A stretch of DNA of 64,000 nucleotides, taken from the NCBI GenBank assembly GCA_022703505.1, contig JAKLDN010000002.1, positions 124,001 to 188,000 on the forward strand. The letters are read 5' to 3'. Under the pieces are notes generated by a model. The model was not told where the DNA came from. It searched no databases and was given only the letters and a program-made list of their open reading frames with translations. Positions 1 through 64,000 of the stretch are shown here, in pieces; position 1 is the first letter of the stretch, and each line of letters starts with the position of its first letter. Origin of the DNA: Spirochaetota bacterium. Its GTDB lineage: Bacteria; Spirochaetota; Spirochaetia; Treponematales; UBA12059. Made by a program: the position numbers and the translations under genes.

Positions 1-29
1 GCTAAGCTCGGAACCGGAGCGCCACGCCC

Positions 30-47
30 GGTATACGCGGGTATACC
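30..47. promoter_or_regulatory. Inverted repeat, possible operator
   Basis: GGTATAC and GTATACC flank a four-base GCGG centre, giving a perfect 7-4-7 inverted repeat. It lies about 45 bases upstream of the -35 box of the first operon, so it could be a repressor or activator site. No regulator gene is visible at this edge of the window. Confidence 0.35.
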
Positions 48-93
48 TGGGCTGGGGCGTGTTCGCGCTGATGCCGCGGTGATGCGCGAGGGT

Positions 94-122
94 TTGACCG
101 TCCGCCGATTAAAGATTATGAT
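94..122 (+). promoter_or_regulatory. Sigma-70 type promoter for the VOC operon
   Basis: TTGACC at 94-99 and TATGAT at 117-122 are separated by exactly 17 bases. Transcription should begin near 129, leaving a leader of about 57 bases before the ATG at 186. Apart from this promoter and the repeat at 30-47, positions 1-185 hold nothing else I can support. Confidence 0.65.
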
Positions 123-185
123 AATAGTAATATATGATTCTTGGGCCGCATGCCGAAAGCCCGGTCTTCGGGGGAGGGACCTGCG

Positions 186-599
186 ATGAAGGGAATACCG
201 TACGTCAATTTCAACGGGAACTGCGAGGAGGCCGTACGCTTCTACCACTCCATCCTGGGAGGGGAGCTGGAGCTTCTGCGATTCAAGGACATACCGGAGG
301 GCGGCGGAATGCGTCCGGGCGGGACATGGAACGACAAGATCATGCACGGGTCCCTGAAATTCAAGGGCGGTAACTACCTGTACTTCAGCGATTCCTGGGA
401 GGAGAATCCGGTCACCGTCGGATCGAACGTGACCGTCCACCTGGAGGTGGATTCCGAGAAGGACGTGTACACCTTCGTGGAAAAACTGGGCGCCGGAGGT
501 ACTATCCAGATGCCCGCGGCAAAGGTTTTCTGGGGCTCCGTATACGGAAGCGTCGTGGACAGGTACGGGGTCTGTTGGGGAATCGAATACCAACTCTGA
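186..599 (+). CDS. VOC-fold (PhnB-like) protein
   Basis: This 137-residue protein belongs to the glyoxalase/bleomycin-resistance/dioxygenase (VOC) superfamily, PhnB-like branch. It opens with a beta strand leading into NGNCEEAVRFYHSILGGE, the usual first beta-alpha unit of the fold, and ends with the conserved VDRYGVCWGIEY strand seen in PhnB-type proteins. The start at 186 is preferred over an in-frame ATG at 141 because a GGGGGAGGG ribosome site lies just before it and homologues begin at this point. Metal ligands are not obvious and the substrate cannot be told from sequence. It is followed by a second VOC gene, suggesting a shared role in stress or small-molecule handling. Confidence 0.8.
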   Translation: MKGIPYVNFNGNCEEAVRFYHSILGGELELLRFKDIPEGGGMRPGGTWNDKIMHGSLKFKGGNYLYFSDSWEENPVTVGSNVTVHLEVDSEKDVYTFVEKLGAGGTIQMPAAKVFWGSVYGSVVDRYGVCWGIEYQL

Positions 600-645
600 T
601 TTCCGAGGTACGTTCGTTCCTAATTCGCGGAACGAAGGAGCGTGT

Positions 646-1137
646 ATGGCCGGCAAACCGGTTCCCTGTCTCTGGTTCAACAATACCGCCAAGGAAGCCG
701 TGGAGTACTACCTCTCCATCTTCAAGGGAGGGCGGATACTCTCGATCGATCATTACACGGAGGTGGGAGAAGAGATCACGGGCCACAAGAAGGGCGATAT
801 CGTGACGATCGAGTTCGAGATACTGGAAACGAGGTTCATCGCCCTCAACGCGGGCCCCGAGTTCTCGTTCAATCCGTCCGTATCTTTCACGATAGAATGC
901 TCCGATCAAGAGGAGATCGATTACTATTGGGAACGGCTGTCGAGCAAACCCGAGGCGGAGCAGTGCGGATGGCTCCAGGATAGATACGGCGTATCGTGGC
1001 AGATCGTCCCCAGGATGCTTTCGGAGGCGTTGCTGAACGGAACCCCGGAACAACGGCGGAGGCTGACGGAAGTCTACATGGATATGAAAAAATTCGACCT
1101 CGAAAAACTGGAGGCCGCCTTGAGGACGGAACCATGA
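646..1137 (+). CDS. VOC-fold (PhnB / 3-demethylubiquinone-methyltransferase-like) protein
   Basis: A 163-residue second VOC protein, with the opening PCLWFNNTAKEAVEYY and the closing DRYGVSWQIVP signature of the PhnB/DUF899-adjacent group often annotated as 3-demethylubiquinone-9 3-methyltransferase domain proteins. That name is historical and does not imply methyltransferase activity. AAGGAG at 635-640 fixes the ATG at 646. A C-terminal helical tail of about 40 residues, rich in E and K, extends past the VOC core. Its stop overlaps the start of the DUF2200 gene (ATGA), so the two are probably translationally coupled. Confidence 0.82.
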   Translation: MAGKPVPCLWFNNTAKEAVEYYLSIFKGGRILSIDHYTEVGEEITGHKKGDIVTIEFEILETRFIALNAGPEFSFNPSVSFTIECSDQEEIDYYWERLSSKPEAEQCGWLQDRYGVSWQIVPRMLSEALLNGTPEQRRRLTEVYMDMKKFDLEKLEAALRTEP

Positions 1138-1508
1138 GCGGAACCCCCAAGGGCGGGACGCAGGCCGAAAAATTCCGGCGCATGGTGTTCGCGAAGGTCT
1201 ACCCGCTGTACCTCGAGAAGGCGGCGAAAAAGGGACGCTCGAAGGAAGAAGTGGACATGGTGATCAGCTGGTTGACGGGATACGACGAGCAAGGGCTGCG
1301 GAAGCGGATCGAGGAGGGGTGCGATTTCGAGACCTTCTTCGACGGGGCCCCCCGGTTCAATCCCGACGCCGTCAAGATCACGGGGCTGATCTGCGGCTGG
1401 CGGGTCGAGGAGATCGAGGATCCCCTGGTCCGCAAGGTCCGGTACCTGGACAAGCTCGTCGACGAACTGGCCCGGGGCAAGGCGATGGACAAGATCCTGA
1501 GGAAGTAG
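1134..1508 (+). CDS. DUF2200 family protein
   Basis: A 124-residue protein of the DUF2200 family, recognised from FAKVYPLYLEKAAKKGRSKEE, the VISWLTGYDE segment and the C-terminal LVRKVRYLDKLVDELARGK helix. Length and arrangement match the family. The biochemical role is unknown; members often occur beside VOC-type or stress genes, as here. The ATG overlaps the stop of the upstream VOC gene by four bases. It is the third gene of the operon driven by the promoter at 94-122. Confidence 0.85.
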   Translation: MSGTPKGGTQAEKFRRMVFAKVYPLYLEKAAKKGRSKEEVDMVISWLTGYDEQGLRKRIEEGCDFETFFDGAPRFNPDAVKITGLICGWRVEEIEDPLVRKVRYLDKLVDELARGKAMDKILRK

Positions 1509-1571
1509 CTGACCGGGCCCGGGGTGTCGTAGAATAGGGATGTTCCCAGACCCTCGAGCAGGAGGCAATCC

Positions 1572-3242
1572 ATGTCCGCGTCCCTTCCGATCTGCCGTGT
1601 TCCCGAATCGAAGACCGCCGTGTCCCTCGACCTCTCCATGGCGGCCCGGCACGGCCTGGTGACCGGGGCCACGGGCACGGGCAAGACCGTCACCCTCCAG
1701 GCCCTGGCCCAGGGCTTTTCGGAAGCGGGGGTCTCGGTCTTCTGCTGCGATGTGAAGGGGGATTTGTCGGGCATCGCCGCGCCGGGGGGGAACAATGCCA
1801 AGATCGGGGCAGCCTTCGGCAAGCTCGGGCTTCCGGAGCCGGCCTGGAAGGGCTGCCCGGCGGCGTTCTGGGACGTCTTCGGAAAGAAGGGGCATCCCCT
1901 CCGGGCCACGGTCTCCGATCTGGGCCCTCTGCTCCTGGGGCGCCTCATGGGGCTGTCCGACGTGCAGGCGGATTCCCTGCGCCTGCTGTTCCGTATCGCC
2001 GACGAAAAGGGACTGCCCGTCCTGGACCTGGCGGATCTCCGCGCCCTGATCGGCTGGGCAACGGACAACGCCGCCGCCCTCAAGGCCGAATACGGCCTTT
2101 TGTCCTCCGCCAGCCTGGGCGCCCTCCAGCGGTCCGTTCTGGTGCTGGAGGATTCCGGGGCCGGCAGGTTCTTCGGGGAACCCGCCCTCCAGATCGGGGA
2201 CCTGATCCGGACGGCCCCGGACGGGCGCGGCATGGTACACGTCCTGGCCTCCGAGGATCTCATGGCCGAGCCGACTCTGTACGCCACGGTCCTCCTCCAT
2301 ATCCTCGGGGAGCTTTTCGAGGAGCTTCCCGAGGCGGGGGACCTCTCCAAGCCCCGGCTCATCCTCCTGCTGGACGAGGCCCACCTCCTCTTCGACGACG
2401 CCCCCAAGGCCCTGGTGGACGCGGTGGAGCGGACCGCCCGGCTGGTGCGGTCCAAGGGTGTGGGCCTGTGGCTGGTCACCCAGAGCCCCCTGGACGTGCC
2501 CGAATCGGTGCTGGGCCAGCTGGGAAACCGGGTGCACCACGCCCTCCGGGCCTACACCCCCAAGGACCGCAAGGCCGTCGACTCGGTGGCCAACAGCCTT
2601 CGTCCCAATCCCCGGGTGGACGCCGCGGCGGCCATCACGGAGTTGGGGGTGGGGGAGGCCCTGGTCTCCTTCCTGGACGCCGACGGCCGTCCGACCCCGG
2701 TGGAGCGGGCCCGGGTGGTTCCCCCCGCCTCCCGCATCGGCCCCCTCTCGCCCGAGGAGCGTTCCGCCCTGGTCGCGGCCTCTCCCCTGGGTACCCGGTA
2801 CGACAAGCCCGTGGACCGCGAATCCGCCTACGAGATGCTCCGGGGCCGGATGGCGTCGACCGGGTCCGGAACCTCAGGCGGACAGGGGGCGGGGACTCGT
2901 TCCCCGGGGAAGGCCGGCCCCGGGGCGGGTTCCCGGGAACCCACCATCGAGGAGATCGAGGCGGAGCTCCGGGGCTGGCCGATGCCGTCCCGGACCGAGC
3001 CGGAGTACCCCGACTACGCCGAGGAGCCTCCCGCCCGCCGGGCGCCGGTCTCCCGGTCCTCGGGGGGGAGCCGGCCCGCGGCGCGATCCGGTTCTCGGTC
3101 CGTCCGATCCGGGGGCTACGCGGCTTCGGGGGGCTCCTTCGCGGAGGACCTGGCACGTCTGGCCCTCTCCGCCGCGGGCCGGGAGTTGGGGCGGCAGGTC
3201 GTGCGGGGCCTCCTGGGCACGCCGAGCCGACGACGCCGCTAG
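1572..3242 (+). CDS. HerA-like ATPase of the DUF853 family (YjgR-like)
   Basis: A 556-residue P-loop ATPase related to the HerA/FtsK class and most like E. coli YjgR (DUF853). The Walker A motif TGATGTGKT is at residues 31-39 and a Walker B plus catalytic stretch RLILLLDEAHLLF is near 260-272. The VTQSPLDVPESVLGQLGNRVHH segment is typical of the family. Residues after about 430 are Pro/Gly/Ser/Arg-rich and probably disordered, ending in an RRRR tail. AGGAGG at 1560-1565 supports the start. True archaeal-type HerA works with the NurA nuclease, but no nurA is nearby, so involvement in end resection should not be assumed. A possible -10 (TAGAAT, 1530-1535) precedes it with only a weak -35. Confidence 0.85.
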   Translation: MSASLPICRVPESKTAVSLDLSMAARHGLVTGATGTGKTVTLQALAQGFSEAGVSVFCCDVKGDLSGIAAPGGNNAKIGAAFGKLGLPEPAWKGCPAAFWDVFGKKGHPLRATVSDLGPLLLGRLMGLSDVQADSLRLLFRIADEKGLPVLDLADLRALIGWATDNAAALKAEYGLLSSASLGALQRSVLVLEDSGAGRFFGEPALQIGDLIRTAPDGRGMVHVLASEDLMAEPTLYATVLLHILGELFEELPEAGDLSKPRLILLLDEAHLLFDDAPKALVDAVERTARLVRSKGVGLWLVTQSPLDVPESVLGQLGNRVHHALRAYTPKDRKAVDSVANSLRPNPRVDAAAAITELGVGEALVSFLDADGRPTPVERARVVPPASRIGPLSPEERSALVAASPLGTRYDKPVDRESAYEMLRGRMASTGSGTSGGQGAGTRSPGKAGPGAGSREPTIEEIEAELRGWPMPSRTEPEYPDYAEEPPARRAPVSRSSGGSRPAARSGSRSVRSGGYAASGGSFAEDLARLALSAAGRELGRQVVRGLLGTPSRRRR

Positions 3243-3372
3243 CACGGGGAGTCGAAAGCCCGTGACCGTGCTCCGGGACGGAACGGGAACGCCCGCCGCG
3301 GAGCATCCGGGAACTCGAGCGGGCGGTGATCAAGAGCGTCGGAGAAAACGAGCTCATCGGGGAGAACCAGGG

Positions 3373-4239
3373 ATGAACGTCACGGTCTGGGGTTGCCGGG
3401 GCTCCATCACATCGCCCGGCAGGGATACGCTCCGGTACGGGGGAGAGACGACCTGCCTTGAGATCGTCACGGACGGCGGCGACCGAATCGTCATCGACGC
3501 GGGATCCGGTCTCCGGAGGCTCGGGCAGCATATTTTGAAGGATCCCGACGTCGCGGACATCACCCTCCTTCTGACCCACGCCCACTGGGACCACCTGGTG
3601 GGCTTCCCCTTTTTCCGGCCCGCGTTTTTCTCCAAGTACACGATCACTCTCTGCGGAGGGTCCGATCCCCGGATCTCGGTGCTCAAATCCCTGCGGCACC
3701 AGATGGAGCCGCCGTATTTCCCCGTCGACATGAGCGTAATGAAGGCGAAGTTCGTCACCGGCTGCACCTGCGGCTGCTCGGAATGCGGAAACGAGCTCGC
3801 CGTAGGGAGCGGATCCCATCGCTGCGAATCCATTCCCCTGAGCCATCCCAACGGCGGATACGGGTTCAAGCTTACGGACAACCGGGGGCGGGCCTTCGTC
3901 CTGCTCACGGACAACGAGCTGCGGTATCGGCACGAGACGGGACTGGACCGCGAAGGGTACGTGGAGTTCTGCAGGGATGCCCGCCTCCTCTTCCACGACG
4001 CCTGCTACACCGAGGAGAAGTACGAGAGGACGAGGACCTGGGGGCATTCGACCTACAAGGACGCGATCGACCTCGCGATCGACGCCGGCGTGGAGCGCCT
4101 CGGGCTGTTCCACCACAATCCCGATCGAGGCGACGACGAGATCGACGGGATCCTCGGGTGGTGCCGTTCGTACATCTCGGGACGGGGGAGCGGACTTGAC
4201 TGTTTCGCCTGCGCGGAGGGAATGACCCTGGCCGTATGA
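3373..4239 (+). CDS. Metallo-beta-lactamase-fold hydrolase with Cys-rich insert
   Basis: A 288-residue MBL-fold protein with the binuclear metal motif THAHWDH (H69, H71, D73, H74) and later conserved LLTDNE and GHSTYKDA motifs. The opening VTVWGCRGSITSPG and the GGETTCLEI segment place it with the group often found next to cyclic-nucleotide or signalling genes, distant from classical lactamases. An insertion near residues 131-151 holds five cysteines (131, 133, 135, 138, 151), enough for an extra structural metal site. The reading frame stays open upstream into the HerA gene, but similarity starts at 3373, which has a GGAGAACCAGGG stretch just upstream. Confidence 0.85.
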   Translation: MNVTVWGCRGSITSPGRDTLRYGGETTCLEIVTDGGDRIVIDAGSGLRRLGQHILKDPDVADITLLLTHAHWDHLVGFPFFRPAFFSKYTITLCGGSDPRISVLKSLRHQMEPPYFPVDMSVMKAKFVTGCTCGCSECGNELAVGSGSHRCESIPLSHPNGGYGFKLTDNRGRAFVLLTDNELRYRHETGLDREGYVEFCRDARLLFHDACYTEEKYERTRTWGHSTYKDAIDLAIDAGVERLGLFHHNPDRGDDEIDGILGWCRSYISGRGSGLDCFACAEGMTLAV

Positions 4240-4345
4240 CGACCGCTGGCCGGTTCCGGCGACCGGGGAAGCCGCCGCGGAGGCTTGCGGCGCCGCCTTC
4301 GCCGCGCCACAATGATAGCGGCTGCGATATTACCGGGAGGTTCCC

Positions 4346-5140
4346 ATGATCTTCATTCCCGCCGGATTGGCCGCCCTGGCCGTCCTCTTCTTCTTCCTGG
4401 GCCGGGGGCAGGGCCGGAAGGCCTACGACATGCAGACCACCGAGACGAGCTCGGCGGCGGACCTTGCCCGGCTGGCCTCGGACATCGCCCAGGAGATCGG
4501 GGCCGGTTCCCTGGCCCAGACCGCGGAGATCAAGGGCACGATCGAGTGCGACGCGCCCCTGTCCGCGGAGATGTCCGGGACCGGGTGCGTCTGGTACCGG
4601 TCCGTGGTGACCCGGGAGTACGAGGAGCCCTACACCGAGCGGGACTCGGACGGCAAGACTCGGTCCGGAACCCGCAGGGGCTCGGAGACGGTCTCGTCCA
4701 ACGAGCGTCGCGTCCCCTTCCGGGTCCGGGACGCCTCGGGCTCCTGCGAAGTGGACCCCGAGGGCGCGGCCATGGACGGGGAGAGGGTCCTGTCCCGGTT
4801 CGAGCAAGGCGATCAAGGCCCGAGCCTCAGCTTCGGGGGTCTGACCGTCCGGTTGGGCGGGATCGGCGCGGGGCGCAGGACGATCGGCTACCGGCTGGAG
4901 GAGTGGGCGGTGCCGACGGGCCGAGCGGTCTACGTGCTGGGTGAGGCCCGGGACGACGGAGGCCGCCTCCGGGTGGGCAAGCCCTCCGCCAAGGGCGGCC
5001 GCTTCCTGGTCTCCCTCAAGACCGAGGAGGAGCTGGTTCGCGCCGCGAAGTCCGGCTCCACGATCCTGACGGTGCTGGCGGGACTGTTCACGGCCGCGGC
5101 CGTCGTAGTCCTGGTCCTGGTGCTGACCGGCGTGATCTGA
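4346..5140 (+). CDS. GIDE-domain membrane protein (MUL1-like, no RING)
   Basis: A 264-residue protein with one N-terminal membrane helix (residues 1-20), a soluble core and a C-terminal membrane helix (about 238-264). The core carries features of the GIDE domain found in mitochondrial E3 ligase MUL1/MAPL: AEIKGTIECDAPLSAEMSGTGCVWYRS, then VPFRVRDASGSCEVDPEGA and a final GYRLEEWAVPTGRAVYVLGEA. No RING finger is present, so no ubiquitin ligase role is implied. Bacterial members are common but uncharacterised. The ribosome site is GGGAGG. A strong terminator follows at 5160. Confidence 0.75.
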   Translation: MIFIPAGLAALAVLFFFLGRGQGRKAYDMQTTETSSAADLARLASDIAQEIGAGSLAQTAEIKGTIECDAPLSAEMSGTGCVWYRSVVTREYEEPYTERDSDGKTRSGTRRGSETVSSNERRVPFRVRDASGSCEVDPEGAAMDGERVLSRFEQGDQGPSLSFGGLTVRLGGIGAGRRTIGYRLEEWAVPTGRAVYVLGEARDDGGRLRVGKPSAKGGRFLVSLKTEEELVRAAKSGSTILTVLAGLFTAAAVVVLVLVLTGVI

Positions 5141-5159
5141 AGCCCTTCCCGAAAAGACG

Positions 5160-5192
5160 GGCGCCCCGAAGGATCGGGGCGCCTCTTGTTTG
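5160..5192 (+). terminator. Rho-independent terminator
   Basis: GGCGCCCCG (5160-5168) and CGGGGCGCC (5175-5183) form a perfect nine-pair stem with the loop AAGGAT, followed by TCTTGTTTG. It ends the GIDE gene transcript and may also insulate the convergent ABC operon, whose last gene stops at 5252. Confidence 0.8.
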
Positions 5193-5251
5193 ACTGTACG
5201 GTCCGGTCCGCAGAAACCTCGGCGGCCGGCCTCTATTTTAGACCTTCGTTC

Positions 5252-5338
5252 TCAGAAGGCCAGGACGATCACCGCCGCGGCCACGGCGGCAAGGCTGGCC
5301 GCAGCGTAGGCGATCAGGGTCAGGGTGCTCTTCCTCAT
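5252..5338 (-). CDS. 28-residue hydrophobic membrane peptide
   Basis: A tiny reading frame of 28 codons, MRKST followed by one continuous hydrophobic helix ending VIVLAF. Its ATG (5338-5336) overlaps the stop of the GntR-type regulator gene (ATGA), and a GAGGAGAGG ribosome site lies just upstream inside that gene. Such spacing mirrors the other couplings in this operon. It looks like a single-pass small membrane protein, perhaps a partner or modulator of the ABC transporter. No homologue is recognised. It is too short to exclude chance. Confidence 0.5.
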   Translation of the reverse strand: MRKSTLTLIAYAAASLAAVAAAVIVLAF

Positions 5339-5733
5339 ATCGTCCTCTCCTCGGCGGCCTTCGAGCCGCCCGTCCCGGCGGTCCGGGACCGCCAGGCTTC
5401 CTGTATGGTTTCCATGCCTATGCCCAGTTCCTCCATCCGGACGAAGAGCTTCGGGAGCTCCTCGGAGAAGAACCGGTCCCTGCGCTCCCGGGCCGCCACG
5501 GCGGGCCCGTCCTCGGCCAGGAAGTACCCGGTGCCCCGCTCGCAACGGGCCACCCCCCGGTCCGCCAGGGCCGCCAGGGCCCGGGCGGCGGTGTTGGGGT
5601 TCACCTGGAGGGAGACCGCCAGGTCCCGGGCGGAGGGCAGACGCTCCCCGGCGGTCAGGGCGCCGGACACAGCCTGGGCCGCAAGGTCGTCGGCGATCTG
5701 CTCGTAGATGGGGGACGAATCATTGAACCTCAT
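5335..5733 (-). CDS. GntR family regulator, YtrA subfamily
   Basis: A 132-residue transcription factor with an N-terminal winged helix (SPIYEQIADDLAAQAVSGAL, then LPSARDLAVSLQVNPNTAARAL) and the short C-terminal helical tail of about 55 residues that defines the YtrA branch of GntR regulators. Members normally repress their own ABC transporter operon. That fits here: the gene is third in an operon of ABC ATPase, permease and regulator, overlapping the permease gene by 14 bases. A palindrome of the YtrA type lies upstream of the operon at 7391-7414. Confidence 0.9.
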   Translation of the reverse strand: MRFNDSSPIYEQIADDLAAQAVSGALTAGERLPSARDLAVSLQVNPNTAARALAALADRGVARCERGTGYFLAEDGPAVAARERRDRFFSEELPKLFVRMEELGIGMETIQEAWRSRTAGTGGSKAAEERTI

Positions 5734-6517
5734 CGACCGCTTCCTTCTCCGCCACGCGGAAGTACCCGTAGACCGCAGCGGCGGCCCAGGAGAACCAGCC
5801 CCAGGCCCGGAAGACCCAGATCAGGACGGGCTCGGAGGCCGGGTCGAAATCGGGCCGGAACCGGTAGGAGAAGTGCCGGTTCCCCAGGGCTTCCCGGCCC
5901 TCCGGGGTGGAAAGGAGCATCCCGAGGACGAAGAGGAAGCCCAGGAACGCGGCCCAGGCCGAGAACAGGGCCCCCGCCTTGACCAGGGAGAGCTTGCCGA
6001 ACCGGGCCGAGGCGGCCAGGGAAGCGGTCACGAAGAAGAGGTAGCCGAAGACGCTCCCCTCGTCCAGACCGGCCAGGGGGTTGAAGACCACCCCCGGGGA
6101 GGCCTTGAGCAGGGCCGCCAGGCCCTCCAGGATCGCGGACAGTCCCGACGCCGCCAGGGCCGCGGCCAGGGGGTACACGACCACATACGAGACGAAGGCC
6201 GCCGCGTACTTTTCGAAGGACGTGGCCGGCAGGAGGATCCAGTCGGACCCGCCCCGGCCGTTGTGCATCTGGGAGAAGGCCCGGCCCGCCAGGAGGACGC
6301 CGCCCAGCCAGATCAGGAAGGCCCAGCCGCTTTCGCCGGAGTGGCGGGAGGGGTGGTTGAGGAACGCGGCACCGCCCAGGAGGATGGAAAGGACGTTCAG
6401 ACCCGCCAGGGCCCCCAGGGCGATGAGGAAGGGGGAAAGGTCCTCGAGCAGGCGGTTGCGGGCGAGGAGCGCGACGCGCTCCGGGGAAAACGGCGTACGT
6501 ACGGTTGTATCGTTCAT
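5720..6517 (-). CDS. ABC transporter membrane subunit
   Basis: A 265-residue integral membrane protein with about six hydrophobic segments and no signal peptide. It resembles the ABC-2-like permeases found beside YtrA-type regulators. The sequence itself is not strongly conserved, so assignment rests on topology and on its position between the ATPase gene (four-base overlap, ATGA) and the regulator gene (14-base overlap). It would form the transmembrane channel with the ATPase at 6514-7377. The substrate is unknown; related systems respond to cell-wall-active compounds. Confidence 0.78.
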   Translation of the reverse strand: MNDTTVRTPFSPERVALLARNRLLEDLSPFLIALGALAGLNVLSILLGGAAFLNHPSRHSGESGWAFLIWLGGVLLAGRAFSQMHNGRGGSDWILLPATSFEKYAAAFVSYVVVYPLAAALAASGLSAILEGLAALLKASPGVVFNPLAGLDEGSVFGYLFFVTASLAASARFGKLSLVKAGALFSAWAAFLGFLFVLGMLLSTPEGREALGNRHFSYRFRPDFDPASEPVLIWVFRAWGWFSWAAAAVYGYFRVAEKEAVDEVQ

Positions 6518-7377
6518 TTGAGGTCTCCTGCGTCGGGGTTGTAGGGGCCGGGATTCCGCCCTTCCAGGGCGGCCCGGAAGGCCTCGGGGCGGGACACGGC
6601 GGCGGTGAAGGCCAGTTCCAGGTCCGCGCAGCTGCCGGGCTTGGCCAGGAGGGCCGTCCAGCCCAGGGCGTCGCGCTCGGCGTAGATCACCGGCCGGCCT
6701 TCAAGGCCGGGAAGCCGTTCCACGGACAGCCGGTCGGACAGGGCCGAGGCGGGGAAGGAGCAGAGGATCTTCCCGCCGTGCAGGATGACGACGGGATCCA
6801 GTAGGTTCTCCAGGTCCCGGGCCTGGTGGGTGGAGACCACGATCACCCGGTCCGGCGTGGACGCCGCGGCCAGGGCCCGGCGGAACTGGGCCTTGGAGGG
6901 GATGTCCAGGCCGTTCGTGGGCTCGTCCAGGAAGACCGCCCGGGACCCGCCGGCCAGGGCGGCGGCCACCGCGAACTTCTTACGCTGGCCGTAGGACATC
7001 TTGGCCACGCTCTTCCCCGGGTCCACCGCGAACTCCTCGAGGAGGGACCGGAAGAGCCCGGCGTCCATGGCCGGACGGAAGGCCCCGTAGCGTTCCAGCC
7101 AGGTCTCCGGGGAGAGGGCGGGGCCCCAGGGGTCCTCGGGGACGAAGCAGACGTCCGCCAGGACCGCGGCGGACCTCGACCCCGGGCGTTTCCCGAAGAC
7201 TTCCACAAGCCCGGAGGCGGGGAACAAGGCCCCCGCCCCCAGCTTGAGGAGACTCGTCTTGCCGGCCCCGTTCAGGCCGAGGAGGCCGACCGTGGATCCG
7301 GCCTCCATCGCAAGTTCCAGGCCCTCGAAGAGCGGCCGTTTGCCGTACGCGAACGTCACGGCGTCGAATCGAACCAT
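6514..7377 (-). CDS. ABC transporter ATP-binding protein
   Basis: A 287-residue ATPase. Walker A GLNGAGKT is at residues 34-41, the signature is the variant MSYGQRKK, Walker B is RAVFLDEPTNGLD and the switch histidine is in STHQ. The SYGQ signature is typical of ABC-2 type exporter ATPases linked to YtrA regulators. An ATG twelve bases further upstream (7389) is in frame, but GGAGG spaced five bases before 7377 shows that the internal ATG is the likely start; the upstream ATG overlaps the ribosome site itself. First gene of the operon. Confidence 0.88.
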   Translation of the reverse strand: MVRFDAVTFAYGKRPLFEGLELAMEAGSTVGLLGLNGAGKTSLLKLGAGALFPASGLVEVFGKRPGSRSAAVLADVCFVPEDPWGPALSPETWLERYGAFRPAMDAGLFRSLLEEFAVDPGKSVAKMSYGQRKKFAVAAALAGGSRAVFLDEPTNGLDIPSKAQFRRALAAASTPDRVIVVSTHQARDLENLLDPVVILHGGKILCSFPASALSDRLSVERLPGLEGRPVIYAERDALGWTALLAKPGSCADLELAFTAAVSRPEAFRAALEGRNPGPYNPDAGDLK

Positions 7378-7390
7378 GATTACCTCCATG

Positions 7391-7414
7391 GTGTATTAGT
7401 GTAGTAATACACTA
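7391..7414. promoter_or_regulatory. Nested palindromic operator of the YtrA-type regulator
   Basis: Two overlapping perfect inverted repeats occur: GTGTATTA (7391-7398) with TAATACAC (7405-7412), and TAGTGTA (7397-7403) with TACACTA (7408-7414) around GTAA. The second matches the general AGTGTA...TACACT form of YtrA-family operators. The site lies about 14-37 bases upstream of the ABC ATPase start, where bound repressor would block initiation. Confidence 0.8.
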
Positions 7415-7523
7415 GCGTGATCTTGAAAAGAAGTCAAGGGGATTCGGATGAATTTTCCGCGGCATCCGTCCGCGGGAACCGGAACTCGGCTTCGAGGAGC
7501 GGTTTCCGTCCCGACGTCTCGTC

Positions 7524-7553
7524 TTGCGTCCCCTCGGGGCGCCCGCCTATACT
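7524..7553 (+). promoter_or_regulatory. Promoter of the glpA-like gene, predicted leaderless
   Basis: TTGCGT (7524-7529), 18 bases, TATACT (7548-7553), then only six bases to the ATG at 7560. No ribosome-binding sequence precedes the ATG. Transcription should start at or next to the A of the start codon. Confidence 0.6.
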
Positions 7554-7559
7554 TTCGCC

Positions 7560-8738
7560 ATGTTCGATCCGCCGATTCCCGGCCGGCACGATGTCCGGAT
7601 CTGCGTCGTGGGGGGAGGGGGCTCCGGGGCCGCCCTGGCCTACGACCTGGCCCTGCGGGGCTTCTCCGTCCTTCTCCTGGAAAAGGGCGAGTTCACCTCG
7701 GGCACCACGGGCCGCCACCACGGTCAGCTCCACTCGGGGGCGCGGTACGCCGTCGGGGACCGGGCCATCGCCCGGGAGTGCATGGAGGAAACCCTGGTCC
7801 TCCGCCGCATCGTGCCGGAGGCGATCGAGTACAACGGAGGCATCTTCGCCGCCATCCGGGACGACGAGGCGGACTACGCCCCCGCCTTCGTGTCCGCCTG
7901 CCTCGAGTCGGGCATCCCCGCCCGGGAGATCCCGGTCACCGAGGCCCGGGCCCTGGAGCCGGTCCTGAATCCCGCGCTCAAGCGGGCGGTCTGGGTTCCC
8001 GACGGCACCCTCGACGCCTACCGCCTGGCTGCCTCCTTCCTGGCCGCGGCGGCCGCCCTGGGCGCGGACCTCCGGGCCTTCACGGAGCTGGTCGGGATCG
8101 AGGTCTCGGACGGCCGGATCCGGGGCGGGACGGTCCGGGGGCCCGACGCCCGGGAGGAGCGGGTTTCCTTCGACGTCCTGGTCAGCGCGACCGGGGCCTG
8201 GGCGGGGAGGGTGGGCAGCTTGGCGGGCCTGGACATCCCCGTGACCCCCGCCCCGGGAACCATGGTGGCGGTGCGGGGACGGCTCTCGGACCTGGTCCTC
8301 TCCCGCCTCGCGCCGCCGGGGGACGGGGATATCCTGGTGCCCCAGCGGGGGCTCTCCATCATAGGCAGCACCCAGAGCCGGGCCGACTCCCCCGAGGGGA
8401 TCCTCCCGACCAGGGCGGAAATCGAGTTCCTCCGGGTCCGGGCGGACGAGCTGGCCCCGGGCTTTTCCCGGGCCCCCTTCCACGCGGCCTGGGCCGCGGC
8501 TCGGCCCCTGGCGGGACGGGCGGCCTCGGACGCGGAGGGCCGTGGGATCAGCCGGGACTTCGCCGTCCTGGACCACGGGGCCGAGGGGGTGTCCGGGATG
8601 TTCACCCTGATCGGGGGAAAGGCCACGGTCCTCAGGGCCATGGCCCGGAAGGCCGCGGACGCGGTCTGCGGCTTCCTGGACGTCGAGGAACCCTGCCGGA
8701 CCGCGGACTACCCCCTGCCGTCCTGGAGGGCCCTATGA
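7560..8738 (+). CDS. glpA: FAD-dependent glycerol-3-phosphate dehydrogenase-like subunit (GlpA-like)
   Basis: A 392-residue flavoprotein of the DAO/GlpA family. The dinucleotide-binding motif GGGGSG is at residues 18-23, followed by the GlpA hallmark RHHGQLHSGARYAVGD and ECMEETLVLRRI. It is shorter than E. coli GlpA because the C-terminal BFD-like [2Fe-2S] extension is absent. It should oxidise glycerol 3-phosphate, or a related hydroxy acid, and pass electrons to the iron-sulfur protein encoded immediately downstream, whose ATG overlaps this stop (ATGA). The start at 7560 has no ribosome site but sits six bases from a TATACT box. Confidence 0.8.
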   Translation: MFDPPIPGRHDVRICVVGGGGSGAALAYDLALRGFSVLLLEKGEFTSGTTGRHHGQLHSGARYAVGDRAIARECMEETLVLRRIVPEAIEYNGGIFAAIRDDEADYAPAFVSACLESGIPAREIPVTEARALEPVLNPALKRAVWVPDGTLDAYRLAASFLAAAAALGADLRAFTELVGIEVSDGRIRGGTVRGPDAREERVSFDVLVSATGAWAGRVGSLAGLDIPVTPAPGTMVAVRGRLSDLVLSRLAPPGDGDILVPQRGLSIIGSTQSRADSPEGILPTRAEIEFLRVRADELAPGFSRAPFHAAWAAARPLAGRAASDAEGRGISRDFAVLDHGAEGVSGMFTLIGGKATVLRAMARKAADAVCGFLDVEEPCRTADYPLPSWRAL

Positions 8739-9529
8739 TCGAAGTCAACTTCAGGATCCGGGACGGGAAAGACTTCGTGGAGCTGTCCGGAGGCTTCCCG
8801 GAGGATGCGACGGTTCTGGACGCCCTGGAAACCCTCCGGGCCCGGGCCGAGGGAGCTGCCCCGGCGGCCCGGGTGCCCCACTACCGGCACTCCTGCCATC
8901 ACGGGTCCTGCGGAACCTGCGGGGCCGTAGTGAACGGGCTTCCGTCCCTGATGTGCCTGTCCCGGCTTTCGGACCTGGCCGCCCCGCGGCCCCGGGAGCC
9001 CGGGGGTCCCGCCGTGGAACCCTCGCACGGACCTTCCGGAGAGCTCGTCGTGACCCTTGAGCCCCTGACGCGGGGAAGCCTGGTCGCGGGGATCGCCGCC
9101 CGGCCGACGTCAGCCCTGGAGGGCATCCCGGAGGAGTACTCCTACCTGCGTCCCTCGGAGGACGCGGGCCGGGCGTCCCTTCCCGCGGATCCGACCCGGG
9201 ATGGAGAAAAGCTCCCGGCCCTGGACGGGGCGGTTAGCCCGCCCCTTTCCGGCCGGGTCCGCTTCGAGGCCTGCATCGAGTGCGGACTCTGCTCCGCGGC
9301 CTGCCCGGTGACGGCCCCCTTCCTGGGGCCCGCGGCCCTGGCGGCGGTCAACCGCCACCGGGAGAAGGCCCCCGAATCCGCGGAAAGCATGCTCGCCCTG
9401 GCCGCCGGGGCCGACGGGGCGCCTGCCTGTGAAAGGCACCTGCACTGCTCCCGGGTCTGTCCCCAGGCGGTGTACCCGGGAAAGCACATCCAGCTGCTCC
9501 GAAAGGCCCTGGCCGGGCGGGCTCAGTAG
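8735..9529 (+). CDS. SdhB/FrdB-like iron-sulfur electron transfer subunit
   Basis: A 264-residue protein with the three-cluster plan of succinate dehydrogenase/fumarate reductase iron-sulfur subunits. An N-terminal plant-ferredoxin-type site uses C54, C59, C62 and C74. A [4Fe-4S] site is C180-x2-C183-x2-C186-x3-C190-P. A third set C232-x5-C238-x3-C242-P matches the [3Fe-4S] pattern. Between them is a longer, low-complexity linker than usual (about residues 80-165). It is coupled to the GlpA-like gene rather than to sdhA. It probably carries electrons from that flavoprotein towards quinone or another acceptor; no membrane anchor gene is next to it. Confidence 0.8.
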   Translation: MIEVNFRIRDGKDFVELSGGFPEDATVLDALETLRARAEGAAPAARVPHYRHSCHHGSCGTCGAVVNGLPSLMCLSRLSDLAAPRPREPGGPAVEPSHGPSGELVVTLEPLTRGSLVAGIAARPTSALEGIPEEYSYLRPSEDAGRASLPADPTRDGEKLPALDGAVSPPLSGRVRFEACIECGLCSAACPVTAPFLGPAALAAVNRHREKAPESAESMLALAAGADGAPACERHLHCSRVCPQAVYPGKHIQLLRKALAGRAQ

Positions 9530-10125
9530 AACCCGATTTCCCGCACGTGGAGCCGTGCCCGGAAGGCCTTCTTGTAGGCCGTTACCGCCAGACTCCTGAG
9601 TTTCCTCACGTCCAGGGGAAAGGCCGCCCCGAAGTCGCCCTTCACGAAGGCGGACCAGGGGATGCGGATTTCGGACCACCCTTCGGTCACCGGGAGGGGG
9701 GCACTGTAGAAGGCCCAGGGAAAGACCATGGAGGTCGTGCGCAGGAAGATGTAGTAGCCGTCCCCGGCGCCCCGGGCGATCAGGCGGATGCCCTGGTGCT
9801 TGGACCCGTCGTAGTGGGAGGATCTTCCTTCCTTCAGGAGCAGACGGGCCTGGATGAAACCGCCCCGGTTCTCCAGCCGCACCTCCCCGGTCAAGGCCAG
9901 GTAGGGCCCCTCCGCGTCCCCCTCGATCCCCAGGCGGAGGTCCGAGATCCCTCCCATCACCCGGTCGGAGAAGCCTTCCCATCGGGTCCCCAGGGAGGAG
10001 ATGCCGGTGCGGAAGTCGTCCAGGAGAAGCGGGGTCATGGGAGCTCCTTCCGCGGGGGCCCGGGGCGCGAACAGCGCGGCCAGGGACAGGCACGCGAACA
10101 TGGATTGGAAAGACAGCGGCTTCAT
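9523..10125 (-). CDS. CIA30 family secreted protein
   Basis: A 200-residue protein with a signal peptide (KPLSFQSMFACLSLAALFA) and a CIA30 domain (complex I intermediate-associated protein 30, a galactose-binding-like sandwich). Diagnostic segments are LLLDDFRTG, WEGFSDRVMGGISD, GGFIQARL and a long GDGYYIFLRT strand. Bacterial members are mostly uncharacterised and the link to complex I assembly should not be carried over. The start at 10125 lacks a ribosome site; a possible -35/-10 pair places it as leaderless. Its stop overlaps the convergent iron-sulfur gene by seven bases. Confidence 0.8.
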   Translation of the reverse strand: MKPLSFQSMFACLSLAALFAPRAPAEGAPMTPLLLDDFRTGISSLGTRWEGFSDRVMGGISDLRLGIEGDAEGPYLALTGEVRLENRGGFIQARLLLKEGRSSHYDGSKHQGIRLIARGAGDGYYIFLRTTSMVFPWAFYSAPLPVTEGWSEIRIPWSAFVKGDFGAAFPLDVRKLRSLAVTAYKKAFRARLHVREIGFY

Positions 10126-10132
10126 ATCAGGA

Positions 10133-10161
10133 AAGGTATGCATATTATGATCCGGGAGCAA
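10133..10161 (-). promoter_or_regulatory. Possible leaderless promoter of the CIA30 gene
   Basis: On the minus strand TTGCTC (10161-10156), 17 bases, TACCTT (10138-10133), then seven bases to the ATG at 10125. The -10 box matches only the TANNNT core, so this is weaker than the other examples in the window. Confidence 0.35.
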
Positions 10162-10205
10162 TCCTTTCCCGGTGTCACGAACCTTGTGAAAAAGCCGAGG
10201 GCGCC

Positions 10206-10235
10206 TTGACCGTGTTTCGGAACCCCTCCTATACT
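10206..10235 (+). promoter_or_regulatory. Promoter of the metallopeptidase gene, predicted leaderless
   Basis: TTGACC (10206-10211), 18 bases, TATACT (10230-10235), six bases, ATG at 10242. There is no purine-rich ribosome site between the -10 box and the start. Confidence 0.65.
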
Positions 10236-10241
10236 CCGCCC

Positions 10242-11429
10242 ATGAAATTCGCCCCGGCCCTCCTGGCGGCCCTCGCCCTCGCTTCCTGCGCGGCGGCCCC
10301 GGCGACACCGCCGGCCGACTCGGCGCCCGCGACTCCGGCAGCCCCGGTGCTCTCCGCCGGAGACGAGGCGGCGATCCGGGCGGCCGTGGCCCTCCGCGCC
10401 CGGGCCGTCGCGGAAGGCGACAAGGCCCTGTACCTGAGCCTCCTGGCCCCGGGCGACCCGGCCTTCCTCCTGGAGCAGTCCCGGTGGTTCGACTACCGGC
10501 TTTCCGCAGTACTATCCGAGTTCATCCTGGAGGTCGAGTCCCTGGAGGCCTCAGGGCCGGGGGAATGCGCGGTCGCCCTCCGCCAGAGATACCTTTATGG
10601 GCCGAACGGGGAGGTCCGGGACTGCCGCTTCGTCCAGCTCTACCGGAAGGTCGACGAAACCTGGCTGGACGCGGACATCGCCTTCCGGACCCTCCAATCC
10701 GGGCACATGGAGGTCCGGTACGACGAGGGAGTGGACGGGCTCCGGGCGGCCCGCATCCTGGGGGACGCCGAGAAGGCCTGGACCACGGTCCGGGATTCCT
10801 ACGGTGAGGCCCCTGCCCGCAGGACCGTGGTGAAACTCTTCTCGACCCAGGAACTCCTGCGCCAGAACACCAAGATCACCATCGGCCGCCTGTTCTACGG
10901 CTGGGGGGAGCCCGGGGAGTCCATCAAGCTCTTCGTCCGGCCCGACCCCTCCCGCTCCTACGTCCCCGTGCTGGCCCACGAACTGGTCCACGTCGTCACC
11001 CTGGAGACCAGCAAGAACCTCTGCTCCTGGTTCGCCGAGGGCCTGGCGAACCGATTCGGGAACTTCGCCGTCCTGGGCGGGACCTACCTCGACTCGGGGT
11101 ACCACAAGCCCTCCGAGTACGACCGCAGCGTCCGATGGCTCGGGTCCGTGGACTCCCAGACCATCGACGACGAATACGAGTGGGGGATCTACGGGGGGAT
11201 GTCCGGGGCGGTCGTGGGCTTCCTGGCCGAGCGCTACGGCCCGGACGCGCCCCGGGCCGTGGTCCGGGCCCTGGCCGCGTACCCCCAGGTCCAGGAAGGC
11301 TATGTGTACGCCGAGCACGACGCCCGGTTCCGGGGCTACCTCGACGGGGCGATGAAGACGGCCCTGGGGGTCGGCCTCGAGGAATTCGACCTGGCCTGGC
11401 GGGAGTGGATCCGGAACCGGGTGAAATGA
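10242..11429 (+). CDS. Putative zinc metallopeptidase lipoprotein (gluzincin-like)
   Basis: A 395-residue exported protein with a lipobox-like LALASC at residues 11-16, followed by an Ala/Pro-rich spacer. The C-terminal half has HELVH at residues 246-250 with a downstream glutamate in WFAEG (E266), the HExxH...E arrangement of MA-clan (M1/peptidase_MA-like) zinc peptidases. The N-terminal half (about 45-160) looks like an SnoaL/NTF2-type fold by its strand-rich pattern. It is probably a periplasmic or outer-leaflet peptidase of unknown target. Expression is predicted from the leaderless promoter just upstream. Confidence 0.72.
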   Translation: MKFAPALLAALALASCAAAPATPPADSAPATPAAPVLSAGDEAAIRAAVALRARAVAEGDKALYLSLLAPGDPAFLLEQSRWFDYRLSAVLSEFILEVESLEASGPGECAVALRQRYLYGPNGEVRDCRFVQLYRKVDETWLDADIAFRTLQSGHMEVRYDEGVDGLRAARILGDAEKAWTTVRDSYGEAPARRTVVKLFSTQELLRQNTKITIGRLFYGWGEPGESIKLFVRPDPSRSYVPVLAHELVHVVTLETSKNLCSWFAEGLANRFGNFAVLGGTYLDSGYHKPSEYDRSVRWLGSVDSQTIDDEYEWGIYGGMSGAVVGFLAERYGPDAPRAVVRALAAYPQVQEGYVYAEHDARFRGYLDGAMKTALGVGLEEFDLAWREWIRNRVK

Positions 11430-11478
11430 GCCGGTTCTCCGGCCCCCCGGACGCGCCGGGCTCGAAGGGGAGACGTCC

Positions 11479-12165
11479 ATGCCCACGATGAACGAGATCT
11501 ACGCCGCCCACGCCGACCGCTACGACGAGCTGGTATCCCGGGAAGACCGGGAGGGCAGCCTGGGCCGGGAGCTCGGGCGCCTGGTGCCGGCGGGGGCCGC
11601 CGTACTCGAACTGGGGGCCGGGACCGGGAGGGTGACGCGCCTCTACGCGGGCCGCGTCCGGAGCGCCCTGCTCTGCGACCGCTCGGCCCACATGCTCGGC
11701 CGGGCCCGCTCGAACCTCGCGGATTTCCGGGACCGCCTGGAGTTCCGGGTACTGGACATCCGGGAGGCCGGAACCCTGGAGGGCGGATTCGACGTGATCC
11801 TGGAGGGCTGGGCCCTGGGGCACTGCGCCCTGGAGGAATACGAAAGGCTGTCGGATTTCCTTTCGGGAACCCTGGCGGCCCTGGACGCCCTGCTGGCGCC
11901 CGGGGGGCGGATCGTCCTCGTCGAGACCCTCGGCACGAATGCGGACCGCCCCGCCCCTCCGGGAGAAAGGCTGGCTCGTCTCTACGATCTTCTGGAGCGG
12001 GACCACGGGTTCCGCCGCACGGTCATCCGGACGGACTACGAGTTTCCCACGGTAGAGGAGGCCCGCCGGGTCCTGGGCTTCTTTTTCGGCCCCGACAGGG
12101 AGGGGCGGATTTCCGATCGGATCGTGCCGGAGTGGACGGGGATCTGGGTTCGGGAAAGGGGTTGA
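11479..12165 (+). CDS. Class I SAM-dependent methyltransferase
   Basis: A 228-residue Rossmann-fold methyltransferase. Motif I is VLELGAGTGRVTRLYA, followed by an acidic residue after the second strand (LLCDRS) and a GGRIVLVETLGTN post-motif strand. The first residues, NEIYAAHADRYDELV, are typical of the Methyltransf_11/25 group that acts on small molecules. GGGGAGA precedes the start. It is followed after one base by an alpha/beta hydrolase gene, so the two are probably co-translated. The substrate is unknown. Confidence 0.85.
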   Translation: MPTMNEIYAAHADRYDELVSREDREGSLGRELGRLVPAGAAVLELGAGTGRVTRLYAGRVRSALLCDRSAHMLGRARSNLADFRDRLEFRVLDIREAGTLEGGFDVILEGWALGHCALEEYERLSDFLSGTLAALDALLAPGGRIVLVETLGTNADRPAPPGERLARLYDLLERDHGFRRTVIRTDYEFPTVEEARRVLGFFFGPDREGRISDRIVPEWTGIWVRERG

Positions 12166-12166
12166 G

Positions 12167-12829
12167 ATGGAAGCGATGAGGATCGCACGAAAGGACGGAA
12201 CCTTCATCACCACCGAATTCCACGGGAACGGCTCGCCGGTCCTGGGTGTGGTGGTGTCCGGCATGGGCTACACCTACCGGAATCCCCTTCTGTACTACGC
12301 CGTGAGCCTTCTGGCGGAATCCGGGGCGGACTGCCTCCTGGTGGACCTGCGGTACTACGAGGACGAAGGGTTCCGGGCCCTGGACGAGGCGGGGAAGGAC
12401 GCCCGCTTCGAGGCCGACGCCGCGGCGGTGGCGGACGCGGTGGAGCGGGAAGCGTCCCGCAGGGAGCGGATCGTCCTGGCCGGCAAGTCCCTGGGCACCA
12501 GCGTGATCCGCCGCTGCCTGCGCAGGCCGTCGGTCGCCGAGAAGTCCTCCCTGATCCTCCTGACCCCCGGCTCGGAGTGGTCCGCCTTCATCCCCGAGCT
12601 GGTACGGTCGGGGCGGCCGGCCCTGGTGGTCGGGAGTTTCGGGGACAGGTACTACCCGGTCCCGAACCTCGACGAGCTCCGGGCGGCCCCCCGGGTGCGC
12701 CGGCTGGAACTGGAGGCGGGGGACCATTCCCTGGAGACCGGGGACGCGGTCCGGGACGTGGAAACCCTGGGGCGGGTGGTTCAGGTCATGAAGGAGTTTC
12801 TGACGGAGACGGCTGGGCCGGCCCGGTAA
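12167..12829 (+). CDS. Alpha/beta hydrolase-like protein
   Basis: A 220-residue alpha/beta-hydrolase fold protein. The nucleophile elbow is AGKSLGTS, a late histidine is in AGDHSLETG, and an aspartate on a preceding loop is in SFGDRYYPVPN. This short, lidless architecture resembles dienelactone-hydrolase-like or KANL3-type proteins. It lies one base after the methyltransferase stop. An alternative ATG at 12176 would remove three residues. Function unknown. Confidence 0.7.
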   Translation: MEAMRIARKDGTFITTEFHGNGSPVLGVVVSGMGYTYRNPLLYYAVSLLAESGADCLLVDLRYYEDEGFRALDEAGKDARFEADAAAVADAVEREASRRERIVLAGKSLGTSVIRRCLRRPSVAEKSSLILLTPGSEWSAFIPELVRSGRPALVVGSFGDRYYPVPNLDELRAAPRVRRLELEAGDHSLETGDAVRDVETLGRVVQVMKEFLTETAGPAR

Positions 12830-13029
12830 TCTGGGCCGCGGGGGGACGCCCGCTCCCTCCGCCGATTCACGTTTCCATCCGTCCATTCCCCGGGCCCGGC
12901 GTTTGAGCCTTAGGTTGAAAAATTCTCGCGATTTTCCTTGCATTCTGACTTTGCCGTATTAAACTTATTAAAGTACCGAAATACCCAAATATGATCATCC
13001 CGTACGAGCACGGTACGAGGAGGCGGTTC
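12830..13029. other. Intergenic region before the nitrate module
   Basis: A 200-base gap, unusually AT-rich between about 12905 and 12995 for this genome. A CGGCCC/GGGCCG hairpin without a U-run overlaps the end of the preceding gene. TTGCAT and TTGCCG hexamers (12938-12943 and 12951-12956) could be -35 boxes, but no convincing -10 is correctly spaced. ATGATCAT at about 12990 is palindromic. I see no clear FNR, NarL or sigma-54 site. Confidence 0.4.
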
Positions 13030-14325
13030 ATGGGTGATACGAGAGTCGCGGGAACCCCGGCCCGGGGCCTGGCGGGAGCAACCCTGGGGTTCTTCATCGG
13101 CTTTGCGGCGGTATCCTTGTTCGGACCCACGGTCCGGTACCTGCAGGAGGCGGCGGGCTTCGGTCCGGTCCAGGCGGGCCTCCTGGTTTCGATCCCGAGC
13201 CTGACGGGATCCCTCCTCAGAATACCTTTTTCAGCTCTGGTGGACACCACCGGGGGACGTAAGCCTTTCCTGGTCCTCCTGGGCCTTTCGGCCGCGGGCC
13301 TGGCGGGCCTCTGGTTCCTGCTCTCCGGGGATCCCGCGGGCCTTCCGGGACGCTTCCCCGGTCTCCTGGTCTTCGGGGCCCTGGGGGGCTGCGGCATAGC
13401 CACCTTCTCCGTGGGGATCAGCCAGACCTCCTACTGGTATCCCCAACGGATGCAGGGGGCGGCCCTGGGGGTGTACGCCGGGCTCGGCAACCTGGCCCCC
13501 GGGATCTTCGCCTTCCTGCTCTCCGCCCTGTCCCTGCCCCTGCTGGGCCTGTCCGGATCCTACCTGGCCTGGCTGGGGATCCTGGCCGCGGGCACCGCGG
13601 GCTACGCCCTGCTGGGGCGGAACGCCCCGTACTTCCAGCTGCGGTCCTCGGGCCTGGGCCCCGAGGAGGCGGCCCGCCGGGCCCGGGAAGACCACGGCCA
13701 GGAGCTCTTCCCCCGGGGGAGCGTCCGGGAAAGCCTGGCCGCCTCCGCCTCGGAGTGGAGGACCTGGGCCCTGACGGGGATCTACTTCACCACCTTCGGG
13801 GGCTTCCTGGCCCTGACCGCCTGGCTGCCCAAGTACTGGGGCTCCTACTTCGGCCTCTCCCTGGGCGCCGCGGGGAGCCTGGCTGCCCTCTTCTCGGTCT
13901 CCGCCTCCCTGTTCCGGGCGGCAACGGGGGGAGTCTCGGACCGCCTGGGAGGGGCGAGGACCCTCGCCCTGGCCCTGGGGGTCATCGTCCTGGGCTCCGC
14001 GGGGCTGGCCCTGTCGGGGTCCGCGGTCCTCTCCGCCGCGGCCAGCCTGGTCCTGGCCCTGGGCATGGGGGCCGGGAACGCGGCGACCTTCAAGCTGGTG
14101 CCCCAGCTGGTCCCCCGGGCCGTGTCCGGGGCGGTGGGCTGGGTGGGGGGCCTGGGGGCCTTCGGGGGCTTTTTGATCCCCAACGGCCTGGCCCTCTTCC
14201 TGGGAACCGGGGGCCGGGGGGATCCCGGGTACGCCCGGGGGTTCTGGATCCTGGTACTTCTGGGCCTGGCCTCCCTGGGTCTGGTCCGGACCCTCGCCCC
14301 AGGCGCGGCCCGGGAAAGGAGCTGA
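13030..14325 (+). CDS. NarK-like nitrate/nitrite transporter (MFS)
   Basis: A 431-residue major facilitator protein with twelve predicted helices. Near residues 346-360 the segment GAGNAATFKLVPQLV matches the second nitrate signature of the NarK/NNP family, and GALGGCGIATFSVGISQ resembles the first. An upstream in-frame ATG (12991) is possible, but GAGGAGG just before 13030 marks the likely start. Two bases separate it from the molybdopterin reductase gene, so it probably supplies that enzyme with substrate. Whether it imports nitrate or exchanges nitrate and nitrite cannot be told. Confidence 0.82.
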   Translation: MGDTRVAGTPARGLAGATLGFFIGFAAVSLFGPTVRYLQEAAGFGPVQAGLLVSIPSLTGSLLRIPFSALVDTTGGRKPFLVLLGLSAAGLAGLWFLLSGDPAGLPGRFPGLLVFGALGGCGIATFSVGISQTSYWYPQRMQGAALGVYAGLGNLAPGIFAFLLSALSLPLLGLSGSYLAWLGILAAGTAGYALLGRNAPYFQLRSSGLGPEEAARRAREDHGQELFPRGSVRESLAASASEWRTWALTGIYFTTFGGFLALTAWLPKYWGSYFGLSLGAAGSLAALFSVSASLFRAATGGVSDRLGGARTLALALGVIVLGSAGLALSGSAVLSAAASLVLALGMGAGNAATFKLVPQLVPRAVSGAVGWVGGLGAFGGFLIPNGLALFLGTGGRGDPGYARGFWILVLLGLASLGLVRTLAPGAARERS

Positions 14326-14327
14326 CC

Positions 14328-16415
14328 ATGCCCAAGGTCGTCCGTACCACGTGCAGTTACTGTTCCGTGGGCTGCAATTTCGACGCCGTCTACGACGACG
14401 AGGGGAAGCTCGTGTCCTTCCTCCCCGCCAAGGACTATCCCGTGAACCGGGGCAGCTCCTGCCCCAAGGGCTTCCACCTGCTCAAGGCCCTGGAGGTCCC
14501 GGAACGGGGGGCGACGCCTCTCCTGCGGAATCTCCGAGGGGACCTGGAGCCCGTGGACTGGGACCGGGCGATATCGGTCTTCGTGGAAAGGTTCAAGGCC
14601 GTCCGGGACCGCCACGGGCCCGAGTCCGCGGCCTTCCTCTCCACGGGCCAGATCCCCATGGAGGAGATGGCCCTCCTGGGGGCCTTGTTCAAGTTCGGCA
14701 TGGGCTTCGTGCACGCCGACGGGAACACCCGGCAGTGCATGGCCAGCGCGGCGGTGGCCTACAAGCAGTCCTTCGGCTTCGACGCCCCGCCCTTCTGCTA
14801 CGAGGACCTGGAGCTCACGGACCTTCCGATCTTCGTGGGGGCCAATCCCGTCATCGCCCACCCGGTGCTCTGGGCCCGCCTGAAGGGCCGGGCCGAGAAG
14901 CCCCCGGTGGTGGTCATCGATCCCCGGTTGACCAAGACCGCCCGGGAGGCGGACCTCCACATGGCCGTGCGGCCCAAGGGGGACCTCACTCTCCTCTACG
15001 GCCTGGCAAGGATCCTCGTCGAGGAGGATTGGATCGACCGGCCCTTCCTCGAGGCCCATACGGAGGGGTTCGAGGAGTTCTCGGAGTTCGTCCGCCGCTT
15101 CGACGACGCCCGGGTGGAGGCGGAGAGCGGCATCCCCCCGGCCCGGGTCCGGGAATTGGCGGAGCGCATCCGCTCCGCCCGGGCGGTGTCCTTCTGGTGG
15201 ACCATGGGTGTGAACCAGAGCCACCAGGCCGTCCGGACCGCCCAGGCGATCATCAACCTCTGTCTCATGACCGGGAACATCGGACGCCCCGGGACGGGGC
15301 CGAACTCCATCACCGGCCAGTCCGACGCCATGGGCTCCCGGATGTTCAGCCTGACCACCTCCTTGCCCGCGGGCCGGGACTTCACGAAGGAGGCGGACCG
15401 GATCCAGACGGCGGCGATCCTGGGCATCGACCCCGGCCGCATCCCCTCGGTGAACAGCCTGCCCTACCACAAGATCCTGGAGGCCGTGGACGAGGGGCGG
15501 ATCAAGGCCCTTTGGTTCGTGGCCACGAATCCCGCCCATTCCTGGATCGACAAGCACACCCTCCTCCATCGCCTGGCCAAGCTCGAATTCCTCGTGGTCC
15601 AGGACCTCTATCCCGGCACGGAGACCGCGGCCCGGGCCCACCTCTACCTGCCCGCGGCGGGGAGCGCGGAGAAGGACGGGACAATGATCAATTCGGAGCG
15701 CCGCCTCGGGGCGGTCCGCAAGGTCCGGGACGCCCCGGGCCAAGCCCTGCCGGACTTCGAGATCTTCCTGCGTATCGCCCGGGCCTGGGGCTGCGGGGAC
15801 CTGTTCCGGGAGTGGACCGACCCCGAAGCGGCCTTCCGGATCCTCCAGCGGCTGTCCGCGGGCCGGCCCTGCGACTTCTCGGGGATCCGGGGCTACGAGG
15901 AGATCCGGGAACGGGGGGGGATCCAGTGGCCTTTCCCGGCCTCCGGGGCGGATCCGGCCCCCCAGCGGCGTCTCTTCGCGGACGGACGCTTTTACACGGA
16001 CAGCGGCCGCGCCAAGTTCCTCTTTTCCGAACCTCAGCCCATGCCGGAGGTCCCGGACGCGGAGTACCCCTTCCAGCTCATCACGGGCCGGGGCAGCCTG
16101 GTCCAGTGGCATACCCAGACCCGGACGGGCAAGGTGGCCATGCTCCGGTCCCTGGCCCCCGCGGAAGCCTACGCGGACATCCACGCCCGGGACGCCCGGC
16201 GGCTGGGCATCGCCGAGGGGGCGGCCGTCCGGGTGCGGTCCCGGCGGGGTGAGGTGAGGGTCAAGGCCCGAATATCCGACGAGGTCTCCCCCGGGCAGGT
16301 CTTCATGCCCATGCACTACCCGGAATCCAATTTCCTCACCTTCCCGGCCTTCGATCCCTACAGCGCGGAGCCGGCCTACAAGATGGGGGCCGTGGCCCTG
16401 GAGGCGGAGCCGTGA
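14328..16415 (+). CDS. Molybdopterin oxidoreductase, NasA-type nitrate reductase
   Basis: A 695-residue catalytic subunit of the DMSO reductase superfamily. Its N-terminal [4Fe-4S] ligands are C9-x2-C12-x3-C16 and C45. The molybdenum ligand is a cysteine (C137) in NTRQCMASA, as in Nap/Nas nitrate reductases and unlike Ser or Asp types. The C-terminal molybdopterin dinucleotide-binding domain is complete. It lacks the C-terminal [2Fe-2S] domain of some NasA proteins and has no NAD or NapB partner nearby, so a ferredoxin or flavodoxin donor is likely. NarK-like gene before and mobA after support nitrate. A cytoplasmic location is implied by the absence of a Tat signal. Formate dehydrogenase is the main alternative. 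Confidence 0.82.
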   Translation: MPKVVRTTCSYCSVGCNFDAVYDDEGKLVSFLPAKDYPVNRGSSCPKGFHLLKALEVPERGATPLLRNLRGDLEPVDWDRAISVFVERFKAVRDRHGPESAAFLSTGQIPMEEMALLGALFKFGMGFVHADGNTRQCMASAAVAYKQSFGFDAPPFCYEDLELTDLPIFVGANPVIAHPVLWARLKGRAEKPPVVVIDPRLTKTAREADLHMAVRPKGDLTLLYGLARILVEEDWIDRPFLEAHTEGFEEFSEFVRRFDDARVEAESGIPPARVRELAERIRSARAVSFWWTMGVNQSHQAVRTAQAIINLCLMTGNIGRPGTGPNSITGQSDAMGSRMFSLTTSLPAGRDFTKEADRIQTAAILGIDPGRIPSVNSLPYHKILEAVDEGRIKALWFVATNPAHSWIDKHTLLHRLAKLEFLVVQDLYPGTETAARAHLYLPAAGSAEKDGTMINSERRLGAVRKVRDAPGQALPDFEIFLRIARAWGCGDLFREWTDPEAAFRILQRLSAGRPCDFSGIRGYEEIRERGGIQWPFPASGADPAPQRRLFADGRFYTDSGRAKFLFSEPQPMPEVPDAEYPFQLITGRGSLVQWHTQTRTGKVAMLRSLAPAEAYADIHARDARRLGIAEGAAVRVRSRRGEVRVKARISDEVSPGQVFMPMHYPESNFLTFPAFDPYSAEPAYKMGAVALEAEP

Positions 16416-17017
16416 GTGCGCCCCTCTTCGGCCTCGTGCTGGCCGGGGGCCGGAGCGTCCGTATGGGCCGCCCAAAGGCCGGCCTCCGGTACCGGGACGA
16501 GGACCAGGCCCACTATCTCACGGGGCTCCTGGGCTCGGTCTGCGAGGGCGCCTGGCTTTCCGTCGGTGCGGACCCGGCCTCGGGGGCGGAATTCGGGGAC
16601 CTGCCCATCCTCCGGGACCGGGATCCGGGCCTGGGTCCCGCGGCGGGCCTCCTGGCCGCCTGGGACAGGCTGCCAGAGGCCGCATGGCTGGTCGCGGCTG
16701 TGGACCTGCCCTTCCTGGACCGCCCGGCGGTGGAGCGCCTGGCGGGGGCCCGGGATCCGGCCAAGGCGGCCACGGCAGCCCTGAACCCGGATTCCCTCCT
16801 TCCGGAGCCCCTCTTCGCGGTCTACGAGCCGGCCTTCCGGGCCCATCTCGAGGCCGCGGCGGCGGCCGGGAGGCCGGGGCTGGCGGGGGTCCTGGCCCGT
16901 CTCCGGAACCGGGGGGAAGGCCCGGGGGTGGCCCTGGTCCGGTTCAAGGACGCCCGGGTCCTCCGGGACGTGGATACGAGGGAAGAATACCGGCTTTTGT
17001 CGGGAGGTGTCGCATGA
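16412..17017 (+). CDS. mobA: Molybdenum cofactor guanylyltransferase
   Basis: A 201-residue nucleotidyltransferase with the MobA signature LVLAGGRSVRMGRPKA at the N terminus and a VAAVDLPFL metal-binding strand in the middle. It attaches GMP to molybdopterin to make the dinucleotide cofactor needed by the reductase encoded just upstream. It starts with GTG, overlapping the reductase stop (GTGA), so stoichiometric co-expression is expected. Its own stop overlaps the ATG of the next gene. Confidence 0.88.
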   Translation: MSAPLFGLVLAGGRSVRMGRPKAGLRYRDEDQAHYLTGLLGSVCEGAWLSVGADPASGAEFGDLPILRDRDPGLGPAAGLLAAWDRLPEAAWLVAAVDLPFLDRPAVERLAGARDPAKAATAALNPDSLLPEPLFAVYEPAFRAHLEAAAAAGRPGLAGVLARLRNRGEGPGVALVRFKDARVLRDVDTREEYRLLSGGVA

Positions 17018-17661
17018 GGTTCGATACAAATGGAACGCCCGGCCCCGCGGCCGCGGCCCTGGTATGGGGAGGCCTCTGGGGAGCCGCCGAGGCGACCTTG
17101 GGATTCGCCTTGCACTTGGCGGGCCGGTTGGTCCCGGTGCCGGGGCTGGCGGGATTCCTGATGTTCCCCCTGGGCCTGGGTTTCCTGCTGGAAGCCCGCC
17201 GCGCCTCGGGTTCCGACGCGGCCGTGCCCCTGGCGGCCCTGACGGCCGCCTCGGTCAAGGCGGCCAGCGCCCTCCTTCCGGGGGTGGGTTGGCTCTTCGT
17301 GGGGAATCCGGCCCTGGCCATCCTGGCCCAGGGACTGGCCGTGTACCTGGGCGGGAGCCTCCTGGAAGGACGCCGGGGCGCGGCGGCCTTCGGTTGGGGC
17401 GCCGCCCTGGCCCTGTCCTGGCGACTGGCCTTCCTGGTCCTGGTCTTCCTCCTCCCCATGCAGAAGGGGATACTCCGAAAGGGGTGGCCGGCCCTTGCCT
17501 GGTTCCTGGCCGCGGACTCCCTGGCCAACGGGGCGGTCATCGCCCTGGCGGCCTACGGGCCGGGCCTTTCCGACCGCGCAAGGAGGGTCCTGTACCGCCC
17601 CGCTCTGGCGCCCCTGGCCGTGGTCCTGGGACTGGCGGCCCAGGCGGCCGCGGCCCTGTAG
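17014..17661 (+). CDS. Polytopic membrane protein of the nitrate operon, function unknown
   Basis: A 215-residue hydrophobic protein with about six predicted helices, beginning LVWGGLWGAAEATLGFALH. GGGAGG precedes the ATG, which overlaps the mobA stop (ATGA). Size and topology are comparable with substrate-binding (S) components of energy-coupling-factor transporters or with small cofactor transporters, but I recognise no diagnostic motif. Its place at the end of a reductase-mobA operon suggests a role in supplying molybdenum or cofactor, or in anchoring. That is inference only. Confidence 0.6.
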   Translation: MRFDTNGTPGPAAAALVWGGLWGAAEATLGFALHLAGRLVPVPGLAGFLMFPLGLGFLLEARRASGSDAAVPLAALTAASVKAASALLPGVGWLFVGNPALAILAQGLAVYLGGSLLEGRRGAAAFGWGAALALSWRLAFLVLVFLLPMQKGILRKGWPALAWFLAADSLANGAVIALAAYGPGLSDRARRVLYRPALAPLAVVLGLAAQAAAAL

Positions 17662-17681
17662 GATCGGTTTCGGGAGGAATC

Positions 17682-18614
17682 TCAGGGTCGCGGCCGGCGG
17701 AATCGCGCGCTGAGACGCCCCGCCAGGCTCCCCCCGAAGACGTGGACCAACAGGCCCGCCAGGACCAGGGCCGTGGCCGCCGCGTCCGCGGGACCGAAGC
17801 GCTCCCCCAGGACCAGGGCCGCGGAACTGATCCCCACGATCGGGACCAGGAGGGAGAAGGGGGCGATCCTTCCCGCCCCGTGCCGGAGGATCAGGCGGTT
17901 CCAAAGGCCGTAGCCCACCAGGGAGGCCGCGATCACCAGGTAGGCCAGGGCCCCGACCCAGGCCGGGGTGGGGCGGGCCAGGGACGCCGCGACGGGGCCG
18001 GGCCCTTCCAGCCAGAGGGAGAGCCCCAGGAGGGGCAGGGGGGAGACGACGCTGGACCAGACCACCAGGCCCAGGGCGTCCGCCCCGGGCATCGTGCGCA
18101 CGACCACGTTCGCGGCACCCCAGAAGAAGGCGGCGCCCAGGATCATCAGGGCCAGGGGGACCGTCATTCCCGAGAGGGAGCCCCCCCGGCCGGACAGGGC
18201 GACCAGGGTCAAGCCCGCGGCGGCCAGGGCCATACCGGCCACGCTGTGCATCCCGATCCGCTCCTTGAGAAGGGCCGCGGCCAGGAGGGCGGTGAAGAAG
18301 GCCTGGGACTGCAGGAGGACGGAGGAAAGTCCCGCCGGCGCACCCAGCGCCAGGGCCGTGAAGAGGAGGCCGAACTGCCCGACTCCCAGAAGGAGTCCGT
18401 AGGCCGCCAGGGAGCCCCAGGAGGCCGCGGGCTTTTTCACGAAGAAGACCGCCGGGAAGGCGCAGAAGGCGAATCGCAGGGTCAGCAGGAACAGGGGGGG
18501 GACGTCCGCCAGCCCCAGCTTTACCACCGTGAAGTTGAAGCCCCAGACCGTCACCACCACCAGGGCGGCCCCCAGGGCGCCGGCGGACAGGCGGCTTTCG
18601 TCGGAATCGCGCAT
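17682..18614 (-). CDS. EamA/DMT family transporter
   Basis: A 310-residue drug/metabolite transporter superfamily protein with ten helices in two EamA repeats. Typical segments are VVTVWGFNFTVVKLGL at the first helix and APAGLSSVLLQSQAFFTALLA in the first repeat, with PIVGISSAALVLGE in the second. Substrates of this subgroup include amino acids and related metabolites, usually exported. The ATG at 18614 has no ribosome site but lies seven bases from TATACT. Longer forms with earlier starts would include sequence that is not protein-like. Confidence 0.85.
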   Translation of the reverse strand: MRDSDESRLSAGALGAALVVVTVWGFNFTVVKLGLADVPPLFLLTLRFAFCAFPAVFFVKKPAASWGSLAAYGLLLGVGQFGLLFTALALGAPAGLSSVLLQSQAFFTALLAAALLKERIGMHSVAGMALAAAGLTLVALSGRGGSLSGMTVPLALMILGAAFFWGAANVVVRTMPGADALGLVVWSSVVSPLPLLGLSLWLEGPGPVAASLARPTPAWVGALAYLVIAASLVGYGLWNRLILRHGAGRIAPFSLLVPIVGISSAALVLGERFGPADAAATALVLAGLLVHVFGGSLAGRLSARFRRPRP

Positions 18615-18621
18615 GGACGTC

Positions 18622-18650
18622 AGTATAGCGGTCCGGGCGGGGACGCGCCA
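18622..18650 (-). promoter_or_regulatory. Promoter of the EamA gene, predicted leaderless
   Basis: On the minus strand TGGCGC (18650-18645), 17 bases, TATACT (18627-18622), seven bases, ATG at 18614. No ribosome-binding sequence is present. Confidence 0.6.
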
Positions 18651-18698
18651 TGCCGGGGGCCCGGAAGCGGGCAGGCCCCGCGGCACGGGCGGGCCGCG

Positions 18699-18727
18699 TT
18701 GCGCTCTCCGCCGCGGGCGCCTATACT
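18699..18727 (+). promoter_or_regulatory. Promoter of the dienelactone-hydrolase-like gene
   Basis: TTGCGC (18699-18704), 17 bases, TATACT (18722-18727). The start is near 18735, giving a leader of about 22 bases with CGGAGG before the GTG at 18757. It is a useful contrast with the leaderless promoters nearby. Confidence 0.65.
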
Positions 18728-18756
18728 CATCCAACATCGTGAAATCGGAGGCATCC

Positions 18757-19494
18757 GTGAAAAAGTTGGCCTGGCTCCTGCTCGCGACGGCGGCCGCCCT
18801 TCCATCCGCCGCCCTCGAAACCGTGACCTTCCCATCCGCGGACGGCCTGGCCGTCACGGCGGACCTCTACCTGGCCCACGGGCCCGACGCGCCCCTCATC
18901 CTCCTCTTTCACCAGGCGGATTACAGCCGGGGGGAATACCGGGAGATCGCGCCGAGACTGAACGCCCTGGGATTCAACGCCCTGGCCGTGGACCAGCGCT
19001 CGGGGCGCTCTGCGCAGATGGTGAGCAACGAAACCGCGGCCCGGGCCCGGGCCGCAAAGAAGCCGCAGTCCTACCTGGACGCCCTGCCGGACATGCGGGC
19101 CGCGGTCGCCTGGGTCCGGTCCCAGCCCTTCGGGAAGGGGAAGCTCCTGCTCTGGGGGAGCTCCTATTCCGCCTCCCTGGTCCTAAAAATGGCGGGGGAC
19201 GAACCGGGGATCTGCGCGGCGGTCCTGGCCTTCTCCCCGGGCGAATACTTCTCCCCGGGCGACCTGATCCGGACTTCCGCCGCGAAGATCCGGGTCCCGG
19301 TCTTCGTGACCTCGGGCCCCTTCGAAAAGAGCGACTGGGAGGGGATCTTCCAGGCGATTCCCCCCGGTTCGAAGGTGTCCTTCCTGCCGGAGGGCGACGG
19401 ACGCCACGGATCCTCGACCCTCTGGAGCGGGAGCGCCGGGAACGAGGCGTACTGGAAGGCCGTCGAGTCCTTCCTTTCGGGCTTCCGGCCCTGA
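18757..19494 (+). CDS. Secreted alpha/beta hydrolase (dienelactone hydrolase-like)
   Basis: A 245-residue protein with a short signal peptide (KKLAWLLLATAAALPSAA). The fold is alpha/beta hydrolase: the oxyanion loop strand LILLFHQADYS, nucleophile elbow LLWGSSYSA, acid loop FVTSGPFEKSDW and histidine in GDGRHGSST. The GTG at 18757 is preceded by CGGAGG and fits the signal peptide; earlier in-frame ATGs would cross the promoter. It is probably a periplasmic esterase of unknown substrate. Confidence 0.75.
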   Translation: MKKLAWLLLATAAALPSAALETVTFPSADGLAVTADLYLAHGPDAPLILLFHQADYSRGEYREIAPRLNALGFNALAVDQRSGRSAQMVSNETAARARAAKKPQSYLDALPDMRAAVAWVRSQPFGKGKLLLWGSSYSASLVLKMAGDEPGICAAVLAFSPGEYFSPGDLIRTSAAKIRVPVFVTSGPFEKSDWEGIFQAIPPGSKVSFLPEGDGRHGSSTLWSGSAGNEAYWKAVESFLSGFRP

Positions 19495-19552
19495 GATTCC
19501 GTCAACCCGGTTGCGGTGCCCCGGCCGGAACCGCTGGGAAGGAGGAGTAATC

Positions 19553-21034
19553 ATGAACCAGGAACGAAAGCCCCTCGGCTTGTCCGTCCGTATCGGCTAC
19601 GGCATGGGAGACATCTACGGCGGCGGCAGCACGACCATCCTCAACATGTACTACCTCTACTTCCTGACCGACATGGCGGGACTGTCTCCGATCTGGGCGG
19701 GAACCGCGATCCTGGTCAGCAAGCTCTGGGACGCGGTCACGGACCCGGTGATGGGCCTCCTCAGCGACAACACCCGGACGCCCCTCGGCCGGCGCCGGCC
19801 CTACTTCCTCGCGGGCATCCCCCTGGTCTTCCTCTCCTTCGCCGCGATGTGGGTCCGGCCGGGCTTCGCGGGTCCCGGGGCGGCCTTCGCCTACTACCTG
19901 ACGGCCTACGTCCTCTTCTCCACGGTCTACACCATGGTCTGGGTCCCCTACAACTCGATCGCCGCGGAATTGACCGAGGACTACGACGAGCGGACCCGCC
20001 TGTCCTTCTACCGCATGGTCTTCTCCAACCTCTCGGGGATCGTGGCGGCGATCGCCCCGAAGGACCTCTTCGAGGGGGTCCTCTTCCGGGGGGACCCCGC
20101 CCGTGCCTGGCTCTGGGTGGGCATCGCCTTCGGCCTCGTGTTCTCGCTTCCCTACATCGTCACCCTCCTCACGTGCCGGGAAAACCCCGAGTTCATGGCC
20201 CTGCCCCGGAAGCGCTTCGGTTCCGTGAAGTCCTTCGTCACGGAGAATTTCCTCGTGCCCTTCGAGAACCGGCCCTTCCGGTACGTGATGCTGATGTACC
20301 TCTTCGGCTTCATGGCCCAGGACGCGGTCCTGGCTTTGGCGGTCTACTTCCTGACCTATGCCCTGGGCATCCCCTCCATGATGACCCTCCTGGTCCCCGT
20401 ATACGGGGGGCTCCTGGTTTCCCTTTTCCTGGCGTCCAAGCTGGCCCAGAGGATCGGCAAGCGGGAGACCTTCCTGGTCTCCGGGGCCCTGTGGATCGGG
20501 GCCCTGATCCTGGTCCTGTTCATGCGGCCGGGCATGCCCGTGGCGGTCCTGTACGCCTTCGGCCTGGCCTTCGGGGTCGGCCTGGCGGGGGTCCAGTCCA
20601 TGGTGTTCGCCATCTTCCCGGACGTACCGGACGTGGACGAACTCGTCTCCGGTGCCCGGAGGGAAGGCCTCTACAGCGGGATCTTCGCCCTCTTCCGCAA
20701 GGCGGGCGGGGCCTTCATCCTCTTCCTGGTGGCGGCGCTGATCGGTGTCGCGGGATACCTGCCGCCGATCGGCGATGTCAAGCAGGCCCAGACCCCCGCC
20801 TTCGTGGGAAGCCTCATGGCGATCTTCGTGGGCCTGCCCGCCCTCTGCGTGGTCCTGGCCCTTTTCGCGGCTTGGCGCTACCCGCTGACCCGGGAACGCC
20901 TGGACCGCATCCGGCGCATCAACGCCGCCCTGCGACGGGGGGAGACCCTGAGCCCCGGGGACGAGGCGGTCCGGGCGGAGCTCCTGCCCCTCATGGTCGC
21001 CGGGCCGCGACCGGGACGGGGCGGCCATGCCTGA
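19553..21034 (+). CDS. GPH family sugar:cation symporter
   Basis: A 493-residue MFS protein of the glycoside-pentoside-hexuronide:cation symporter family. Signature regions are IGYGMGDIYGGGSTTILNMYYLYFLTD, WDAVTDPVMGLLSDNTRTPLGRRRPY (shown here only to name the loop that defines the family) and a VWVPYNSIAAELTEDYDERT cytoplasmic loop. GGAAGGAGGAG fixes the start. It overlaps the downstream putative glycosidase gene by eight bases, so the pair likely imports and cleaves a glycoside. Which sugar is unclear. Confidence 0.88.
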   Translation: MNQERKPLGLSVRIGYGMGDIYGGGSTTILNMYYLYFLTDMAGLSPIWAGTAILVSKLWDAVTDPVMGLLSDNTRTPLGRRRPYFLAGIPLVFLSFAAMWVRPGFAGPGAAFAYYLTAYVLFSTVYTMVWVPYNSIAAELTEDYDERTRLSFYRMVFSNLSGIVAAIAPKDLFEGVLFRGDPARAWLWVGIAFGLVFSLPYIVTLLTCRENPEFMALPRKRFGSVKSFVTENFLVPFENRPFRYVMLMYLFGFMAQDAVLALAVYFLTYALGIPSMMTLLVPVYGGLLVSLFLASKLAQRIGKRETFLVSGALWIGALILVLFMRPGMPVAVLYAFGLAFGVGLAGVQSMVFAIFPDVPDVDELVSGARREGLYSGIFALFRKAGGAFILFLVAALIGVAGYLPPIGDVKQAQTPAFVGSLMAIFVGLPALCVVLALFAAWRYPLTRERLDRIRRINAALRRGETLSPGDEAVRAELLPLMVAGPRPGRGGHA

Positions 21035-23165
21035 GTCCGGACCCGCGGTCCACCTGGCCTTCCGCTTCCACGTCAACTTCTACCACTCGTATCGGGGGGA
21101 CTCCCTGGACGAACGGGGAATCGGCAAGGACATCCGGATCATCCGGGGGATCCTGGCCGACCTGGACCGCCTGAACTCCGAGGGCATACCCGTCCGGGGG
21201 ACCTGGGATATCGAGAACTACTACAGCCTGGAAACCCTGATGCCGCGCCACGCTCCGGACCTGGTCGAGGGCATCGCCCGGAGGGTCCGGGAGGATCGGG
21301 ACGAGATCGAGCCCATGTCCTGGAACAACGGGATCGTGAGCGCCTGCACGGCCGAGGAGTTCGAGGAGCTGGCCCGCCTGGCGGTGAGCAACCCGGGCCG
21401 GTCGGGGCTGGCCGACGTCTTCGGCCGCTGGGTCCCGATCCTCCGGCCCCAGGAGTGCATGTACACCCCCTCTTTCCTGTCCCGGTACCCCGCGGCGGGA
21501 ATCCCGGCGATCAGCCTCTACTACTCGGCGGTTCCCTTCAACGGTTTCTCAAACTTCGTCCGGCCCCTGGCCTTCCCGGAGCGGTACAACCCCCTGACCC
21601 TGGAGAGCTCGAGCCTGGCGGGCTCCATGACCCTCCTGCCCTGCTACAACCACGGGGACGTGGCGGACCGCGGGGCCTCCCTCCGGCTCTGGCTGAAGGG
21701 CCTCCGGCGCCGCCAGCTGCGGATGGAGGAGCCCCGGGACCTCTTGCTGATCCTGGACGCCGACGCGGACGACGAGTTCTGGGCGGGCATGAAGATCCCC
21801 GTGGTGTCACGGCTCCTGCCGTCCTTCGACGGCCTGGCCCGGATGGTCCGCTCCGTCGCGGACCTGCCCTTCCTCCGCTTCACCCGGCCCGGGGACTACC
21901 TCCGGGACCATCCCCCCGTCGGCCGGGTGGTCCTGGACCAGGACACCGCCGACGGGAGCTTCGACGGGCTTTCCTCCTGGGCGGAGAAATGGGAGAACAC
22001 CGAGCTCTGGACGGTGATCCAGCGCACCCGGCGCCTGTACGACGCGGCCGTAGCCGCGGGCGCCCCCACGGACGACCCGCGCCTGGCCGAGTCCCTCCGG
22101 GAGCGCCTCCTGGCCCTGTCCACGACCCACTTCGGCATGGCCAGTCCGGTGATGCACGCGGGCCGCCTGGAAGACGGATTCGCCCGGGCGCGCCGGGCCG
22201 GGGAGCTGGCCGCGGCGGTCCTGGCCGAGCGGCGGGGCGTCTCGGCCGGGGCGAAGGCGGCCCCGGAATCGCGGTTCCCGCCGCCCGCCCCCGCGCCCGA
22301 TTCGGCACCCGCCTCCGGCCGAAGCGGCCGGGCGGAGGGGAGAGCCGGGGACGGCGGCCGCTTCCGGGTCCTGGACCCCCGGATCACCTGGGGCGGCCGC
22401 GTCCGTGCCGGAACCGTGGAGGAAGTCGGGGACGAAACTCGGCCGGACGGGACGGCCGTCCGGACCCTCCGGGGAGCCCTGTCCCTGCCCGGCCGGATCC
22501 GGGACGGCCGGTGGACACGGATCGAGACCCGCCTTGCCGGGGACGACGCGGTGTTCCTGTCCCTGGAGCTCGAGTACCCCGAGACCCCGCACCGCGGGTA
22601 CGACAAGGCCAAGGCCCTCAGGCTGGACCGGACCTGGGACCACCGGTGGGCCGAGGTCCTGCCCGCGGAGATCCTTCCTCTCTTCGACGCGGACCCGGCC
22701 CGGCCCTTCCGGGTGATCAAGCGCAACTTCTTCGGGGACGTGAGCGCCTACCCGGTCGACCACCACCTGGTCTCCGGATCCCGCCGGACCGCCTCCTTCA
22801 ACAACCACATCGCCCACCCCTGGGTCGCGGTTTCGAACGGCTCCGAGGGCCTCCTGGTGGCCCAGTACGAGGGGGACAGGTGCAATTTCGCTTTCTGTCC
22901 CATGCGGTCCGAGGTCTCGGGCGGCCGCCAGCGTCTCCGGCTGAACCCCTTCGGGACCTACTACGGTCCCCAGTGGAAGTACGCCACCGCGGTCACGGGC
23001 CTGGGCCGGGCGATGGCGGTGCTCATGGCGGACCAGTTGGACAGCTACGCACCCTCCTATAACGGAAAGACCAGCCGCTTTTCCTTCGCCGTCTTCCCCT
23101 TCCGGGGCCCCGAGCCGCCGGAGGAGATCCGGCGCCGGGCCGAGGCGTGGGGGGAAGTCCGGTGA
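21027..23165 (+). CDS. Putative glycoside hydrolase (GH38/GH57-like)
   Basis: A 712-residue cytoplasmic protein. The N terminus begins with a strand ending FRFHVNFYHSY and then RGTWDIENYYSLE, reminiscent of the (beta/alpha)7 catalytic barrel of GH38/GH57 alpha-glycosidases. A helical segment around residues 300-400 (LWTVIQRTRRLYDAA ... STTHFGMASP) recalls the GH38 middle domain. A Pro/Ala-rich linker (about 410-440) leads to a large beta-rich C-terminal domain. The catalytic aspartate cannot be assigned with confidence. Coupling to a GPH symporter supports a carbohydrate substrate. Confidence 0.6.
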   Translation: MPESGPAVHLAFRFHVNFYHSYRGDSLDERGIGKDIRIIRGILADLDRLNSEGIPVRGTWDIENYYSLETLMPRHAPDLVEGIARRVREDRDEIEPMSWNNGIVSACTAEEFEELARLAVSNPGRSGLADVFGRWVPILRPQECMYTPSFLSRYPAAGIPAISLYYSAVPFNGFSNFVRPLAFPERYNPLTLESSSLAGSMTLLPCYNHGDVADRGASLRLWLKGLRRRQLRMEEPRDLLLILDADADDEFWAGMKIPVVSRLLPSFDGLARMVRSVADLPFLRFTRPGDYLRDHPPVGRVVLDQDTADGSFDGLSSWAEKWENTELWTVIQRTRRLYDAAVAAGAPTDDPRLAESLRERLLALSTTHFGMASPVMHAGRLEDGFARARRAGELAAAVLAERRGVSAGAKAAPESRFPPPAPAPDSAPASGRSGRAEGRAGDGGRFRVLDPRITWGGRVRAGTVEEVGDETRPDGTAVRTLRGALSLPGRIRDGRWTRIETRLAGDDAVFLSLELEYPETPHRGYDKAKALRLDRTWDHRWAEVLPAEILPLFDADPARPFRVIKRNFFGDVSAYPVDHHLVSGSRRTASFNNHIAHPWVAVSNGSEGLLVAQYEGDRCNFAFCPMRSEVSGGRQRLRLNPFGTYYGPQWKYATAVTGLGRAMAVLMADQLDSYAPSYNGKTSRFSFAVFPFRGPEPPEEIRRRAEAWGEVR

Positions 23166-23179
23166 CGGGAGTCAGGAGC

Positions 23180-23220
23180 CGGATACCGGGCGATGGCAAT
23201 TTTCCATAACCCGGTATCCG
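23180..23220. terminator. Bidirectional hairpin between convergent operons
   Basis: CGGATACCGGG (23180-23190) pairs perfectly with CCCGGTATCCG (23210-23220), with an inner ATGG/CCAT pairing around CAATTTT. It lies between the glycosidase gene and the convergent tctA gene. There is no strong U-run, so it may be a weak or factor-assisted terminator or an RNA-stabilising hairpin. Confidence 0.6.
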
Positions 23221-23233
23221 ACGCCCGGAAGGT

Positions 23234-24754
23234 TCAACCGGGCTCCTGCCCCTTCTCGACCGACTCCGCCAGGAGCTTCCGGATCTTTCGCTGGTTCAGG
23301 ATGCCCACGACCAGGGAGAGCGCCGCCAGCACGAAGAGGGCGATGGCGATGGGCCGGGAGACCAGTATGGAGTAGTCGCCCTGGGAGATCGTCAGGGCCC
23401 GCCGGAGGTTGGCTTCCGTCATGGGGCCCAGGATCAGGGCCAGGAGGATGGGGGACAGGGGGAACTTGGCCCGCATCATGATCCAGCCCAGCACCCCGAA
23501 GGCCAGGGTGAGCCCCACGTCGAAGATGTTTTGCCGCATCGCGAAGGAACCGACCAGGGACAGGACGAAGATGACGGGGTTGAGGATTTCGCGCTTGACC
23601 AGGATGATCCGGGCGAAGAAGCGGATCCCCGCCATCCCGACAAGGAGCATGGCCACGTTGGCCACGAGCATGGACGCGAAGACGTTGTAGACCACGTCCA
23701 GGTGCTCCCGGTAGAGCAGGGGGCCGGGTTGGAGGCCCTGGATGACGAAGGCCCCGAGGAGCACAGCGGTCACCGCGTCCCCGGGCACCCCCAGGGACAA
23801 GAGGGGGATCATCGCCCCGCCGGAGCAGGCGTTGTTCGCGGCCTCCGTAGCCGCGACGCCCTCGATCACCCCGGTTCCGTAGAGGTGGGGATGCTTGGAG
23901 GACCGCTTCGCCTCGCCGTAGGACACGAAGGCCGCGATGTCCCCCCCCGCTCCCGGGATGGATCCGATCGCCGTGCCGATCAGGCTGGACTTCACGATGT
24001 TCTTCAGGGAAACCTTGATGTCCTGCCAGGACGGGATGTAGCGGTCGATCGAGGCCTTGATCTCCTTGAGGACGCCCATCTTCTCGATGGAGTTCAGGAT
24101 CTCGGAGACCGCGAACAGGCCGATCAGGGTGGGGATGAAGGCGGGTCCCTCCAACAGTTCCACCCGGCCGAAGGTGTAGCGGGGGAAGCCGGAGATGGGA
24201 TCGAAGCCGATGGTGGCCAGGAGAAGACCGAACATCCCCGACATGACTCCCTTCACGACACTGTCGCCGGAGATGGAGATGATGACGGAGAGGCCGAAGA
24301 GGGCCAGGGCGAAATACTCCACCGGGCCGAACTCCAGGGCGAACCGGGACACGACGGGGGAGAGGAAGGTCATGATGAGGGCCCCGATGGTGCCCCCGCA
24401 GAAGGACGCGAAGAGGGCCATGGACAGGGCCCGCCCCGCCTGGCCTTTCTGGCCCATGGGATACCCCTCCAGGACCGTGGCCGCCGCGGCCGGGGTGCCC
24501 GGAGTGCGGATCAGAATGGCCGAGATGGAGCCCCCGTACATGGCGCCGCAGTAGATCCCCAGGAGCATGGCCAGGCTCTCGGTGGGGGGGCGCCCGAAGG
24601 TGAAGGGAACCAGGAGGGCGACTCCCATGGTGGCCGTCAGGCCCGGCAGGGCCCCGATGGTGATCCCCCCGGCCACGCCGATGAATACCATGAGCAGGAC
24701 GCTCGGATGCAGGACGACGTTGCCCAGGCTCGTCAGGAACAGCCCGAAGTCCAT
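23234..24754 (-). CDS. tctA: Tripartite tricarboxylate transporter large membrane subunit (TctA)
   Basis: A 506-residue protein with about twelve helices and the TctA signatures GALPGLTATMGVALLVPFTFG near the N terminus, YGGSISAILIRTPGTPAAAAT, and GSIPGAGGDIAAFVSYGEAKR in the second half. It is the channel-forming subunit of a TTT-family transporter, working with TctB and the periplasmic binding protein TctC. AGGAG precedes the start, nine bases after the tctB stop. Family members carry citrate, aromatic acids and sugar acids; the adjacent KDG genes suggest a sugar acid. Confidence 0.93.
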   Translation of the reverse strand: MDFGLFLTSLGNVVLHPSVLLMVFIGVAGGITIGALPGLTATMGVALLVPFTFGRPPTESLAMLLGIYCGAMYGGSISAILIRTPGTPAAAATVLEGYPMGQKGQAGRALSMALFASFCGGTIGALIMTFLSPVVSRFALEFGPVEYFALALFGLSVIISISGDSVVKGVMSGMFGLLLATIGFDPISGFPRYTFGRVELLEGPAFIPTLIGLFAVSEILNSIEKMGVLKEIKASIDRYIPSWQDIKVSLKNIVKSSLIGTAIGSIPGAGGDIAAFVSYGEAKRSSKHPHLYGTGVIEGVAATEAANNACSGGAMIPLLSLGVPGDAVTAVLLGAFVIQGLQPGPLLYREHLDVVYNVFASMLVANVAMLLVGMAGIRFFARIILVKREILNPVIFVLSLVGSFAMRQNIFDVGLTLAFGVLGWIMMRAKFPLSPILLALILGPMTEANLRRALTISQGDYSILVSRPIAIALFVLAALSLVVGILNQRKIRKLLAESVEKGQEPG

Positions 24755-24763
24755 GGGGATCTC

Positions 24764-25231
24764 CTAGAATCCCAGCAGGCCCAGAAGGCCGACCGGGAGG
24801 GTGATGAGGAGGACCTGCTCGAACACGAGCCAGACTCCCGCCGTGGCCGCCAGGGGCACGAGCACGAGCCCGAGGGGCCCGCGGGCTCCCAGGAGCAGCA
24901 TGAGGGCCAGGATGAACAGGACCGTCATGGGAAGGAAGCCCACGGGCCGCAGCAGGGCCGTGTAGGCCGCCGCCGCCCCGAGGGACAAGAGGGCCCTCCA
25001 GATCCCGAAGGACCGGAAGTCCACGCGTTCGAAGCCGCCGGGCTTGCGGGAAAGGGCGCCCTGGAGGGCGAGGAGGGCGGAGAACCCGATGAGCACCGCC
25101 GCCACGAGGCTCGGGAAGAAACTCGGCCCGATCTTCATGATGTGGTCCGGGGGCATCTTCGCCCCCTGGATCAGGGCGTACAGGCCGATTCCGGCCCCGA
25201 CCGCCCCTCCCGCGATGTCGTGGATCCTCAT
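24764..25231 (-). CDS. tctB: Tripartite tricarboxylate transporter small membrane subunit (TctB)
   Basis: A 155-residue protein with four predicted helices, matching the TctB small membrane subunit in size, topology and position between tctC and tctA. The segment GPSFFPSLVAAVL near residue 35 is typical of the family. A GTG six bases further upstream is possible, but GGAGG is correctly spaced only for the ATG at 25231. Confidence 0.85.
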   Translation of the reverse strand: MRIHDIAGGAVGAGIGLYALIQGAKMPPDHIMKIGPSFFPSLVAAVLIGFSALLALQGALSRKPGGFERVDFRSFGIWRALLSLGAAAAYTALLRPVGFLPMTVLFILALMLLLGARGPLGLVLVPLAATAGVWLVFEQVLLITLPVGLLGLLGF

Positions 25232-25268
25232 CCTCACCCTCCTTGCCTCTCGGGGCCCTTCCCCTACC

Positions 25269-26240
25269 TTACTTCGCGAGCCCGAGGCTCTTCATCACCG
25301 CCGCGACGTCCGCGGCGTTCTGGGCCAGGAACTTGCCGAACTCGTCGGCGTCCTGGTAGGCCAGGGCCAGGCTGGCCTTTTCCGCGAAGGCCTTGAAGTC
25401 CGGGGAATCGAAGGCGGCCTTGAAGGCTTCGCTCAAGGTCTTCTTGACGGCAGGCGGGACGCCCTTGGGCAGGGCCAGTCCGCGCCAGGTGTGGAACACC
25501 ACGTCCACGCCCTGCTCACGGAAGGTCGGGACCTCGGGGAAGAGGGCGTTGCGCTGGGTGTCCATGACCCCCAGGATCTTCAGCTGACCCGCCTGGACCT
25601 GGCCCCGGACCTCCGCCACGGAGACCGACACGGCCCGGATGTGGTTGCCCACCAGGGCGGTGACCGCCGGGGCCGCCCCGTCGAAGGGCACGTAGACGAG
25701 GTTGGTGCCGGTCTTCTGGGCCATGAGACCCGCGGCGATGTGCCACACCGAGCCCGGACCGGAGTTGCCGACGGTGACGCGGCCGGGATTGGCCTTCGCG
25801 AAGTCGATGAATTCCTTAAGGGTGTTCCAGGGGGCGTCCTTGTGGACCGTCAGGGCCGCGGCGTCGGCGTTGATCCGCATGAGGGGATCGTAGGCCTTGT
25901 AGTCGAAGGGGATGAGCCCCTGGGGAGGCAGGGAGTTGAGCTCGAAGGTGATCATGCCCACGGTGTAGCCGTCGGCGGGAGCCTGCATGATCGCGGAGTG
26001 GCCGACCGCCCCTCCGCCCCCGGTGTTGTTCGTCACGTTGATGGTCTGCTTGAGGGTCTTCTCCGCCTCCTTGCACAGGGCGCGCAGGATGGTGTCCGTG
26101 CCGCCGCCGGGAGCCCAGGGGCAGATGACCGTCACGGGCTTCCGGGGGAAGGCCTGGGCCGCCACCGGAGCCAGGGCCACGAGGGCCAGCACGACCGCCG
26201 CCAGCGCCCGGCCCGCGAGATTCCATGCCGTTCTTTTCAT
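25269..26240 (-). CDS. tctC: Tripartite tricarboxylate transporter substrate-binding protein (TctC)
   Basis: A 323-residue periplasmic binding protein with a signal peptide ending near ALAPVAAQA. Hallmarks are the mature N-terminal FPRKPVTVICPWAPGGGTD, the VTNNTGGGGAVGH loop that binds carboxylates, and a central GNSGPGSVWHIAAGL segment. GGAGG supports the ATG at 26240 rather than the in-frame ATG at 26252, which overlaps the ribosome site. A perfect hairpin at 26264-26279 separates it from the kinase gene and may raise the amount of binding protein made relative to its neighbours. Confidence 0.9.
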   Translation of the reverse strand: MKRTAWNLAGRALAAVVLALVALAPVAAQAFPRKPVTVICPWAPGGGTDTILRALCKEAEKTLKQTINVTNNTGGGGAVGHSAIMQAPADGYTVGMITFELNSLPPQGLIPFDYKAYDPLMRINADAAALTVHKDAPWNTLKEFIDFAKANPGRVTVGNSGPGSVWHIAAGLMAQKTGTNLVYVPFDGAAPAVTALVGNHIRAVSVSVAEVRGQVQAGQLKILGVMDTQRNALFPEVPTFREQGVDVVFHTWRGLALPKGVPPAVKKTLSEAFKAAFDSPDFKAFAEKASLALAYQDADEFGKFLAQNAADVAAVMKSLGLAK

Positions 26241-26263
26241 ACGATCCTCCATTTCCTATTGTT

Positions 26264-26279
26264 GAGGGACTCGTCCCTC
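26264..26279 (-). other. Intergenic hairpin upstream of tctC
   Basis: GAGGGAC (26264-26270) and GTCCCTC (26273-26279) form a perfect seven-pair stem with a two-base loop in the 67-base gap between kdgK and tctC. In the operon transcript it lies about 24 bases before the tctC start. It could be an RNA-processing or stabilising element, or a weak attenuator. Confidence 0.5.
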
Positions 26280-26307
26280 GGTTCACCTTGAAAGGGCCGT
26301 CCCCGGG

Positions 26308-27402
26308 TCAGCGGACGATGCGGCCGGAGGTCCTGCCCTTCGTCAGGGCCCGGACCTCCTCCCGGGTCGAGAAGTTGAAGTCCCCGTGGATCGAGTGGCA
26401 GAGGCAGGACGCCGCGGTCGCGAAGGCGACGGCGTCCGCGTCGGATCCGCCCAGCTCGGGATCCGTCAGGGCCAGGATCAGGGCCGCGGAGAAGGAGTCC
26501 CCCCCGCCGATCCGGTCCACTATGGAGCGGATCGGGTAGGGCCGGTACTCTCCGTCCTCCAGGGGCGCGAAGTACGCGGAGCCCGAGGCGGCGTCGTAGA
26601 GCATGCCGCCCCAGTCGTTGTGGGTGGCCGAGACGCTCTCCCGGAGAGTCACCGCCACCTTGCGGATGTTCGGGAACTGCTCTACGATCCCGCGGGCCAC
26701 CTCCGGGTACCGGCCCGCGTCCAGGGTTCCCCGGGAGGGGTCCAGGGACCCGACGTCGATGCCCAGGACGTCCTTGGCGTCCTCCTCGTTGGCCACGAGG
26801 ATGTCCACGAAGGGCAGGAGCTCCCGCATCACCCGGGAGGCCAGGGCGTTCGGGGAGGTCCCCGCCTCCCAGGCCCAGAGCTTCTTGCGGAAGTTGAGGT
26901 CGCAGGAGACCGTGAGCCCCAGGTCCTTGGCGCGGTGAACGGCCCGGCGGACCGCCTCCGTCGCCTCCCGGGAGAGGGCCGGGGTGATCCCGGTCCAGTG
27001 GAACCAGGAGGCCCCCCGGAAGATCGCGTCCCAGTCGTAGGAGGCGGGATCCGCCCGGGCCACCGAGCTTCCGTCCCGGTCGTAGATCACGTTGCTGGGC
27101 CGCTGGTTGGCCCCGGCCTCCACGAAGTAGATGCCCAGGCGGCCCTTCCCGGAACGGAGGACCCCGCCCGTGTCGACCCCCAGGTTCCGCAGGGATCCCA
27201 GGCAGGCGTCGGCGATCGGATGGGCGGGCAGGGTCGTCACGAAGGAGGCCTCCGCCCCCAGGAGGGCCAGGGAGGCGGCCACGTTCGCCTCGGCACCCGC
27301 GAAGGTCGCCTCCAGGCGGCCCGGGAGGGCCTGCCGGAACCGCAGGAAGTCCTCGGTCTTGAGGCGCATCATGATCTCGCCGAAGGTGACGAACTTCGCC
27401 AT
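26308..27402 (-). CDS. kdgK: PfkB-type sugar kinase, probable 2-keto-3-deoxygluconate kinase
   Basis: A 364-residue ribokinase/PfkB family kinase. The N-terminal substrate lid region is FVTFGEIMMRLKTED and AGAEANVAASLALLG; the ATP/anion-hole motif with catalytic aspartate is RIGGGDSFSAALI. Coupling to a KDPG aldolase gene three bases upstream indicates that it phosphorylates 2-keto-3-deoxygluconate (KDG) to KDPG. A SCDLNFRKKLW strand is shared with KDG kinases. The alternative is another hexulose or ketose kinase. Confidence 0.82.
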   Translation of the reverse strand: MAKFVTFGEIMMRLKTEDFLRFRQALPGRLEATFAGAEANVAASLALLGAEASFVTTLPAHPIADACLGSLRNLGVDTGGVLRSGKGRLGIYFVEAGANQRPSNVIYDRDGSSVARADPASYDWDAIFRGASWFHWTGITPALSREATEAVRRAVHRAKDLGLTVSCDLNFRKKLWAWEAGTSPNALASRVMRELLPFVDILVANEEDAKDVLGIDVGSLDPSRGTLDAGRYPEVARGIVEQFPNIRKVAVTLRESVSATHNDWGGMLYDAASGSAYFAPLEDGEYRPYPIRSIVDRIGGGDSFSAALILALTDPELGGSDADAVAFATAASCLCHSIHGDFNFSTREEVRALTKGRTSGRIVR

Positions 27403-27405
27403 GGG

Positions 27406-28059
27406 CTAGCCCCGGATCCGGGCCGCCAGGGAGGCGGCCTCCTCGCAGTTGCGGCTGATCGCGTCCCAGTCCTTGGCCTTGATCAGGTCCCGGGTGGCCA
27501 GCCAGGACCCCCCGACGGCCAGGACCTCCGGCCACTCCAGGTAGGATTCGAGATTCTTCATGGACACGCCCCCCAGAGGGATGTAGGCGATCCCCAGGTG
27601 GGAGTAGGGCGCCGCGATGGCCTTGATGTAGGGAAGCCCTCCCAGGGGTTCCGCGGGGAAGACCTTGACGACGTCGCAGCCCTTTCCGTAGGCGGCTTCG
27701 ATCTCCGAGGGGGTGGCGACTCCCGGGGCGAAGGGCAGGCCCGCCTCCCGGGCGGCGTCCACCACCGCGGGGTTGAAGCCCGGGGATACCCCGTAGGCGG
27801 CGCCCGACGCCTTGACCCGGGCGACCTGGTCGGGAAAGAGAATGGTTCCGACCCCGGCGTAGAGCTCCGGCACCTCGGACCGTATCCGCCTCAGGGCGTC
27901 GAAGGCGGCGGGGGTGCGGAGGGTCAGCTCCATGGCGAGGATTCCGCCGCGCACCAGGGCGCGGGCCAGGGGTACGGCGTCCAGGGCGTCGTCGATCACC
28001 AGGACGGCGACTACGGGGGACCTGCGGATCTGTTCGCGGAACGCAGCGGGATCGCTCAT
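27406..28059 (-). CDS. eda: KDPG aldolase
   Basis: A 217-residue class I aldolase. E44 in MELTLRT and the Schiff-base lysine K132 in CDVVKVFPAE match the active site of E. coli Eda almost position for position. GVGTILFPDQV and PGVATPSEIEAA are conserved family segments. It splits KDPG into pyruvate and glyceraldehyde 3-phosphate. GAGG is spaced for the ATG at 28059; a GTG two codons earlier is less likely. First gene of the eda-kdgK-tctCBA operon, with a promoter and a palindromic operator upstream. Confidence 0.92.
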   Translation of the reverse strand: MSDPAAFREQIRRSPVVAVLVIDDALDAVPLARALVRGGILAMELTLRTPAAFDALRRIRSEVPELYAGVGTILFPDQVARVKASGAAYGVSPGFNPAVVDAAREAGLPFAPGVATPSEIEAAYGKGCDVVKVFPAEPLGGLPYIKAIAAPYSHLGIAYIPLGGVSMKNLESYLEWPEVLAVGGSWLATRDLIKAKDWDAISRNCEEAASLAARIRG

Positions 28060-28101
28060 GGGCACCTCGGGGAATCAGGGATATGCTCGATAACGGAAAT
28101 T

Positions 28102-28114
28102 GGAACGATGTTCC
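28102..28114. promoter_or_regulatory. Palindromic operator, probable IclR/KdgR-type site
   Basis: GGAAC GAT GTTCC is a perfect inverted repeat, similar in form to KdgR-type sites (GAAAC...GTTTC) of IclR-family regulators. It sits just downstream of the predicted start of the eda operon, an ideal position for repression. A GGAACA half-site occurs again in the same gap near 28170. Confidence 0.65.
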
Positions 28115-28124
28115 GTAAAATGAT

Positions 28125-28152
28125 TATTTATCCCGATTCTCAAACCTGTCAA
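28125..28152 (-). promoter_or_regulatory. Promoter of the eda-kdgK-tctCBA operon
   Basis: On the minus strand TTGACA (28152-28147), 16 bases, TAAATA (28130-28125). Transcription should start near 28118, so the palindrome at 28102-28114 falls within the first bases of the transcript region. The leader is about 59 bases. Confidence 0.6.
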
Positions 28153-28202
28153 TTCCAAAAAGGTCAGGAAACGGAACAAACCCGTCCGGGAATCGAAATT
28201 TC

Positions 28203-28231
28203 TTGCGCGCATTTCCAGGGCATGGTTAAAT
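28203..28231 (+). promoter_or_regulatory. Promoter of the IclR regulator gene
   Basis: TTGCGC (28203-28208), 17 bases, TTAAAT (28226-28231), with a start near 28238 and a short leader containing AAGGGAAGG before the ATG at 28259. Confidence 0.5.
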
Positions 28232-28258
28232 CGAAGCAGGAAGGGAAGGCGGGTATCC

Positions 28259-29035
28259 ATGGCGGAAAACAGCGAGACCGTGCAGGCGGTCGAAAAGGCG
28301 ATCCGGGTGCTGGAGTACCTGGCCGAGCACGGGGACTGCGGGGTCAGCGACCTGGCCCGGGCCATCGGAGGCCAGAAGAGCACGGTCTTCCGCCTCCTTT
28401 CGACCCTTAAGGAAGCCGGGTACATCCTGCAGGACGGGGAGACCGAGAAGTACTGCCTGTCCCTCAAGCTCTTCCGGATCGGGTCCGGGGCCATCCGGAA
28501 TCTGGACCTCAACAAGGCGGCCCTTCCCGTGATCGGGCGCTTGGCGAAGATGACCTCCGAGACGGTCCACCTCTGCATCCTGGACAACGATCAGGTCCTC
28601 TACCTGCACAAGATCGAGTCCACCTTTTCCCTGAAGGTGGCCATGGTCTCCCGTGTCGGCTTCGTGACCCCCCTGTACTGCACCGGGGTCGGGAAGGTTC
28701 TCCTGGCCTGGCAGGAGGACGAGTACATCCGCCGCTACCTCAAGGAAGCCAAGCTGGAGAGGTTCACGGAGCACACCATCACCGACCCCCTGGCCCTGGC
28801 GGCGGAGCTCCAGAGGATCCGCATGTCCGGCTTCGCCTACGACGACGAGGAGCACGAGCTCGGGGTCCGCTGCGCGGCGGCCCCGATCTTCGACCTGCAC
28901 GGCCGCATCGCCGCGGCCCTCTCCGTCTCGGGCCCCAGCGTCCGCCTCTCGGACCGGCAGATGGAGTCGGTCCGGGACCTGGTCAAGGACAGCGCCCGGG
29001 AGATCTCGCGCCGCTTGGGCTGCGAAACCGCCTAG
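28259..29035 (+). CDS. IclR family regulator (KdgR-like)
   Basis: A 258-residue IclR-type regulator. The winged helix covers about residues 10-65 (AIRVLEYLAEHG, LARAIGGQKSTVFRLLSTLKEAGY) and the effector domain follows, with the conserved TPLYCTGVGKVLLAW and DDEEHELGVRCAAAPIFD segments. It is divergent from the eda-kdgK-tct operon, which it probably represses until KDG or a related acid accumulates. The palindrome at 28102-28114 is the likely site. Confidence 0.88.
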   Translation: MAENSETVQAVEKAIRVLEYLAEHGDCGVSDLARAIGGQKSTVFRLLSTLKEAGYILQDGETEKYCLSLKLFRIGSGAIRNLDLNKAALPVIGRLAKMTSETVHLCILDNDQVLYLHKIESTFSLKVAMVSRVGFVTPLYCTGVGKVLLAWQEDEYIRRYLKEAKLERFTEHTITDPLALAAELQRIRMSGFAYDDEEHELGVRCAAAPIFDLHGRIAAALSVSGPSVRLSDRQMESVRDLVKDSAREISRRLGCETA

Positions 29036-29072
29036 TCGCCGCGGGGCGCCCGAAGGAGCGCCCGCCGGGGGT

Positions 29073-29101
29073 TTGACTCTCCGGCCCCGGATCGGTATGC
29101 T
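29073..29101 (+). promoter_or_regulatory. Promoter of argG
   Basis: TTGACT (29073-29078), 17 bases, TATGCT (29096-29101). The predicted leader is about 98 bases and ends with GGGAGG before the ATG at 29206. A six-pair GGGCGC/GCGCCC hairpin (29044-29063) just before the promoter may weakly terminate the IclR transcript. I see no ARG-box palindrome. Confidence 0.7.
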
Positions 29102-29205
29102 ACTGTGTATCGTTCGATAGAAACATGGGACGCTCCGCGGATCGGCTTCGACAGCGGCGGCGCTCCGGTTCCGCATCCCCTCAGCAAATATCGGGAGGTA
29201 TCCGT

Positions 29206-30459
29206 ATGGGCGCGAAGGTGGTTCTGGCGTACTCCGGCGGCCTGGACACGTCGGTCATCCTGCAGTGGCTCCTAAATAAAGGCTACGAGGTCATCTGCTT
29301 CCTGGCCAACGTGGGCCAGCAGGAGGATTTCGAGAAGGCACGCCAGAAGGCCCTCAAGATCGGGGCCTCCAAGGTCTACCTGGAGGACCTGCGGGAGGAG
29401 TTCGTGACGGGCTACATCTTCCAGGCCCTCAAGGCGAACGCCCTGTACGAGGGCCGCTACCTCCTGGGCACCTCCCTGGCCCGGCCCGTCATCGCCAAGC
29501 ACCAGGTCCGCATAGCCCACGAGGAGGGCGCGGAGTACGTGGCCCACGGGGCCACCGGCAAGGGCAACGACCAGGTCCGCTTCGAATTGACCTACGCGGC
29601 CCTGGGACCCGAGCTCAAGGTCATCTCCCCCTGGAAGGACTCCGAGTACCTTGCCGCGTTCCAGGGCCGCTCGGACATGCTCAAGTACGCCGAGGATCAC
29701 GGCATCCCGGTGAGCGCCACGGTCAAGAAGCCCTACAGCGAGGACGAGAACCTCATGCACATCAGCCACGAGGCGGGTATCCTGGAGGATCCCGCCAGCC
29801 CGGCCGCCGAGGACATCTACTCCCGGACCGTCTCCCCCAAGGAAGCTCCGGACGTGGAGACTCGGATCGACATCGAGTTCAAGGACGGCCTGCCCGTCCG
29901 GGTCTCCCGGCAGGGCACGAAGGAATCGGTCACCGGGGCCCTGGCGATCTTCGAGTACCTGAACGATCTGGGCCGGGCCAACGGGATCGGCCGGGTGGAC
30001 ATGGTGGAGAACCGCTTCGTGGGGATCAAGTCCCGGGGGATCTACGAGAGTCCCGGGGCCACCATCCTCTGGGCCGCCCACCGGGACATCGAGGGGATCG
30101 CCATGGACAAGGAGGTCATGCACCTCAAGCTCATGCTGGAGCCCAAGTTCTCGGAGTACCTGTACAACGGGTTCTGGTTCGCCCCGGAGATGGACTTCCT
30201 CATGGCCGCCTTCAACCAGTCCCAGGAGGCCATCGACGGGACTGTCACGATGTCCCTGTACAAGGGCAACGCCATGGCCGTGGCCCGGACCTCCCCCACC
30301 TCCCTGTACAACCAGGAGCTGGGGAGCATGGACGTGGCGGGGGGCTTCGACCAGACCGACTCCCGGGGCTTCATCCGGCTCAACTCGATCCGCCTGAAGG
30401 CCCACAACGTCATCCTGGACAAGCGCCACGTGGGGCTCTTCCCGAAGATCCAGCCCTAG
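29206..30459 (+). CDS. argG: Argininosuccinate synthase
   Basis: A 417-residue enzyme joining citrulline and aspartate with ATP to give argininosuccinate. The PP-loop AYSGGLDTS is at the N terminus; later conserved segments include [36 protein letters not shown] and [12 protein letters not shown]. Length is normal for the family. GGGAGG supports this start over an in-frame upstream ATG (29125), which lies within the leader. No argH or other arginine gene is adjacent. It ends convergent with the HD gene; the shared CTAG supplies both stop codons. Confidence 0.96.
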
Positions 30460-31697
30460 GCGCGCCCCGTCAGGATCTCCGCCACCGCGGGGGCCGCGGC
30501 CCCCGGGTCCGCGTCGCAGAAGACCCGGAGGACCCGGAGGCTGTGGGAGAAGCCCCGGACCACCTCGGGGCGGAAGACCGTGGCGGACTCGCTGAACTTC
30601 TTCCCGGTACCGGCCACGTTCATGGAGGTCTCGAAGGACAGGGGCTCCGGGAGGTCGACCACCAGGCGGCAGGGTCGGCCGGTCCGGGCGGAGACGGCCG
30701 CGGCCAGCTCCTTCTCCACGGCGGTCCGGGTGACCAGGTGGGCGGCCTTGCGCTGGGCGGGGACGCCCTCGTCATAGGGGGCCTCGTAGCACGAGGGGAA
30801 GATCCGGCCGTCGAAGACCGAGCGCACCAGGCCCTCGGGATCCCGGCCCGGGGCCGCCATCAGGGCGTAGAACCCGGCGTCGTCCAGGCCGTAGAGGTCG
30901 GCGGAATCCACGGAGCCGTTCCGCAGGGCCTCGATCACCGCCTTCTTGACCATGGCGGTCGGGGCGCGCACCCCCTTGTGCCAGTACACGGCCCGGTACA
31001 TCTGGTACTTGGAGAAGAGGACGGACTCCACGGCCATGACCCCCCGGTCGTCCACCCCGGGGCGGCCCTCCTCGTCCAGGACGATGTGGCGGAGCATGTA
31101 CTCGGTATCCTGGACCCCGTAGGGGACCCCGCAGGCCCAGGCGTCCCGGTTGAGGTAGTCCAGCTTGTCCGGGTCCAGGACCCCCGAGAGCAGGGACCGG
31201 TACAGCGCCGTCCCGGTCCCGACGGCCGGGGATTTCACGTCCACGATGGACGCCGCCTGGGCGGGGTCCGCCCCGGCCCGCTCCAGGGCCGCGGCCATGG
31301 GCCCGGACAGGGCCCGGGCCGCCAGGGCCTCGTGCTCCTCCAGGGGCAGTTCCTTCAGGGAGTGGGCGTAGGGAAAGTGTCCGACGTCGTGGCAGAGGGC
31401 GGCGGCCAGGAAGGCCCGCGCGCCTTCGGGGGTCACCAGGTCTCCTGCCCCGGGGGCCACGGCTTTCAGCACCCGGGCGGCCATGGAGAAGACCCCGATG
31501 GAGTGGGCCCGGCGGGTGTGGGTGGCCCCGGGGTAGACCAGGTGGGTGGGGCCCAGCTGTAGGATCCGGGAGAGCTTCACGAACTCGGGGCTGGAGAGGA
31601 TGTCCAGGAACTCCGAGGGGAAGAGGATGGTCCCCCACAGGGGATCCCGGTAGGGTTCCGTGAACGTTATGCCCAGGCGCTGCCAGATTCCGTCCAT
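30456..31697 (-). CDS. HD-domain phosphohydrolase (dGTPase/SAMHD1-like)
   Basis: A 413-residue HD-superfamily protein. Residues H65 (TRRAHSIGV), H103-D104 ([12 protein letters not shown]) and a later aspartate in [13 protein letters not shown] form the metal-binding HD set, and the layout matches the SAMHD1/YwfO branch that hydrolyses dNTPs or related nucleotides. GGAGG precedes the start, 15 bases after the surE stop, so it is the last gene of the phnC-phnE-phnE-surE operon. Its exact substrate is unknown; the company of SurE points to nucleotides. Confidence 0.85.
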
Positions 31698-31712
31698 CCT
31701 CCGCCCTCCGGC

Positions 31713-32459
31713 CTACTCGGCCGCGGGAAGCCGTTCCCGCAGGACCTTCATGTACTCGTAGTTGGTCCGGTTCACCTGGATGGGGGTCACGGACACGTAA
31801 CCGTTCTTGTAGGCCCAGACATCCGTGCCCGGGGGGTTGTTCCCCTCCCCCCAGGTGCCCTTGGCCCAGTAGACCCCGTCGATCTCCACGAACTCGTGGA
31901 GGAAGGGCCGGTCCCCCATGTCGCAGACCTTCATGCCGAGGCTCGCCTCGAAGCCCCGGCGGGGGAAGTTCACGTTGAGGACGTTGTCCTTGGAGAGGAT
32001 CCCCGAGGCGAGGATCGTGGACATCACCCCGGCCAGCTCCCGCTCGGCCAGGTCGAAGTACCCGAAGTCCGTGGACACGGCGATCGCGGGCTTGCCGCAG
32101 ATCACCGCCTCCGAGGCCCCCGCCAAGGTGCCGGAATAGACGATATCCGTGCCCATGTTCGGCCCGTCGTTCACCCCCGAGACTACCAGGTCCACCGGGA
32201 GATCGAGGGCGAAGAGGGCGAACTTGACGCAGTCCGCGGGCTTGGCCTCCAGGCTCCAGACCCGGGCGCCGGAGCCCGGGAAGAGACCCTCCCGCTCGTG
32301 GACCCGGATGGGGTCGTGGATGGTGATGCCGTGGCCGATGGCGCTCTGCTGGCTGTGGGGGGCCACGACGTAGAGCTCGCCGTGCTCCCGCATCACCCGG
32401 GCCAGGAGGGCCAGCCCCCGGGCCTCCACGCCGTCGTCGTTGACGAGCAGTATGTTCAT
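31713..32459 (-). CDS. surE: 5'/3'-nucleotidase SurE
   Basis: A 248-residue SurE phosphatase. The metal site begins with NDDG (D8, D9), followed by VVAPHSQQSAIGHGIT, the SGVNDGPNMGTDIVYSGTLAGA loop and a VNVNFP motif, all diagnostic. SurE removes phosphate from nucleoside 5' and 3' monophosphates and short polyphosphates. The gene begins four bases after the end of a phnE-type permease gene, placing it in a transporter operon, which is not its usual setting (normally pcm/rpoS or survival genes). Confidence 0.95.
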   Translation of the reverse strand: MNILLVNDDGVEARGLALLARVMREHGELYVVAPHSQQSAIGHGITIHDPIRVHEREGLFPGSGARVWSLEAKPADCVKFALFALDLPVDLVVSGVNDGPNMGTDIVYSGTLAGASEAVICGKPAIAVSTDFGYFDLAERELAGVMSTILASGILSKDNVLNVNFPRRGFEASLGMKVCDMGDRPFLHEFVEIDGVYWAKGTWGEGNNPPGTDVWAYKNGYVSVTPIQVNRTNYEYMKVLRERLPAAE

Positions 32460-32463
32460 GGGC

Positions 32464-33267
32464 CTAGACGAGCTTCTTGCGGAGCCGGCCGGACACCAGG
32501 TCGATCACGGTCACGACGACGACCATCACGATCATGATGATCCCCACCCGGGGCCAGGCCCGGTTCCGGATGGCGAAGATCAGGGGCGCTCCGATCCCTC
32601 CCGCGCCGACGAGGCCCAGGGTGGAAGCCGCCCGGACGTTGATCTCGAAGCGGTACAGGGTGTAGGAGATGAACTCCGGCGCCACCTCGGGGAGCATGGC
32701 CCGGAAGAGGACCTCCATGGGGGTGGCTCCGCAGGAGTCCAGGGCCTCCTTCACGCCCATGTCCATGCTCTCGATGGCCTCGGAGAAGAGCTTGGCCAAC
32801 ATGCCCACGGAGTGGATCCCGATGGCCAGGATGCCCGCCGGGGCCCCGGGCCCCACCACGCTGATGAAGATCAGGGCCAGGATGAGCTCCGGGAAGGTGC
32901 GGACCGCGGTCACGATCACCTTGCCCAGCTTGGACACCCGGGGGCCCACGATATTCTGGCTGGCCAGGAGGGCCACGGGGATGGACAGGAGGGCTGAGGC
33001 AAAGGTCCCCGCGATGGATATCGCGATGGTCTCCACGATGGCGTAGGGCAGGCCGTCCTTGGTCCAGTTGGCCAGGTAGGCCGTGTCCGGGAGGACGAAT
33101 CCCTTGAGCAGGGCCTCCACGGTGCCCCGGGCGGTCTGCATGATCCCCAGGTACTCGATGCCGGAGGAGCTCCACAGGACCAGGGCCGCGAGTCCGCCGT
33201 AGTTCAGGATGTTGTACAGGGTCCGCAGGGGGTTCGGCTCCCTCCGGACCAGGATGCGGTCGGTCAT
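32464..33267 (-). CDS. phnE: Phosphonate-type ABC transporter permease
   Basis: A 267-residue membrane protein with about six helices and the PhnE/ABC permease EAA-loop region EALDSCGATPMEVLFRAMLPEV followed by [20 protein letters not shown]. It is one of two tandem PhnE-like permeases, so the channel is probably a heterodimer. The start overlaps the stop of the preceding permease gene (ATGA). Confidence 0.9.
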   Translation of the reverse strand: MTDRILVRREPNPLRTLYNILNYGGLAALVLWSSSGIEYLGIMQTARGTVEALLKGFVLPDTAYLANWTKDGLPYAIVETIAISIAGTFASALLSIPVALLASQNIVGPRVSKLGKVIVTAVRTFPELILALIFISVVGPGAPAGILAIGIHSVGMLAKLFSEAIESMDMGVKEALDSCGATPMEVLFRAMLPEVAPEFISYTLYRFEINVRAASTLGLVGAGGIGAPLIFAIRNRAWPRVGIIMIVMVVVVTVIDLVSGRLRKKLV

Positions 33268-34058
33268 ACGAGCTTCCTCCTCATGGCGGAGCTGGCCAGG
33301 TCTATGACCAGGACCACGAAGAACGAGATGATGATGATGAGCCCCACCCGGTCGAAGTTCCGCCAGGCCAGGTTCTGCTCGAAGATCTGGCCGATCCCGC
33401 CGGCCCCCACGTAGCCCAGGACCGCCGCGGCCCGGACGTTGATCTCGAAGCCGTACAGGGTGTAGGAGAGGAACTGGGGCAGGATCTGGGGCACGATGGC
33501 GTATCGCAGGACGTTGGGCTTGTTGGCCCCCACCGCCTGGAGGGCCTCCACCTGGCCCGGGTCGATGGCCTCGATGGACTCGAAGGTGAGCTTGGAGATG
33601 AGGCCGAAGGTGAAGATCACCAGGGCCACGACCCCGCTGAAGGCCCCGATCCCGAAGACCGCCACGAAGACCGAGGCCATGACCATGGCGGGGATGGACC
33701 GGGTGACGTTCAGGATCACCCGGAGGGGCTGGGCGATCCAGGGGTTCTTGATGAAGTTGTTGGCCGCGAAGACCGCGGTCGGGAAGGCCAGGATGGCGCC
33801 CCAGAAGGTCCCCACCACGGACATCTTGACGGTCTCCAGGAGGGGATCCACGATCCGGGGGGTGTAGGCCCAGTCGGGCCGAAGGAACATGCGGCCCAAA
33901 AGGCGGCCGCCCTTCCGTAGGTTCAGGAGGATCCGGCCCAGGTCGAAGCCCGCGAACCAGGCGCTCCCCACGATCAGGGCCGTGACCCCCAGGATGATGA
34001 GGTTCCGCCGCAGGTGGTTCGGCTTGGGAACGACGATCCGCTCGGCCGGGCCGCTCAT
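33264..34058 (-). CDS. phnE: Phosphonate-type ABC transporter permease
   Basis: A 264-residue PhnE-like permease, with [22 protein letters not shown] and [21 protein letters not shown] in the conserved cytoplasmic loop. The start overlaps the phnC stop (ATGA) and its own stop overlaps the next permease gene. Paralogous to its neighbour but clearly diverged, consistent with two distinct halves of one channel. Confidence 0.9.
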
Positions 34059-34837
34059 TCCTCGTCCCCCAGGACCTCGTCCGAGTGGATCCGGCGTCCG
34101 TAGACCTGCTCCATCTCGTGGAGGAAGTTGTCCTTGTCGATGTCCTTCATCTGCTTGTCGTAGACTATTGTTCCCGCCCGGATGCCCACCACCCGGGTGG
34201 CGTACTTGAGGGCCAGGTCCACGTGGTGGAGGTTGGCCACCGTGGTGATCCCGTCCTCCCGGTTGATCTTCTTGAGGTAGTTCATGACCTGGATCGTGGT
34301 AACCGGGTCCAGGGAGGCCACGGGCTCGTCCGCCAGCATGACCAGGGGCTCCTGGGCCAGGGCCCGGGCTATGGCCACGCGCTGCTGCTGGCCCCCGGAA
34401 AGCTCGCTGGCCCGGGTGTGGACCTTCTCCAGGATGTCCACCCGCTTCAAGGCCCGGTAGGCGATCTGCTTGTCCTCCTCCGGGAAGAGCCCCAGCACGG
34501 TCCGCCAGGTCGGGTTGTAGGCCACCCGGCCGGACAGGACGTTGGAGAGGACGGACATGCGCTTCACGATGTTGAAGCCCTGGAAGATCATACCGATCTG
34601 GCGGCGGACGTTCCTCAGGGTCTTGCCGGTCGCCCTGTTCACGGCCACCCCGTTGACCGTCACCTCGCCCTCGGTGGTGTCGATCAGCTGGTTGATCAGC
34701 CGCAGGAGGGTGGACTTCCCGGCCCCCGAGAGGCCCAGGATGGCGACGAATTCGCCCTTGTCTATGGAGAGGTTGACTCCCTTGAGCGCCTGGACCCCGT
34801 TGGGGTAGGTCTTGGATACGTTGGTGAACTGGATCAT
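34055..34837 (-). CDS. phnC: Phosphonate-type ABC transporter ATPase
   Basis: A 260-residue ATPase with Walker [10 protein letters not shown] (35-43), signature [16 protein letters not shown] and Walker [13 protein letters not shown]. It opens [21 protein letters not shown], typical of PhnC. GAAAGGAG precedes the ATG at 34837; longer in-frame starts would run across the intergenic region. It powers import through the two PhnE-like permeases; the cognate binding protein is the divergent phnD gene. Confidence 0.92.
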
Positions 34838-35012
34838 GGGCGCTCCTTTCGGACGGCGGGCGTATCCGGGGCCGGGACCGGATCGGTCCGGGGTCCCCGC
34901 GCGGCATCCGCCACTGTATCCGAAGAAAATCCGTATGTACAGAACGGCCCCGCTAGAGTACCATATCTCGAGAATCTTGTTCGCGGTATCCGCACGTTTA
35001 TAGGAGGATCCC
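34838..35012. promoter_or_regulatory. Divergent phnC / phnD promoter region
   Basis: A 175-base gap, AT-richer than its surroundings between 34915 and 35000. TCTCGAGA (about 34968-34975) is palindromic. TTGTTC (34977-34982) and TATAGG (34999-35004) might be a promoter for phnD, but the spacing (16) and closeness to the AGGAGG ribosome site leave doubt. No confident Pho box is seen, so phosphate control is not shown. Confidence 0.4.
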
Positions 35013-35939
35013 ATGAAGAACCGTATCGCCCTCTTGCTCATCCTGGCCCTGGCCCTGCCGCTGGCCCTCTTCGCGGACGGCACCAAGGAAAAGGCCGTGA
35101 ATCCGGACGTGATCCAGGTCCAGCTGATCCCCTCCCGGGACGCCGCCTACCTGGACGCCCAGCGCATGCCCATGCAGCAGATGCTGGAAGCCCAGCTCAA
35201 GCGCAAGGTCAACGTCACCGTGGCCACGGACTACAACGCCCTGATCGAGGGCATGGCCGCCGGACAGATCCACGTGGGCCTTCTTGCCACCACCGCCTAC
35301 GTCATGGCCGCCGACGAGGGATTTGCAGAGGCCATCCTGAAATCCACGCGGTATGACGTGGACGACAACGGCAACCTGCTCAAGGACAAGCCCCTGGTGT
35401 CCGGTTACAAGGCGCAGCTTGTCGCCGGAGCGGACTCGGGGATCAAGAGCGTCAAGGACCTCAAGGGCAAGAAGATCGCCATCGCCTCCTTCACCTCCAC
35501 CTCCGGCTTCGTGTGGCCCGCCAACCTCCTGGCGGACAACGGCCTGGATCCCGAGAAGGACGTCACCTGGATGAACGTGGGCGGCCACGACAACGCCATC
35601 ACCGCGGTCTTCAACGGCCAGGCGGACGCCGCCTTCACCTTCAAGGACGCCCGGACCCTTTTCTCGAAGGAAGCCTTCTACCCGGACCTCATGAAGAAGG
35701 TCGTCCTGATCTCCAACACCAGCGAGATCCCCAACGACACGATCTCCGTGATCCCCAACCTGGATCCCAAGCTCAAGGAGGCCATCCGGATGGCCTTCAT
35801 CAACATGGTGAAGGATCCCAAGGGCCTGGAGATCATGCGGAAGATCTACAACCACGAGGGCTACGCCCCCGCCAAGGACTCGGACTACGACCTGGTCCGG
35901 ACCTACCTGGCCCGCCAGAAGAAGTGGACCTTCAAGTAG
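35013..35939 (+). CDS. phnD: Phosphonate-type ABC transporter substrate-binding protein
   Basis: A 308-residue periplasmic binding protein with a signal peptide ([20 protein letters not shown]). Family segments include [46 protein letters not shown] and [21 protein letters not shown], characteristic of PhnD/phosphate-phosphonate-phosphite binding proteins. It is transcribed divergently from phnC and ends at a strong terminator. The ligand could be a phosphonate, phosphite or an organophosphate. Confidence 0.9.
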
Positions 35940-35997
35940 GAGCCCCGGTTCGTCGAAGAGGTTCCGCGATCTGTCCGTCGCGCTGCCCGATTCCAAC

Positions 35998-36026
35998 GGC
36001 CCCCGGCGCCCGCCGGGGGCCTTTTG
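35998..36026 (+). terminator. Rho-independent terminator after phnD
   Basis: GGCCCCCGGC and GCCGGGGGCC form a ten-pair stem around GCCC (35998-36021), followed by TTTTG. It overlaps the region just ahead of the flavodoxin ribosome site (GGAGGT, from 36030), so the flavodoxin gene either has reduced read-through expression or an internal promoter I cannot see. Confidence 0.85.
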
Positions 36027-36038
36027 TTCGGAGGTACC

Positions 36039-36548
36039 ATGAAGACCCTGATCGCCTATTCGACCCGCTGGGGGATGACGGAGCGGACCGCCCGGCTCAT
36101 CGCGGAGACCCTGAAGGAGGCGGACGGCCGCCCGACCCACGTCCTGGACGCCCGGAAGGTCGGCCGCCGGGAGCTCGAGACCTACGACGCCTTCGTGGTG
36201 GGATCCTCCGTAGCCGCGGGGCGGTGGAAGGGCCCCGCCCGCCGTCTCCTGGCCCGCCTGGCCGCCGCCCGGAAGCCGACCGCGGTGTTCGTGACCGCCG
36301 CGGGGGTCCTCTCGGGCAAGGAGCCCGGCTCGGCTCCCGACGCGCCTCCCGAGGGCACCCCGGAGGAGCGCCGGGACAAGGCGGTGGGCCTCTACGTCGA
36401 TCCCGTGGCCGCCCAGGCGGGGCTAAAACCCGTGGCCAAGTCCGCCTTCGGGGGCCGCATGGCCTTCTTCGGCAAGGTGATGATCGACAACTGGGAGGCC
36501 GAGCCCGTGGCCGCCTGGGCCCGGGAGCTCGCGCGCGCGCTCCGCTAG
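36039..36548 (+). CDS. Flavodoxin-domain protein
   Basis: A 169-residue flavodoxin-like protein with the FMN phosphate loop YSTRWGMTERTA and a second strand YDAFVVGSSVAAGRWKGPA. It resembles the HemG/flavodoxin_5 group more than electron-carrier flavodoxins. An in-frame ATG at 36024 lies before the ribosome site, so 36039 is chosen (GGAGGT). It may serve protoporphyrinogen oxidation or general redox roles; context gives no help. It is convergent with a histidine kinase gene. Confidence 0.75.
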   Translation: MKTLIAYSTRWGMTERTARLIAETLKEADGRPTHVLDARKVGRRELETYDAFVVGSSVAAGRWKGPARRLLARLAAARKPTAVFVTAAGVLSGKEPGSAPDAPPEGTPEERRDKAVGLYVDPVAAQAGLKPVAKSAFGGRMAFFGKVMIDNWEAEPVAAWARELARALR

Positions 36549-36594
36549 GTTCCGCCGTCGACGGGACGGGGTCTACGGCCCTCGGCGGCCGGGC

Positions 36595-38052
36595 CTACCG
36601 GTCGTCCGCCGGGAAGCTCAGGGTCCACCGGGCCCCTTCCCGGCGGCAGTCCCCTCCCATCTGCTCCGCCAACAATCCGATCAGCCGCATCCCGAAGCCG
36701 CCGTTCCCGGGGCCGACGGCCTCCTCGGGGATGCCGGGACCGTTGTCCTCGTAGGCGCAGACCACGCGCGGGCCTTCCCGTCGGGCGGAGATCCGTATGA
36801 CCCCGTCCGGGAGCCCCGCGAAGGCGTACTTCATGGAGTTCGTGGTCCATTCGTTCAGGATGATCCCCAGGGAGGACAGGGTCCGGGCGTCCAGGACGAC
36901 GCCGTCGACCTCGGTCTCCAGGCGGACCGGGGGTGTGGGCGGGAAGATCCCCAGGATCTCCCGTACCAGGGGGCCCAGGTACTCCCGGAGGTCCAGTCGG
37001 CCGAAGTCTCCGGAGTCGTAGAGCTTGTTGTACAATACGAGCATGGACCGCACCCGGCCCGAGAGGTCCCGGAGCCGGGCCAGGGACTCCGGATCGGAGA
37101 CCTCGTCCATCTGGAGGGCGAGAAGGCTCAGGATGGTCTGGAGGTTGTTCTTGACCCGGTGGTGGGTTTCCCTGAGGAGGATCTCCTTCTCCCGGAGCAG
37201 GGACCGGACGTGCTCCTCCGAGCGCCGGGGCGCGCTGACGTCGCTGTAGGCCACCGCCACCCCGTAGCCCTCCAGGGGGAGGGGCGCGGAGTTGACGGTC
37301 AGCCAGGTGGTCTCCCCGGGCTCCTTCAGGATCCCCATCTCCACGCCCTCCACGAGGCGCCCCTCCCGGAGGGCCCGGGTGCTGGCGTACTCCTCCGGGG
37401 GCATGGGGCTGCCGTCGGCCCGGACGATCCGCCACTCGGTCCCGTCGATCCGTCTTCCGGCGTGGTCCTCCCGGGACAGGCCGAGGATGCGCTCGGACAT
37501 GCGGTTGGTCTCCAGGATCTTCCCGGAGGCGTCGGTGATCGTGACGCCCACGGGCAGGACATCCACCAGGGTCCGGTACTTGGTCTCGCTCTCCCGCAGG
37601 GAACGCTCCGCCCGCTTCCGCTCGGAGATGTCCCGGGCCACGCCGAACAGGAATTTTCGGCCCTCCACCTTGGTGAAGATCCCGTTCACCTCGACGGGGA
37701 CCAGGGTCCCGTCCCTGCGGCGGTGGAGCGTCTCGAAGAGGACGGTGGCCCCCTCGGGCCGGACGTTCCAGAATTCCACGAACCCCCTGGACGGGTAGTT
37801 CGGATCCAGGTCGTCGATCGTGAGGCCGAGGAGTTCCTCCCGGGTGTACCCGGTCATGGCGCAGGCCACGCGGTTCACGTCCAGGACCCGGCCTTCCTCG
37901 CTGAGCAGGTATACGGCGTCGATGCTGTTTTCCAGAAGACTCCGGTACAGGGCCTCCCGCAGGGAGGACGTCGCGCCGGCCGCCTCCGGCGGGGTTCCGG
38001 GAGAGGCGGGATTCGCTTTTTCTGGCCGCGCCGTTTTTGCCTCGGTTTTCAT
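36595..38052 (-). CDS. PAS-PAS sensor histidine kinase (HisKA_2 type)
   Basis: A 485-residue soluble kinase without membrane helices. The first PAS domain spans about 35-150 (AVYLLSEEGRVLDVNRVACAMTGY ... FGVARDISERKRAE), the second about 160-280, then a HisKA_2 dimerisation/phosphoacceptor motif ETHHRVKNNLQTI and an ATPase domain (NEWTTNSMKYAFAG, EDNGPGIPEE). HisKA_2 kinases commonly pair with receivers lacking DNA-binding domains. GGAGG precedes the ATG. Two further sensory genes lie within 5 kb. Confidence 0.9.
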   Translation of the reverse strand: MKTEAKTARPEKANPASPGTPPEAAGATSSLREALYRSLLENSIDAVYLLSEEGRVLDVNRVACAMTGYTREELLGLTIDDLDPNYPSRGFVEFWNVRPEGATVLFETLHRRRDGTLVPVEVNGIFTKVEGRKFLFGVARDISERKRAERSLRESETKYRTLVDVLPVGVTITDASGKILETNRMSERILGLSREDHAGRRIDGTEWRIVRADGSPMPPEEYASTRALREGRLVEGVEMGILKEPGETTWLTVNSAPLPLEGYGVAVAYSDVSAPRRSEEHVRSLLREKEILLRETHHRVKNNLQTILSLLALQMDEVSDPESLARLRDLSGRVRSMLVLYNKLYDSGDFGRLDLREYLGPLVREILGIFPPTPPVRLETEVDGVVLDARTLSSLGIILNEWTTNSMKYAFAGLPDGVIRISARREGPRVVCAYEDNGPGIPEEAVGPGNGGFGMRLIGLLAEQMGGDCRREGARWTLSFPADDR

Positions 38053-38216
38053 CCTGGAGCCTCCTTCCCGGCAGGGCGCCCGTCGGGACTCCGGGTTCGA
38101 GTGTACGCCCGTTTCCCGGGGGCGTCAAACCCGCGACGCCCGGCTTCCGGATATCCCTCAAGTGGATTATCCTGAGAAAGCAGGGCCGCGGCCTCGCGGC
38201 GCCCGAAAGGAGCCCC

Positions 38217-39185
38217 ATGCCCCTGTTCCGTCCCGAGCTCTTCCAGGGCGCCCGCAGGCGGCGCCGCTACTTCGAGGGCTGGTACTTCAAGCAGGTGTCC
38301 CCGGACGGAAGGGCCTGGTCCTTCATCCCCGGGGTGAGCCTGGACGCGGAGGGGCGGCGCAGGGCCTTCGTCCAGGCCATAGACGGGAGCGCCGGGACCA
38401 CCCGGTGGTACGAGTTCCCCTTCGAGGCCTTCCGCTGGGACCGCCGATCCCTGGACCTCCGGGTGGGGGGCAACCGTTTCTCCCTGTCCGGGATCGGGCT
38501 GGACCTGGACGGACCGGAGGGGCGGATCCGCGCCGAGCTCCGCTTCGGTCCGTCCGTCCGGTTCCCCTCCCGCCCCTGGAGGCCGGGGATCATGGGCCCC
38601 TACTCCTTCGTGCCCTTCCTGGAGTGCAACCACGGGCTCGTGTCCCTGGACCACCGGACGGACGGGCGGGTGGAGGCCGACGGGGTCGGGATCTCCATGG
38701 ACGGCGGCCGGGGCTACATAGAGAAGGACTGGGGCTCCTCCATGCCCGCCGCCTGGATCTGGTGCCAGTCGAACTCCTTCCCGGAACCGGGGGTGTCCCT
38801 CCTGTTCTCCCTGGCGGACATTCCCTGGCTGGGCGGGCGCTTCCCGGGCTTCCTCTGCGCGGCCCTCCTGCCCGGGGAGGGGGTCCGTGTCTGGGCGTCC
38901 TGGAACGGCTCCCGGATCGACCGCCTGGAGGTCGGGGACCGGAGCATCGGCGTCCGGATCCGGCGGCGGGACGAGATCCTGGATCTGAGGATGGAGCGGG
39001 GCCGGGGAGGCCTGCTCCGGGCCCCCGCGGCGGGGGCCATGGACCGCAGGATCGCGGAATCCGTGGACGCGGTGCTCTGGGCGCGGCTGGAAGGCCGGGG
39101 CCGCCGGATCTTCGAGGGGACCGCCCGGCCCGCGGGCCTCGAGACGGTGGGGGATCACTCGCTGCTCGCGCCCGGGGGGTCCTAG
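38217..39185 (+). CDS. Tocopherol cyclase-like protein
   Basis: A 322-residue protein of the tocopherol-cyclase (TOCC/VTE1-like) family. Recognisable parts are YFEGWYFKQVSPDGRAWSFIPG at the N terminus, GPYSFVPFLECNHGLVSLDH in the middle and GYIEKDWGSSMPAAWIWCQSNSF, the most conserved stretch. AAAGGAG fixes the start. Bacterial members occur without any tocopherol pathway, and no quinol biosynthesis gene is nearby, so the substrate is likely different. It is followed by the inverted-repeat element at 39184-39324. Confidence 0.8.
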   Translation: MPLFRPELFQGARRRRRYFEGWYFKQVSPDGRAWSFIPGVSLDAEGRRRAFVQAIDGSAGTTRWYEFPFEAFRWDRRSLDLRVGGNRFSLSGIGLDLDGPEGRIRAELRFGPSVRFPSRPWRPGIMGPYSFVPFLECNHGLVSLDHRTDGRVEADGVGISMDGGRGYIEKDWGSSMPAAWIWCQSNSFPEPGVSLLFSLADIPWLGGRFPGFLCAALLPGEGVRVWASWNGSRIDRLEVGDRSIGVRIRRRDEILDLRMERGRGGLLRAPAAGAMDRRIAESVDAVLWARLEGRGRRIFEGTARPAGLETVGDHSLLAPGGS

Positions 39186-39324
39186 GAGCCTATCGACTTG
39201 TGGATCTTTAGCGCCGATAGGCGCTAAAGATCCCGATTATCCGGCTCCTTTGGAGTTTGTAAAGTAGAAAAATCGCACAAGTGCGATTTTTCTACTTTTA
39301 GGTGGGGCAAGCCCGACAAACTCC
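39184..39324. repeat. Nested inverted-repeat element
   Basis: Two perfect hairpins, each enclosed by its own outer repeat. Outer pair AGGAGCC (39184-39190)/GGCTCCT (39243-39249) flanks a 14-pair stem at 39202-39215/39220-39233 with loop GATA. Outer pair GGAGTTTGT (39252-39260)/ACAAACTCC (39316-39324) flanks an 18-pair stem at 39261-39278/39281-39298. CCTATCG (39189-39195) and CGATAGG (39215-39221) offer a competing fold. The stretch is AT-rich compared with the genome and fills the gap between two convergent genes, overlapping the stop codon of the first and abutting that of the second. Confidence 0.85.
39261..39301. terminator. Strong bidirectional terminator hairpin
   Basis: The 18-pair stem AAAGTAGAAAAATCGCAC/GTGCGATTTTTCTACTTT has internal U-rich and A-rich tracts on its two arms and ends in TTTTA, so it can terminate transcription from either side of the convergent genes. 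Confidence 0.7.
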
Positions 39325-40892
39325 TACCGGCCCGGATAGGGCAGATCCAGGAACACGGCCGTCCCGCCCTTGCTCTCGAACCGGACGCTTCCTCCCAGCT
39401 GGTCCGTCAGGACCCTCACCAGGCGGAGCCCGAAGCTGGAGGTCTTAAAGGGGTCCAGGGAAACCGGCAGGCCCGCCCCGTCGTCCCGTACCTCGACGGC
39501 GACCCGTCGTCCCTTCCGGGCGGCCGTGATCCGGATATGCCCCTCCTCCCGGTCCCGGAAGGCGTACTTCATGGCGTTCGTGAGCAGCTCGTTCAGGATG
39601 ATCCCCAGGACGGAGACGGTCTTCACGGGCAGGTTGAACTCCTCGATCCGGGTCTCGATCCGGACGAACCCGCCCTTCGGGAACATCCCCACGATCTCCG
39701 CCGCCAGGTCCGGGATGTACTCGCCCAGGGGCATCTCCCGCAGGTTTTCCGTCCGGTAGAGTTTCTCGTAGAGGGTCCCCATGCTCTGCAGTCGGGACTT
39801 GGCTTCCCGCAGGGCTTCCGCGGCCGCCTCGTCCGCGACGGACTCGGATTGAAGGTCCAGAAGGCCGATCACCGTGGCCATGTTGTTCTTGATGCGGTGG
39901 TGGACCTCGTGCAGGAGGAGGTCCTTCTCCGAGAGCAGGTGCCGAATCCTCTGCTCCGCCGCCTTCCGTTTGAGGGTGCTCGCCGTGATTTCCGCGAAGG
40001 CCAGGAGTTCGTCGGGTTCCGGCGGAGGCCGCGATTCCTGTCCGACCAGGATCAGTGTCCCGTACAACTGGCCCTCGGAGAGCAGGGCGACTCCTCGGAA
40101 CCAATCCGCCCGAAGGGATTGTTGCAGGATGTTGCTCACGGTTCCGGGAACCTTGCCGAAGGACATCTCGTGGATGCTCGAAACCACTCCGACCCGCTCT
40201 ATGACCATCCTTCGATAATTCGCTTCGCTCACCGGTGTGCGCATTCCCAGCATCCTGCGGCCCACGGCCCCGATGAGCGTCCGGCTCTCGTCCTCGGAGC
40301 TTGCGAAATCCTCCAAGATCAAGACTCTGCCCGCCTCATCGTAGCTGTTCGCGGCGCTGATCCTCGCCTTGAATATGTCCACGGCGTTTTCCAGCGCGAA
40401 TCGGTAGATCGATTCCAGGGGGATCCCGTCCAGTCGAAGGGCATAGTCGTTGATCTTGTCCAGGATTCGGTTCCGCTCCGACAGGCGGTTACGGGCTTCG
40501 AAGAGGTCGAAGGCGGTCTCCAGGACCGAGCGGAGGATGAAGGGGGCGGCGTTCCTGCTGACGTAGCCGTATCGGGGAACGCTCCGCACGCGCTCCGAGG
40601 CGGCGTTTCCGGGCTTGGCGTCCAGGAAGACGACGGGAAGGTCCCGGAACTCGGGGATCGAGGCCGCCAGTCGGGCGCAGGCTCCGTCCCCGTCCAGGTC
40701 GACGTCCAGGAGGGCCAGGCCGATGAGGGGATCCGAGCGCAGCCGGGCTTCCGCCCCGGATTCCGAGCGCTCGACGACCACCTCGTAGCCGAAGCCTTCG
40801 AGGGCCGGAGCCGGCGAGGTCTCGCCCGCGGATTCCGGCTCCGCGAGAAGGACGCGCCTAATCCTCGGCGGACTCGTCTCCGGAGTCTTCAT
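39324..40892 (-). CDS. Sensor histidine kinase with degenerate receiver, GAF and HisKA_2 domains
   Basis: A 522-residue soluble kinase. Residues about 12-130 form a receiver-like domain, 165-315 a GAF domain, then HisKA_2 (HEVHHRIKNNMATV) and an ATPase domain (NELLTNAMKYAFRD, DDGAGLPVS). The receiver retains the acceptor-like D63, but one of the acidic pair is replaced by proline (EPE at 18-20), the conserved Thr by D91 and the Lys by R113, so phosphorylation is doubtful. It closely resembles the intact receiver encoded at 41132-42244 (YGYV-x-[KR]-N region), implying duplication. The start overlaps the end of the small charged-protein gene by 35 bases. Confidence 0.88.
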   Translation of the reverse strand: MKTPETSPPRIRRVLLAEPESAGETSPAPALEGFGYEVVVERSESGAEARLRSDPLIGLALLDVDLDGDGACARLAASIPEFRDLPVVFLDAKPGNAASERVRSVPRYGYVSRNAAPFILRSVLETAFDLFEARNRLSERNRILDKINDYALRLDGIPLESIYRFALENAVDIFKARISAANSYDEAGRVLILEDFASSEDESRTLIGAVGRRMLGMRTPVSEANYRRMVIERVGVVSSIHEMSFGKVPGTVSNILQQSLRADWFRGVALLSEGQLYGTLILVGQESRPPPEPDELLAFAEITASTLKRKAAEQRIRHLLSEKDLLLHEVHHRIKNNMATVIGLLDLQSESVADEAAAEALREAKSRLQSMGTLYEKLYRTENLREMPLGEYIPDLAAEIVGMFPKGGFVRIETRIEEFNLPVKTVSVLGIILNELLTNAMKYAFRDREEGHIRITAARKGRRVAVEVRDDGAGLPVSLDPFKTSSFGLRLVRVLTDQLGGSVRFESKGGTAVFLDLPYPGR

Positions 40893-41037
40893 CGTCCGAT
40901 TCCGGCTCCTCCCCCTCGGGGAGCTCGCCGCGCGCCGCGGCTTCCCTGCGCAGCTTCTTCTTGAGTTCCTTCTCTTCCTTCTTCTTCTTGCGCTCCAGTT
41001 CCTTCCGGCGCTTCTCTCCCGTGTAGTTAGGTTTCAA
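40858..41037 (-). CDS. Small highly charged protein (59 residues)
   Basis: A short protein starting KPNYTGEKRRKELERKKKK, then a long run of alternating K and E and a C-terminal acidic tail (DDEDSGDESAED). It should form a single charged helix. I choose the TTG at 41037 as start: GAGGAG lies twelve bases upstream, and the longer frame to 41082 would begin inside the -10 box. Similar Lys/Glu-rich small proteins beginning PNY are known in other bacteria without function. A good promoter lies upstream, supporting a real gene. Confidence 0.6.
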   Translation of the reverse strand: MKPNYTGEKRRKELERKKKKEEKELKKKLRREAAARGELPEGEEPESDDEDSGDESAED

Positions 41038-41070
41038 TCCGGTTTCCCGCTCCTCGGTATGGGTACCTAC

Positions 41071-41099
41071 ACTATAGTCCAATACGCCGCCGATTGTAA
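41071..41099 (-). promoter_or_regulatory. Promoter of the charged-protein / histidine kinase operon
   Basis: On the minus strand TTACAA (41099-41094), 17 bases, TATAGT (41076-41071). Transcription should begin near 41064, giving a 27-base leader to the TTG at 41037. Confidence 0.65.
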
Positions 41100-41131
41100 G
41101 ACGCGGGGAGGAGCCGCGGCCGCCCCGGGGT

Positions 41132-42244
41132 TCAAGGCGCGGCCCAATCGGCGACGGGCTGGTAGATGGCGTAGATGTAGAAACTCCCTTCGAGTTCGAT
41201 CAAGGACGCCGTGATGGATACGCGGATGCGGGAGCCGTCCTTCCTTCGTCGGACCGCCTCGCACTGCAGGGGTTCGCCGGACGCCACACGCCTGGAGTAG
41301 TCCCGGCCCTCCTCCCCGTGTTCCGGAGGCACCACCAGGTCGTTGATGGGGCGGCCGACGGCCTCCTCCTGGCTGTAGCCGAAGGTCCGGAGGAAGTTCG
41401 CGTTGACCTTGACCACCCGGTCCTCGCCGTCCAGGAGGACGATGGGCACCGGCGCGCAGTCGAAGAGGTATTCGTAGTGGGCGGTGACCCGGCGGAGCTG
41501 CCGTTCGGATTCGATCCTGTCGGTGACGTTCCGGACCACCGCCAGGACCTGGTTCTCGTCCTGCCGGGCCAGCCGCAGCTCGTAGATCCGGATCCGGCCG
41601 TCGGGATTCAGGGAATACGAATCCGTGAGGACCTCCCCGGTCTCCAGGCAGGTCCGGTAGAGGGCCAGGTGGCGTTCCGCCTCCCCGGGGGGCAGGATCT
41701 CCCGGATGTTCGTGCCCGCCACGCGTTCCTCGGGGACCGCCAAGCCGACGCCCGGGGGAGCGTGGAAGTCCCGGATGGTCCCGTCCCGGTCGACGGAAAA
41801 GATGAGGTCCGGGATCGCCTGGAGCATGGCCTCCCTGCGCCGGGACTGCCGCCGCACCTCTTCGTGGGCGCTGAAGAGCTCGAAGGCCAGCTCGATGGAG
41901 GACAGGAGGACGAAGCCGCCCGAGTTCTTGACGACGTACCCGTACCGGGTGATGTTCCGGACCTTGTCGACCATCTCCCGCTCGGAATGGGAGGTCAGGA
42001 AGACGATGGGCAGGGACCGCAGCTCCAGGATCCGGGCCGCCGCGTCGGGGCCGCTCAGTCCGGGGCCCAGGTCGATGTCCATCAGGACCAGGTCGACCGC
42101 GGGATCGGAGCGGATCGCCTCGACGCTCGCCTCCCCGGTATGCACGATCTCCACGTCATAGCCCGACTGCCCCAGTACCCGGGCTTCCGCCAGGGCTATG
42201 ACGGCTTCGTCTTCCACGAGGAGGAGCTTCTTGGGGGCGGGCAT
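41132..42244 (-). CDS. Receiver-PAS-PAS response regulator without output kinase
   Basis: A 370-residue protein with a complete receiver (acidic E11-D12-E13, phosphoacceptor D56 in LVLMDIDLG, T84, K106) followed by two PAS domains at about 135-250 and 255-365. The second PAS has the canonical NANFLRTFGYSQEEAVGR and ends at the C terminus, so there is no kinase, cyclase or DNA-binding domain. It may act by protein contact, possibly with the HisKA_2 kinases encoded nearby. GGAGG precedes the ATG. Confidence 0.88.
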   Translation of the reverse strand: MPAPKKLLLVEDEAVIALAEARVLGQSGYDVEIVHTGEASVEAIRSDPAVDLVLMDIDLGPGLSGPDAAARILELRSLPIVFLTSHSEREMVDKVRNITRYGYVVKNSGGFVLLSSIELAFELFSAHEEVRRQSRRREAMLQAIPDLIFSVDRDGTIRDFHAPPGVGLAVPEERVAGTNIREILPPGEAERHLALYRTCLETGEVLTDSYSLNPDGRIRIYELRLARQDENQVLAVVRNVTDRIESERQLRRVTAHYEYLFDCAPVPIVLLDGEDRVVKVNANFLRTFGYSQEEAVGRPINDLVVPPEHGEEGRDYSRRVASGEPLQCEAVRRRKDGSRIRVSITASLIELEGSFYIYAIYQPVADWAAP

Positions 42245-42301
42245 GGGCGCAACCTCCGTTGGCCGGCCTCGGCGTTCTCGGGGATCGGGGGACGCTCCCT
42301 G

Positions 42302-42352
42302 ACTATCCTGGATTCCCGGGCCTTTGGCAAGGGATGGAATCCCATTTATACT
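42302..42352. promoter_or_regulatory. Divergent promoter pair with overlapping -35 boxes
   Basis: Plus strand: TTGGCA (42324-42329), 17 bases, TATACT (42347-42352), five bases to the ATG at 42358 (leaderless). Minus strand: TTGCCA (42330-42325), 17 bases, GATAGT (42307-42302), giving a leader of about 50 bases to the receiver gene at 42244. The two -35 hexamers share TTGGCAA, which is nearly self-complementary. Confidence 0.6.
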
Positions 42353-42357
42353 CCGGG

Positions 42358-43290
42358 ATGAGGTCGACGATGAAGGCTGCGATTTCTCCGAGACGGTGCC
42401 GCAACCCGGGCCCCGCGCTGATCCTGGCCGCGGGTGTCTCCCTGGGTTCCTGCGCCACGATTCCCGCGTCCGTAGCGGACCTGCCCCGAAATCCGGAGGG
42501 ATCGGTCGTACTCGCCGCGGGCGTCGACTACCGTGAAATCCGGCGCGACCTTCCGCGCCTCCTCCGGATCCACGTCCTTCGGGCCGACCTCGCGGCCGGG
42601 AACCTGGCGATCCGGGTGCCCCTGGGACCGGACCCGGACGGTCCCGGTCCCGCGGAGGCCCGCCTCGAGGATCCCCTCCGCTTGGCGCGGGCTTCCCGGG
42701 CCCTGGTCCTGGTCAACGCCTCGTCCTTCGGGGTCCTCGGGTATCCGGAGGGAGAGCGTCCCCCGGTCTATCTCCGGGGCATGGGCGTCGACATCGCGGG
42801 CCTTGCGGCGGACTCGGGCCGGGTCGCCAGCCCCTCGAATCCCCGGTACGCTTCGTTCTACGTGGACGGCCGGGGCGTTCCGCGGATCGCGGGGCACGGG
42901 GAGGTTCCGGAGCGGGACGTCGCGGTCCGGGAAGCGGCCGCGGGGTTCTCCCCCCTCGTCGTCCGGGGTGAGGTAGCCGAGGAGAGGGGCGGGGATATCG
43001 AGCCGAGGACGGCGGTCGGCCTGGACGGCCGGGGCCGCCTGATCCTGGTCGTGGCCGAGGGCCGCCGACTCGGCCGAAGCGAGGGCCTGACCCTGGGGGA
43101 ACTGGCGGAGCTGATGTACGAGCTGGGCTGCGTCGACGCCCTCAACCTGGACGGGGGAGGCTCCAGCGTCCTCGTGGTCCGGGTTCTCGGCTGGGGATAC
43201 CGGGTCCTGGCGCCCCCCACGGACGGGGCGGGTCCCCTGCGGTTCCGCAGACCAGTACCGAACGCCCTGGCGGTGGTCGCCGGGGAGTAG
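42358..43290 (+). CDS. Phosphodiester glycosidase family lipoprotein (NAGPA domain)
   Basis: A 310-residue exported protein with a signal peptide and lipobox LGSC near residue 30. The rest matches the phosphodiester glycosidase domain (NAGPA, PF09992): VLRADLAAGNLAIRVPL, VLVNASSFG, RTAVGLDGRGRLILVV, and the family-defining CVDALNLDGGGSSVLVV. Related enzymes remove GlcNAc from phosphodiesters or process exopolysaccharide. It probably acts on envelope glycans in the periplasm. The ATG at 42358 is five bases from TATACT, with no ribosome site; an ATG at 42370 is an alternative. Confidence 0.82.
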   Translation: MRSTMKAAISPRRCRNPGPALILAAGVSLGSCATIPASVADLPRNPEGSVVLAAGVDYREIRRDLPRLLRIHVLRADLAAGNLAIRVPLGPDPDGPGPAEARLEDPLRLARASRALVLVNASSFGVLGYPEGERPPVYLRGMGVDIAGLAADSGRVASPSNPRYASFYVDGRGVPRIAGHGEVPERDVAVREAAAGFSPLVVRGEVAEERGGDIEPRTAVGLDGRGRLILVVAEGRRLGRSEGLTLGELAELMYELGCVDALNLDGGGSSVLVVRVLGWGYRVLAPPTDGAGPLRFRRPVPNALAVVAGE

Positions 43291-43314
43291 GGAGCCGAGT
43301 CGGACACGGCTCCC
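43290..43314. terminator. Hairpin between convergent genes
   Basis: GGGAGCCG (43290-43297) pairs with CGGCTCCC (43307-43314) around a nine-base loop directly at the stop of the glycosidase gene. A second GC-rich inverted repeat (CCCGCG/CGCGGG) follows near 43328-43350. There is no U-run. Confidence 0.5.
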
Positions 43315-43369
43315 GGGGAGGCGCCGGCCCGCGACGCAGGAGCCGCGGGCATAGGAGGGACCGGGTACT

Positions 43370-43954
43370 TCAATCCTCCCGGAAGAGGTCCTCCAGGTCC
43401 ACGGCCAGGCCCTCGAGCACGGAGCTCGCCGCGCCGCCGGTGTTCACGTGGACCTCCCCCGGCCCGAAGGCGCCGGAGGGCCCGAGCCGGAAGACCGTGA
43501 GCGCCCGGTTGCCCGGATCGACCACCCAGTACTCCCGGACCCCCCGGGACTCGTAGAGTCGGTACTTGTCGTTCAGATCCCGCTTGCTCGTGCCGGGGGA
43601 GAGGATCTCCGCCACCAGGTCCGGGGCACCTCGGGCGCCGTAGTCCCTCAGGCGGGAGCGATCGCAGTACACCACCAGGTCCGGCTGGACCACGGTCTCC
43701 ACGGAGTCGTCGTCCTCGTTCCCGATGGGAAGGAGGACGTCGAAGGGGGCGATGTACATCGCGTAGGGTTTTCCCCGCAGGAATTGGAAGAATGCATTCG
43801 AGAGCCTGACCAGAATCCCCTGGTGCCTCCGGTTCGGGCCGGGGCTCATCGCCCAGGCGGCCCCGTCGATCAGCTCCCAGCGCCGGTCGTCCGGCCAGGT
43901 CCGGTAGTCCCCGTACGTGTAGCGCTCCGAAAGGTTCACCGCGGCGTCTCCCAT
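43370..43954 (-). CDS. Uma2 family (DUF820) putative endonuclease
   Basis: A 194-residue Uma2/DUF820 protein of the restriction-endonuclease-like fold. The acidic active-site pattern is QPDLVVYCD ... PDLVAEILSPGTSKRDLNDKYRLYESRGVREYWVVDP, which is diagnostic in order, together with the N-terminal YGDYRTWPDDRRWELIDG. Function is unknown. GGAGG is placed for the ATG at 43954. A TATACT box (43972-43967) ends only twelve bases before it, so the ribosome site may lie near the 5' end of the transcript. Confidence 0.85.
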   Translation of the reverse strand: MGDAAVNLSERYTYGDYRTWPDDRRWELIDGAAWAMSPGPNRRHQGILVRLSNAFFQFLRGKPYAMYIAPFDVLLPIGNEDDDSVETVVQPDLVVYCDRSRLRDYGARGAPDLVAEILSPGTSKRDLNDKYRLYESRGVREYWVVDPGNRALTVFRLGPSGAFGPGEVHVNTGGAASSVLEGLAVDLEDLFRED

Positions 43955-44051
43955 GGGTACACCTCCAGTATACGGCATACCGACGGGAAAGGGGAATTTC
44001 GCTTGCCCCCCGGGTCGGGCGCCGGCCGGCCGTGTATTCTGCGGAGCTTCC

Positions 44052-44993
44052 CTATATTCCCTGGAAGAGGAGCCACCCCGACAGGGTGGAGACCCCCGAC
44101 CACCAGCCCAGGATCTCCCCGAGGGCCGCGGCGGCCAGGAGGGCCAGGAAGGCGAGGCGGCCGGGCCGAAGGAAGGATTTCCCTCGAGCCCGCGGGATCA
44201 GGATCGCGATGGCGGCCAGCGCCCCGTAGGCGACCAGGGCGGCCGCCCGGGCGCCGCCGGGGTTCGAGCCCGCGAAGGATTGGAGGGCGAATCCCGCCCG
44301 GGCGAAGGAACCGTTCAGGGCCTCGATCTGTCCCAGGGCCATGCCCAGGCCCAGGAGGACCAGCATAAGGCCCGAGGCGATCCGGACTTCCCGGCCCCGG
44401 CGCTTGAACCAGTCCAGGAGGGGTTTCATCCGGTCCAGGAAGGCGCCGGCTGCCAGGAAGGGCAGGGCCAGGCCCAGGGAATAGACCGCCAGGAGGCCGC
44501 CCGCGGCCCAGGGGTTTCCGCTACGCCCCGCGAACAGCAGGATGGAGGCCAGGATGGGACCCACGCAGGGGGTCCAGCCCGCGCCGAAGGCGAGCCCCAC
44601 CACGAAGGCCCCGCCCAGTCCCGAGGGCCGGGCGGTCGGGTGGGCCCGTCTCTCGGCGTTCAGGAACTTCAGGAAGTCGAAGAGGGTGTTGAGGCCGAAC
44701 AGGACGATCACGATCCCCGCGGCGGCGGTGATCCTCCGGGCAGCTCCGCCCAGGAGGAGGGCCCCCCCGCCGAAGACCAAGCCCAGGGCGGTGAAGACCG
44801 CCGTGAAGCCTAGGGCGAAGGCCGCGGTCCGGGCCAGGACCGCCCGGCGCGGGGTCCCGCCCCCGGCGGCGTCCGCGGCCCCGGAGCCGGAGATGAAGGA
44901 GATGTAGCCGGGAATCAGGGGCAGGATGCAGGGGGACAGGAAGGACAAAAGGCCCGCACCCAGGGCCAGGAGGAGTCCGGGGGTCTCGTTCAT
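44052..44993 (-). CDS. ccdA: CcdA/DsbD-like thiol-disulfide transmembrane protein
   Basis: A 313-residue membrane protein with at least six helices. The two conserved redox cysteines lie in SPCILPLIPGY (helix 1) and GAGWTPCVGPIL (helix 4), as in CcdA. It relays electrons across the inner membrane to periplasmic thioredoxin-like proteins. The ATG overlaps the stop of the TlpA-like gene (ATGA), identifying that protein as its partner. Three more C-terminal helices than minimal CcdA may be present. Confidence 0.9.
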   Translation of the reverse strand: MNETPGLLLALGAGLLSFLSPCILPLIPGYISFISGSGAADAAGGGTPRRAVLARTAAFALGFTAVFTALGLVFGGGALLLGGAARRITAAAGIVIVLFGLNTLFDFLKFLNAERRAHPTARPSGLGGAFVVGLAFGAGWTPCVGPILASILLFAGRSGNPWAAGGLLAVYSLGLALPFLAAGAFLDRMKPLLDWFKRRGREVRIASGLMLVLLGLGMALGQIEALNGSFARAGFALQSFAGSNPGGARAAALVAYGALAAIAILIPRARGKSFLRPGRLAFLALLAAAALGEILGWWSGVSTLSGWLLFQGI

Positions 44994-45637
44994 CGACGGG
45001 CCAGGTCCCGGAAGAGGGAGATCACCTCCGGCTCGTCGTAGGGCCGGGAGCCGATGATGGCCGCGATCGCCCGGGCGTCCTTGTCCAGGACGAAGGTGGT
45101 CGGGATGCCCCGGGTGACGAAGTTACCGGAGGCGGCTCCCGTGGGATCCAGGTAGATCGGGAAGGTGTAGGGGTACTGCTTGAGGAACCCGTCCACGGTC
45201 TTGGCATCCTCCTTGACGCTGATCGCGGCCACCGCGAAGGCCTCGCCGCGGAGCGCGGAGTGGAGCTTTTCGATCGAGGGCATCTCCTCCCGGCAGGGGG
45301 GGCACCAGGTGGCCCAGAAGTTGAGGAGGGTCACCTTGCCCTTCAGGGCCGCGGGGACCAGGGCGGGACCGCCCGCCCGGGGCTGGACGGAGAAGGAGGG
45401 CAGTTCGACGGGAGCGGGGAAGACGTAGAACCCGAGGGCCTCGAAGCGGTCCGCATACCAGGGCCTGGAGGACGGGGTCTCGGGCACCGAGGCGGAAACG
45501 GGGGCGGCCGCGGGAGCCCCGGACGGCACGGCTCCGGCCGGCGAGTCGGAGGACGAAGCCGTCCCGGTCCGTTCGGCCCGGGAGCAGCCGCCCGCGAGAA
45601 CGGCTACGGCGATCAGGATCGGGAAGACGTACTTCAA
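44990..45637 (-). CDS. TlpA/ResA-like thioredoxin lipoprotein
   Basis: A 215-residue exported thioredoxin. The lipobox is LAGGC near residue 19, followed by a Ser/Ala/Pro linker and a thioredoxin domain with LLNFWATWCPPCREEMP, whose CPPC is the active site, and a cis-proline GIPTTFVLD. The TTG at 45637 is chosen because AAGGAG precedes it and the signal peptide begins there; a longer frame from 45697 would cover the promoter. It works with CcdA, encoded in the overlapping downstream gene, in periplasmic reduction or cytochrome maturation. Confidence 0.88.
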   Translation of the reverse strand: MKYVFPILIAVAVLAGGCSRAERTGTASSSDSPAGAVPSGAPAAAPVSASVPETPSSRPWYADRFEALGFYVFPAPVELPSFSVQPRAGGPALVPAALKGKVTLLNFWATWCPPCREEMPSIEKLHSALRGEAFAVAAISVKEDAKTVDGFLKQYPYTFPIYLDPTGAASGNFVTRGIPTTFVLDKDARAIAAIIGSRPYDEPEVISLFRDLARR

Positions 45638-45669
45638 GGTTCGCTCCTTGGGCTCGAGTTGTATATAGA

Positions 45670-45698
45670 AAGTACTATGTTGCACCGCCCGGATCAAG
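45670..45698 (-). promoter_or_regulatory. Promoter of the tlpA-ccdA operon
   Basis: On the minus strand TTGATC (45698-45693), 17 bases, TACTTT (45675-45670). Transcription would begin near 45663 and the leader contains AAGGAG. Confidence 0.5.
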
Positions 45699-45732
45699 CC
45701 CGGCGAGATAGCCGCCGACCCCCCTTTTTCGC

Positions 45733-45738
45733 TATACT
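45733..45738 (+). promoter_or_regulatory. -10 box upstream of clpP
   Basis: TATACT in an AT-rich pocket (CGCTATACTAA). No good -35 lies 16-18 bases upstream. The leader would be about 45 bases, ending in AAGGAG before the ATG at 45792. Confidence 0.4.
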
Positions 45739-45791
45739 AATTTGGAGATCCCCGCCATCCAAGGGCGGCCGAAACCAGCCAAGGAGTACCG

Positions 45792-46412
45792 ATGAAATCC
45801 CTTCGCTCCCTACGAGACATCCTTCGCGCCGAGGGCGAGGAGGAGGATACCGCCCCCGAGAAGATCGCCTTCCCCGATCCCCTGGCGGAGCGCTTCCTCA
45901 AGACCCGGACCATCCTGCTTTCCGGGGAGGTCAACAAGGAGACGGCGGAAAAGGTGATCAGCCGGCTCCTTCTCCTGGAAAGCCAGTCGGACGACCCTAT
46001 CCGTGTGCTGATCGATTCCCCCGGGGGGGACGTGGACGCGGGCTACGCGATCTTCGACATGGCCCGCTTCGTGAAGCCCCAGGTCTGGATGATCGGCATG
46101 GGACTCGTGGCCAGCGCCGGCGCCCTCATCCTCCTGGCCGCCCCCAAGGAGCGGCGGGTCGGGCTTCCCAACTCCCACTACCTCATCCACCAGCCCCTTT
46201 CAGGTCTCCGGGGCGTGGCCACGGACATCGAGATCCACGCCCGGGAGATCGAGCGGACCCGGGACCGGATCAACAAGCTCATCGCCCAGGAGACCGGGCA
46301 GGACCTGGAGCGTGTCCAGAAGGACACGGACCGGGACTACTGGATGACTGCGGAGGAGGCGGTGGCCTACGGCCTCATCTCCCGCACCGTCAACCGACGG
46401 GACGAACTCTAG
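45792..46412 (+). CDS. clpP: ATP-dependent Clp protease proteolytic subunit
   Basis: A 206-residue ClpP. The catalytic serine is S108 (VASAGA), the histidine H133 (YLIHQP) and the aspartate is within DTDRDYWM (178-185). SPGGDVDAGYAIFDMARF is the conserved handle region. The N-terminal 25 residues are acidic and longer than usual, so it may have a distinct propeptide or a non-standard ATPase docking region. No clpX or clpA is adjacent. Only three bases separate it from purC. This may be an additional ClpP paralogue, as GLVASAGAL differs from the common MASMGA form. Confidence 0.9.
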   Translation: MKSLRSLRDILRAEGEEEDTAPEKIAFPDPLAERFLKTRTILLSGEVNKETAEKVISRLLLLESQSDDPIRVLIDSPGGDVDAGYAIFDMARFVKPQVWMIGMGLVASAGALILLAAPKERRVGLPNSHYLIHQPLSGLRGVATDIEIHAREIERTRDRINKLIAQETGQDLERVQKDTDRDYWMTAEEAVAYGLISRTVNRRDEL

Positions 46413-46415
46413 GGC

Positions 46416-47393
46416 ATGGACCGAGCACGGATCGAGGCCGCCCTGGCGGGCGCGTACCCCGGCCTGCCCGACGCGGCCGCGGGCGGCCGCCCCGTGTACC
46501 GGGGCAAGGTGCGGGACGTTGTGGAGGGTCCCGGCCGCCTTCTCCTTGTGGCCAGCGACCGGATCTCCGCCTTCGACCGAGTGCTGTCCACGATCCCCTT
46601 CAAGGGCGAGGTCCTCACCCGGGTCTCGGCGTGGTGGTTCGCCCGGACCTCGGACATCGTCCCCAACCACCTGGTCCCCCCCTCGCACCTGGGGGGCCGC
46701 GACCCGGTCAGGGAGACCGGCCGGGCCTGCCTGGTCCGCAGGGCCGAGATGGTGCCCGTGGAGGTGGTGGTCCGGGGCTTCCTGACGGGGTCGGCCTGGC
46801 GGGACTACCAGGCCGGGCGCACCGTATCCGGCATCGCCCTCCCCTCCGGCCTTGCCCGGGACTCGGAGTTCCCGGAACCCCTCCTGACCCCCTCCACGAA
46901 GGAGGCCTCCGGCCACGACCGCCCCGCGAGCGGGGAGGAGCTCGTGCGATCCGGCCGGGTGGACGCGGAGCTCTGGGAGGAGATCTCCCGGGCCGCCCGG
47001 GCCCTCTACCTCCGGGGACGCGAAGTGGCCCGGGAGCACGGCCTCGTACTGGTGGACACCAAGTACGAGTTCGGGGTCGCCGACGGCCGCCTGGTCCTGG
47101 GGGACGAGATCCACACCCCCGACTCCAGCCGTTACTGGAGGCTCCCCGGCCCGGGCGCCTCCGCCCCGGGGGCGCGGAGCGAGCTGGACAAGGAAAGCTT
47201 CCGTCGCTGGCTGGCCGAACGCGGCTTCACCGGGGACGGCGAGGCCCCCTCGGTCACCGACGAGATCCGTTCAGAAACCGCGGCCCGCTACGTGGAGGCC
47301 TTCGAGGCGATAACGGGCGAGGTCTTCGAGCCGAATCCCCTTCCGACGCAAGCGCTGGACGAACTGCTGGCGGAGTGGGCCTCGACCGTCTAA
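46416..47393 (+). CDS. purC: Phosphoribosylaminoimidazole-succinocarboxamide synthase (SAICAR synthase)
   Basis: A 325-residue enzyme of purine synthesis joining CAIR and aspartate with ATP. Conserved segments: YRGKVRDVVEG (nucleotide binding), VASDRISAFD, VPVEVVVRGFLTGSAWRDYQ and LVLVDTKYEFG with GDEIHTPDSSRYW. The length corresponds to the longer, yeast-like form with a C-terminal extension. It starts three bases after clpP without an obvious ribosome site, so translation probably depends on coupling. No other pur gene is present. Confidence 0.95.
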   Translation: MDRARIEAALAGAYPGLPDAAAGGRPVYRGKVRDVVEGPGRLLLVASDRISAFDRVLSTIPFKGEVLTRVSAWWFARTSDIVPNHLVPPSHLGGRDPVRETGRACLVRRAEMVPVEVVVRGFLTGSAWRDYQAGRTVSGIALPSGLARDSEFPEPLLTPSTKEASGHDRPASGEELVRSGRVDAELWEEISRAARALYLRGREVAREHGLVLVDTKYEFGVADGRLVLGDEIHTPDSSRYWRLPGPGASAPGARSELDKESFRRWLAERGFTGDGEAPSVTDEIRSETAARYVEAFEAITGEVFEPNPLPTQALDELLAEWASTV

Positions 47394-47459
47394 GGACGGC
47401 CGATCCCCGGATCGTGAGCATTCCTTTCGTTCACGCATCCGGACTCCCGGAGGTCCGAC

Positions 47460-48518
47460 ATGCGTATTCCCCGTCTCGGCGCGGCCGCGGCGGCCGCCCT
47501 CGCCGTGCTTTCGCTCTGCTCCTCCCGCTGTTCCGTCCTGGACCTTCCCCGCGGAGAGATCTCCGTCCTTTCCTGGAACCTCCAGACCCTCTTCGATGAC
47601 CGGGACGACGGGGTCGAGTTCCCGGGCTGGTCCGTGGCCAACGGGCAGTGGGACTCCGAGGGGTACCGGACCCGGCTCCGGAACTTCTCCCGGGCCGCGT
47701 CCGCTGCGGTCCCCGGAGGGCCGGATATCCTGGTCCTGCAGGAGGTCGAGAACCAGCGGGTGGCCGAGGACCTGGCGGCCCTCCTTCCCGGATCCTGGCC
47801 CACCCTTATCGTCTCCGGGGGGGAGGGCGCCGCGTTCGGCTGCGCCGTCCTGTCCCGGTTTCCCGCGGTCGTCGCCCGGGCACACGCGGTGGACCCGGGC
47901 CCGGGATTCCGACCCGAGGATCTGCGCCCCCTTCTGGAGGTGGTCCTGGACGCGGAGGGGATCCGCCTGACGATCCTGGCGGCCCACTGGAAGAGCAAGG
48001 TCGGGGGGGCCGAGGCCACGGAGCCCGCCCGGAGGGCCCAGGCCGCCCTGGCGGCCCGACGGATCGCCGAGATCCTGGCGGAGGATCCGGCCGCGGAGCT
48101 CCTCCTGGCGGGGGACCTCAACGAGAACCCCGACGAATGGGAACGGGTCGGCCGCGCCTGGCCCACGGCCCTCCTGCCCGCGGATCGTGCGGCCCGGGCG
48201 GACGGCTGGAAAGACCGGATCCTCCTGGCCGCGGATCCCGGGAACACCGGTCCTGGACCGGACGGACTCGTCCTCTGGAGCCCCTGGGAGGAGGCGGGGG
48301 GCTTCAGCTACGTCCACGAAGGGACGGAGGAACGGATCGACCATGTCCTCCTTTGCCCGGGGCTCCTGGACGGGAAGGGCCTGGCCTTCTCGTCCTTCTC
48401 CGCCGTGACCGAGAGGGAACTGCTTTCGGAGGACGGGACCCCCCGGGCCTGGGATACCCGGAACCGGGAGGGGTATTCGGACCACCTCCCCCTGCGCTTG
48501 GCGCTTGCGTGGCGATAG
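47460..48518 (+). CDS. Exported endonuclease/exonuclease/phosphatase family protein
   Basis: A 352-residue protein with an N-terminal hydrophobic signal containing cysteines (LCSSRCS), possibly a lipoprotein. The EEP fold is shown by ISVLSWNLQTLF (first strand and Asn), DILVLQEVEN (catalytic Glu), LTILAAHWKSK, LLLAGDLNENPDEW (Asp-Leu-Asn) and a C-terminal EGYSDHLPLRLAL (Ser-Asp-His). The complete active site predicts an extracytoplasmic nuclease or phosphodiesterase. CGGAGG precedes the ATG. Useful roles include nucleic-acid phosphorus scavenging. Confidence 0.88.
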   Translation: MRIPRLGAAAAAALAVLSLCSSRCSVLDLPRGEISVLSWNLQTLFDDRDDGVEFPGWSVANGQWDSEGYRTRLRNFSRAASAAVPGGPDILVLQEVENQRVAEDLAALLPGSWPTLIVSGGEGAAFGCAVLSRFPAVVARAHAVDPGPGFRPEDLRPLLEVVLDAEGIRLTILAAHWKSKVGGAEATEPARRAQAALAARRIAEILAEDPAAELLLAGDLNENPDEWERVGRAWPTALLPADRAARADGWKDRILLAADPGNTGPGPDGLVLWSPWEEAGGFSYVHEGTEERIDHVLLCPGLLDGKGLAFSSFSAVTERELLSEDGTPRAWDTRNREGYSDHLPLRLALAWR

Positions 48519-48630
48519 CGGGGCGATCCGGAGGTCCCCGGCGGCGCCGAATCCCGTGTCCCCGGCATCCGAGGGGTGTCCGCACGTCCAGGCTCCGGGG
48601 TCGATGTCACCGCGGCCGGCCGGCCGCGTA

Positions 48631-48660
48631 TGGCCAAGCCCGGGCCGGCCGGGGTACAAT
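48631..48660 (+). promoter_or_regulatory. Possible promoter of the XPB operon
   Basis: TGGCCA (48631-48636), 18 bases, TACAAT (48655-48660), then nine bases to the ATG at 48670, with no ribosome site. Leader of zero to three bases predicted. Confidence 0.45.
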
Positions 48661-48669
48661 TCCCGGGAT

Positions 48670-50343
48670 ATGTCCGATCCCAAGCCCCTGATCGTGCAGA
48701 GCGACCTGAGCCTGCTGCTGGACGCCCACGATCCGGGCTTCGAGAAGGCCCGGGAGGACCTGGGTCCCTTCGCCCAGCTGGAGAAGAGCCCCGAGCATTT
48801 CCATTCCTACCGCATCACCCCCCTGTCCCTCTGGAACGCGGCGGCCGCGGGTTTCACCGCCGAGGACGCCGCCGCGGTCCTGACCCGCTGGGCCCGGTAC
48901 GAGGTGCCCCAGAGCGTGCTCTACACGATCCGGGAGATCGCCTCCCGCTTCGGCAAGCTCCTGCTTCGGGAGGGGGATGCGGCGGGGGAGCTCCTCCTGA
49001 CCTGCGAGGACAAGCGGGTGGCCGCGGAGATCTCCTCCTCCCGGCGCCTGGCCAAGTGGCTCTCCCCGGCCCCCGGGGGCTTCCGGGTCCGCCTCACGGA
49101 CCGGGGGACGGTCAAGCGGGAGCTCACGGCCCTGGGCTGGCCCGTGAAGGACCTGGCCCCCCTGGCGGAGGGGGAGCCCCTGGCCTTCGCCCTCCGGGAA
49201 ACCACGGGCGCCGGCCGACCCTTCTCCCTGCGGCCCTACCAGACCGACGCGGTCAGGGCCTTCCTGGGGGACAAGGGGCCGGGTACGGGCTACGGGGTCG
49301 TGGTCCTGCCCTGCGGGGCCGGCAAGACGGTGGTGGCCATGGCCGCGGCGGCCCAGATCGGCCGCAAGACCCTGGTTGTGACAACCAACGTGGCCGCGGT
49401 CCACCAGTGGATGGACGAACTGGCCGACAAGACGGACCTGGCCCCCGGGGACGTCGGGGAGTATACGGGAGCCCGCAAGGAGGTCCGTCCGGTCACCATA
49501 GCCACCTACCAGGTCCTGGTCTGGAGACCCGACAAGGAATCCGACTACCCCCACTTCGACCTCTTCCGGCGCGAGAAGTGGGGGCTGGTGATCTACGACG
49601 AGGTCCACCTCCTGCCCGCCCCGGTCTTCCGGGTCGTGGCGGAGATACAGGCGGTCCGGCGCCTGGGGCTCACGGCCACCCTGGTCCGCGAGGACGGCCG
49701 GGAGGAGGACGTCTTCAGCCTGATCGGCCCCAAGAAGTACGACGTCCCCTGGAAGGACCTGGAGCGGAAGGGCTTCATCGCCGAGGCCTTCTGCCGGGAG
49801 ATCCGGGTGGCCCTGCCCGAGGACGAGGCGGTCCGCTATGCCGTGGCGGAGACCCGGGGCAAGCACCGGATCGCCGCGGAGAATCCCCGGAAGCTCGAGA
49901 TCGTCCGGGAGCTTGTGGCGAACCACCCCGAGGACTCCATCCTGGTGATCGGCCAGTACCTGGACCAGCTGGGGGCCATCGCCCGGGACCTCGGGGCGCC
50001 CCTGATTACCGGGGCCGTGCCCAACGCGGAGCGGGAGCGGATCTACGGGGACTTCAAGGCCGGCCGGGTACGGGTCATCGTGGTATCCAAGGTGGCCAAC
50101 TTCGCCATCGATTTGCCCGACGCCTCCGTGGCCGTCCAGGTGTCCGGGGCCTTCGGGTCCCGGCAGGAGGAGGCCCAGCGGCTCGGCCGGATCCTCCGGC
50201 CCAAGGAGCGCAACTCCTGGTTCTACTCCCTGGTGTCCCGGTTCACGGGGGAGGAGGACTTCGCCGCCAACCGGCACCGCTTCCTGGCCGAGCAGGGCTA
50301 CCGGTACACCATCGAATCCTGGGACGTCGACCCGTGGAACTGA
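48670..50343 (+). CDS. XPB/Rad25-type DNA repair helicase
   Basis: A 557-residue superfamily 2 helicase. Walker A PCGAGKT is at 214-220, the DEVH box at 310-313, TAT at 335-337 and the XPB-specific RED motif immediately after (340-342). The N-terminal 190 residues hold the damage-recognition-like domain. Bacterial XPB proteins unwind DNA 3'-5' and can act with a nuclease partner. The homologous gene in treponemes is also followed by the Helicase_C_3 protein found here. No Bax1-type nuclease is visible. The start lacks a ribosome site. Confidence 0.93.
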   Translation: MSDPKPLIVQSDLSLLLDAHDPGFEKAREDLGPFAQLEKSPEHFHSYRITPLSLWNAAAAGFTAEDAAAVLTRWARYEVPQSVLYTIREIASRFGKLLLREGDAAGELLLTCEDKRVAAEISSSRRLAKWLSPAPGGFRVRLTDRGTVKRELTALGWPVKDLAPLAEGEPLAFALRETTGAGRPFSLRPYQTDAVRAFLGDKGPGTGYGVVVLPCGAGKTVVAMAAAAQIGRKTLVVTTNVAAVHQWMDELADKTDLAPGDVGEYTGARKEVRPVTIATYQVLVWRPDKESDYPHFDLFRREKWGLVIYDEVHLLPAPVFRVVAEIQAVRRLGLTATLVREDGREEDVFSLIGPKKYDVPWKDLERKGFIAEAFCREIRVALPEDEAVRYAVAETRGKHRIAAENPRKLEIVRELVANHPEDSILVIGQYLDQLGAIARDLGAPLITGAVPNAERERIYGDFKAGRVRVIVVSKVANFAIDLPDASVAVQVSGAFGSRQEEAQRLGRILRPKERNSWFYSLVSRFTGEEDFAANRHRFLAEQGYRYTIESWDVDPWN

Positions 50344-52427
50344 AGACCTTGCCCGCCCCGGTCTGGCGGGATGCCCTGGTGACGGAGGACACGGAAGCCT
50401 TCCTGTCCGCGGTGCGGAATTACCTCGGACCCGTGCCCACGCCCTACAACAAGCATTCCCTGGTGGCCCGGCTCGAGGCCTTCCTGAAGAAGCCCCAGAC
50501 CGCGGAAGCCCAGGCGGCCCTCCTGGATTCCCTGGACGCCCTCATCCTGGGGGCCCTGGCCGCCGCCGGCCCCTGCCCGGAGAGCTTCCTCCGGGAGCTC
50601 TTCGCGGACGAACGCGGCCCCTGGGAGATCTCCCTGCGCCTCGCGAACCTGCGGGACCGGCTGGTGCTCTTCCGGGCCCCGGGCCCGGCGGGGCCCGTCC
50701 TTGCCGTGACGCCCCCCCTGGCTTCCCGCCTTGCCCGGGAGGCGGACCTTCGGGGTCTCCTGGGCTGCGCCCCCTCGGAAGGACCTCCCCCGCCGCCGCG
50801 GGTGGACGCGGACACGATCTGCGCCGCGGCCTCCATCCTCTTCCACGAGGAAAACCCCCTCCGCAGGGACGGCCGACCGGCCAAGCGGGTCCGGGCCCGG
50901 CTCCTGGCCCTCCTACCGGAGCTGGGCGGCGCTTCGGAACCGGCCGGCGCGGACGAGATCCTGGACGCCCTGCTCGCGGGATTCCGGGGTGCCGGTTTCC
51001 TGGAGGGGCCGGAGGGGACGCCGGACATGGACCGCCTGGCCGCCGCCGCGGAAGCCTGGGGGGATCGGCTCCCGTTCCTCGTGGCCGCGGGTTCCCGGGA
51101 GCTGGACTTCCGCCCCGACGCGGAGGCCGGGCCGTCCCCGCGCCCTTCCCTGGCGGAAAGCGCCCGGGCCCTGGAGTCCATAGCCGCGGCCCTGCCCACG
51201 GGGATCGCGGTGAGCCGGGCCGGATTCCGCCGACTTGCCCTGCTCTCGGCGGAGCCTCGGGGGAGCGCGGGAGCGGGCCGCGCTGAGACTTCGGCGGAAG
51301 CCCTGCTCCGGTTCGGCCTGGTCGAACGGACGGCTTCCGGGATCGTCCGGGCCGCGGCGTCCCGGCGGGTCCGAAGTACGATCCCGGAAGCCGGGGGCAT
51401 CCCCTCCGGACCCGTTCTGGCGGTGGAGGCCTCCCACGCCCTGCGGGTCCTGCCCGAGGCGGATCCGGCGGCCCGGGTCTTCGCGGGCACGGTGGCCCGA
51501 CTGGAGAGCCGGGGGGAGTTGTGGTCCTGCGTCCTGGACCGGAAGAGCGTCCGCCGGGCACTGGACGCGGGCCTGGGATCCGAGCGCATCGCCCGGACCC
51601 TGGAGAGGCTCTCCGGCAGGCCCCTTCCCCAGAGCCTGGCTTACTCCCTGACGGGCTGGGAAAAAGAGCACCTTTCGGTTAGGCTATACTACGGGTATGT
51701 CCTGGCCGCGGAGGGACCGGCCCGGACCCGGGCGGAGAACGCCCCGGCCCTGGCGGGGCTCCGGGGACCGGCCGTGGCGGAGGGAGCCTGGCTCCTGGAG
51801 TCCGAGGATCCCGGGGAGATCCGGACGGCCCTGGAAAAGGCGGGTCTCCACGTTCCCCGGACCCGAAGGTCCGGCCGGCCGGAACCTTCCGGGACGAACG
51901 CTTCCGGAAGCGGAGCGGCCGGCCTGCTTGCACCGGTTACGCAGGCGGAGAGGCCCGCCTGGTCGCGGCTCCTGGACGGCCCCGTAGATCGGGCCGGGGA
52001 ACCGGGACCGGCGCGGTCCCCGGATTCCCTGGCCCGGCTTCGGGCCCGGCTGGGGGAACTGGACCTTCCGGAGGGACGCAGGGCCGAGCTCGCCGAGCGG
52101 ATCGGCCGCAGGATCATCCTGACCGAGGACCAGCTGATCCGGGCGGAGACGGACGGCCCGGGGCTGGAGGCCGGTGCCCTGGATTACCTGGGCAAGGTGC
52201 GGGTCGTGGAACGGGTCCTCCGTTCGGGCGGCGCCCTCCTGGAGATCCTGACCCGGAGCCCGGACGGCCGGCCGGAGCTGTTCCGGGTCCGTCCCCTGGA
52301 GCTGGAGAAGACCGACCGGGGGCTGGTCCTCCGGGCAGCCGACGCCGAGGACGGGAGCGTCCGGATCCTGCCCGTGCGTTCCATGAGCCACGTGAAACGG
52401 ATCAAGACTACCTTATTTGGAGATTGA
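50334..52427 (+). CDS. XPB-associated protein (Helicase_C_3 / XPB-Ssl2 N-terminal-like domain)
   Basis: A 697-residue protein overlapping the XPB gene by ten bases and starting with GTG. It is largely helical and Leu/Ala/Arg-rich, with a repeated winged-helix-like pattern at the N terminus (HSLVARLEAFLKKP) and a segment GPVLAVEASHALRVLPE ... GELWSCVLDRKSVRRALDAGLGSERIARTLERLSGRPLPQSL that marks the Helicase_C_3 (XPB/Ssl2 N-terminal-like) domain around residues 360-450. A low-complexity stretch spans about 510-570. It probably binds the helicase or its DNA substrate. The end has a WYL-like or OB-type beta pattern (VRVVERVLRSGGALLEIL). Confidence 0.8.
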   Translation: MELKTLPAPVWRDALVTEDTEAFLSAVRNYLGPVPTPYNKHSLVARLEAFLKKPQTAEAQAALLDSLDALILGALAAAGPCPESFLRELFADERGPWEISLRLANLRDRLVLFRAPGPAGPVLAVTPPLASRLAREADLRGLLGCAPSEGPPPPPRVDADTICAAASILFHEENPLRRDGRPAKRVRARLLALLPELGGASEPAGADEILDALLAGFRGAGFLEGPEGTPDMDRLAAAAEAWGDRLPFLVAAGSRELDFRPDAEAGPSPRPSLAESARALESIAAALPTGIAVSRAGFRRLALLSAEPRGSAGAGRAETSAEALLRFGLVERTASGIVRAAASRRVRSTIPEAGGIPSGPVLAVEASHALRVLPEADPAARVFAGTVARLESRGELWSCVLDRKSVRRALDAGLGSERIARTLERLSGRPLPQSLAYSLTGWEKEHLSVRLYYGYVLAAEGPARTRAENAPALAGLRGPAVAEGAWLLESEDPGEIRTALEKAGLHVPRTRRSGRPEPSGTNASGSGAAGLLAPVTQAERPAWSRLLDGPVDRAGEPGPARSPDSLARLRARLGELDLPEGRRAELAERIGRRIILTEDQLIRAETDGPGLEAGALDYLGKVRVVERVLRSGGALLEILTRSPDGRPELFRVRPLELEKTDRGLVLRAADAEDGSVRILPVRSMSHVKRIKTTLFGD

Positions 52428-52428
52428 G

Positions 52429-53208
52429 ATGACTACGATGCCCAACAAGAACAACGATACGATGCAGCTGAAGCTGGCGGTCCTCATCGACGCGGACAAT
52501 ACCCAGGCCTGGATCGTGGACGGCCTCCTGGCGGAGGTGGCCAAGTACGGGATCGCCAGCGTGAAGCGCATCTACGGCGATTGGACCACCACGAACCTCC
52601 GACACTGGAAGGACAAGCTCCTGGCCTACGCCATCCAGCCCATCCAGCAGTTCGCGTACACCAGCGGGAAGAACGCCACGGACTCGGCCATGATCATCGA
52701 CGCCATGGATCTTTTGTACTCCGAGCGCCTGGACGGGTTCTGCGTGGTGACCTCCGACTCGGACTTCACCCGCCTGGCGGCCCGGCTCCGGGAGTCCGGC
52801 AAGCTGGTCCTGGGCTTCGGGGAGAAGAAGACCCCCAAGCCCTTCGTGGCGGCCTGCGACAAGTTCATCTACACCGAGATCCTGCGGGAGGCGGACGAGG
52901 AGGCGGTTCCGGAGAAGGCCAAGCCCGAGAAGGCCAAGGAGGTGGTGGCCGCGGACTGGAAGAACGACCGCAAGCTCCAGGCCATGCTCCGGGCCGCGGT
53001 GGAGGACGCCGCGGACGAGTCCGGCTGGGCCTACCTGGGACCCGTCGGGCAGTACGTGGCCAACCGGCAGCCCGAGTTCGACCCCCGCAACTACGGCTTC
53101 CGCAAGCTCGGCGAGCTCATCCGGTCCTCCGGCTGGTTCGAGATCGACGAGCGCACGAACGCCGTGGATCCCGGGAAACAGGTGTTCATCCGGTACAAGA
53201 AGAGGTAA
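52429..53208 (+). CDS. NYN-domain ribonuclease-like protein with OST-HTH/LOTUS domain
   Basis: A 259-residue protein. The NYN (PIN-like) domain spans residues 14-155 with acidic residues D21 and D23 in LIDADN, D-S in KNATDSAMIIDAMDLLYSE, and DSD in VTSDSDFTRLA, which form the metal site. A charged linker (about 160-178, EKAKPEKAKE) leads to an OST-HTH/LOTUS domain (about 185-258) ending FRKLGELIRSSGWFEIDER. NYN-LOTUS proteins act on RNA. The ATG at 52429 follows the partner gene by one base and has GGAG correctly spaced, so it belongs to the XPB operon. Confidence 0.88.
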   Translation: MTTMPNKNNDTMQLKLAVLIDADNTQAWIVDGLLAEVAKYGIASVKRIYGDWTTTNLRHWKDKLLAYAIQPIQQFAYTSGKNATDSAMIIDAMDLLYSERLDGFCVVTSDSDFTRLAARLRESGKLVLGFGEKKTPKPFVAACDKFIYTEILREADEEAVPEKAKPEKAKEVVAADWKNDRKLQAMLRAAVEDAADESGWAYLGPVGQYVANRQPEFDPRNYGFRKLGELIRSSGWFEIDERTNAVDPGKQVFIRYKKR

Positions 53209-53281
53209 CAGGACACAGGAACCAGGACTCAGGGCCTTGGCGGAAGACGGCGGATACGTTCAGGTGTCCGTCGCCCTAGTA

Positions 53282-53623
53282 TCAATCGGGTGACCGGCTC
53301 CGGTCGTTCGGCTCCCCCGCGTACTTTCCCAGCATCTCCGCCGCCCAGCGGACCAGGGCGGCCTTGGCCCAGGCGGGCTTCCCTTCGGGGGCGAGCAGGT
53401 CCTCCAGGTCCCGGTCGGACATGTACAGGCGGTAGGGCGGCACCTCCAGGGCCCGGGCCAGGCGCTCCACGGTGTCGATGGAGGGGAACTTGCGGCCGCT
53501 CTCGATCTCCCCGATGAACCCGGAGGAGAGTTCGGCGCGCTCGGCCAGCGTCGATTGGGAGATCCTCAGGCGGCCTCGCTCCTTCTTGAGGTTCTGGATG
53601 AATACGGCCTGGAGTTCCGCCAC
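53282..53623 (-). CDS. XRE family helix-turn-helix regulator
   Basis: A 113-residue DNA-binding protein with a Cro/CI-type HTH at about 10-65 (IQNLKKERGRLRISQSTLAERAELSSGFIGEIESGRKFPSIDTVERLARALEV is the domain, named here by its ends IQNLKKER and RALEV) and a short C-terminal tail. The GTG at 53623 has GGGAG upstream; a frame extending to 53785 would pass through the promoter. It is divergent from the small gene at 53706, and the two promoters share a -35, so it may regulate both. Confidence 0.82.
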   Translation of the reverse strand: MAELQAVFIQNLKKERGRLRISQSTLAERAELSSGFIGEIESGRKFPSIDTVERLARALEVPPYRLYMSDRDLEDLLAPEGKPAWAKAALVRWAAEMLGKYAGEPNDRSRSPD

Positions 53624-53648
53624 GGGATCGTCTCCCTTCGGTGGATTG

Positions 53649-53699
53649 ATGCTAGCCCCGGGCCCCTTGCTTGACAATTTGCTGATAGCGAGTCGATCC
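53649..53699. promoter_or_regulatory. Divergent promoters sharing one -35 element
   Basis: Minus strand: TTGTCA (53677-53672), 17 bases, TAGCAT (53654-53649), leader about 19 bases to the GTG at 53623. Plus strand: TTGACA (53671-53676), 17 bases, CGATCC (53694-53699), then six bases to the ATG at 53706. The plus -10 is poor, so that side may need an activator, perhaps the XRE protein. Confidence 0.5.
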
Positions 53700-53705
53700 T
53701 GGCTT

Positions 53706-54011
53706 ATGGCCAGGATTCGAGCCCGTCCTCGTCCCCGGACCTCTTCCGAAGCCCTCCGGGCCCTGAGCCTGGCGGATCTCGACACGGCCCCGGGGGATCC
53801 CCGGGACTGCCGGGTGTGGGAGTCCGTCCACCTGGGCCGGGACGGAAGGATCCTCCTATCGCCCCGGCGGCTGGGCGGGACCTGGACGCCCCCGGGCTAT
53901 GCCGCCTGCCTGCGCCGGCTGCGGCTTCTCCTGAGGCGCGAAGGATTTCCGGCGGGGTTCCTGGGTCCGAAGAAAGACCGGCTCAGGGCGGAGAAGTACC
54001 GGCGGCTCTGA
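53706..54011 (+). CDS. Hypothetical basic protein (101 residues)
   Basis: A small Arg-rich protein with an ordered-looking centre, WESVHLGRDGRILLSPRRLGG, and a basic helical end. I do not recognise a family. It has no ribosome site but follows a TTGACA and a weak -10 at leaderless spacing. Its last 29 bases overlap the convergent hydrolase gene. It could be a chance frame, though the divergent arrangement with a regulator argues for a gene. Confidence 0.4.
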   Translation: MARIRARPRPRTSSEALRALSLADLDTAPGDPRDCRVWESVHLGRDGRILLSPRRLGGTWTPPGYAACLRRLRLLLRREGFPAGFLGPKKDRLRAEKYRRL

Positions 54012-54984
54012 GCCCGGCCAGGAATTCGTAGGCCGCCCGGGCGGTCCGGGCGGAACGTTCCGTCTGGGGGTGGTGGCCGCAGTCCTCCAAGGCCAGGAAG
54101 CCCCGGAGGTCGGGTAGGAGCTCCCGGTACGCCGCGGAGGACTCGAAGCGAAGCACCTCGTCGTCCCTCCCCCAGACCAGGAGCACGGGCACCTCGATCT
54201 CGTCCAACCGATCCGTCAGGTCCGGGGCGGCCAGGGCGTGCCGGGTCACCTCGCGCAGGGCGCTCCGCCCCTCGGGGGTGAGGAGCCCGGCTACGGCCCA
54301 GGCGGCCACGTCCGGATAGGCGTACCGGGGATCCCGCACCACCCGCTTCCGGTAGAACCTCATGTACAGCCGCTCGGTGGTCAGTCTCGTCCCCGCGCGG
54401 ATGATCGAGTCCCGGCCCAGGGCCCAACGGTCCAGGGGGTAGAAGGAGTCCGACAGCCCCGCGGGGGCCAGGAGGATCAGGGCCTCCACCCGCTCAGGAT
54501 GGGCCAGGGTGTATTCCAGGGCCAGGCGGCCTCCCAGGGAGTGCCCGGCCAGGACCACCCGGTCCCTCCTCAGGGCTTCCCGGAGGCCGTCCAGGATCGC
54601 GACGAACCATTCCGGGGTGTAGGGTGCCTCGGGCTTGCCGGAGGCACCGGAGCCGGGCAGATCCGGGGACACGAGCCGCACCGTCGGGGCCCGGGAATCC
54701 GCGGCCTCCGCGGAGACCGCCTCCCGCCCCAGGGCCCGTCCGAAAGCCAGGCCCTCGGCCCCGGAGGCCCCCCATCCGTGGACCCCCAGGACCAGGATGT
54801 CCGCGTCCTCGGGACCCTGGTCGAAGGCGTGGATCGGGATTCCGTCCACCTCGACCCGGAGGGCCGGGGCGGACGCGGGGTCCGGCGGAGCCTCCGGGAG
54901 GGGGCTGCCCCGGGGGGCGGTCGCGCAGGAGACCAGGAGGACGGCGGCCGCCGCCAGTGTCAGTCGAAGACGTAGTGTCGCCAT
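53983..54984 (-). CDS. Alpha/beta hydrolase lipoprotein
   Basis: A 333-residue exported hydrolase with signal peptide and lipobox LLVSC (residues 16-20). The alpha/beta fold has ILVLGVHGWGASG (oxyanion), VLAGHSLGGRLALE (nucleophile Ser), VPVLLVWGRDDEVL (acid) and EDCGHHPQTE (His), a full triad. It resembles haloperoxidase/epoxide-hydrolase-like esterases. It starts inside the last 25 bases of the upstream MBL gene, so the two form an operon. The ribosome site is poor (GGAG only two bases from the ATG), suggesting reliance on coupling. Confidence 0.85.
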   Translation of the reverse strand: MATLRLRLTLAAAAVLLVSCATAPRGSPLPEAPPDPASAPALRVEVDGIPIHAFDQGPEDADILVLGVHGWGASGAEGLAFGRALGREAVSAEAADSRAPTVRLVSPDLPGSGASGKPEAPYTPEWFVAILDGLREALRRDRVVLAGHSLGGRLALEYTLAHPERVEALILLAPAGLSDSFYPLDRWALGRDSIIRAGTRLTTERLYMRFYRKRVVRDPRYAYPDVAAWAVAGLLTPEGRSALREVTRHALAAPDLTDRLDEIEVPVLLVWGRDDEVLRFESSAAYRELLPDLRGFLALEDCGHHPQTERSARTARAAYEFLAGLRAAGTSPP

Positions 54985-55820
54985 TGCTCCGAGAACCCCG
55001 CGAACCCGAGGTCCTTTGCCCGTTCGACCTGGGAGGAGACGGAATCCTGGTAGTGCATGAGGTACATGCGGGATTTCACCTCCGCCGGTAGGGCGGACAG
55101 CTCCTCCATCGAGGCGTGCACGCCCCCGGTGAAGAGCTGGCCGTCGTGGAAGATCGCCTCGAAGCGGTAGGTTCGGTCGAGGTCCAGGACCATGCCGGGG
55201 TCGTAGCGGGTGTCGCTGGTGAACAGGACCCGGTCGTCGAGGATCACCCCGTGGCTGGGGGAGGAGTCCCTCCAGGAGGCGGAGTTGTCGGGGATGTGCT
55301 TGGTGCGGAACAGGGTGAGCCGCAGGGAGCCTACCCGGGCTATGGAAAGCTGGCGGTCCGCCCCGGGGATCCTCTTGGGGCGGATGGGGACCCAGAAGTC
55401 CTCGAACTCCAGCGGGCGGTCGTCGTGCCGCTCGTTGTAGGCGCAGCCTCCCCGGAGGGACGCGCTCCACAGGAGGCGCTGGTAGGCCCGGGAGATAACG
55501 ATGGAAGGTTTCTTCTTTGGGCCGTAGCGGTTCATGAGCATGACCTCTTCCAGGCCGCCGACATGGTCCGCGTGGGAGTGGGTGATCAGGAAATTGTCGA
55601 TCCTGGTAACCGGGAGCCCCAGGAAGGCCAGGGCCTCGGGGGTCCGGGTGCCGCAGTCGATCAGCAGGTGGGTGTCGCCCTTGGTCACGAGGAGGTTCGT
55701 CTGGTAGAATTTCTTGGAGAAGGCGCTTCCCGCCCCGACGAAGAAGAGCCGGAGGCTCCCCTCGCTCGAAAGCGGAAGGGGCCGTTCCGCGCTCCACTCA
55801 TCCCGGGCCAGTATTTTCAT
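54960..55820 (-). CDS. MBL-fold metal-dependent hydrolase (RNase Z-like branch)
   Basis: A 286-residue metallo-beta-lactamase-fold protein. The first strand LRLFFVGAGSAFSKKFYQTNLLV and the motif ITHSHADHVGG resemble the RNase Z/ElaC-like group, with later metal ligands in LFTSDTRYDPG and MHYQDS. An insert of unusual sequence (about 100-150: RAYQRLLWSASLRGGCAYNERHDDR) may form a lid. It could act on phosphodiesters or lactones. The ATG at 55820 lies seven bases from TATAGT and has no ribosome site; an extended frame upstream crosses the promoter. Confidence 0.85.
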   Translation of the reverse strand: MKILARDEWSAERPLPLSSEGSLRLFFVGAGSAFSKKFYQTNLLVTKGDTHLLIDCGTRTPEALAFLGLPVTRIDNFLITHSHADHVGGLEEVMLMNRYGPKKKPSIVISRAYQRLLWSASLRGGCAYNERHDDRPLEFEDFWVPIRPKRIPGADRQLSIARVGSLRLTLFRTKHIPDNSASWRDSSPSHGVILDDRVLFTSDTRYDPGMVLDLDRTYRFEAIFHDGQLFTGGVHASMEELSALPAEVKSRMYLMHYQDSVSSQVERAKDLGFAGFSEQWRHYVFD

Positions 55821-55827
55821 CCACTTA

Positions 55828-55880
55828 ACTATATCGAAGGGTCCCGGGGTTTTCAATGAAGGGGCGAATTGTAGTATATT
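55828..55880. promoter_or_regulatory. Divergent promoters with overlapping -35 boxes
   Basis: Minus strand: TTGAAA (55856-55851), 17 bases, TATAGT (55833-55828), seven bases to the ATG at 55820 (leaderless). Plus strand: TTCAAT (55852-55857), 17 bases, TATATT (55875-55880), leader about 25 bases with TTAGGAG before the ATG at 55912. The two -35 hexamers overlap by five bases. Confidence 0.6.
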
Positions 55881-55911
55881 GCGTCGTATCCCTTCCTTAG
55901 GAGCTGCATCG

Positions 55912-56721
55912 ATGTCGCGGAAAGTCTGGTTCATCACCGGCGCGTCCAAGGGTTTCGGGCGGATCTGGGCGGAGGCGGCCCTGGCCCGGGGAGACCGGGT
56001 GGCGGCGGCCGCCCGCAATCCGGAGACCCTGCGGGACCTCGCCGCCGCCTACGGGGACTCCATCCTGCCCCTGGCCCTGGACGTGCGGGACCGGTCCGCG
56101 GCGTTCCGGGCCGTGGCCGAGGCCCGGGCCCGCTTCGGGCGGCTGGACGTGGTCGTGAACAACGCGGGCTACGGCCTGTTCGGCGCCGTGGAGGACGTGA
56201 CGGAGGAGCAGGCCCGGGCCCAGATGGAGACGAACTTCTTCGGTACCCTGTGGGTGACCCAGGCGGCCGTGCCGGTCCTTCGGGACCAGGGCGGCGGCCG
56301 GATCCTCCAGGTGACCAGCCTGGGGGGCGTCGTGTCCTTCCCCTTCCTGGGGCTCTACCACGCCTCCAAGTGGGCCGTGGAGGGGATGAGCGAGTCCCTG
56401 GCCAAGGAGGTCGCGGGCTTCGGGATCCGGATCACCCTTATCGAGCCGGGGCCCTTCGGCACGGACTGGCGGGGTCCCTCCGCGGCGCACGCCCCGAAGT
56501 CGGCCCCCTACCAGGGCGCCGGGCCCGTCGGGTCGGGACTGAAGTCCGGCGACCCGAAGGCCACGGCCGCGGCGATCCTTCGGATCGCGGACTCCGAGGA
56601 TCCGCCCCTGCGGATCTTCCTGGGCGCCGGGGTGGCCGAACTCGCCCGGGGGGTCTACGACGAACGCCGGAAGACCTGGGACGCCTGGGCCGAGGTATCG
56701 ACGGCCGCCCAGGGAAGCTGA
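55912..56721 (+). CDS. Short-chain dehydrogenase/reductase
   Basis: A 269-residue classical SDR. The cofactor-binding loop TGASKGFGR is near residues 9-17, NNAGYG near 83 and the catalytic Y149-x3-K153 (YHASK). PGPFGTDW follows in the usual place. The QVTSLGGV strand supplies the active-site Ser. It resembles oxidoreductases acting on steroids or small alcohols; preference for NADP is suggested by the basic residues after the second strand (AARNPETL). The substrate is unknown. Confidence 0.9.
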   Translation: MSRKVWFITGASKGFGRIWAEAALARGDRVAAAARNPETLRDLAAAYGDSILPLALDVRDRSAAFRAVAEARARFGRLDVVVNNAGYGLFGAVEDVTEEQARAQMETNFFGTLWVTQAAVPVLRDQGGGRILQVTSLGGVVSFPFLGLYHASKWAVEGMSESLAKEVAGFGIRITLIEPGPFGTDWRGPSAAHAPKSAPYQGAGPVGSGLKSGDPKATAAAILRIADSEDPPLRIFLGAGVAELARGVYDERRKTWDAWAEVSTAAQGS

Positions 56722-56727
56722 GAATCC

Positions 56728-56803
56728 GGCGGCCCCGGCCACGGCTTCGGCCGCGGCCCCGGGCCGCCGCGGCGGTTCCGCGGCGCGGGGTACTCCGCGC
56801 CGC
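56728..56803. terminator. Two GC-rich hairpins between genes
   Basis: GGCGGCCC (56728-56735)/GGGCCGCC (56761-56768) encloses further internal pairing, and GCGGCGCGG (56780-56788)/CCGCGCCGC (56795-56803) has the loop GGTACT. Only CTTGATG follows, so there is no strong U-run. They may terminate the SDR transcript inefficiently or pause polymerase before the next gene. Confidence 0.45.
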
Positions 56804-56822
56804 CTTGATGATGGGAGGCGAT

Positions 56823-57251
56823 ATGACCGAGGATGCCGAGGCGTTCTGGAGGGACTACGAGCGCTCGACCGGGGAGACCGTGGAGGCCCGGGCCATGGGC
56901 CAGTGGCTGGGGCCGGGGGCCCCCCGGGAAGGGGTGTGGGGCATTCTGATCCTCACGGACCGCAGCTTCCACTTCCTGGGTCGCAAGTCCGAGAACTGGC
57001 TTAAGGGGATCTTCACCCTGAGAAGCCGGGCGGAGGGGGAGGCCGTGGAGTTCCGGGTGCCCCGGGAGGATCTCCGGTCCCTGGAGGCGCCCGATCGAGG
57101 CTGGCTGTCCCGGATCCTGGGGTCCCCCTTCCCGGAAGTCACCCTTACCTGGAATCCCGCCGGGGGAGGGGAACCCGTCCGTGCGGTGTTCAACGTGGAC
57201 GACCCGCAGGGCTTCCTGGCCAAGCTGGGCGCTGCGGCGGGCGCCCGGTAG
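56823..57251 (+). CDS. Conserved hypothetical protein (142 residues)
   Basis: A small cytoplasmic protein opening EDAEAFWRDYERSTGETVEARAMGQWL, with later strands GVWGILILTDRSFHFLG and VEFRVPREDLRSLEAP. The alternating beta pattern suggests a PH-like or GRAM-like barrel. It resembles hypothetical proteins I associate with other spirochaetes (FWxxYExxTGExVxARxxG), though I cannot check this. GGGAGG precedes the ATG at 56823; an ATG at 56808 is an alternative. It is possibly co-transcribed with the SDR gene past the hairpins. Confidence 0.6.
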   Translation: MTEDAEAFWRDYERSTGETVEARAMGQWLGPGAPREGVWGILILTDRSFHFLGRKSENWLKGIFTLRSRAEGEAVEFRVPREDLRSLEAPDRGWLSRILGSPFPEVTLTWNPAGGGEPVRAVFNVDDPQGFLAKLGAAAGAR

Positions 57252-57275
57252 CCCGGGCGATCTTTTCAAATGCCT

Positions 57276-57305
57276 TTGACAAACCGATAATCTAGGTGCT
57301 AAACT
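57276..57305 (+). promoter_or_regulatory. Promoter of the envelope cluster
   Basis: TTGACA (57276-57281), 18 bases, TAAACT (57300-57305). The leader is about 32 bases, with TAAGGAG before the GTG at 57344. Confidence 0.65.
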
Positions 57306-57343
57306 GATCCGATAGCTATCTTCGCGAGCCCTAAGGAGCGCGG

Positions 57344-58372
57344 GTGTCGACTCTTAAACGATATAAGAAGCTGGAGAATACTCTGGTTCAGCGGCTGGTT
57401 GCCGCCTTGACCCGGGCGGCCTCCGCTTCCCGGGATTTTTTCCGCCGATTCATGAAGGCCGGCCGGCAGAAACTCACCATCATGCTGGTCCCCCACACGG
57501 AAAAGCGTATTCTGAACCTCCAACTCAGCTTCTTCGGCCTGGCGGGCATCCTCCTGGCCGTGGGCATCGTCCTGTCCGTATCGGTGTACGCCACCTCCCG
57601 CTTCGGCAGCACCGCCCGGCTCCTGTCGGGCAAGGTCTCGGACCTCCGCTCCACCCAGGCGGACCTGGACGCGGTCCGGGACGAGACCACGACCCTGATC
57701 AAGGCGGCCCGCAACTTCGAAGCCGCCCTGTCCTCCACCCTGTCCCGCATCGGCATCCAGCCCTCCTCGTCCTCCACTGCGGATCGGGACGGAGACCTGG
57801 CGGCCTTCTTCGACGTGGAGGAAGCGGCCCGGGGCTCCCTGCGGGAGGTGGGGGAGATCCGGAAGGTGACCCGCTACCTGGAGAAGACGGTCAGCGCCGT
57901 CAAGGAGTTGGGCGGGGTCGTGGCCTCCCAGAGCGAGGTCCTCTCGGAGATACCGAACCTCTGGCCCGTGAAGGGCGGGATCGGCCACATCTCCATGTAC
58001 TACGGCCAGAACGAGAACCCATTCTACGGGTCCTGGTACCTGCACAAGGGCCTGGACATCTCCACCTTCCGGATGGGGGACTCCGTCGTGGCCACCGCGG
58101 ACGGCAAGGTGGCCAACATCGGGTACGACCCCAGCTACGGCAACAACATCATCCTGGAGCACAAGCACGGGTTCTTCACCCGCTACGCCCACCTCCAGTC
58201 CGTCCGGGTCCAGAAGGGCCAGAAGGTCCAGCAGGGACAGGTCATCGGCTACCTGGGCAACACGGGGCTCACCACGGGACCCCACCTCCACTACGAGGTC
58301 CACCTGGGCACCGAGACCATCGACCCCCTGCGGTTCCTGAACATCCGCTCCAGCTCCGCGTTGACGCAGTAG
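57344..58372 (+). CDS. M23 (LytM-type) peptidoglycan endopeptidase, membrane-anchored
   Basis: A 342-residue protein with a basic cytoplasmic N terminus, one membrane helix (about 65-85), a coiled-coil-like stretch (about 90-200) and a C-terminal M23 domain. The zinc ligands are H234 and D238 (YLHKGLDIS) and H316 with H314 in HLHYEVH, a full active set. It starts with GTG after TAAGGAG. The bactofilin gene comes next, and bactofilin-M23 pairs are known to shape cells by local cell-wall cutting. Position and topology fit that role. Confidence 0.9.
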   Translation: MSTLKRYKKLENTLVQRLVAALTRAASASRDFFRRFMKAGRQKLTIMLVPHTEKRILNLQLSFFGLAGILLAVGIVLSVSVYATSRFGSTARLLSGKVSDLRSTQADLDAVRDETTTLIKAARNFEAALSSTLSRIGIQPSSSSTADRDGDLAAFFDVEEAARGSLREVGEIRKVTRYLEKTVSAVKELGGVVASQSEVLSEIPNLWPVKGGIGHISMYYGQNENPFYGSWYLHKGLDISTFRMGDSVVATADGKVANIGYDPSYGNNIILEHKHGFFTRYAHLQSVRVQKGQKVQQGQVIGYLGNTGLTTGPHLHYEVHLGTETIDPLRFLNIRSSSALTQ

Positions 58373-58389
58373 CCTCCCCCGGTTAGGAT
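58361..58389 (+). promoter_or_regulatory. Promoter of the bactofilin gene inside the M23 gene, predicted leaderless
   Basis: TTGACG (58361-58366) lies in the last codons of the M23 gene; 17 bases on is TAGGAT (58384-58389), then six bases to the ATG at 58396. No ribosome site is present. It would let bactofilin be made independently of the peptidase. Confidence 0.6.
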
Positions 58390-58395
58390 ACCCCC

Positions 58396-58851
58396 ATGGC
58401 GAACCTCCGTGACTCCCTGGTGAATTCCCTCGTCGGGACGGGCAGTTCCCTGCGGGGGGACCTCGTCGTGGACGGGCTTCTGCGCGTGGACGGGGACGTG
58501 ACGGGGGCCATCCGGTCCACCGGGAAGGTCGTGATCGGCCAGGGCGGGCGCTGCGAGTCCTCGATCCAGGCCCGGTCCGCCATCATCGGGGGCCTGGTCA
58601 AGGGGGACGTCTGCGTCACCGAACGGCTTTCGGTCCTGGACGGGGCGGTCATCGTCGGGAACGTCTTCGCCCCCCGGTTGGACGCGGAGGGGGACATCGT
58701 CATCCACGGGGACGTGGAGGTCAGCGGCAAGGTCGAGAAGGCCGAGGACGCCCTGCTGGACTTCCAGGCCCGGCACGGGACCCGGGTCCCGGCCGCGGAC
58801 CCCGTCGATCCCCGCAGGGGCGCGGGGACGGAAGGCCCATGGCGAAAATAG
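58396..58851 (+). CDS. Bactofilin
   Basis: A 151-residue bactofilin (DUF583) built of repeated short strands that form a right-handed beta helix: GSSLRGDLVVDGLLRVDGDVTGAI, KVVIGQGG, AIIGGLVKGDVCVTERLSV, IVIHGDVEVSGKV. These proteins self-assemble without nucleotide into filaments at the membrane. The disordered tail (about 125-151) is charged. It likely positions the M23 peptidase. Its stop lies inside the YaaR-like gene (13-base overlap). Confidence 0.92.
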   Translation: MANLRDSLVNSLVGTGSSLRGDLVVDGLLRVDGDVTGAIRSTGKVVIGQGGRCESSIQARSAIIGGLVKGDVCVTERLSVLDGAVIVGNVFAPRLDAEGDIVIHGDVEVSGKVEKAEDALLDFQARHGTRVPAADPVDPRRGAGTEGPWRK

Positions 58852-59342
58852 ACCTACCGGACAACCTCCTGTCGGGGCTCGTGCCCGGACTCTCCGGGAG
58901 GAAGCCGCGGGAGGAACGGAAGGTCGACAAGGGCAAGGGGGTCTTCCGGACCCTCCTCAGGGACGCCGAGAGGACGGAGGACGGGTTTCACGCCGAGTCC
59001 GTGGCGGAAGCCCCCTTTTCCCAGGCGGACCTGGAGGCCCTGCTGGACGACGTCCACGGCCTGGGGGAGGACCTGAAGCGGGACCCCAACCCGGACGCGG
59101 TTGTGGCCTACAAGCTGGCGGTGCGCAATTTCGTCCACTTCGTCGTATCCCGGGCGTATACCCTGGAGGAGAAGACCTCGGGGACCAATATCCTGAAACG
59201 CAAGAAATACGTTATCCTGTCCGTGGTGGATCAGAAACTGGAGAGGCTGGCCGCGGAGATCCTGTCCACCCAGCGGAACCAGCTGGAGATCCTGCGCAAG
59301 GTGGACGAGATCTACGGGATCCTGGTGGATCTCCTGCAGTGA
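58839..59342 (+). CDS. YaaR family (DUF327) protein
   Basis: A 167-residue helical protein. The region LEALLDDVHGLGEDLKRDPNPDAVVAYKLAVRNFVHFVV, followed by KKYVILSVVDQKLERLAAEIL, is the DUF327/YaaR signature. In Bacillus yaaR lies next to yaaT (ricT). Here the order is bactofilin, yaaR, ricT, so that pairing is kept. The molecular role is unknown. The ATG overlaps the bactofilin stop; no independent promoter is seen. Confidence 0.85.
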   Translation: MAKIDLPDNLLSGLVPGLSGRKPREERKVDKGKGVFRTLLRDAERTEDGFHAESVAEAPFSQADLEALLDDVHGLGEDLKRDPNPDAVVAYKLAVRNFVHFVVSRAYTLEEKTSGTNILKRKKYVILSVVDQKLERLAAEILSTQRNQLEILRKVDEIYGILVDLLQ

Positions 59343-59358
59343 ATCTCATGGAGGAACG

Positions 59359-60483
59359 ATGACGCGCTACGCGGATCACGATATGACCGAGGAGGAACTC
59401 CGGCACCTGGATGACGAGGGTGCGGATGTCGAGCGGAAGGACTCCCGGCCGTCCCAGTCCCTGCCCTGGCCCCTATACAGGCTGGCCATCGAGCACTCCC
59501 ACGAGACCTTCCTGGCCGTCTACGACGGTCCCGTCCCCCAGCCCCCGGAGCTGTCCCCGGCGGTCCCGGTCCCGGAGGTCCCGGACCTGACGGCGCCCCC
59601 GGTGGCGGAGGCCGCCGGGAGCGCGGAGGGCCGGGACGCGCCTGAATCCCCTCCCGAGTCTCCGGCCGCCCAGGTTTCGGGAACGCCGGCGGAATCCGCG
59701 GAGCCCGAAGCCCCCGCTCCGGCGCCCCGGATCCTGGCCGTGGGCTCCTACGTCCTGGTATCCACCCGGTACGGGCGGGATCTCTGCCGGGTCATGGGGC
59801 TCATCCGGAACCCCGGGTACACGTCCCCGGACGAGATCGCCCGGATCGAGCGGCCGGCCACGCCCTCGGACCTGGAGCGCAAGGCCCAGAACGCGGAAAA
59901 GGAACGGCACGCCTTCACGGTCTGCCAGGACCGGATAGCCGCCCGGCGCCTTCCCATGAAGCTCGTGTCCTCCCACTACCTGCTGGAGGAGCCCAAGGTC
60001 CTCTTTTTCTTCACCGCCGATTCCCGGGTGGACTTCCGGGAGCTGGTCAAGGACCTGGTATCGGTCTTCAAGATGCGGATCGAGCTAAGGCAGATCGGCG
60101 TCCGGGACGAGGCCCGGGTCACGGGGGGCTGCGGGGTCTGCGGCCGGGTCCTCTGCTGCCACGGGGTAACGGACAAGCTGGTGCCTGTGTCCATCAAGAT
60201 GGCCAAGGACCAGAACCTCTCCCTCAACTCCATGAAGATCTCCGGCCCCTGCGGCCGCCTGCTGTGCTGCCTGGCCTACGAGTTCGGCTTCTACCGGGAA
60301 GCCCGGCGGAGCATCCCCCCCGAGGGGGCGCGGTTCCCGTGGGACGGGGTGGTCTTCCGGGTCACCGAGATCAACGTCCCCGCCGGCAAGGTGCGCATCT
60401 CCGGGGAGGACGGCCGGGTCCTGGTGGTGGACGCCTCACGGTTCTCCCAGGCCGAGGGGCGCTGGGCGCTGAAGAACGAGTAG
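59359..60483 (+). CDS. ricT: PSP1-domain protein, RicT (YaaT) family
   Basis: A 374-residue protein. The N-terminal 120 residues are Pro/Ala/Glu-rich and disordered; a PSP1 C-terminal domain follows. It has the cysteine pattern of RicT: C258, C261, C266, C267 in CGVCGRVLCC and C298, C303, C304 in GPCGRLLCC, which in Bacillus hold [4Fe-4S] clusters in the Ric complex that acts with RNase Y on mRNA processing. GGAGG precedes the ATG. No ricA or ricF is visible nearby. The long acidic N terminus is not part of the Bacillus protein. Confidence 0.88.
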   Translation: MTRYADHDMTEEELRHLDDEGADVERKDSRPSQSLPWPLYRLAIEHSHETFLAVYDGPVPQPPELSPAVPVPEVPDLTAPPVAEAAGSAEGRDAPESPPESPAAQVSGTPAESAEPEAPAPAPRILAVGSYVLVSTRYGRDLCRVMGLIRNPGYTSPDEIARIERPATPSDLERKAQNAEKERHAFTVCQDRIAARRLPMKLVSSHYLLEEPKVLFFFTADSRVDFRELVKDLVSVFKMRIELRQIGVRDEARVTGGCGVCGRVLCCHGVTDKLVPVSIKMAKDQNLSLNSMKISGPCGRLLCCLAYEFGFYREARRSIPPEGARFPWDGVVFRVTEINVPAGKVRISGEDGRVLVVDASRFSQAEGRWALKNE

Positions 60484-60495
60484 GTCGACCGGGGT

Positions 60496-61404
60496 CTACG
60501 GCGCGGAGGGAGAGCCGCCCGAGGTGCCCTCCCCGATCCGGTAGATCACCCCCAGGCCCGCGTCGAAGAGGAAGGCCCCCGGGTCCGGGCTCTGTCCCTG
60601 CAGCCCGTCGGCCCCGAAGGAGAACACGCTGGTCTCCAGCCGCGCCGTGACGCGCAGTTTCCGGGCCACCCGCCAGTCCGCCCGGGTCCCCAGGATCACG
60701 CTCCCCAAAGTGTCTGTCTCGGGCGTGCCGTCGTCCCAGGTCTTGGACAGGGCCTGGTAGCCCAGGGTCCAGACCAGGGTCAGGGGAGCCCCCTTCCGGT
60801 ATACGTTCACGTCGAAGGTGTACCGGGCCAGGCGGTCCTGGGTCATGAGGGTGTCGGTTTCCTGGATGTAGAATTTCTTGGTCAGCATGGACAGGGTGCA
60901 GATGGCGTTGTACACGTACCATCCCGCGCTGATCTCCGTGGTCTCCTGGATGTAGTCCCCCGCGGCCAAAAGGCCCCCGCCCAGGGAGGAGTCGGACCGG
61001 ATGGAGGCGAAGACCCGGCCGGGCCATTCGAAGCGCAGGGAGGTGGAGAGCCCGCCCTTCAGGGGGGCTTCCCGGGAGTTGAAGGCCCCCAGGAAGGGGC
61101 CCGCGCTGAACTGGGCGAAGCCCAGGTCGTAGGTCAAGAGGACGGTGACCAGGTGCCGGAGGACGGGATCGGTCTCGTATCCGATCCGGTAGGAAAGGCT
61201 GTCCCCGACCGAGTCGGAGACGGACAGGGCGGCGCCCCAGAAGTAGTTGTCCGAGGGGAAGGCCCCCGTCGTGGCGGCGGCCTGGGGCCAGGGGAAGAAG
61301 ATGTTCCCCGCCCGGGCTTCCGTCGCGATCTCCAGGCCGGACAGGGGTGCGGCCGCAAGGGCCAGGATCAGCGCGGCGGCGGCCGCTGCGCGGGATGTTC
61401 TCAT
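60496..61404 (-). CDS. Putative outer-membrane beta-barrel protein
   Basis: A 302-residue exported protein with a clear signal peptide (SRAAAAAALILALAAAPLSG). The rest is a series of amphipathic strands rich in alternating hydrophobic and polar residues (YFWGAALSVSDSVGDSLSYRIGYE, SVILGTRADWRVARKLRVTARLETSVFSFG), ending FDAGLGVIYRIGEGT, typical of outer-membrane barrels. I do not recognise a named family. GAGGTGA precedes the ATG. It is divergent from cheA. Confidence 0.65.
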   Translation of the reverse strand: MRTSRAAAAAALILALAAAPLSGLEIATEARAGNIFFPWPQAAATTGAFPSDNYFWGAALSVSDSVGDSLSYRIGYETDPVLRHLVTVLLTYDLGFAQFSAGPFLGAFNSREAPLKGGLSTSLRFEWPGRVFASIRSDSSLGGGLLAAGDYIQETTEISAGWYVYNAICTLSMLTKKFYIQETDTLMTQDRLARYTFDVNVYRKGAPLTLVWTLGYQALSKTWDDGTPETDTLGSVILGTRADWRVARKLRVTARLETSVFSFGADGLQGQSPDPGAFLFDAGLGVIYRIGEGTSGGSPSAP

Positions 61405-61437
61405 CGGGTCACCTCGTACAAGGCTTCACGGCTAGGT

Positions 61438-61464
61438 TAAGTTTCGGAAACTCTCCGCCTATAT
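61438..61464 (+). promoter_or_regulatory. Possible sigma-28-like promoter of cheA
   Basis: TAAG, 15 bases, GCCTATAT resembles the flagellar TAAA-N15-GCCGATAA consensus (3/4 and 6/8 matches). A perfect palindrome, AGTTTCGGAAACT, overlaps it at 61440-61452. The start would be near 61475, about 70 bases before the cheA ATG. Alternatives: TTGACT at 61507-61512 with a poorly spaced -10. Confidence 0.35.
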
Positions 61465-61543
61465 TCTATATCATTTTCGCCGGATGTCGCGATCTTCCGG
61501 CGAATCTTGACTTAATCTCCATTCCGTATAAGATGATACCATA

Positions 61544-64000
61544 ATGAGCGATTACCTTGACCCGAACAACGAGGAACTCCTCAAGGATTTTTTCGCCGAA
61601 GCCCAGAGCCAGGTGGACGCCCTGGAACAGAACATCCTGGTGCTGGAGAACGATCCTGGGAACCGGGACGCCGTGGACGAAATCTTCCGCGCGGCCCACA
61701 CCCTCAAGGGCGGGGCCGCGACGGTGCAGATGATGGAGCTCCAGGGCTTCACCCACCTCGTGGAGGACGTGCTGGACGAGATCCGCTCCGACCGTCTCAA
61801 GGTTACCGAGGAGGCCGTGGACGTCCTGCTCAAGGCCATCGACGTGGTCAAGGCCATGCTGGAAGCCCGGATGGACGGTTCGGTCTTCGACGGGGACGTG
61901 TCCCCCGTCCGGGAAGCCCTGTCCGGCTTCCTTCCCGGCGAGGGATCCAAGGCCAAGGGCGGGGCCAAGGCCGCCGCGTCCAAACCCGGAAAGGCCAAGC
62001 CCGCGCCGGCTCCCGAGCCCGAGGCCCGGGACGTGCCCGCCCAATCGGTGTCCGCCGCGGGTCTTACGGAGTACGAGATTCTGGAGCTCAAGGAGGCGGC
62101 GGGCAAGGACCGCCGGGTGTACCGCGTGACCGTCGTCTTCGACGAGTCGAACCTGATGAAGACCATCAGCGCCATCCACGCCTTCGCGGCCCTGCGGGAC
62201 GCGGGGACGGTGCTCAAGACCCATCCCGATTTCGAGAAGCTCTACGAGGACCAGTTCTTCCCGGAGGTGGACTATTACCTGGCCACGGACAGGACCGCGG
62301 AGGACCTGGACCGGAAGGCCCGCATCCCCGAGGTCACGAAGGACGTCCGGGTCACGGAACTGACCTTCGAGGAGGGCGGCCGGCCGGCTCCGGCTCCCGC
62401 GGCGACCAAGCCCGCCCCTGCCAAGTCCTCTGTCCCCCGGGCGGAGGCTCCGTCCCCGGGGGCGGTCACCGAGGACGAGCTGGCCCGGGCGGTGGCCCGG
62501 AAGAAGGCTGCGGCCGCGGCTCCCACGGCCTCCGCGCCCGCGAAGGGCGCGGTTCCGGAGCCTTCGGCCCCGGCCGCGGGCGCCGAGGAGCATCCGGAGG
62601 AGGCCGCCGAGGAGGGGGACCGGAGGGCCGCGCCCAAGGTCCAGCAGGGCTCCATCCTCCGGGTGGACTCCCGCCGCATCGACAACCTCCTCAACCTGGT
62701 GTCCGAGACGGTCATCAACAAGGCCACCTTCAACCAGATCAGCTCGCAGTTCTCGGAGCTCCAGGGCACCTTCCTGGCGGTGCAGTCGGAATTCCGGGAC
62801 CGCCTGAAGGAACTCTTCGACGAGGTGAACGAGGCCCTGGTTTCCGGTAAGTCCGTCAAGGACATGAAGAAGGCCCTCCAGGAACGCTGGGCCGTCCTGG
62901 CGGCGGCCCACGATCCCTTCGAGGCGGAGTTCAAGTCCACGGTGGCCAAGTTCCGGTCCACCGCCCAGAACCTGGGCCGCATCACCGGGGAGCTCCAGGA
63001 GGGGGTCATGCGGATCCGCATGGTGCCCATCAGCCAGATCTTCAGCCGCTTCCCCCGCCTCGTCCGGGACCTTTCCAAGAGCCTTTCCAAGCAGGTGGAC
63101 CTGGTCATCGAGGGCGAGGACACCGAGCTGGACAAGTCCGTGATCGAGGACCTCCTGGATCCCCTGATGCACTCCGTACGGAACGCCCTGGACCACGGGG
63201 TGGAGAGCCCCGACATCCGCCGCGCCGCGGGCAAGCCCGAGACGGGGACCGTGCACCTGCGGGCCTCCAACGAAGGCAACATGATCATCATCGAGATCGA
63301 GGACGACGGCAAGGGCATCGACGTGGAGGCGGTCAAGCGCAAGGCCGTGGACCGGGGCCTCATACACCCCAACAAGGTCCTCACGGACGTGGAGGCCTTC
63401 AACCTCATCTTCGAGGCGGGATTCAGCACCGCCGCGGCGATCACGAACATCTCCGGCCGGGGGGTGGGCCTGGACGTGGTGCGCCGGCAGATCGAGAAAC
63501 TGAACGGCTCCGTGGCCGTCACCTCCAGGCCCGGCAAGGGCACCAAGTTCACCATCAAGCTTCCGCTGACCCTGGCCATCATCCAGGGCCTCCTGGTGAG
63601 GGTGGGCCGGGAAACCTACTCCATCCCCATCACCTCGGTCATCGAATCCCACCGGATCAAGCCGGAGGAGATCCGGATGATCGACAACTACGAGGTCTTC
63701 AACGTCCGCAGCGACGTGATCTCCCTCCTGCGCCTGGACCGCCTCTTCCGCATCCCCACCTCCGGCCAGCGGGAGTACAACTTCGTGGTCATCGTGGGCA
63801 CCAACGAGAAGCGGGTGGGGCTCATGGTGGACTCCCTGATCGGGGAGGAGGACGTGGTCATCAAGCCCCTGCGGGACCAGTACACCGCCTCCCCGGGCAT
63901 AGCCGGCGCCTCCATCCTAGGGGACGGCTCGGTGTGCCTCATCATCGACGTCAGCCAGCTTCTGGAGCTGGGGCTCAAGCGGGAGAAGGAAGAGCGAGCG
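61544..64000 (+). CDS. cheA: Chemotaxis histidine kinase CheA (3' end beyond the window)
   Basis: 819 codons are visible and the frame runs off the right edge. P1 contains the phosphoacceptor H52 in AAHTLKGGAATVQM. A Pro/Ala/Lys linker leads to a P2-like domain (about 170-280), then another linker, the P3 dimerisation helices (from about 370), P4 ATPase (HSVRNALDHGVE near 545, EDDGKGID near 587, GRGVGLDVV near 639) and the P5 CheW-like domain from about 675. P3 is longer than in E. coli, with a charged insert between LQGTFLAVQSEF and GELQEGVMRIRMVPI. It phosphorylates CheY for swimming control. No ribosome site precedes the ATG. Confidence 0.95.
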   Translation, partial: MSDYLDPNNEELLKDFFAEAQSQVDALEQNILVLENDPGNRDAVDEIFRAAHTLKGGAATVQMMELQGFTHLVEDVLDEIRSDRLKVTEEAVDVLLKAIDVVKAMLEARMDGSVFDGDVSPVREALSGFLPGEGSKAKGGAKAAASKPGKAKPAPAPEPEARDVPAQSVSAAGLTEYEILELKEAAGKDRRVYRVTVVFDESNLMKTISAIHAFAALRDAGTVLKTHPDFEKLYEDQFFPEVDYYLATDRTAEDLDRKARIPEVTKDVRVTELTFEEGGRPAPAPAATKPAPAKSSVPRAEAPSPGAVTEDELARAVARKKAAAAAPTASAPAKGAVPEPSAPAAGAEEHPEEAAEEGDRRAAPKVQQGSILRVDSRRIDNLLNLVSETVINKATFNQISSQFSELQGTFLAVQSEFRDRLKELFDEVNEALVSGKSVKDMKKALQERWAVLAAAHDPFEAEFKSTVAKFRSTAQNLGRITGELQEGVMRIRMVPISQIFSRFPRLVRDLSKSLSKQVDLVIEGEDTELDKSVIEDLLDPLMHSVRNALDHGVESPDIRRAAGKPETGTVHLRASNEGNMIIIEIEDDGKGIDVEAVKRKAVDRGLIHPNKVLTDVEAFNLIFEAGFSTAAAITNISGRGVGLDVVRRQIEKLNGSVAVTSRPGKGTKFTIKLPLTLAIIQGLLVRVGRETYSIPITSVIESHRIKPEEIRMIDNYEVFNVRSDVISLLRLDRLFRIPTSGQREYNFVVIVGTNEKRVGLMVDSLIGEEDVVIKPLRDQYTASPGIAGASILGDGSVCLIIDVSQLLELGLKREKEERA

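Follow-up and report, generated by a model that had tools for sequence, protein, structure and literature searches.

Where do the electrons go? A GlpA-type flavoprotein gene coupled to an SdhB-type iron–sulfur protein gene in Spirochaetota

The known role of SdhB-type proteins is to wire electrons to quinone, and a conserved SdhB homologue that comes without an anchor, is joined to a likely glycerol-3-phosphate dehydrogenase and occurs in bacteria seemingly without quinone synthesis raises the question of where its electrons go. The spirochaete gene pair described here offers a tractable two-protein system for this electron-acceptor question. It lies in a 64,000-nucleotide stretch of DNA, referred to below as the window, from a Spirochaetota genome of 3.66 Mb that is 98.5% complete, and its features are as follows.

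7560..8738, plus strand: gene for a GlpA-type FAD-dependent dehydrogenase, ATG 7560 to TGA 8738, 392 aa
8735..9529, plus strand: gene for an SdhB-type iron–sulfur protein, ATG 8735 to TAG 9529, 264 aa
8735..8738, plus strand: ATGA stop/start overlap of both genes, four bases, from the sequence
8894..8956, plus strand: [2Fe-2S] cysteine motif C54-x4-C59-x2-C62-x11-C74, its 4 cysteines present in 43/43 aligned rows (2 rows being repeats)
9272..9460, plus strand: [4Fe-4S]/[3Fe-4S] motifs CxxCxxCxxxC and C-x5-C-x3-C, the full 11-cysteine order present in 40/41 distinct loci

The initial annotation had proposed that the GlpA-like gene is translationally coupled to the SdhB-type gene, and the two open reading frames, with their four-base ATGA overlap, bear this out. 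Close relatives of the flavoprotein align from residue 1 of the ATG at 7560. The nearest named relatives of the genome are metagenome-assembled genomes, one carrying the label Treponema sp. (89% flavoprotein identity) and one the label Spirochaetes (88%). Both genes are under purifying selection, with dN/dS values of 0.15–0.19 and 0.25–0.33 when the window copies are compared with those of four relatives.

The pair was found in 41 distinct Spirochaetota loci, always in the same order with the flavoprotein gene first. One bearer, Alkalispirochaeta alkalica DSM 8900 (L046), is a cultured organism. This number of loci corresponds to 43 aligned rows minus two repeats and retains L038, the one locus without the complete 11-cysteine set, where the contig ends before the second gene does. 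The genes overlap in 26 of the 41 loci, and by the same four bases in 18, with start codons as chosen by script. Dropped before the count were two loci at contig edges (L020 and L034), one with a different, 30% identical protein (L033) and an alphaproteobacterial locus with a partial glpA match of 30% (L064); in L062 and L063, glpA is present and the contig ends just after or inside it. When 58 relatives were searched with the iron–sulfur protein, matches were obtained in 29 genomes, and the flavoprotein gene lay directly upstream in 26 of these. The three others are G013, where a contig edge intervenes, G025, in which the protein is a different one of 30% identity, and G008 (L022, L111:3175-3924), where the iron–sulfur gene stands alone with no glpA within the surrounding 8-kb stretch. 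A contig scan with the flavoprotein, sensitive enough for close relatives only, picked up 30 loci, of which 29 belong to Spirochaetota.

In an even sample of 296 Spirochaetota genomes, iron–sulfur matches occurred in 27 (29 matches, E ≤ 1e-20). At least 8 of the 296 genomes have such a match (all ≥197 bits) with the flavoprotein beside it, a lower bound, as only nine candidates were scored in many genomes; the other 21 matches all score ≤167 bits, do not have the flavoprotein beside them and resemble ordinary SdhB. No copy of the pair was found on plasmids, the match lists of the two proteins sharing two records in which the matches are far apart. Between loci, the distances measured for one protein track those for the other (r = 0.89 over 741 pairwise comparisons of 39 loci), as would equally be expected from shared ancestry alone. 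A lone ferredoxin-like gene lying beside a DAO gene by chance is ruled out by a linkage kept in 41 distinct loci. The initial annotation had named relatives as the place to look for the same coupling, and the linkage to glpA is indeed conserved there, with G008 as the exception; this conserved coupling lends good support to its proposal of a two-subunit dehydrogenase.

The iron–sulfur protein carries Fer2_3 and Fer4_8 domains, both above their Pfam cut-offs, with the plant-type [2Fe-2S] domain ahead of the dicluster ferredoxin domain, and all 11 of the cysteines that had been read as a full 2Fe-2S, 4Fe-4S and 3Fe-4S pattern are present (C54, C59, C62, C74; C180, C183, C186; C190, C232, C238, C242). 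The third position after C232 is never a cysteine in the 40 complete loci (H 21, A 17, F 1, S 1), and the last cluster site is for this reason predicted to hold a [3Fe-4S] cluster. The best NCBIfam model is TIGR00384 (dhsB), at 77 bits below its cut-off of 88, and the best sequence match in the PDB is E. coli FrdB. An AlphaFold single-chain model (pLDDT 80) has SdhB/FrdB chains as the best 32 of its 33 structure matches at E ≤ 0.001, with TM scores of 0.52–0.60 by query length and large rmsd values of 9–12.5. In complex II the equivalent of the loop after C190 lies on the quinone side; here this loop has three residues fewer than in three solved SdhB/FrdB proteins aligned with it. A 19-residue stretch with a hydrophobicity of at least 1.6 occurs in 11 of 43 iron–sulfur proteins; nine of these stretches contain cluster cysteines and are therefore not taken as membrane helices, and neither protein of the pair has a convincing membrane stretch by hydrophobicity.

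The flavoprotein matches the Pfam DAO family with 158 bits, and its best NCBIfam model is GlpA (TIGR03377), with 384.8 bits against a cut-off of 552.8. The match covers profile positions 2–377 of 530, and the score falls under the cut-off because the C-terminal domain is missing. No Fer2_BFD domain was found in a Pfam search up to E = 1, so that the earlier description of a GlpA-like protein without its own C-terminal cluster domain holds. The AlphaFold single-chain model (pLDDT 89) has, among its Foldseek matches to DAO enzymes, E. coli GlpD with a TM score of 0.80 by query length. In a HMMER alignment, R62, R315, R332 and K354 of the flavoprotein correspond to R54, R317, R332 and K354 of E. 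coli GlpD (2qcu), which we take to be contacts of the phosphate substrate, glycerol 3-phosphate, and all four are invariant in 23/23 aligned flavoprotein rows. The genome of the window also encodes a glycerol kinase, GlpK (L066, 705.5 bits versus a cut-off of 590.35), unlinked to the pair. Given the invariant GlpD-site residues and this kinase, glycerol 3-phosphate is likely to be the substrate, as judged from sequence.

The flavoprotein is 37% identical to each of two annotated GlpA proteins, from Citrobacter (L114) and from Halapricum (L115). In a protein tree, a branch with support 89/95 has 20 pair proteins on one side and places them next to canonical GlpA; the outgroups sit on very long branches, so the tree tells little beyond that split. 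Short GlpA-like proteins are also encoded on plasmids of Rubrobacter (L116:3932-5104, 390 aa) and Halorussus (L117:3932-5155, 407 aa), where they have no iron–sulfur neighbour, and shortness alone therefore does not imply an SdhB-type partner. The Rubrobacter gene adjoins glycerol-1-phosphate dehydrogenase genes.

The surroundings of the pair were considered for a further subunit. In the window it is flanked by a divergent GntR/permease-like/ABC operon and a convergent gene of the CIA30 family (complex I assembly factor-like; 9523-10308, minus strand), which overlaps the iron–sulfur reading frame by a few bases. Across 29 fetched loci and the window, the commonest shared neighbour is a convergent glycosyl hydrolase (10/30), genes for an HTH_20 regulator and for a Holliday-junction-type endonuclease each turn up in about six, and no neighbour is common to all. 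Pfam scans of ten neighbouring proteins from the fetched loci and ten from the window gave no anchor; other proteins seen there were LplA, PTS-EIIA/DAC, NUDIX, aldo-keto reductase, Dus and an AAA/DUF4143 protein. Neither GlpB nor Pyr_redox_2 and DUF1667 partners were found among the window neighbours, and the few loci with Pfam-scanned neighbours had no glpK, glpF or other glycerol gene beside the pair. The adjacent genes vary between loci and none of those scanned is an anchor, so no third subunit seems to be encoded beside the pair. Farther along the window, at 12991-17017, there is a row consisting of an MFS transporter, a lone molybdopterin oxidoreductase and a MobA-like NTP transferase, which looks like an assimilatory nitrate cluster with an oxidoreductase of the nitrate-reductase type.

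It had also been noted that no anchor subunit or GlpC adjoins the pair; this is confirmed, and for GlpC the absence extends beyond the window. The CCG domain (PF02754) gave 0 matches in the whole genome, in a search whose control was positive in 12/14 genomes, and the genome therefore has no GlpC. There is likewise no second SdhB-family match at E ≤ 0.001 or E ≤ 1e-20, and thus no ordinary complex II was found.

The gene content of the bearers bears directly on the acceptor. The genome of the window has Rnf, no cytochrome bd, and neither MqnC nor MenD above cut-off; its UbiA-family match is MenA-like, with 67.5 bits below a cut-off of 102.15. Among 26 pair genomes, MenD and MqnC are above cut-off in none, nor is MenA in any of the 23 searched (nine sub-threshold matches), while RnfC is above cut-off in 24 and cytochrome bd is present in two (G023 and G041). 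MenD passed its cut-off in two of the 58 relatives, G034 and G036, both without the pair. De novo menaquinone synthesis is unlikely in pair bearers on these counts of zero, and most pair-bearing spirochaetes seem unable to make quinone. A UbiA-family match is present in 23 of the 26 pair genomes, so that the gene counts leave room for quinone from a scavenged precursor or by another pathway; it is absent in G014 (94% complete), G021 (79%) and G050 (99%). The lone MenA-like UbiA-family protein at L065:1359-2268 (G000 contig 9) lies near an ABC ATPase and a substrate-binding-like protein, and in a genome with no MenD or MqnC above cut-off, scavenging of a quinone precursor is possible.

The initial annotation suggested that electrons may pass to quinone or to an unknown acceptor. 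Only the latter part stands: with MenD and MqnC above cut-off in 0/26 genomes, MenA in 0/23 and G050 without a UbiA-family match, the genes present in most bearers give poor support to quinone as acceptor, and we infer something other than menaquinone, a soluble carrier being a guess.

The reading preferred here, to which a probability of about 0.5 is given, is that the pair encodes, in anaerobic spirochaetes, an sn-glycerol-3-phosphate dehydrogenase that is a heterodimer without an anchor, is probably cytosolic and uses an acceptor other than quinone. The GlpA-type subunit would use its FAD to oxidise the glycerol 3-phosphate that glycerol kinase makes, yielding dihydroxyacetone phosphate, and the SdhB-type subunit would act as the electron wire in place of the missing BFD domain, GlpB and GlpC. 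Electrons would run from FAD through [2Fe-2S], [4Fe-4S] and [3Fe-4S] and then pass to the non-quinone acceptor, for which a soluble carrier of the ferredoxin or flavodoxin type is the likeliest candidate; this carrier would connect to the NADH/Rnf redox pool. We infer the substrate, the physical complex and the cluster order; the ferredoxin- or flavodoxin-type identity of the acceptor is speculative. At about −190 mV, glycerol 3-phosphate does not have the reducing power to donate electrons to ordinary ferredoxin, and a ferredoxin acceptor would therefore need reverse electron flow or a carrier of higher potential. A broader version is put forward tentatively, at rather less than even odds: that the SdhB wire was moved onto a GlpA flavoprotein to give a quinone-independent, anchorless, complex-II-like module, by which fermenting spirochaetes unable to make quinone would couple glycerol 3-phosphate to a soluble carrier of low potential, with electrons flowing one way or the other.

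In complex II, SdhB-type subunits with a [3Fe-4S] cluster hand their electrons to quinone, and by this established precedent the pair might instead be a membrane-associated glycerol-3-phosphate:quinone oxidoreductase, with an anchor encoded elsewhere or peripheral binding and with quinone from a scavenged precursor. The UbiA-family matches in 23/26 pair genomes (MenA-like in that of the window), the cytochrome bd in two and the Thermofilum-type loci described in a 2025 survey, with glpA followed by sdhB, C and D (PMC11962113), are all consistent with this. However, MenD and MqnC are above cut-off in none of the 26, the nearly complete genomes G050 (99%) and G014 (94%) have no UbiA-family match, no anchor gene was seen beside the pair, hydrophobic stretches are few and mostly over cluster cysteines, and the loop after C190 lacks three of the residues that the three aligned SdhB/FrdB structures have there, so that a quinone oxidoreductase is considered unlikely.

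The same missing MenD and MqnC would suit an enzyme running in reverse, as a dihydroxyacetone-phosphate reductase dependent on a reduced carrier, which would supply glycerol 3-phosphate to lipid synthesis or serve to dispose of electrons. By the redox potentials this would be downhill from reduced ferredoxin, and a second glycerol-3-phosphate-dehydrogenase-like operon of the GlpTk-NOX-MOX type could serve oxidation; GlpA-type enzymes are, however, known as oxidising, and reversal is thought quite improbable. A different substrate, either another hydroxy acid or a polyol phosphate, is improbable too. It is suggested by a score below the GlpA cut-off (384.8 of 552.8 bits) and by the lack of glpK, glpF or other glycerol genes beside the few Pfam-scanned loci, but GlpA is by far the best family, the absent C-terminal domain accounts for the deficit, and the residues aligned to the substrate site of GlpD are invariant.

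The closest parallel is archaeal. In Thermofilum pendens and relatives, counterparts of sdhB, C and D come after glpA, and a glycerol-3-phosphate dehydrogenase with an SdhB wire is predicted (2025 survey, PMC11962113). As compared by that published description, both units have a glpA-type and then an sdhB-type gene, whereas the spirochaete unit has neither sdhC nor sdhD. It is thus a bacterial counterpart of the Thermofilum arrangement in which C and D are absent, and it departs from the rule stated in the same survey that bacterial glpA is consistently accompanied by glpB and glpC. A literature search of open-licence papers yielded no earlier description of a bacterial glpA-sdhB unit; Spirochaetes appear in a table of taxa in PMC5059525, the passages seen of which do not mention such a pair.

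With the GlpABC enzymes of enterobacteria and haloarchaea, the spirochaete version shares the catalytic GlpA domain (the 37% identity to Citrobacter and Halapricum GlpA given above), but it has no C-terminal BFD domain, no adjacent GlpB and no GlpC/CCG protein in the genome. With SdhB/FrdB of complex II, the iron–sulfur protein has in common the two-domain architecture, all cluster cysteines and the fold; its partner is a DAO-fold protein rather than SdhA, and the loop after C190 is shorter. In Sulfolobus acidocaldarius, a GlpA homologue likewise has a non-canonical partner gene, CoxG, which, according to PMC11962113, is a membrane tether for an enzyme that reduces quinone directly, in contrast to the iron–sulfur protein of the spirochaete pair.

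Another anaerobic family of glycerol-3-phosphate dehydrogenases is GlpTk-NOX-MOX, of Thermococcus, Thermotoga and Giardia. The window's genome carries, at L076:8364-11423 (G000 contig 10), a second glycerol-3-phosphate-dehydrogenase-like operon encoding a DAO protein with a C-terminal BFD domain, a Pyr_redox_2 protein and a DUF1667 protein. In keeping its BFD domain and its Pyr_redox_2 and DUF1667 companions, this copy differs from the pair, which has none of these. It fits the type as described in PMC11962113, and its domain order matches that of the Giardia enzyme in PMC4450592.
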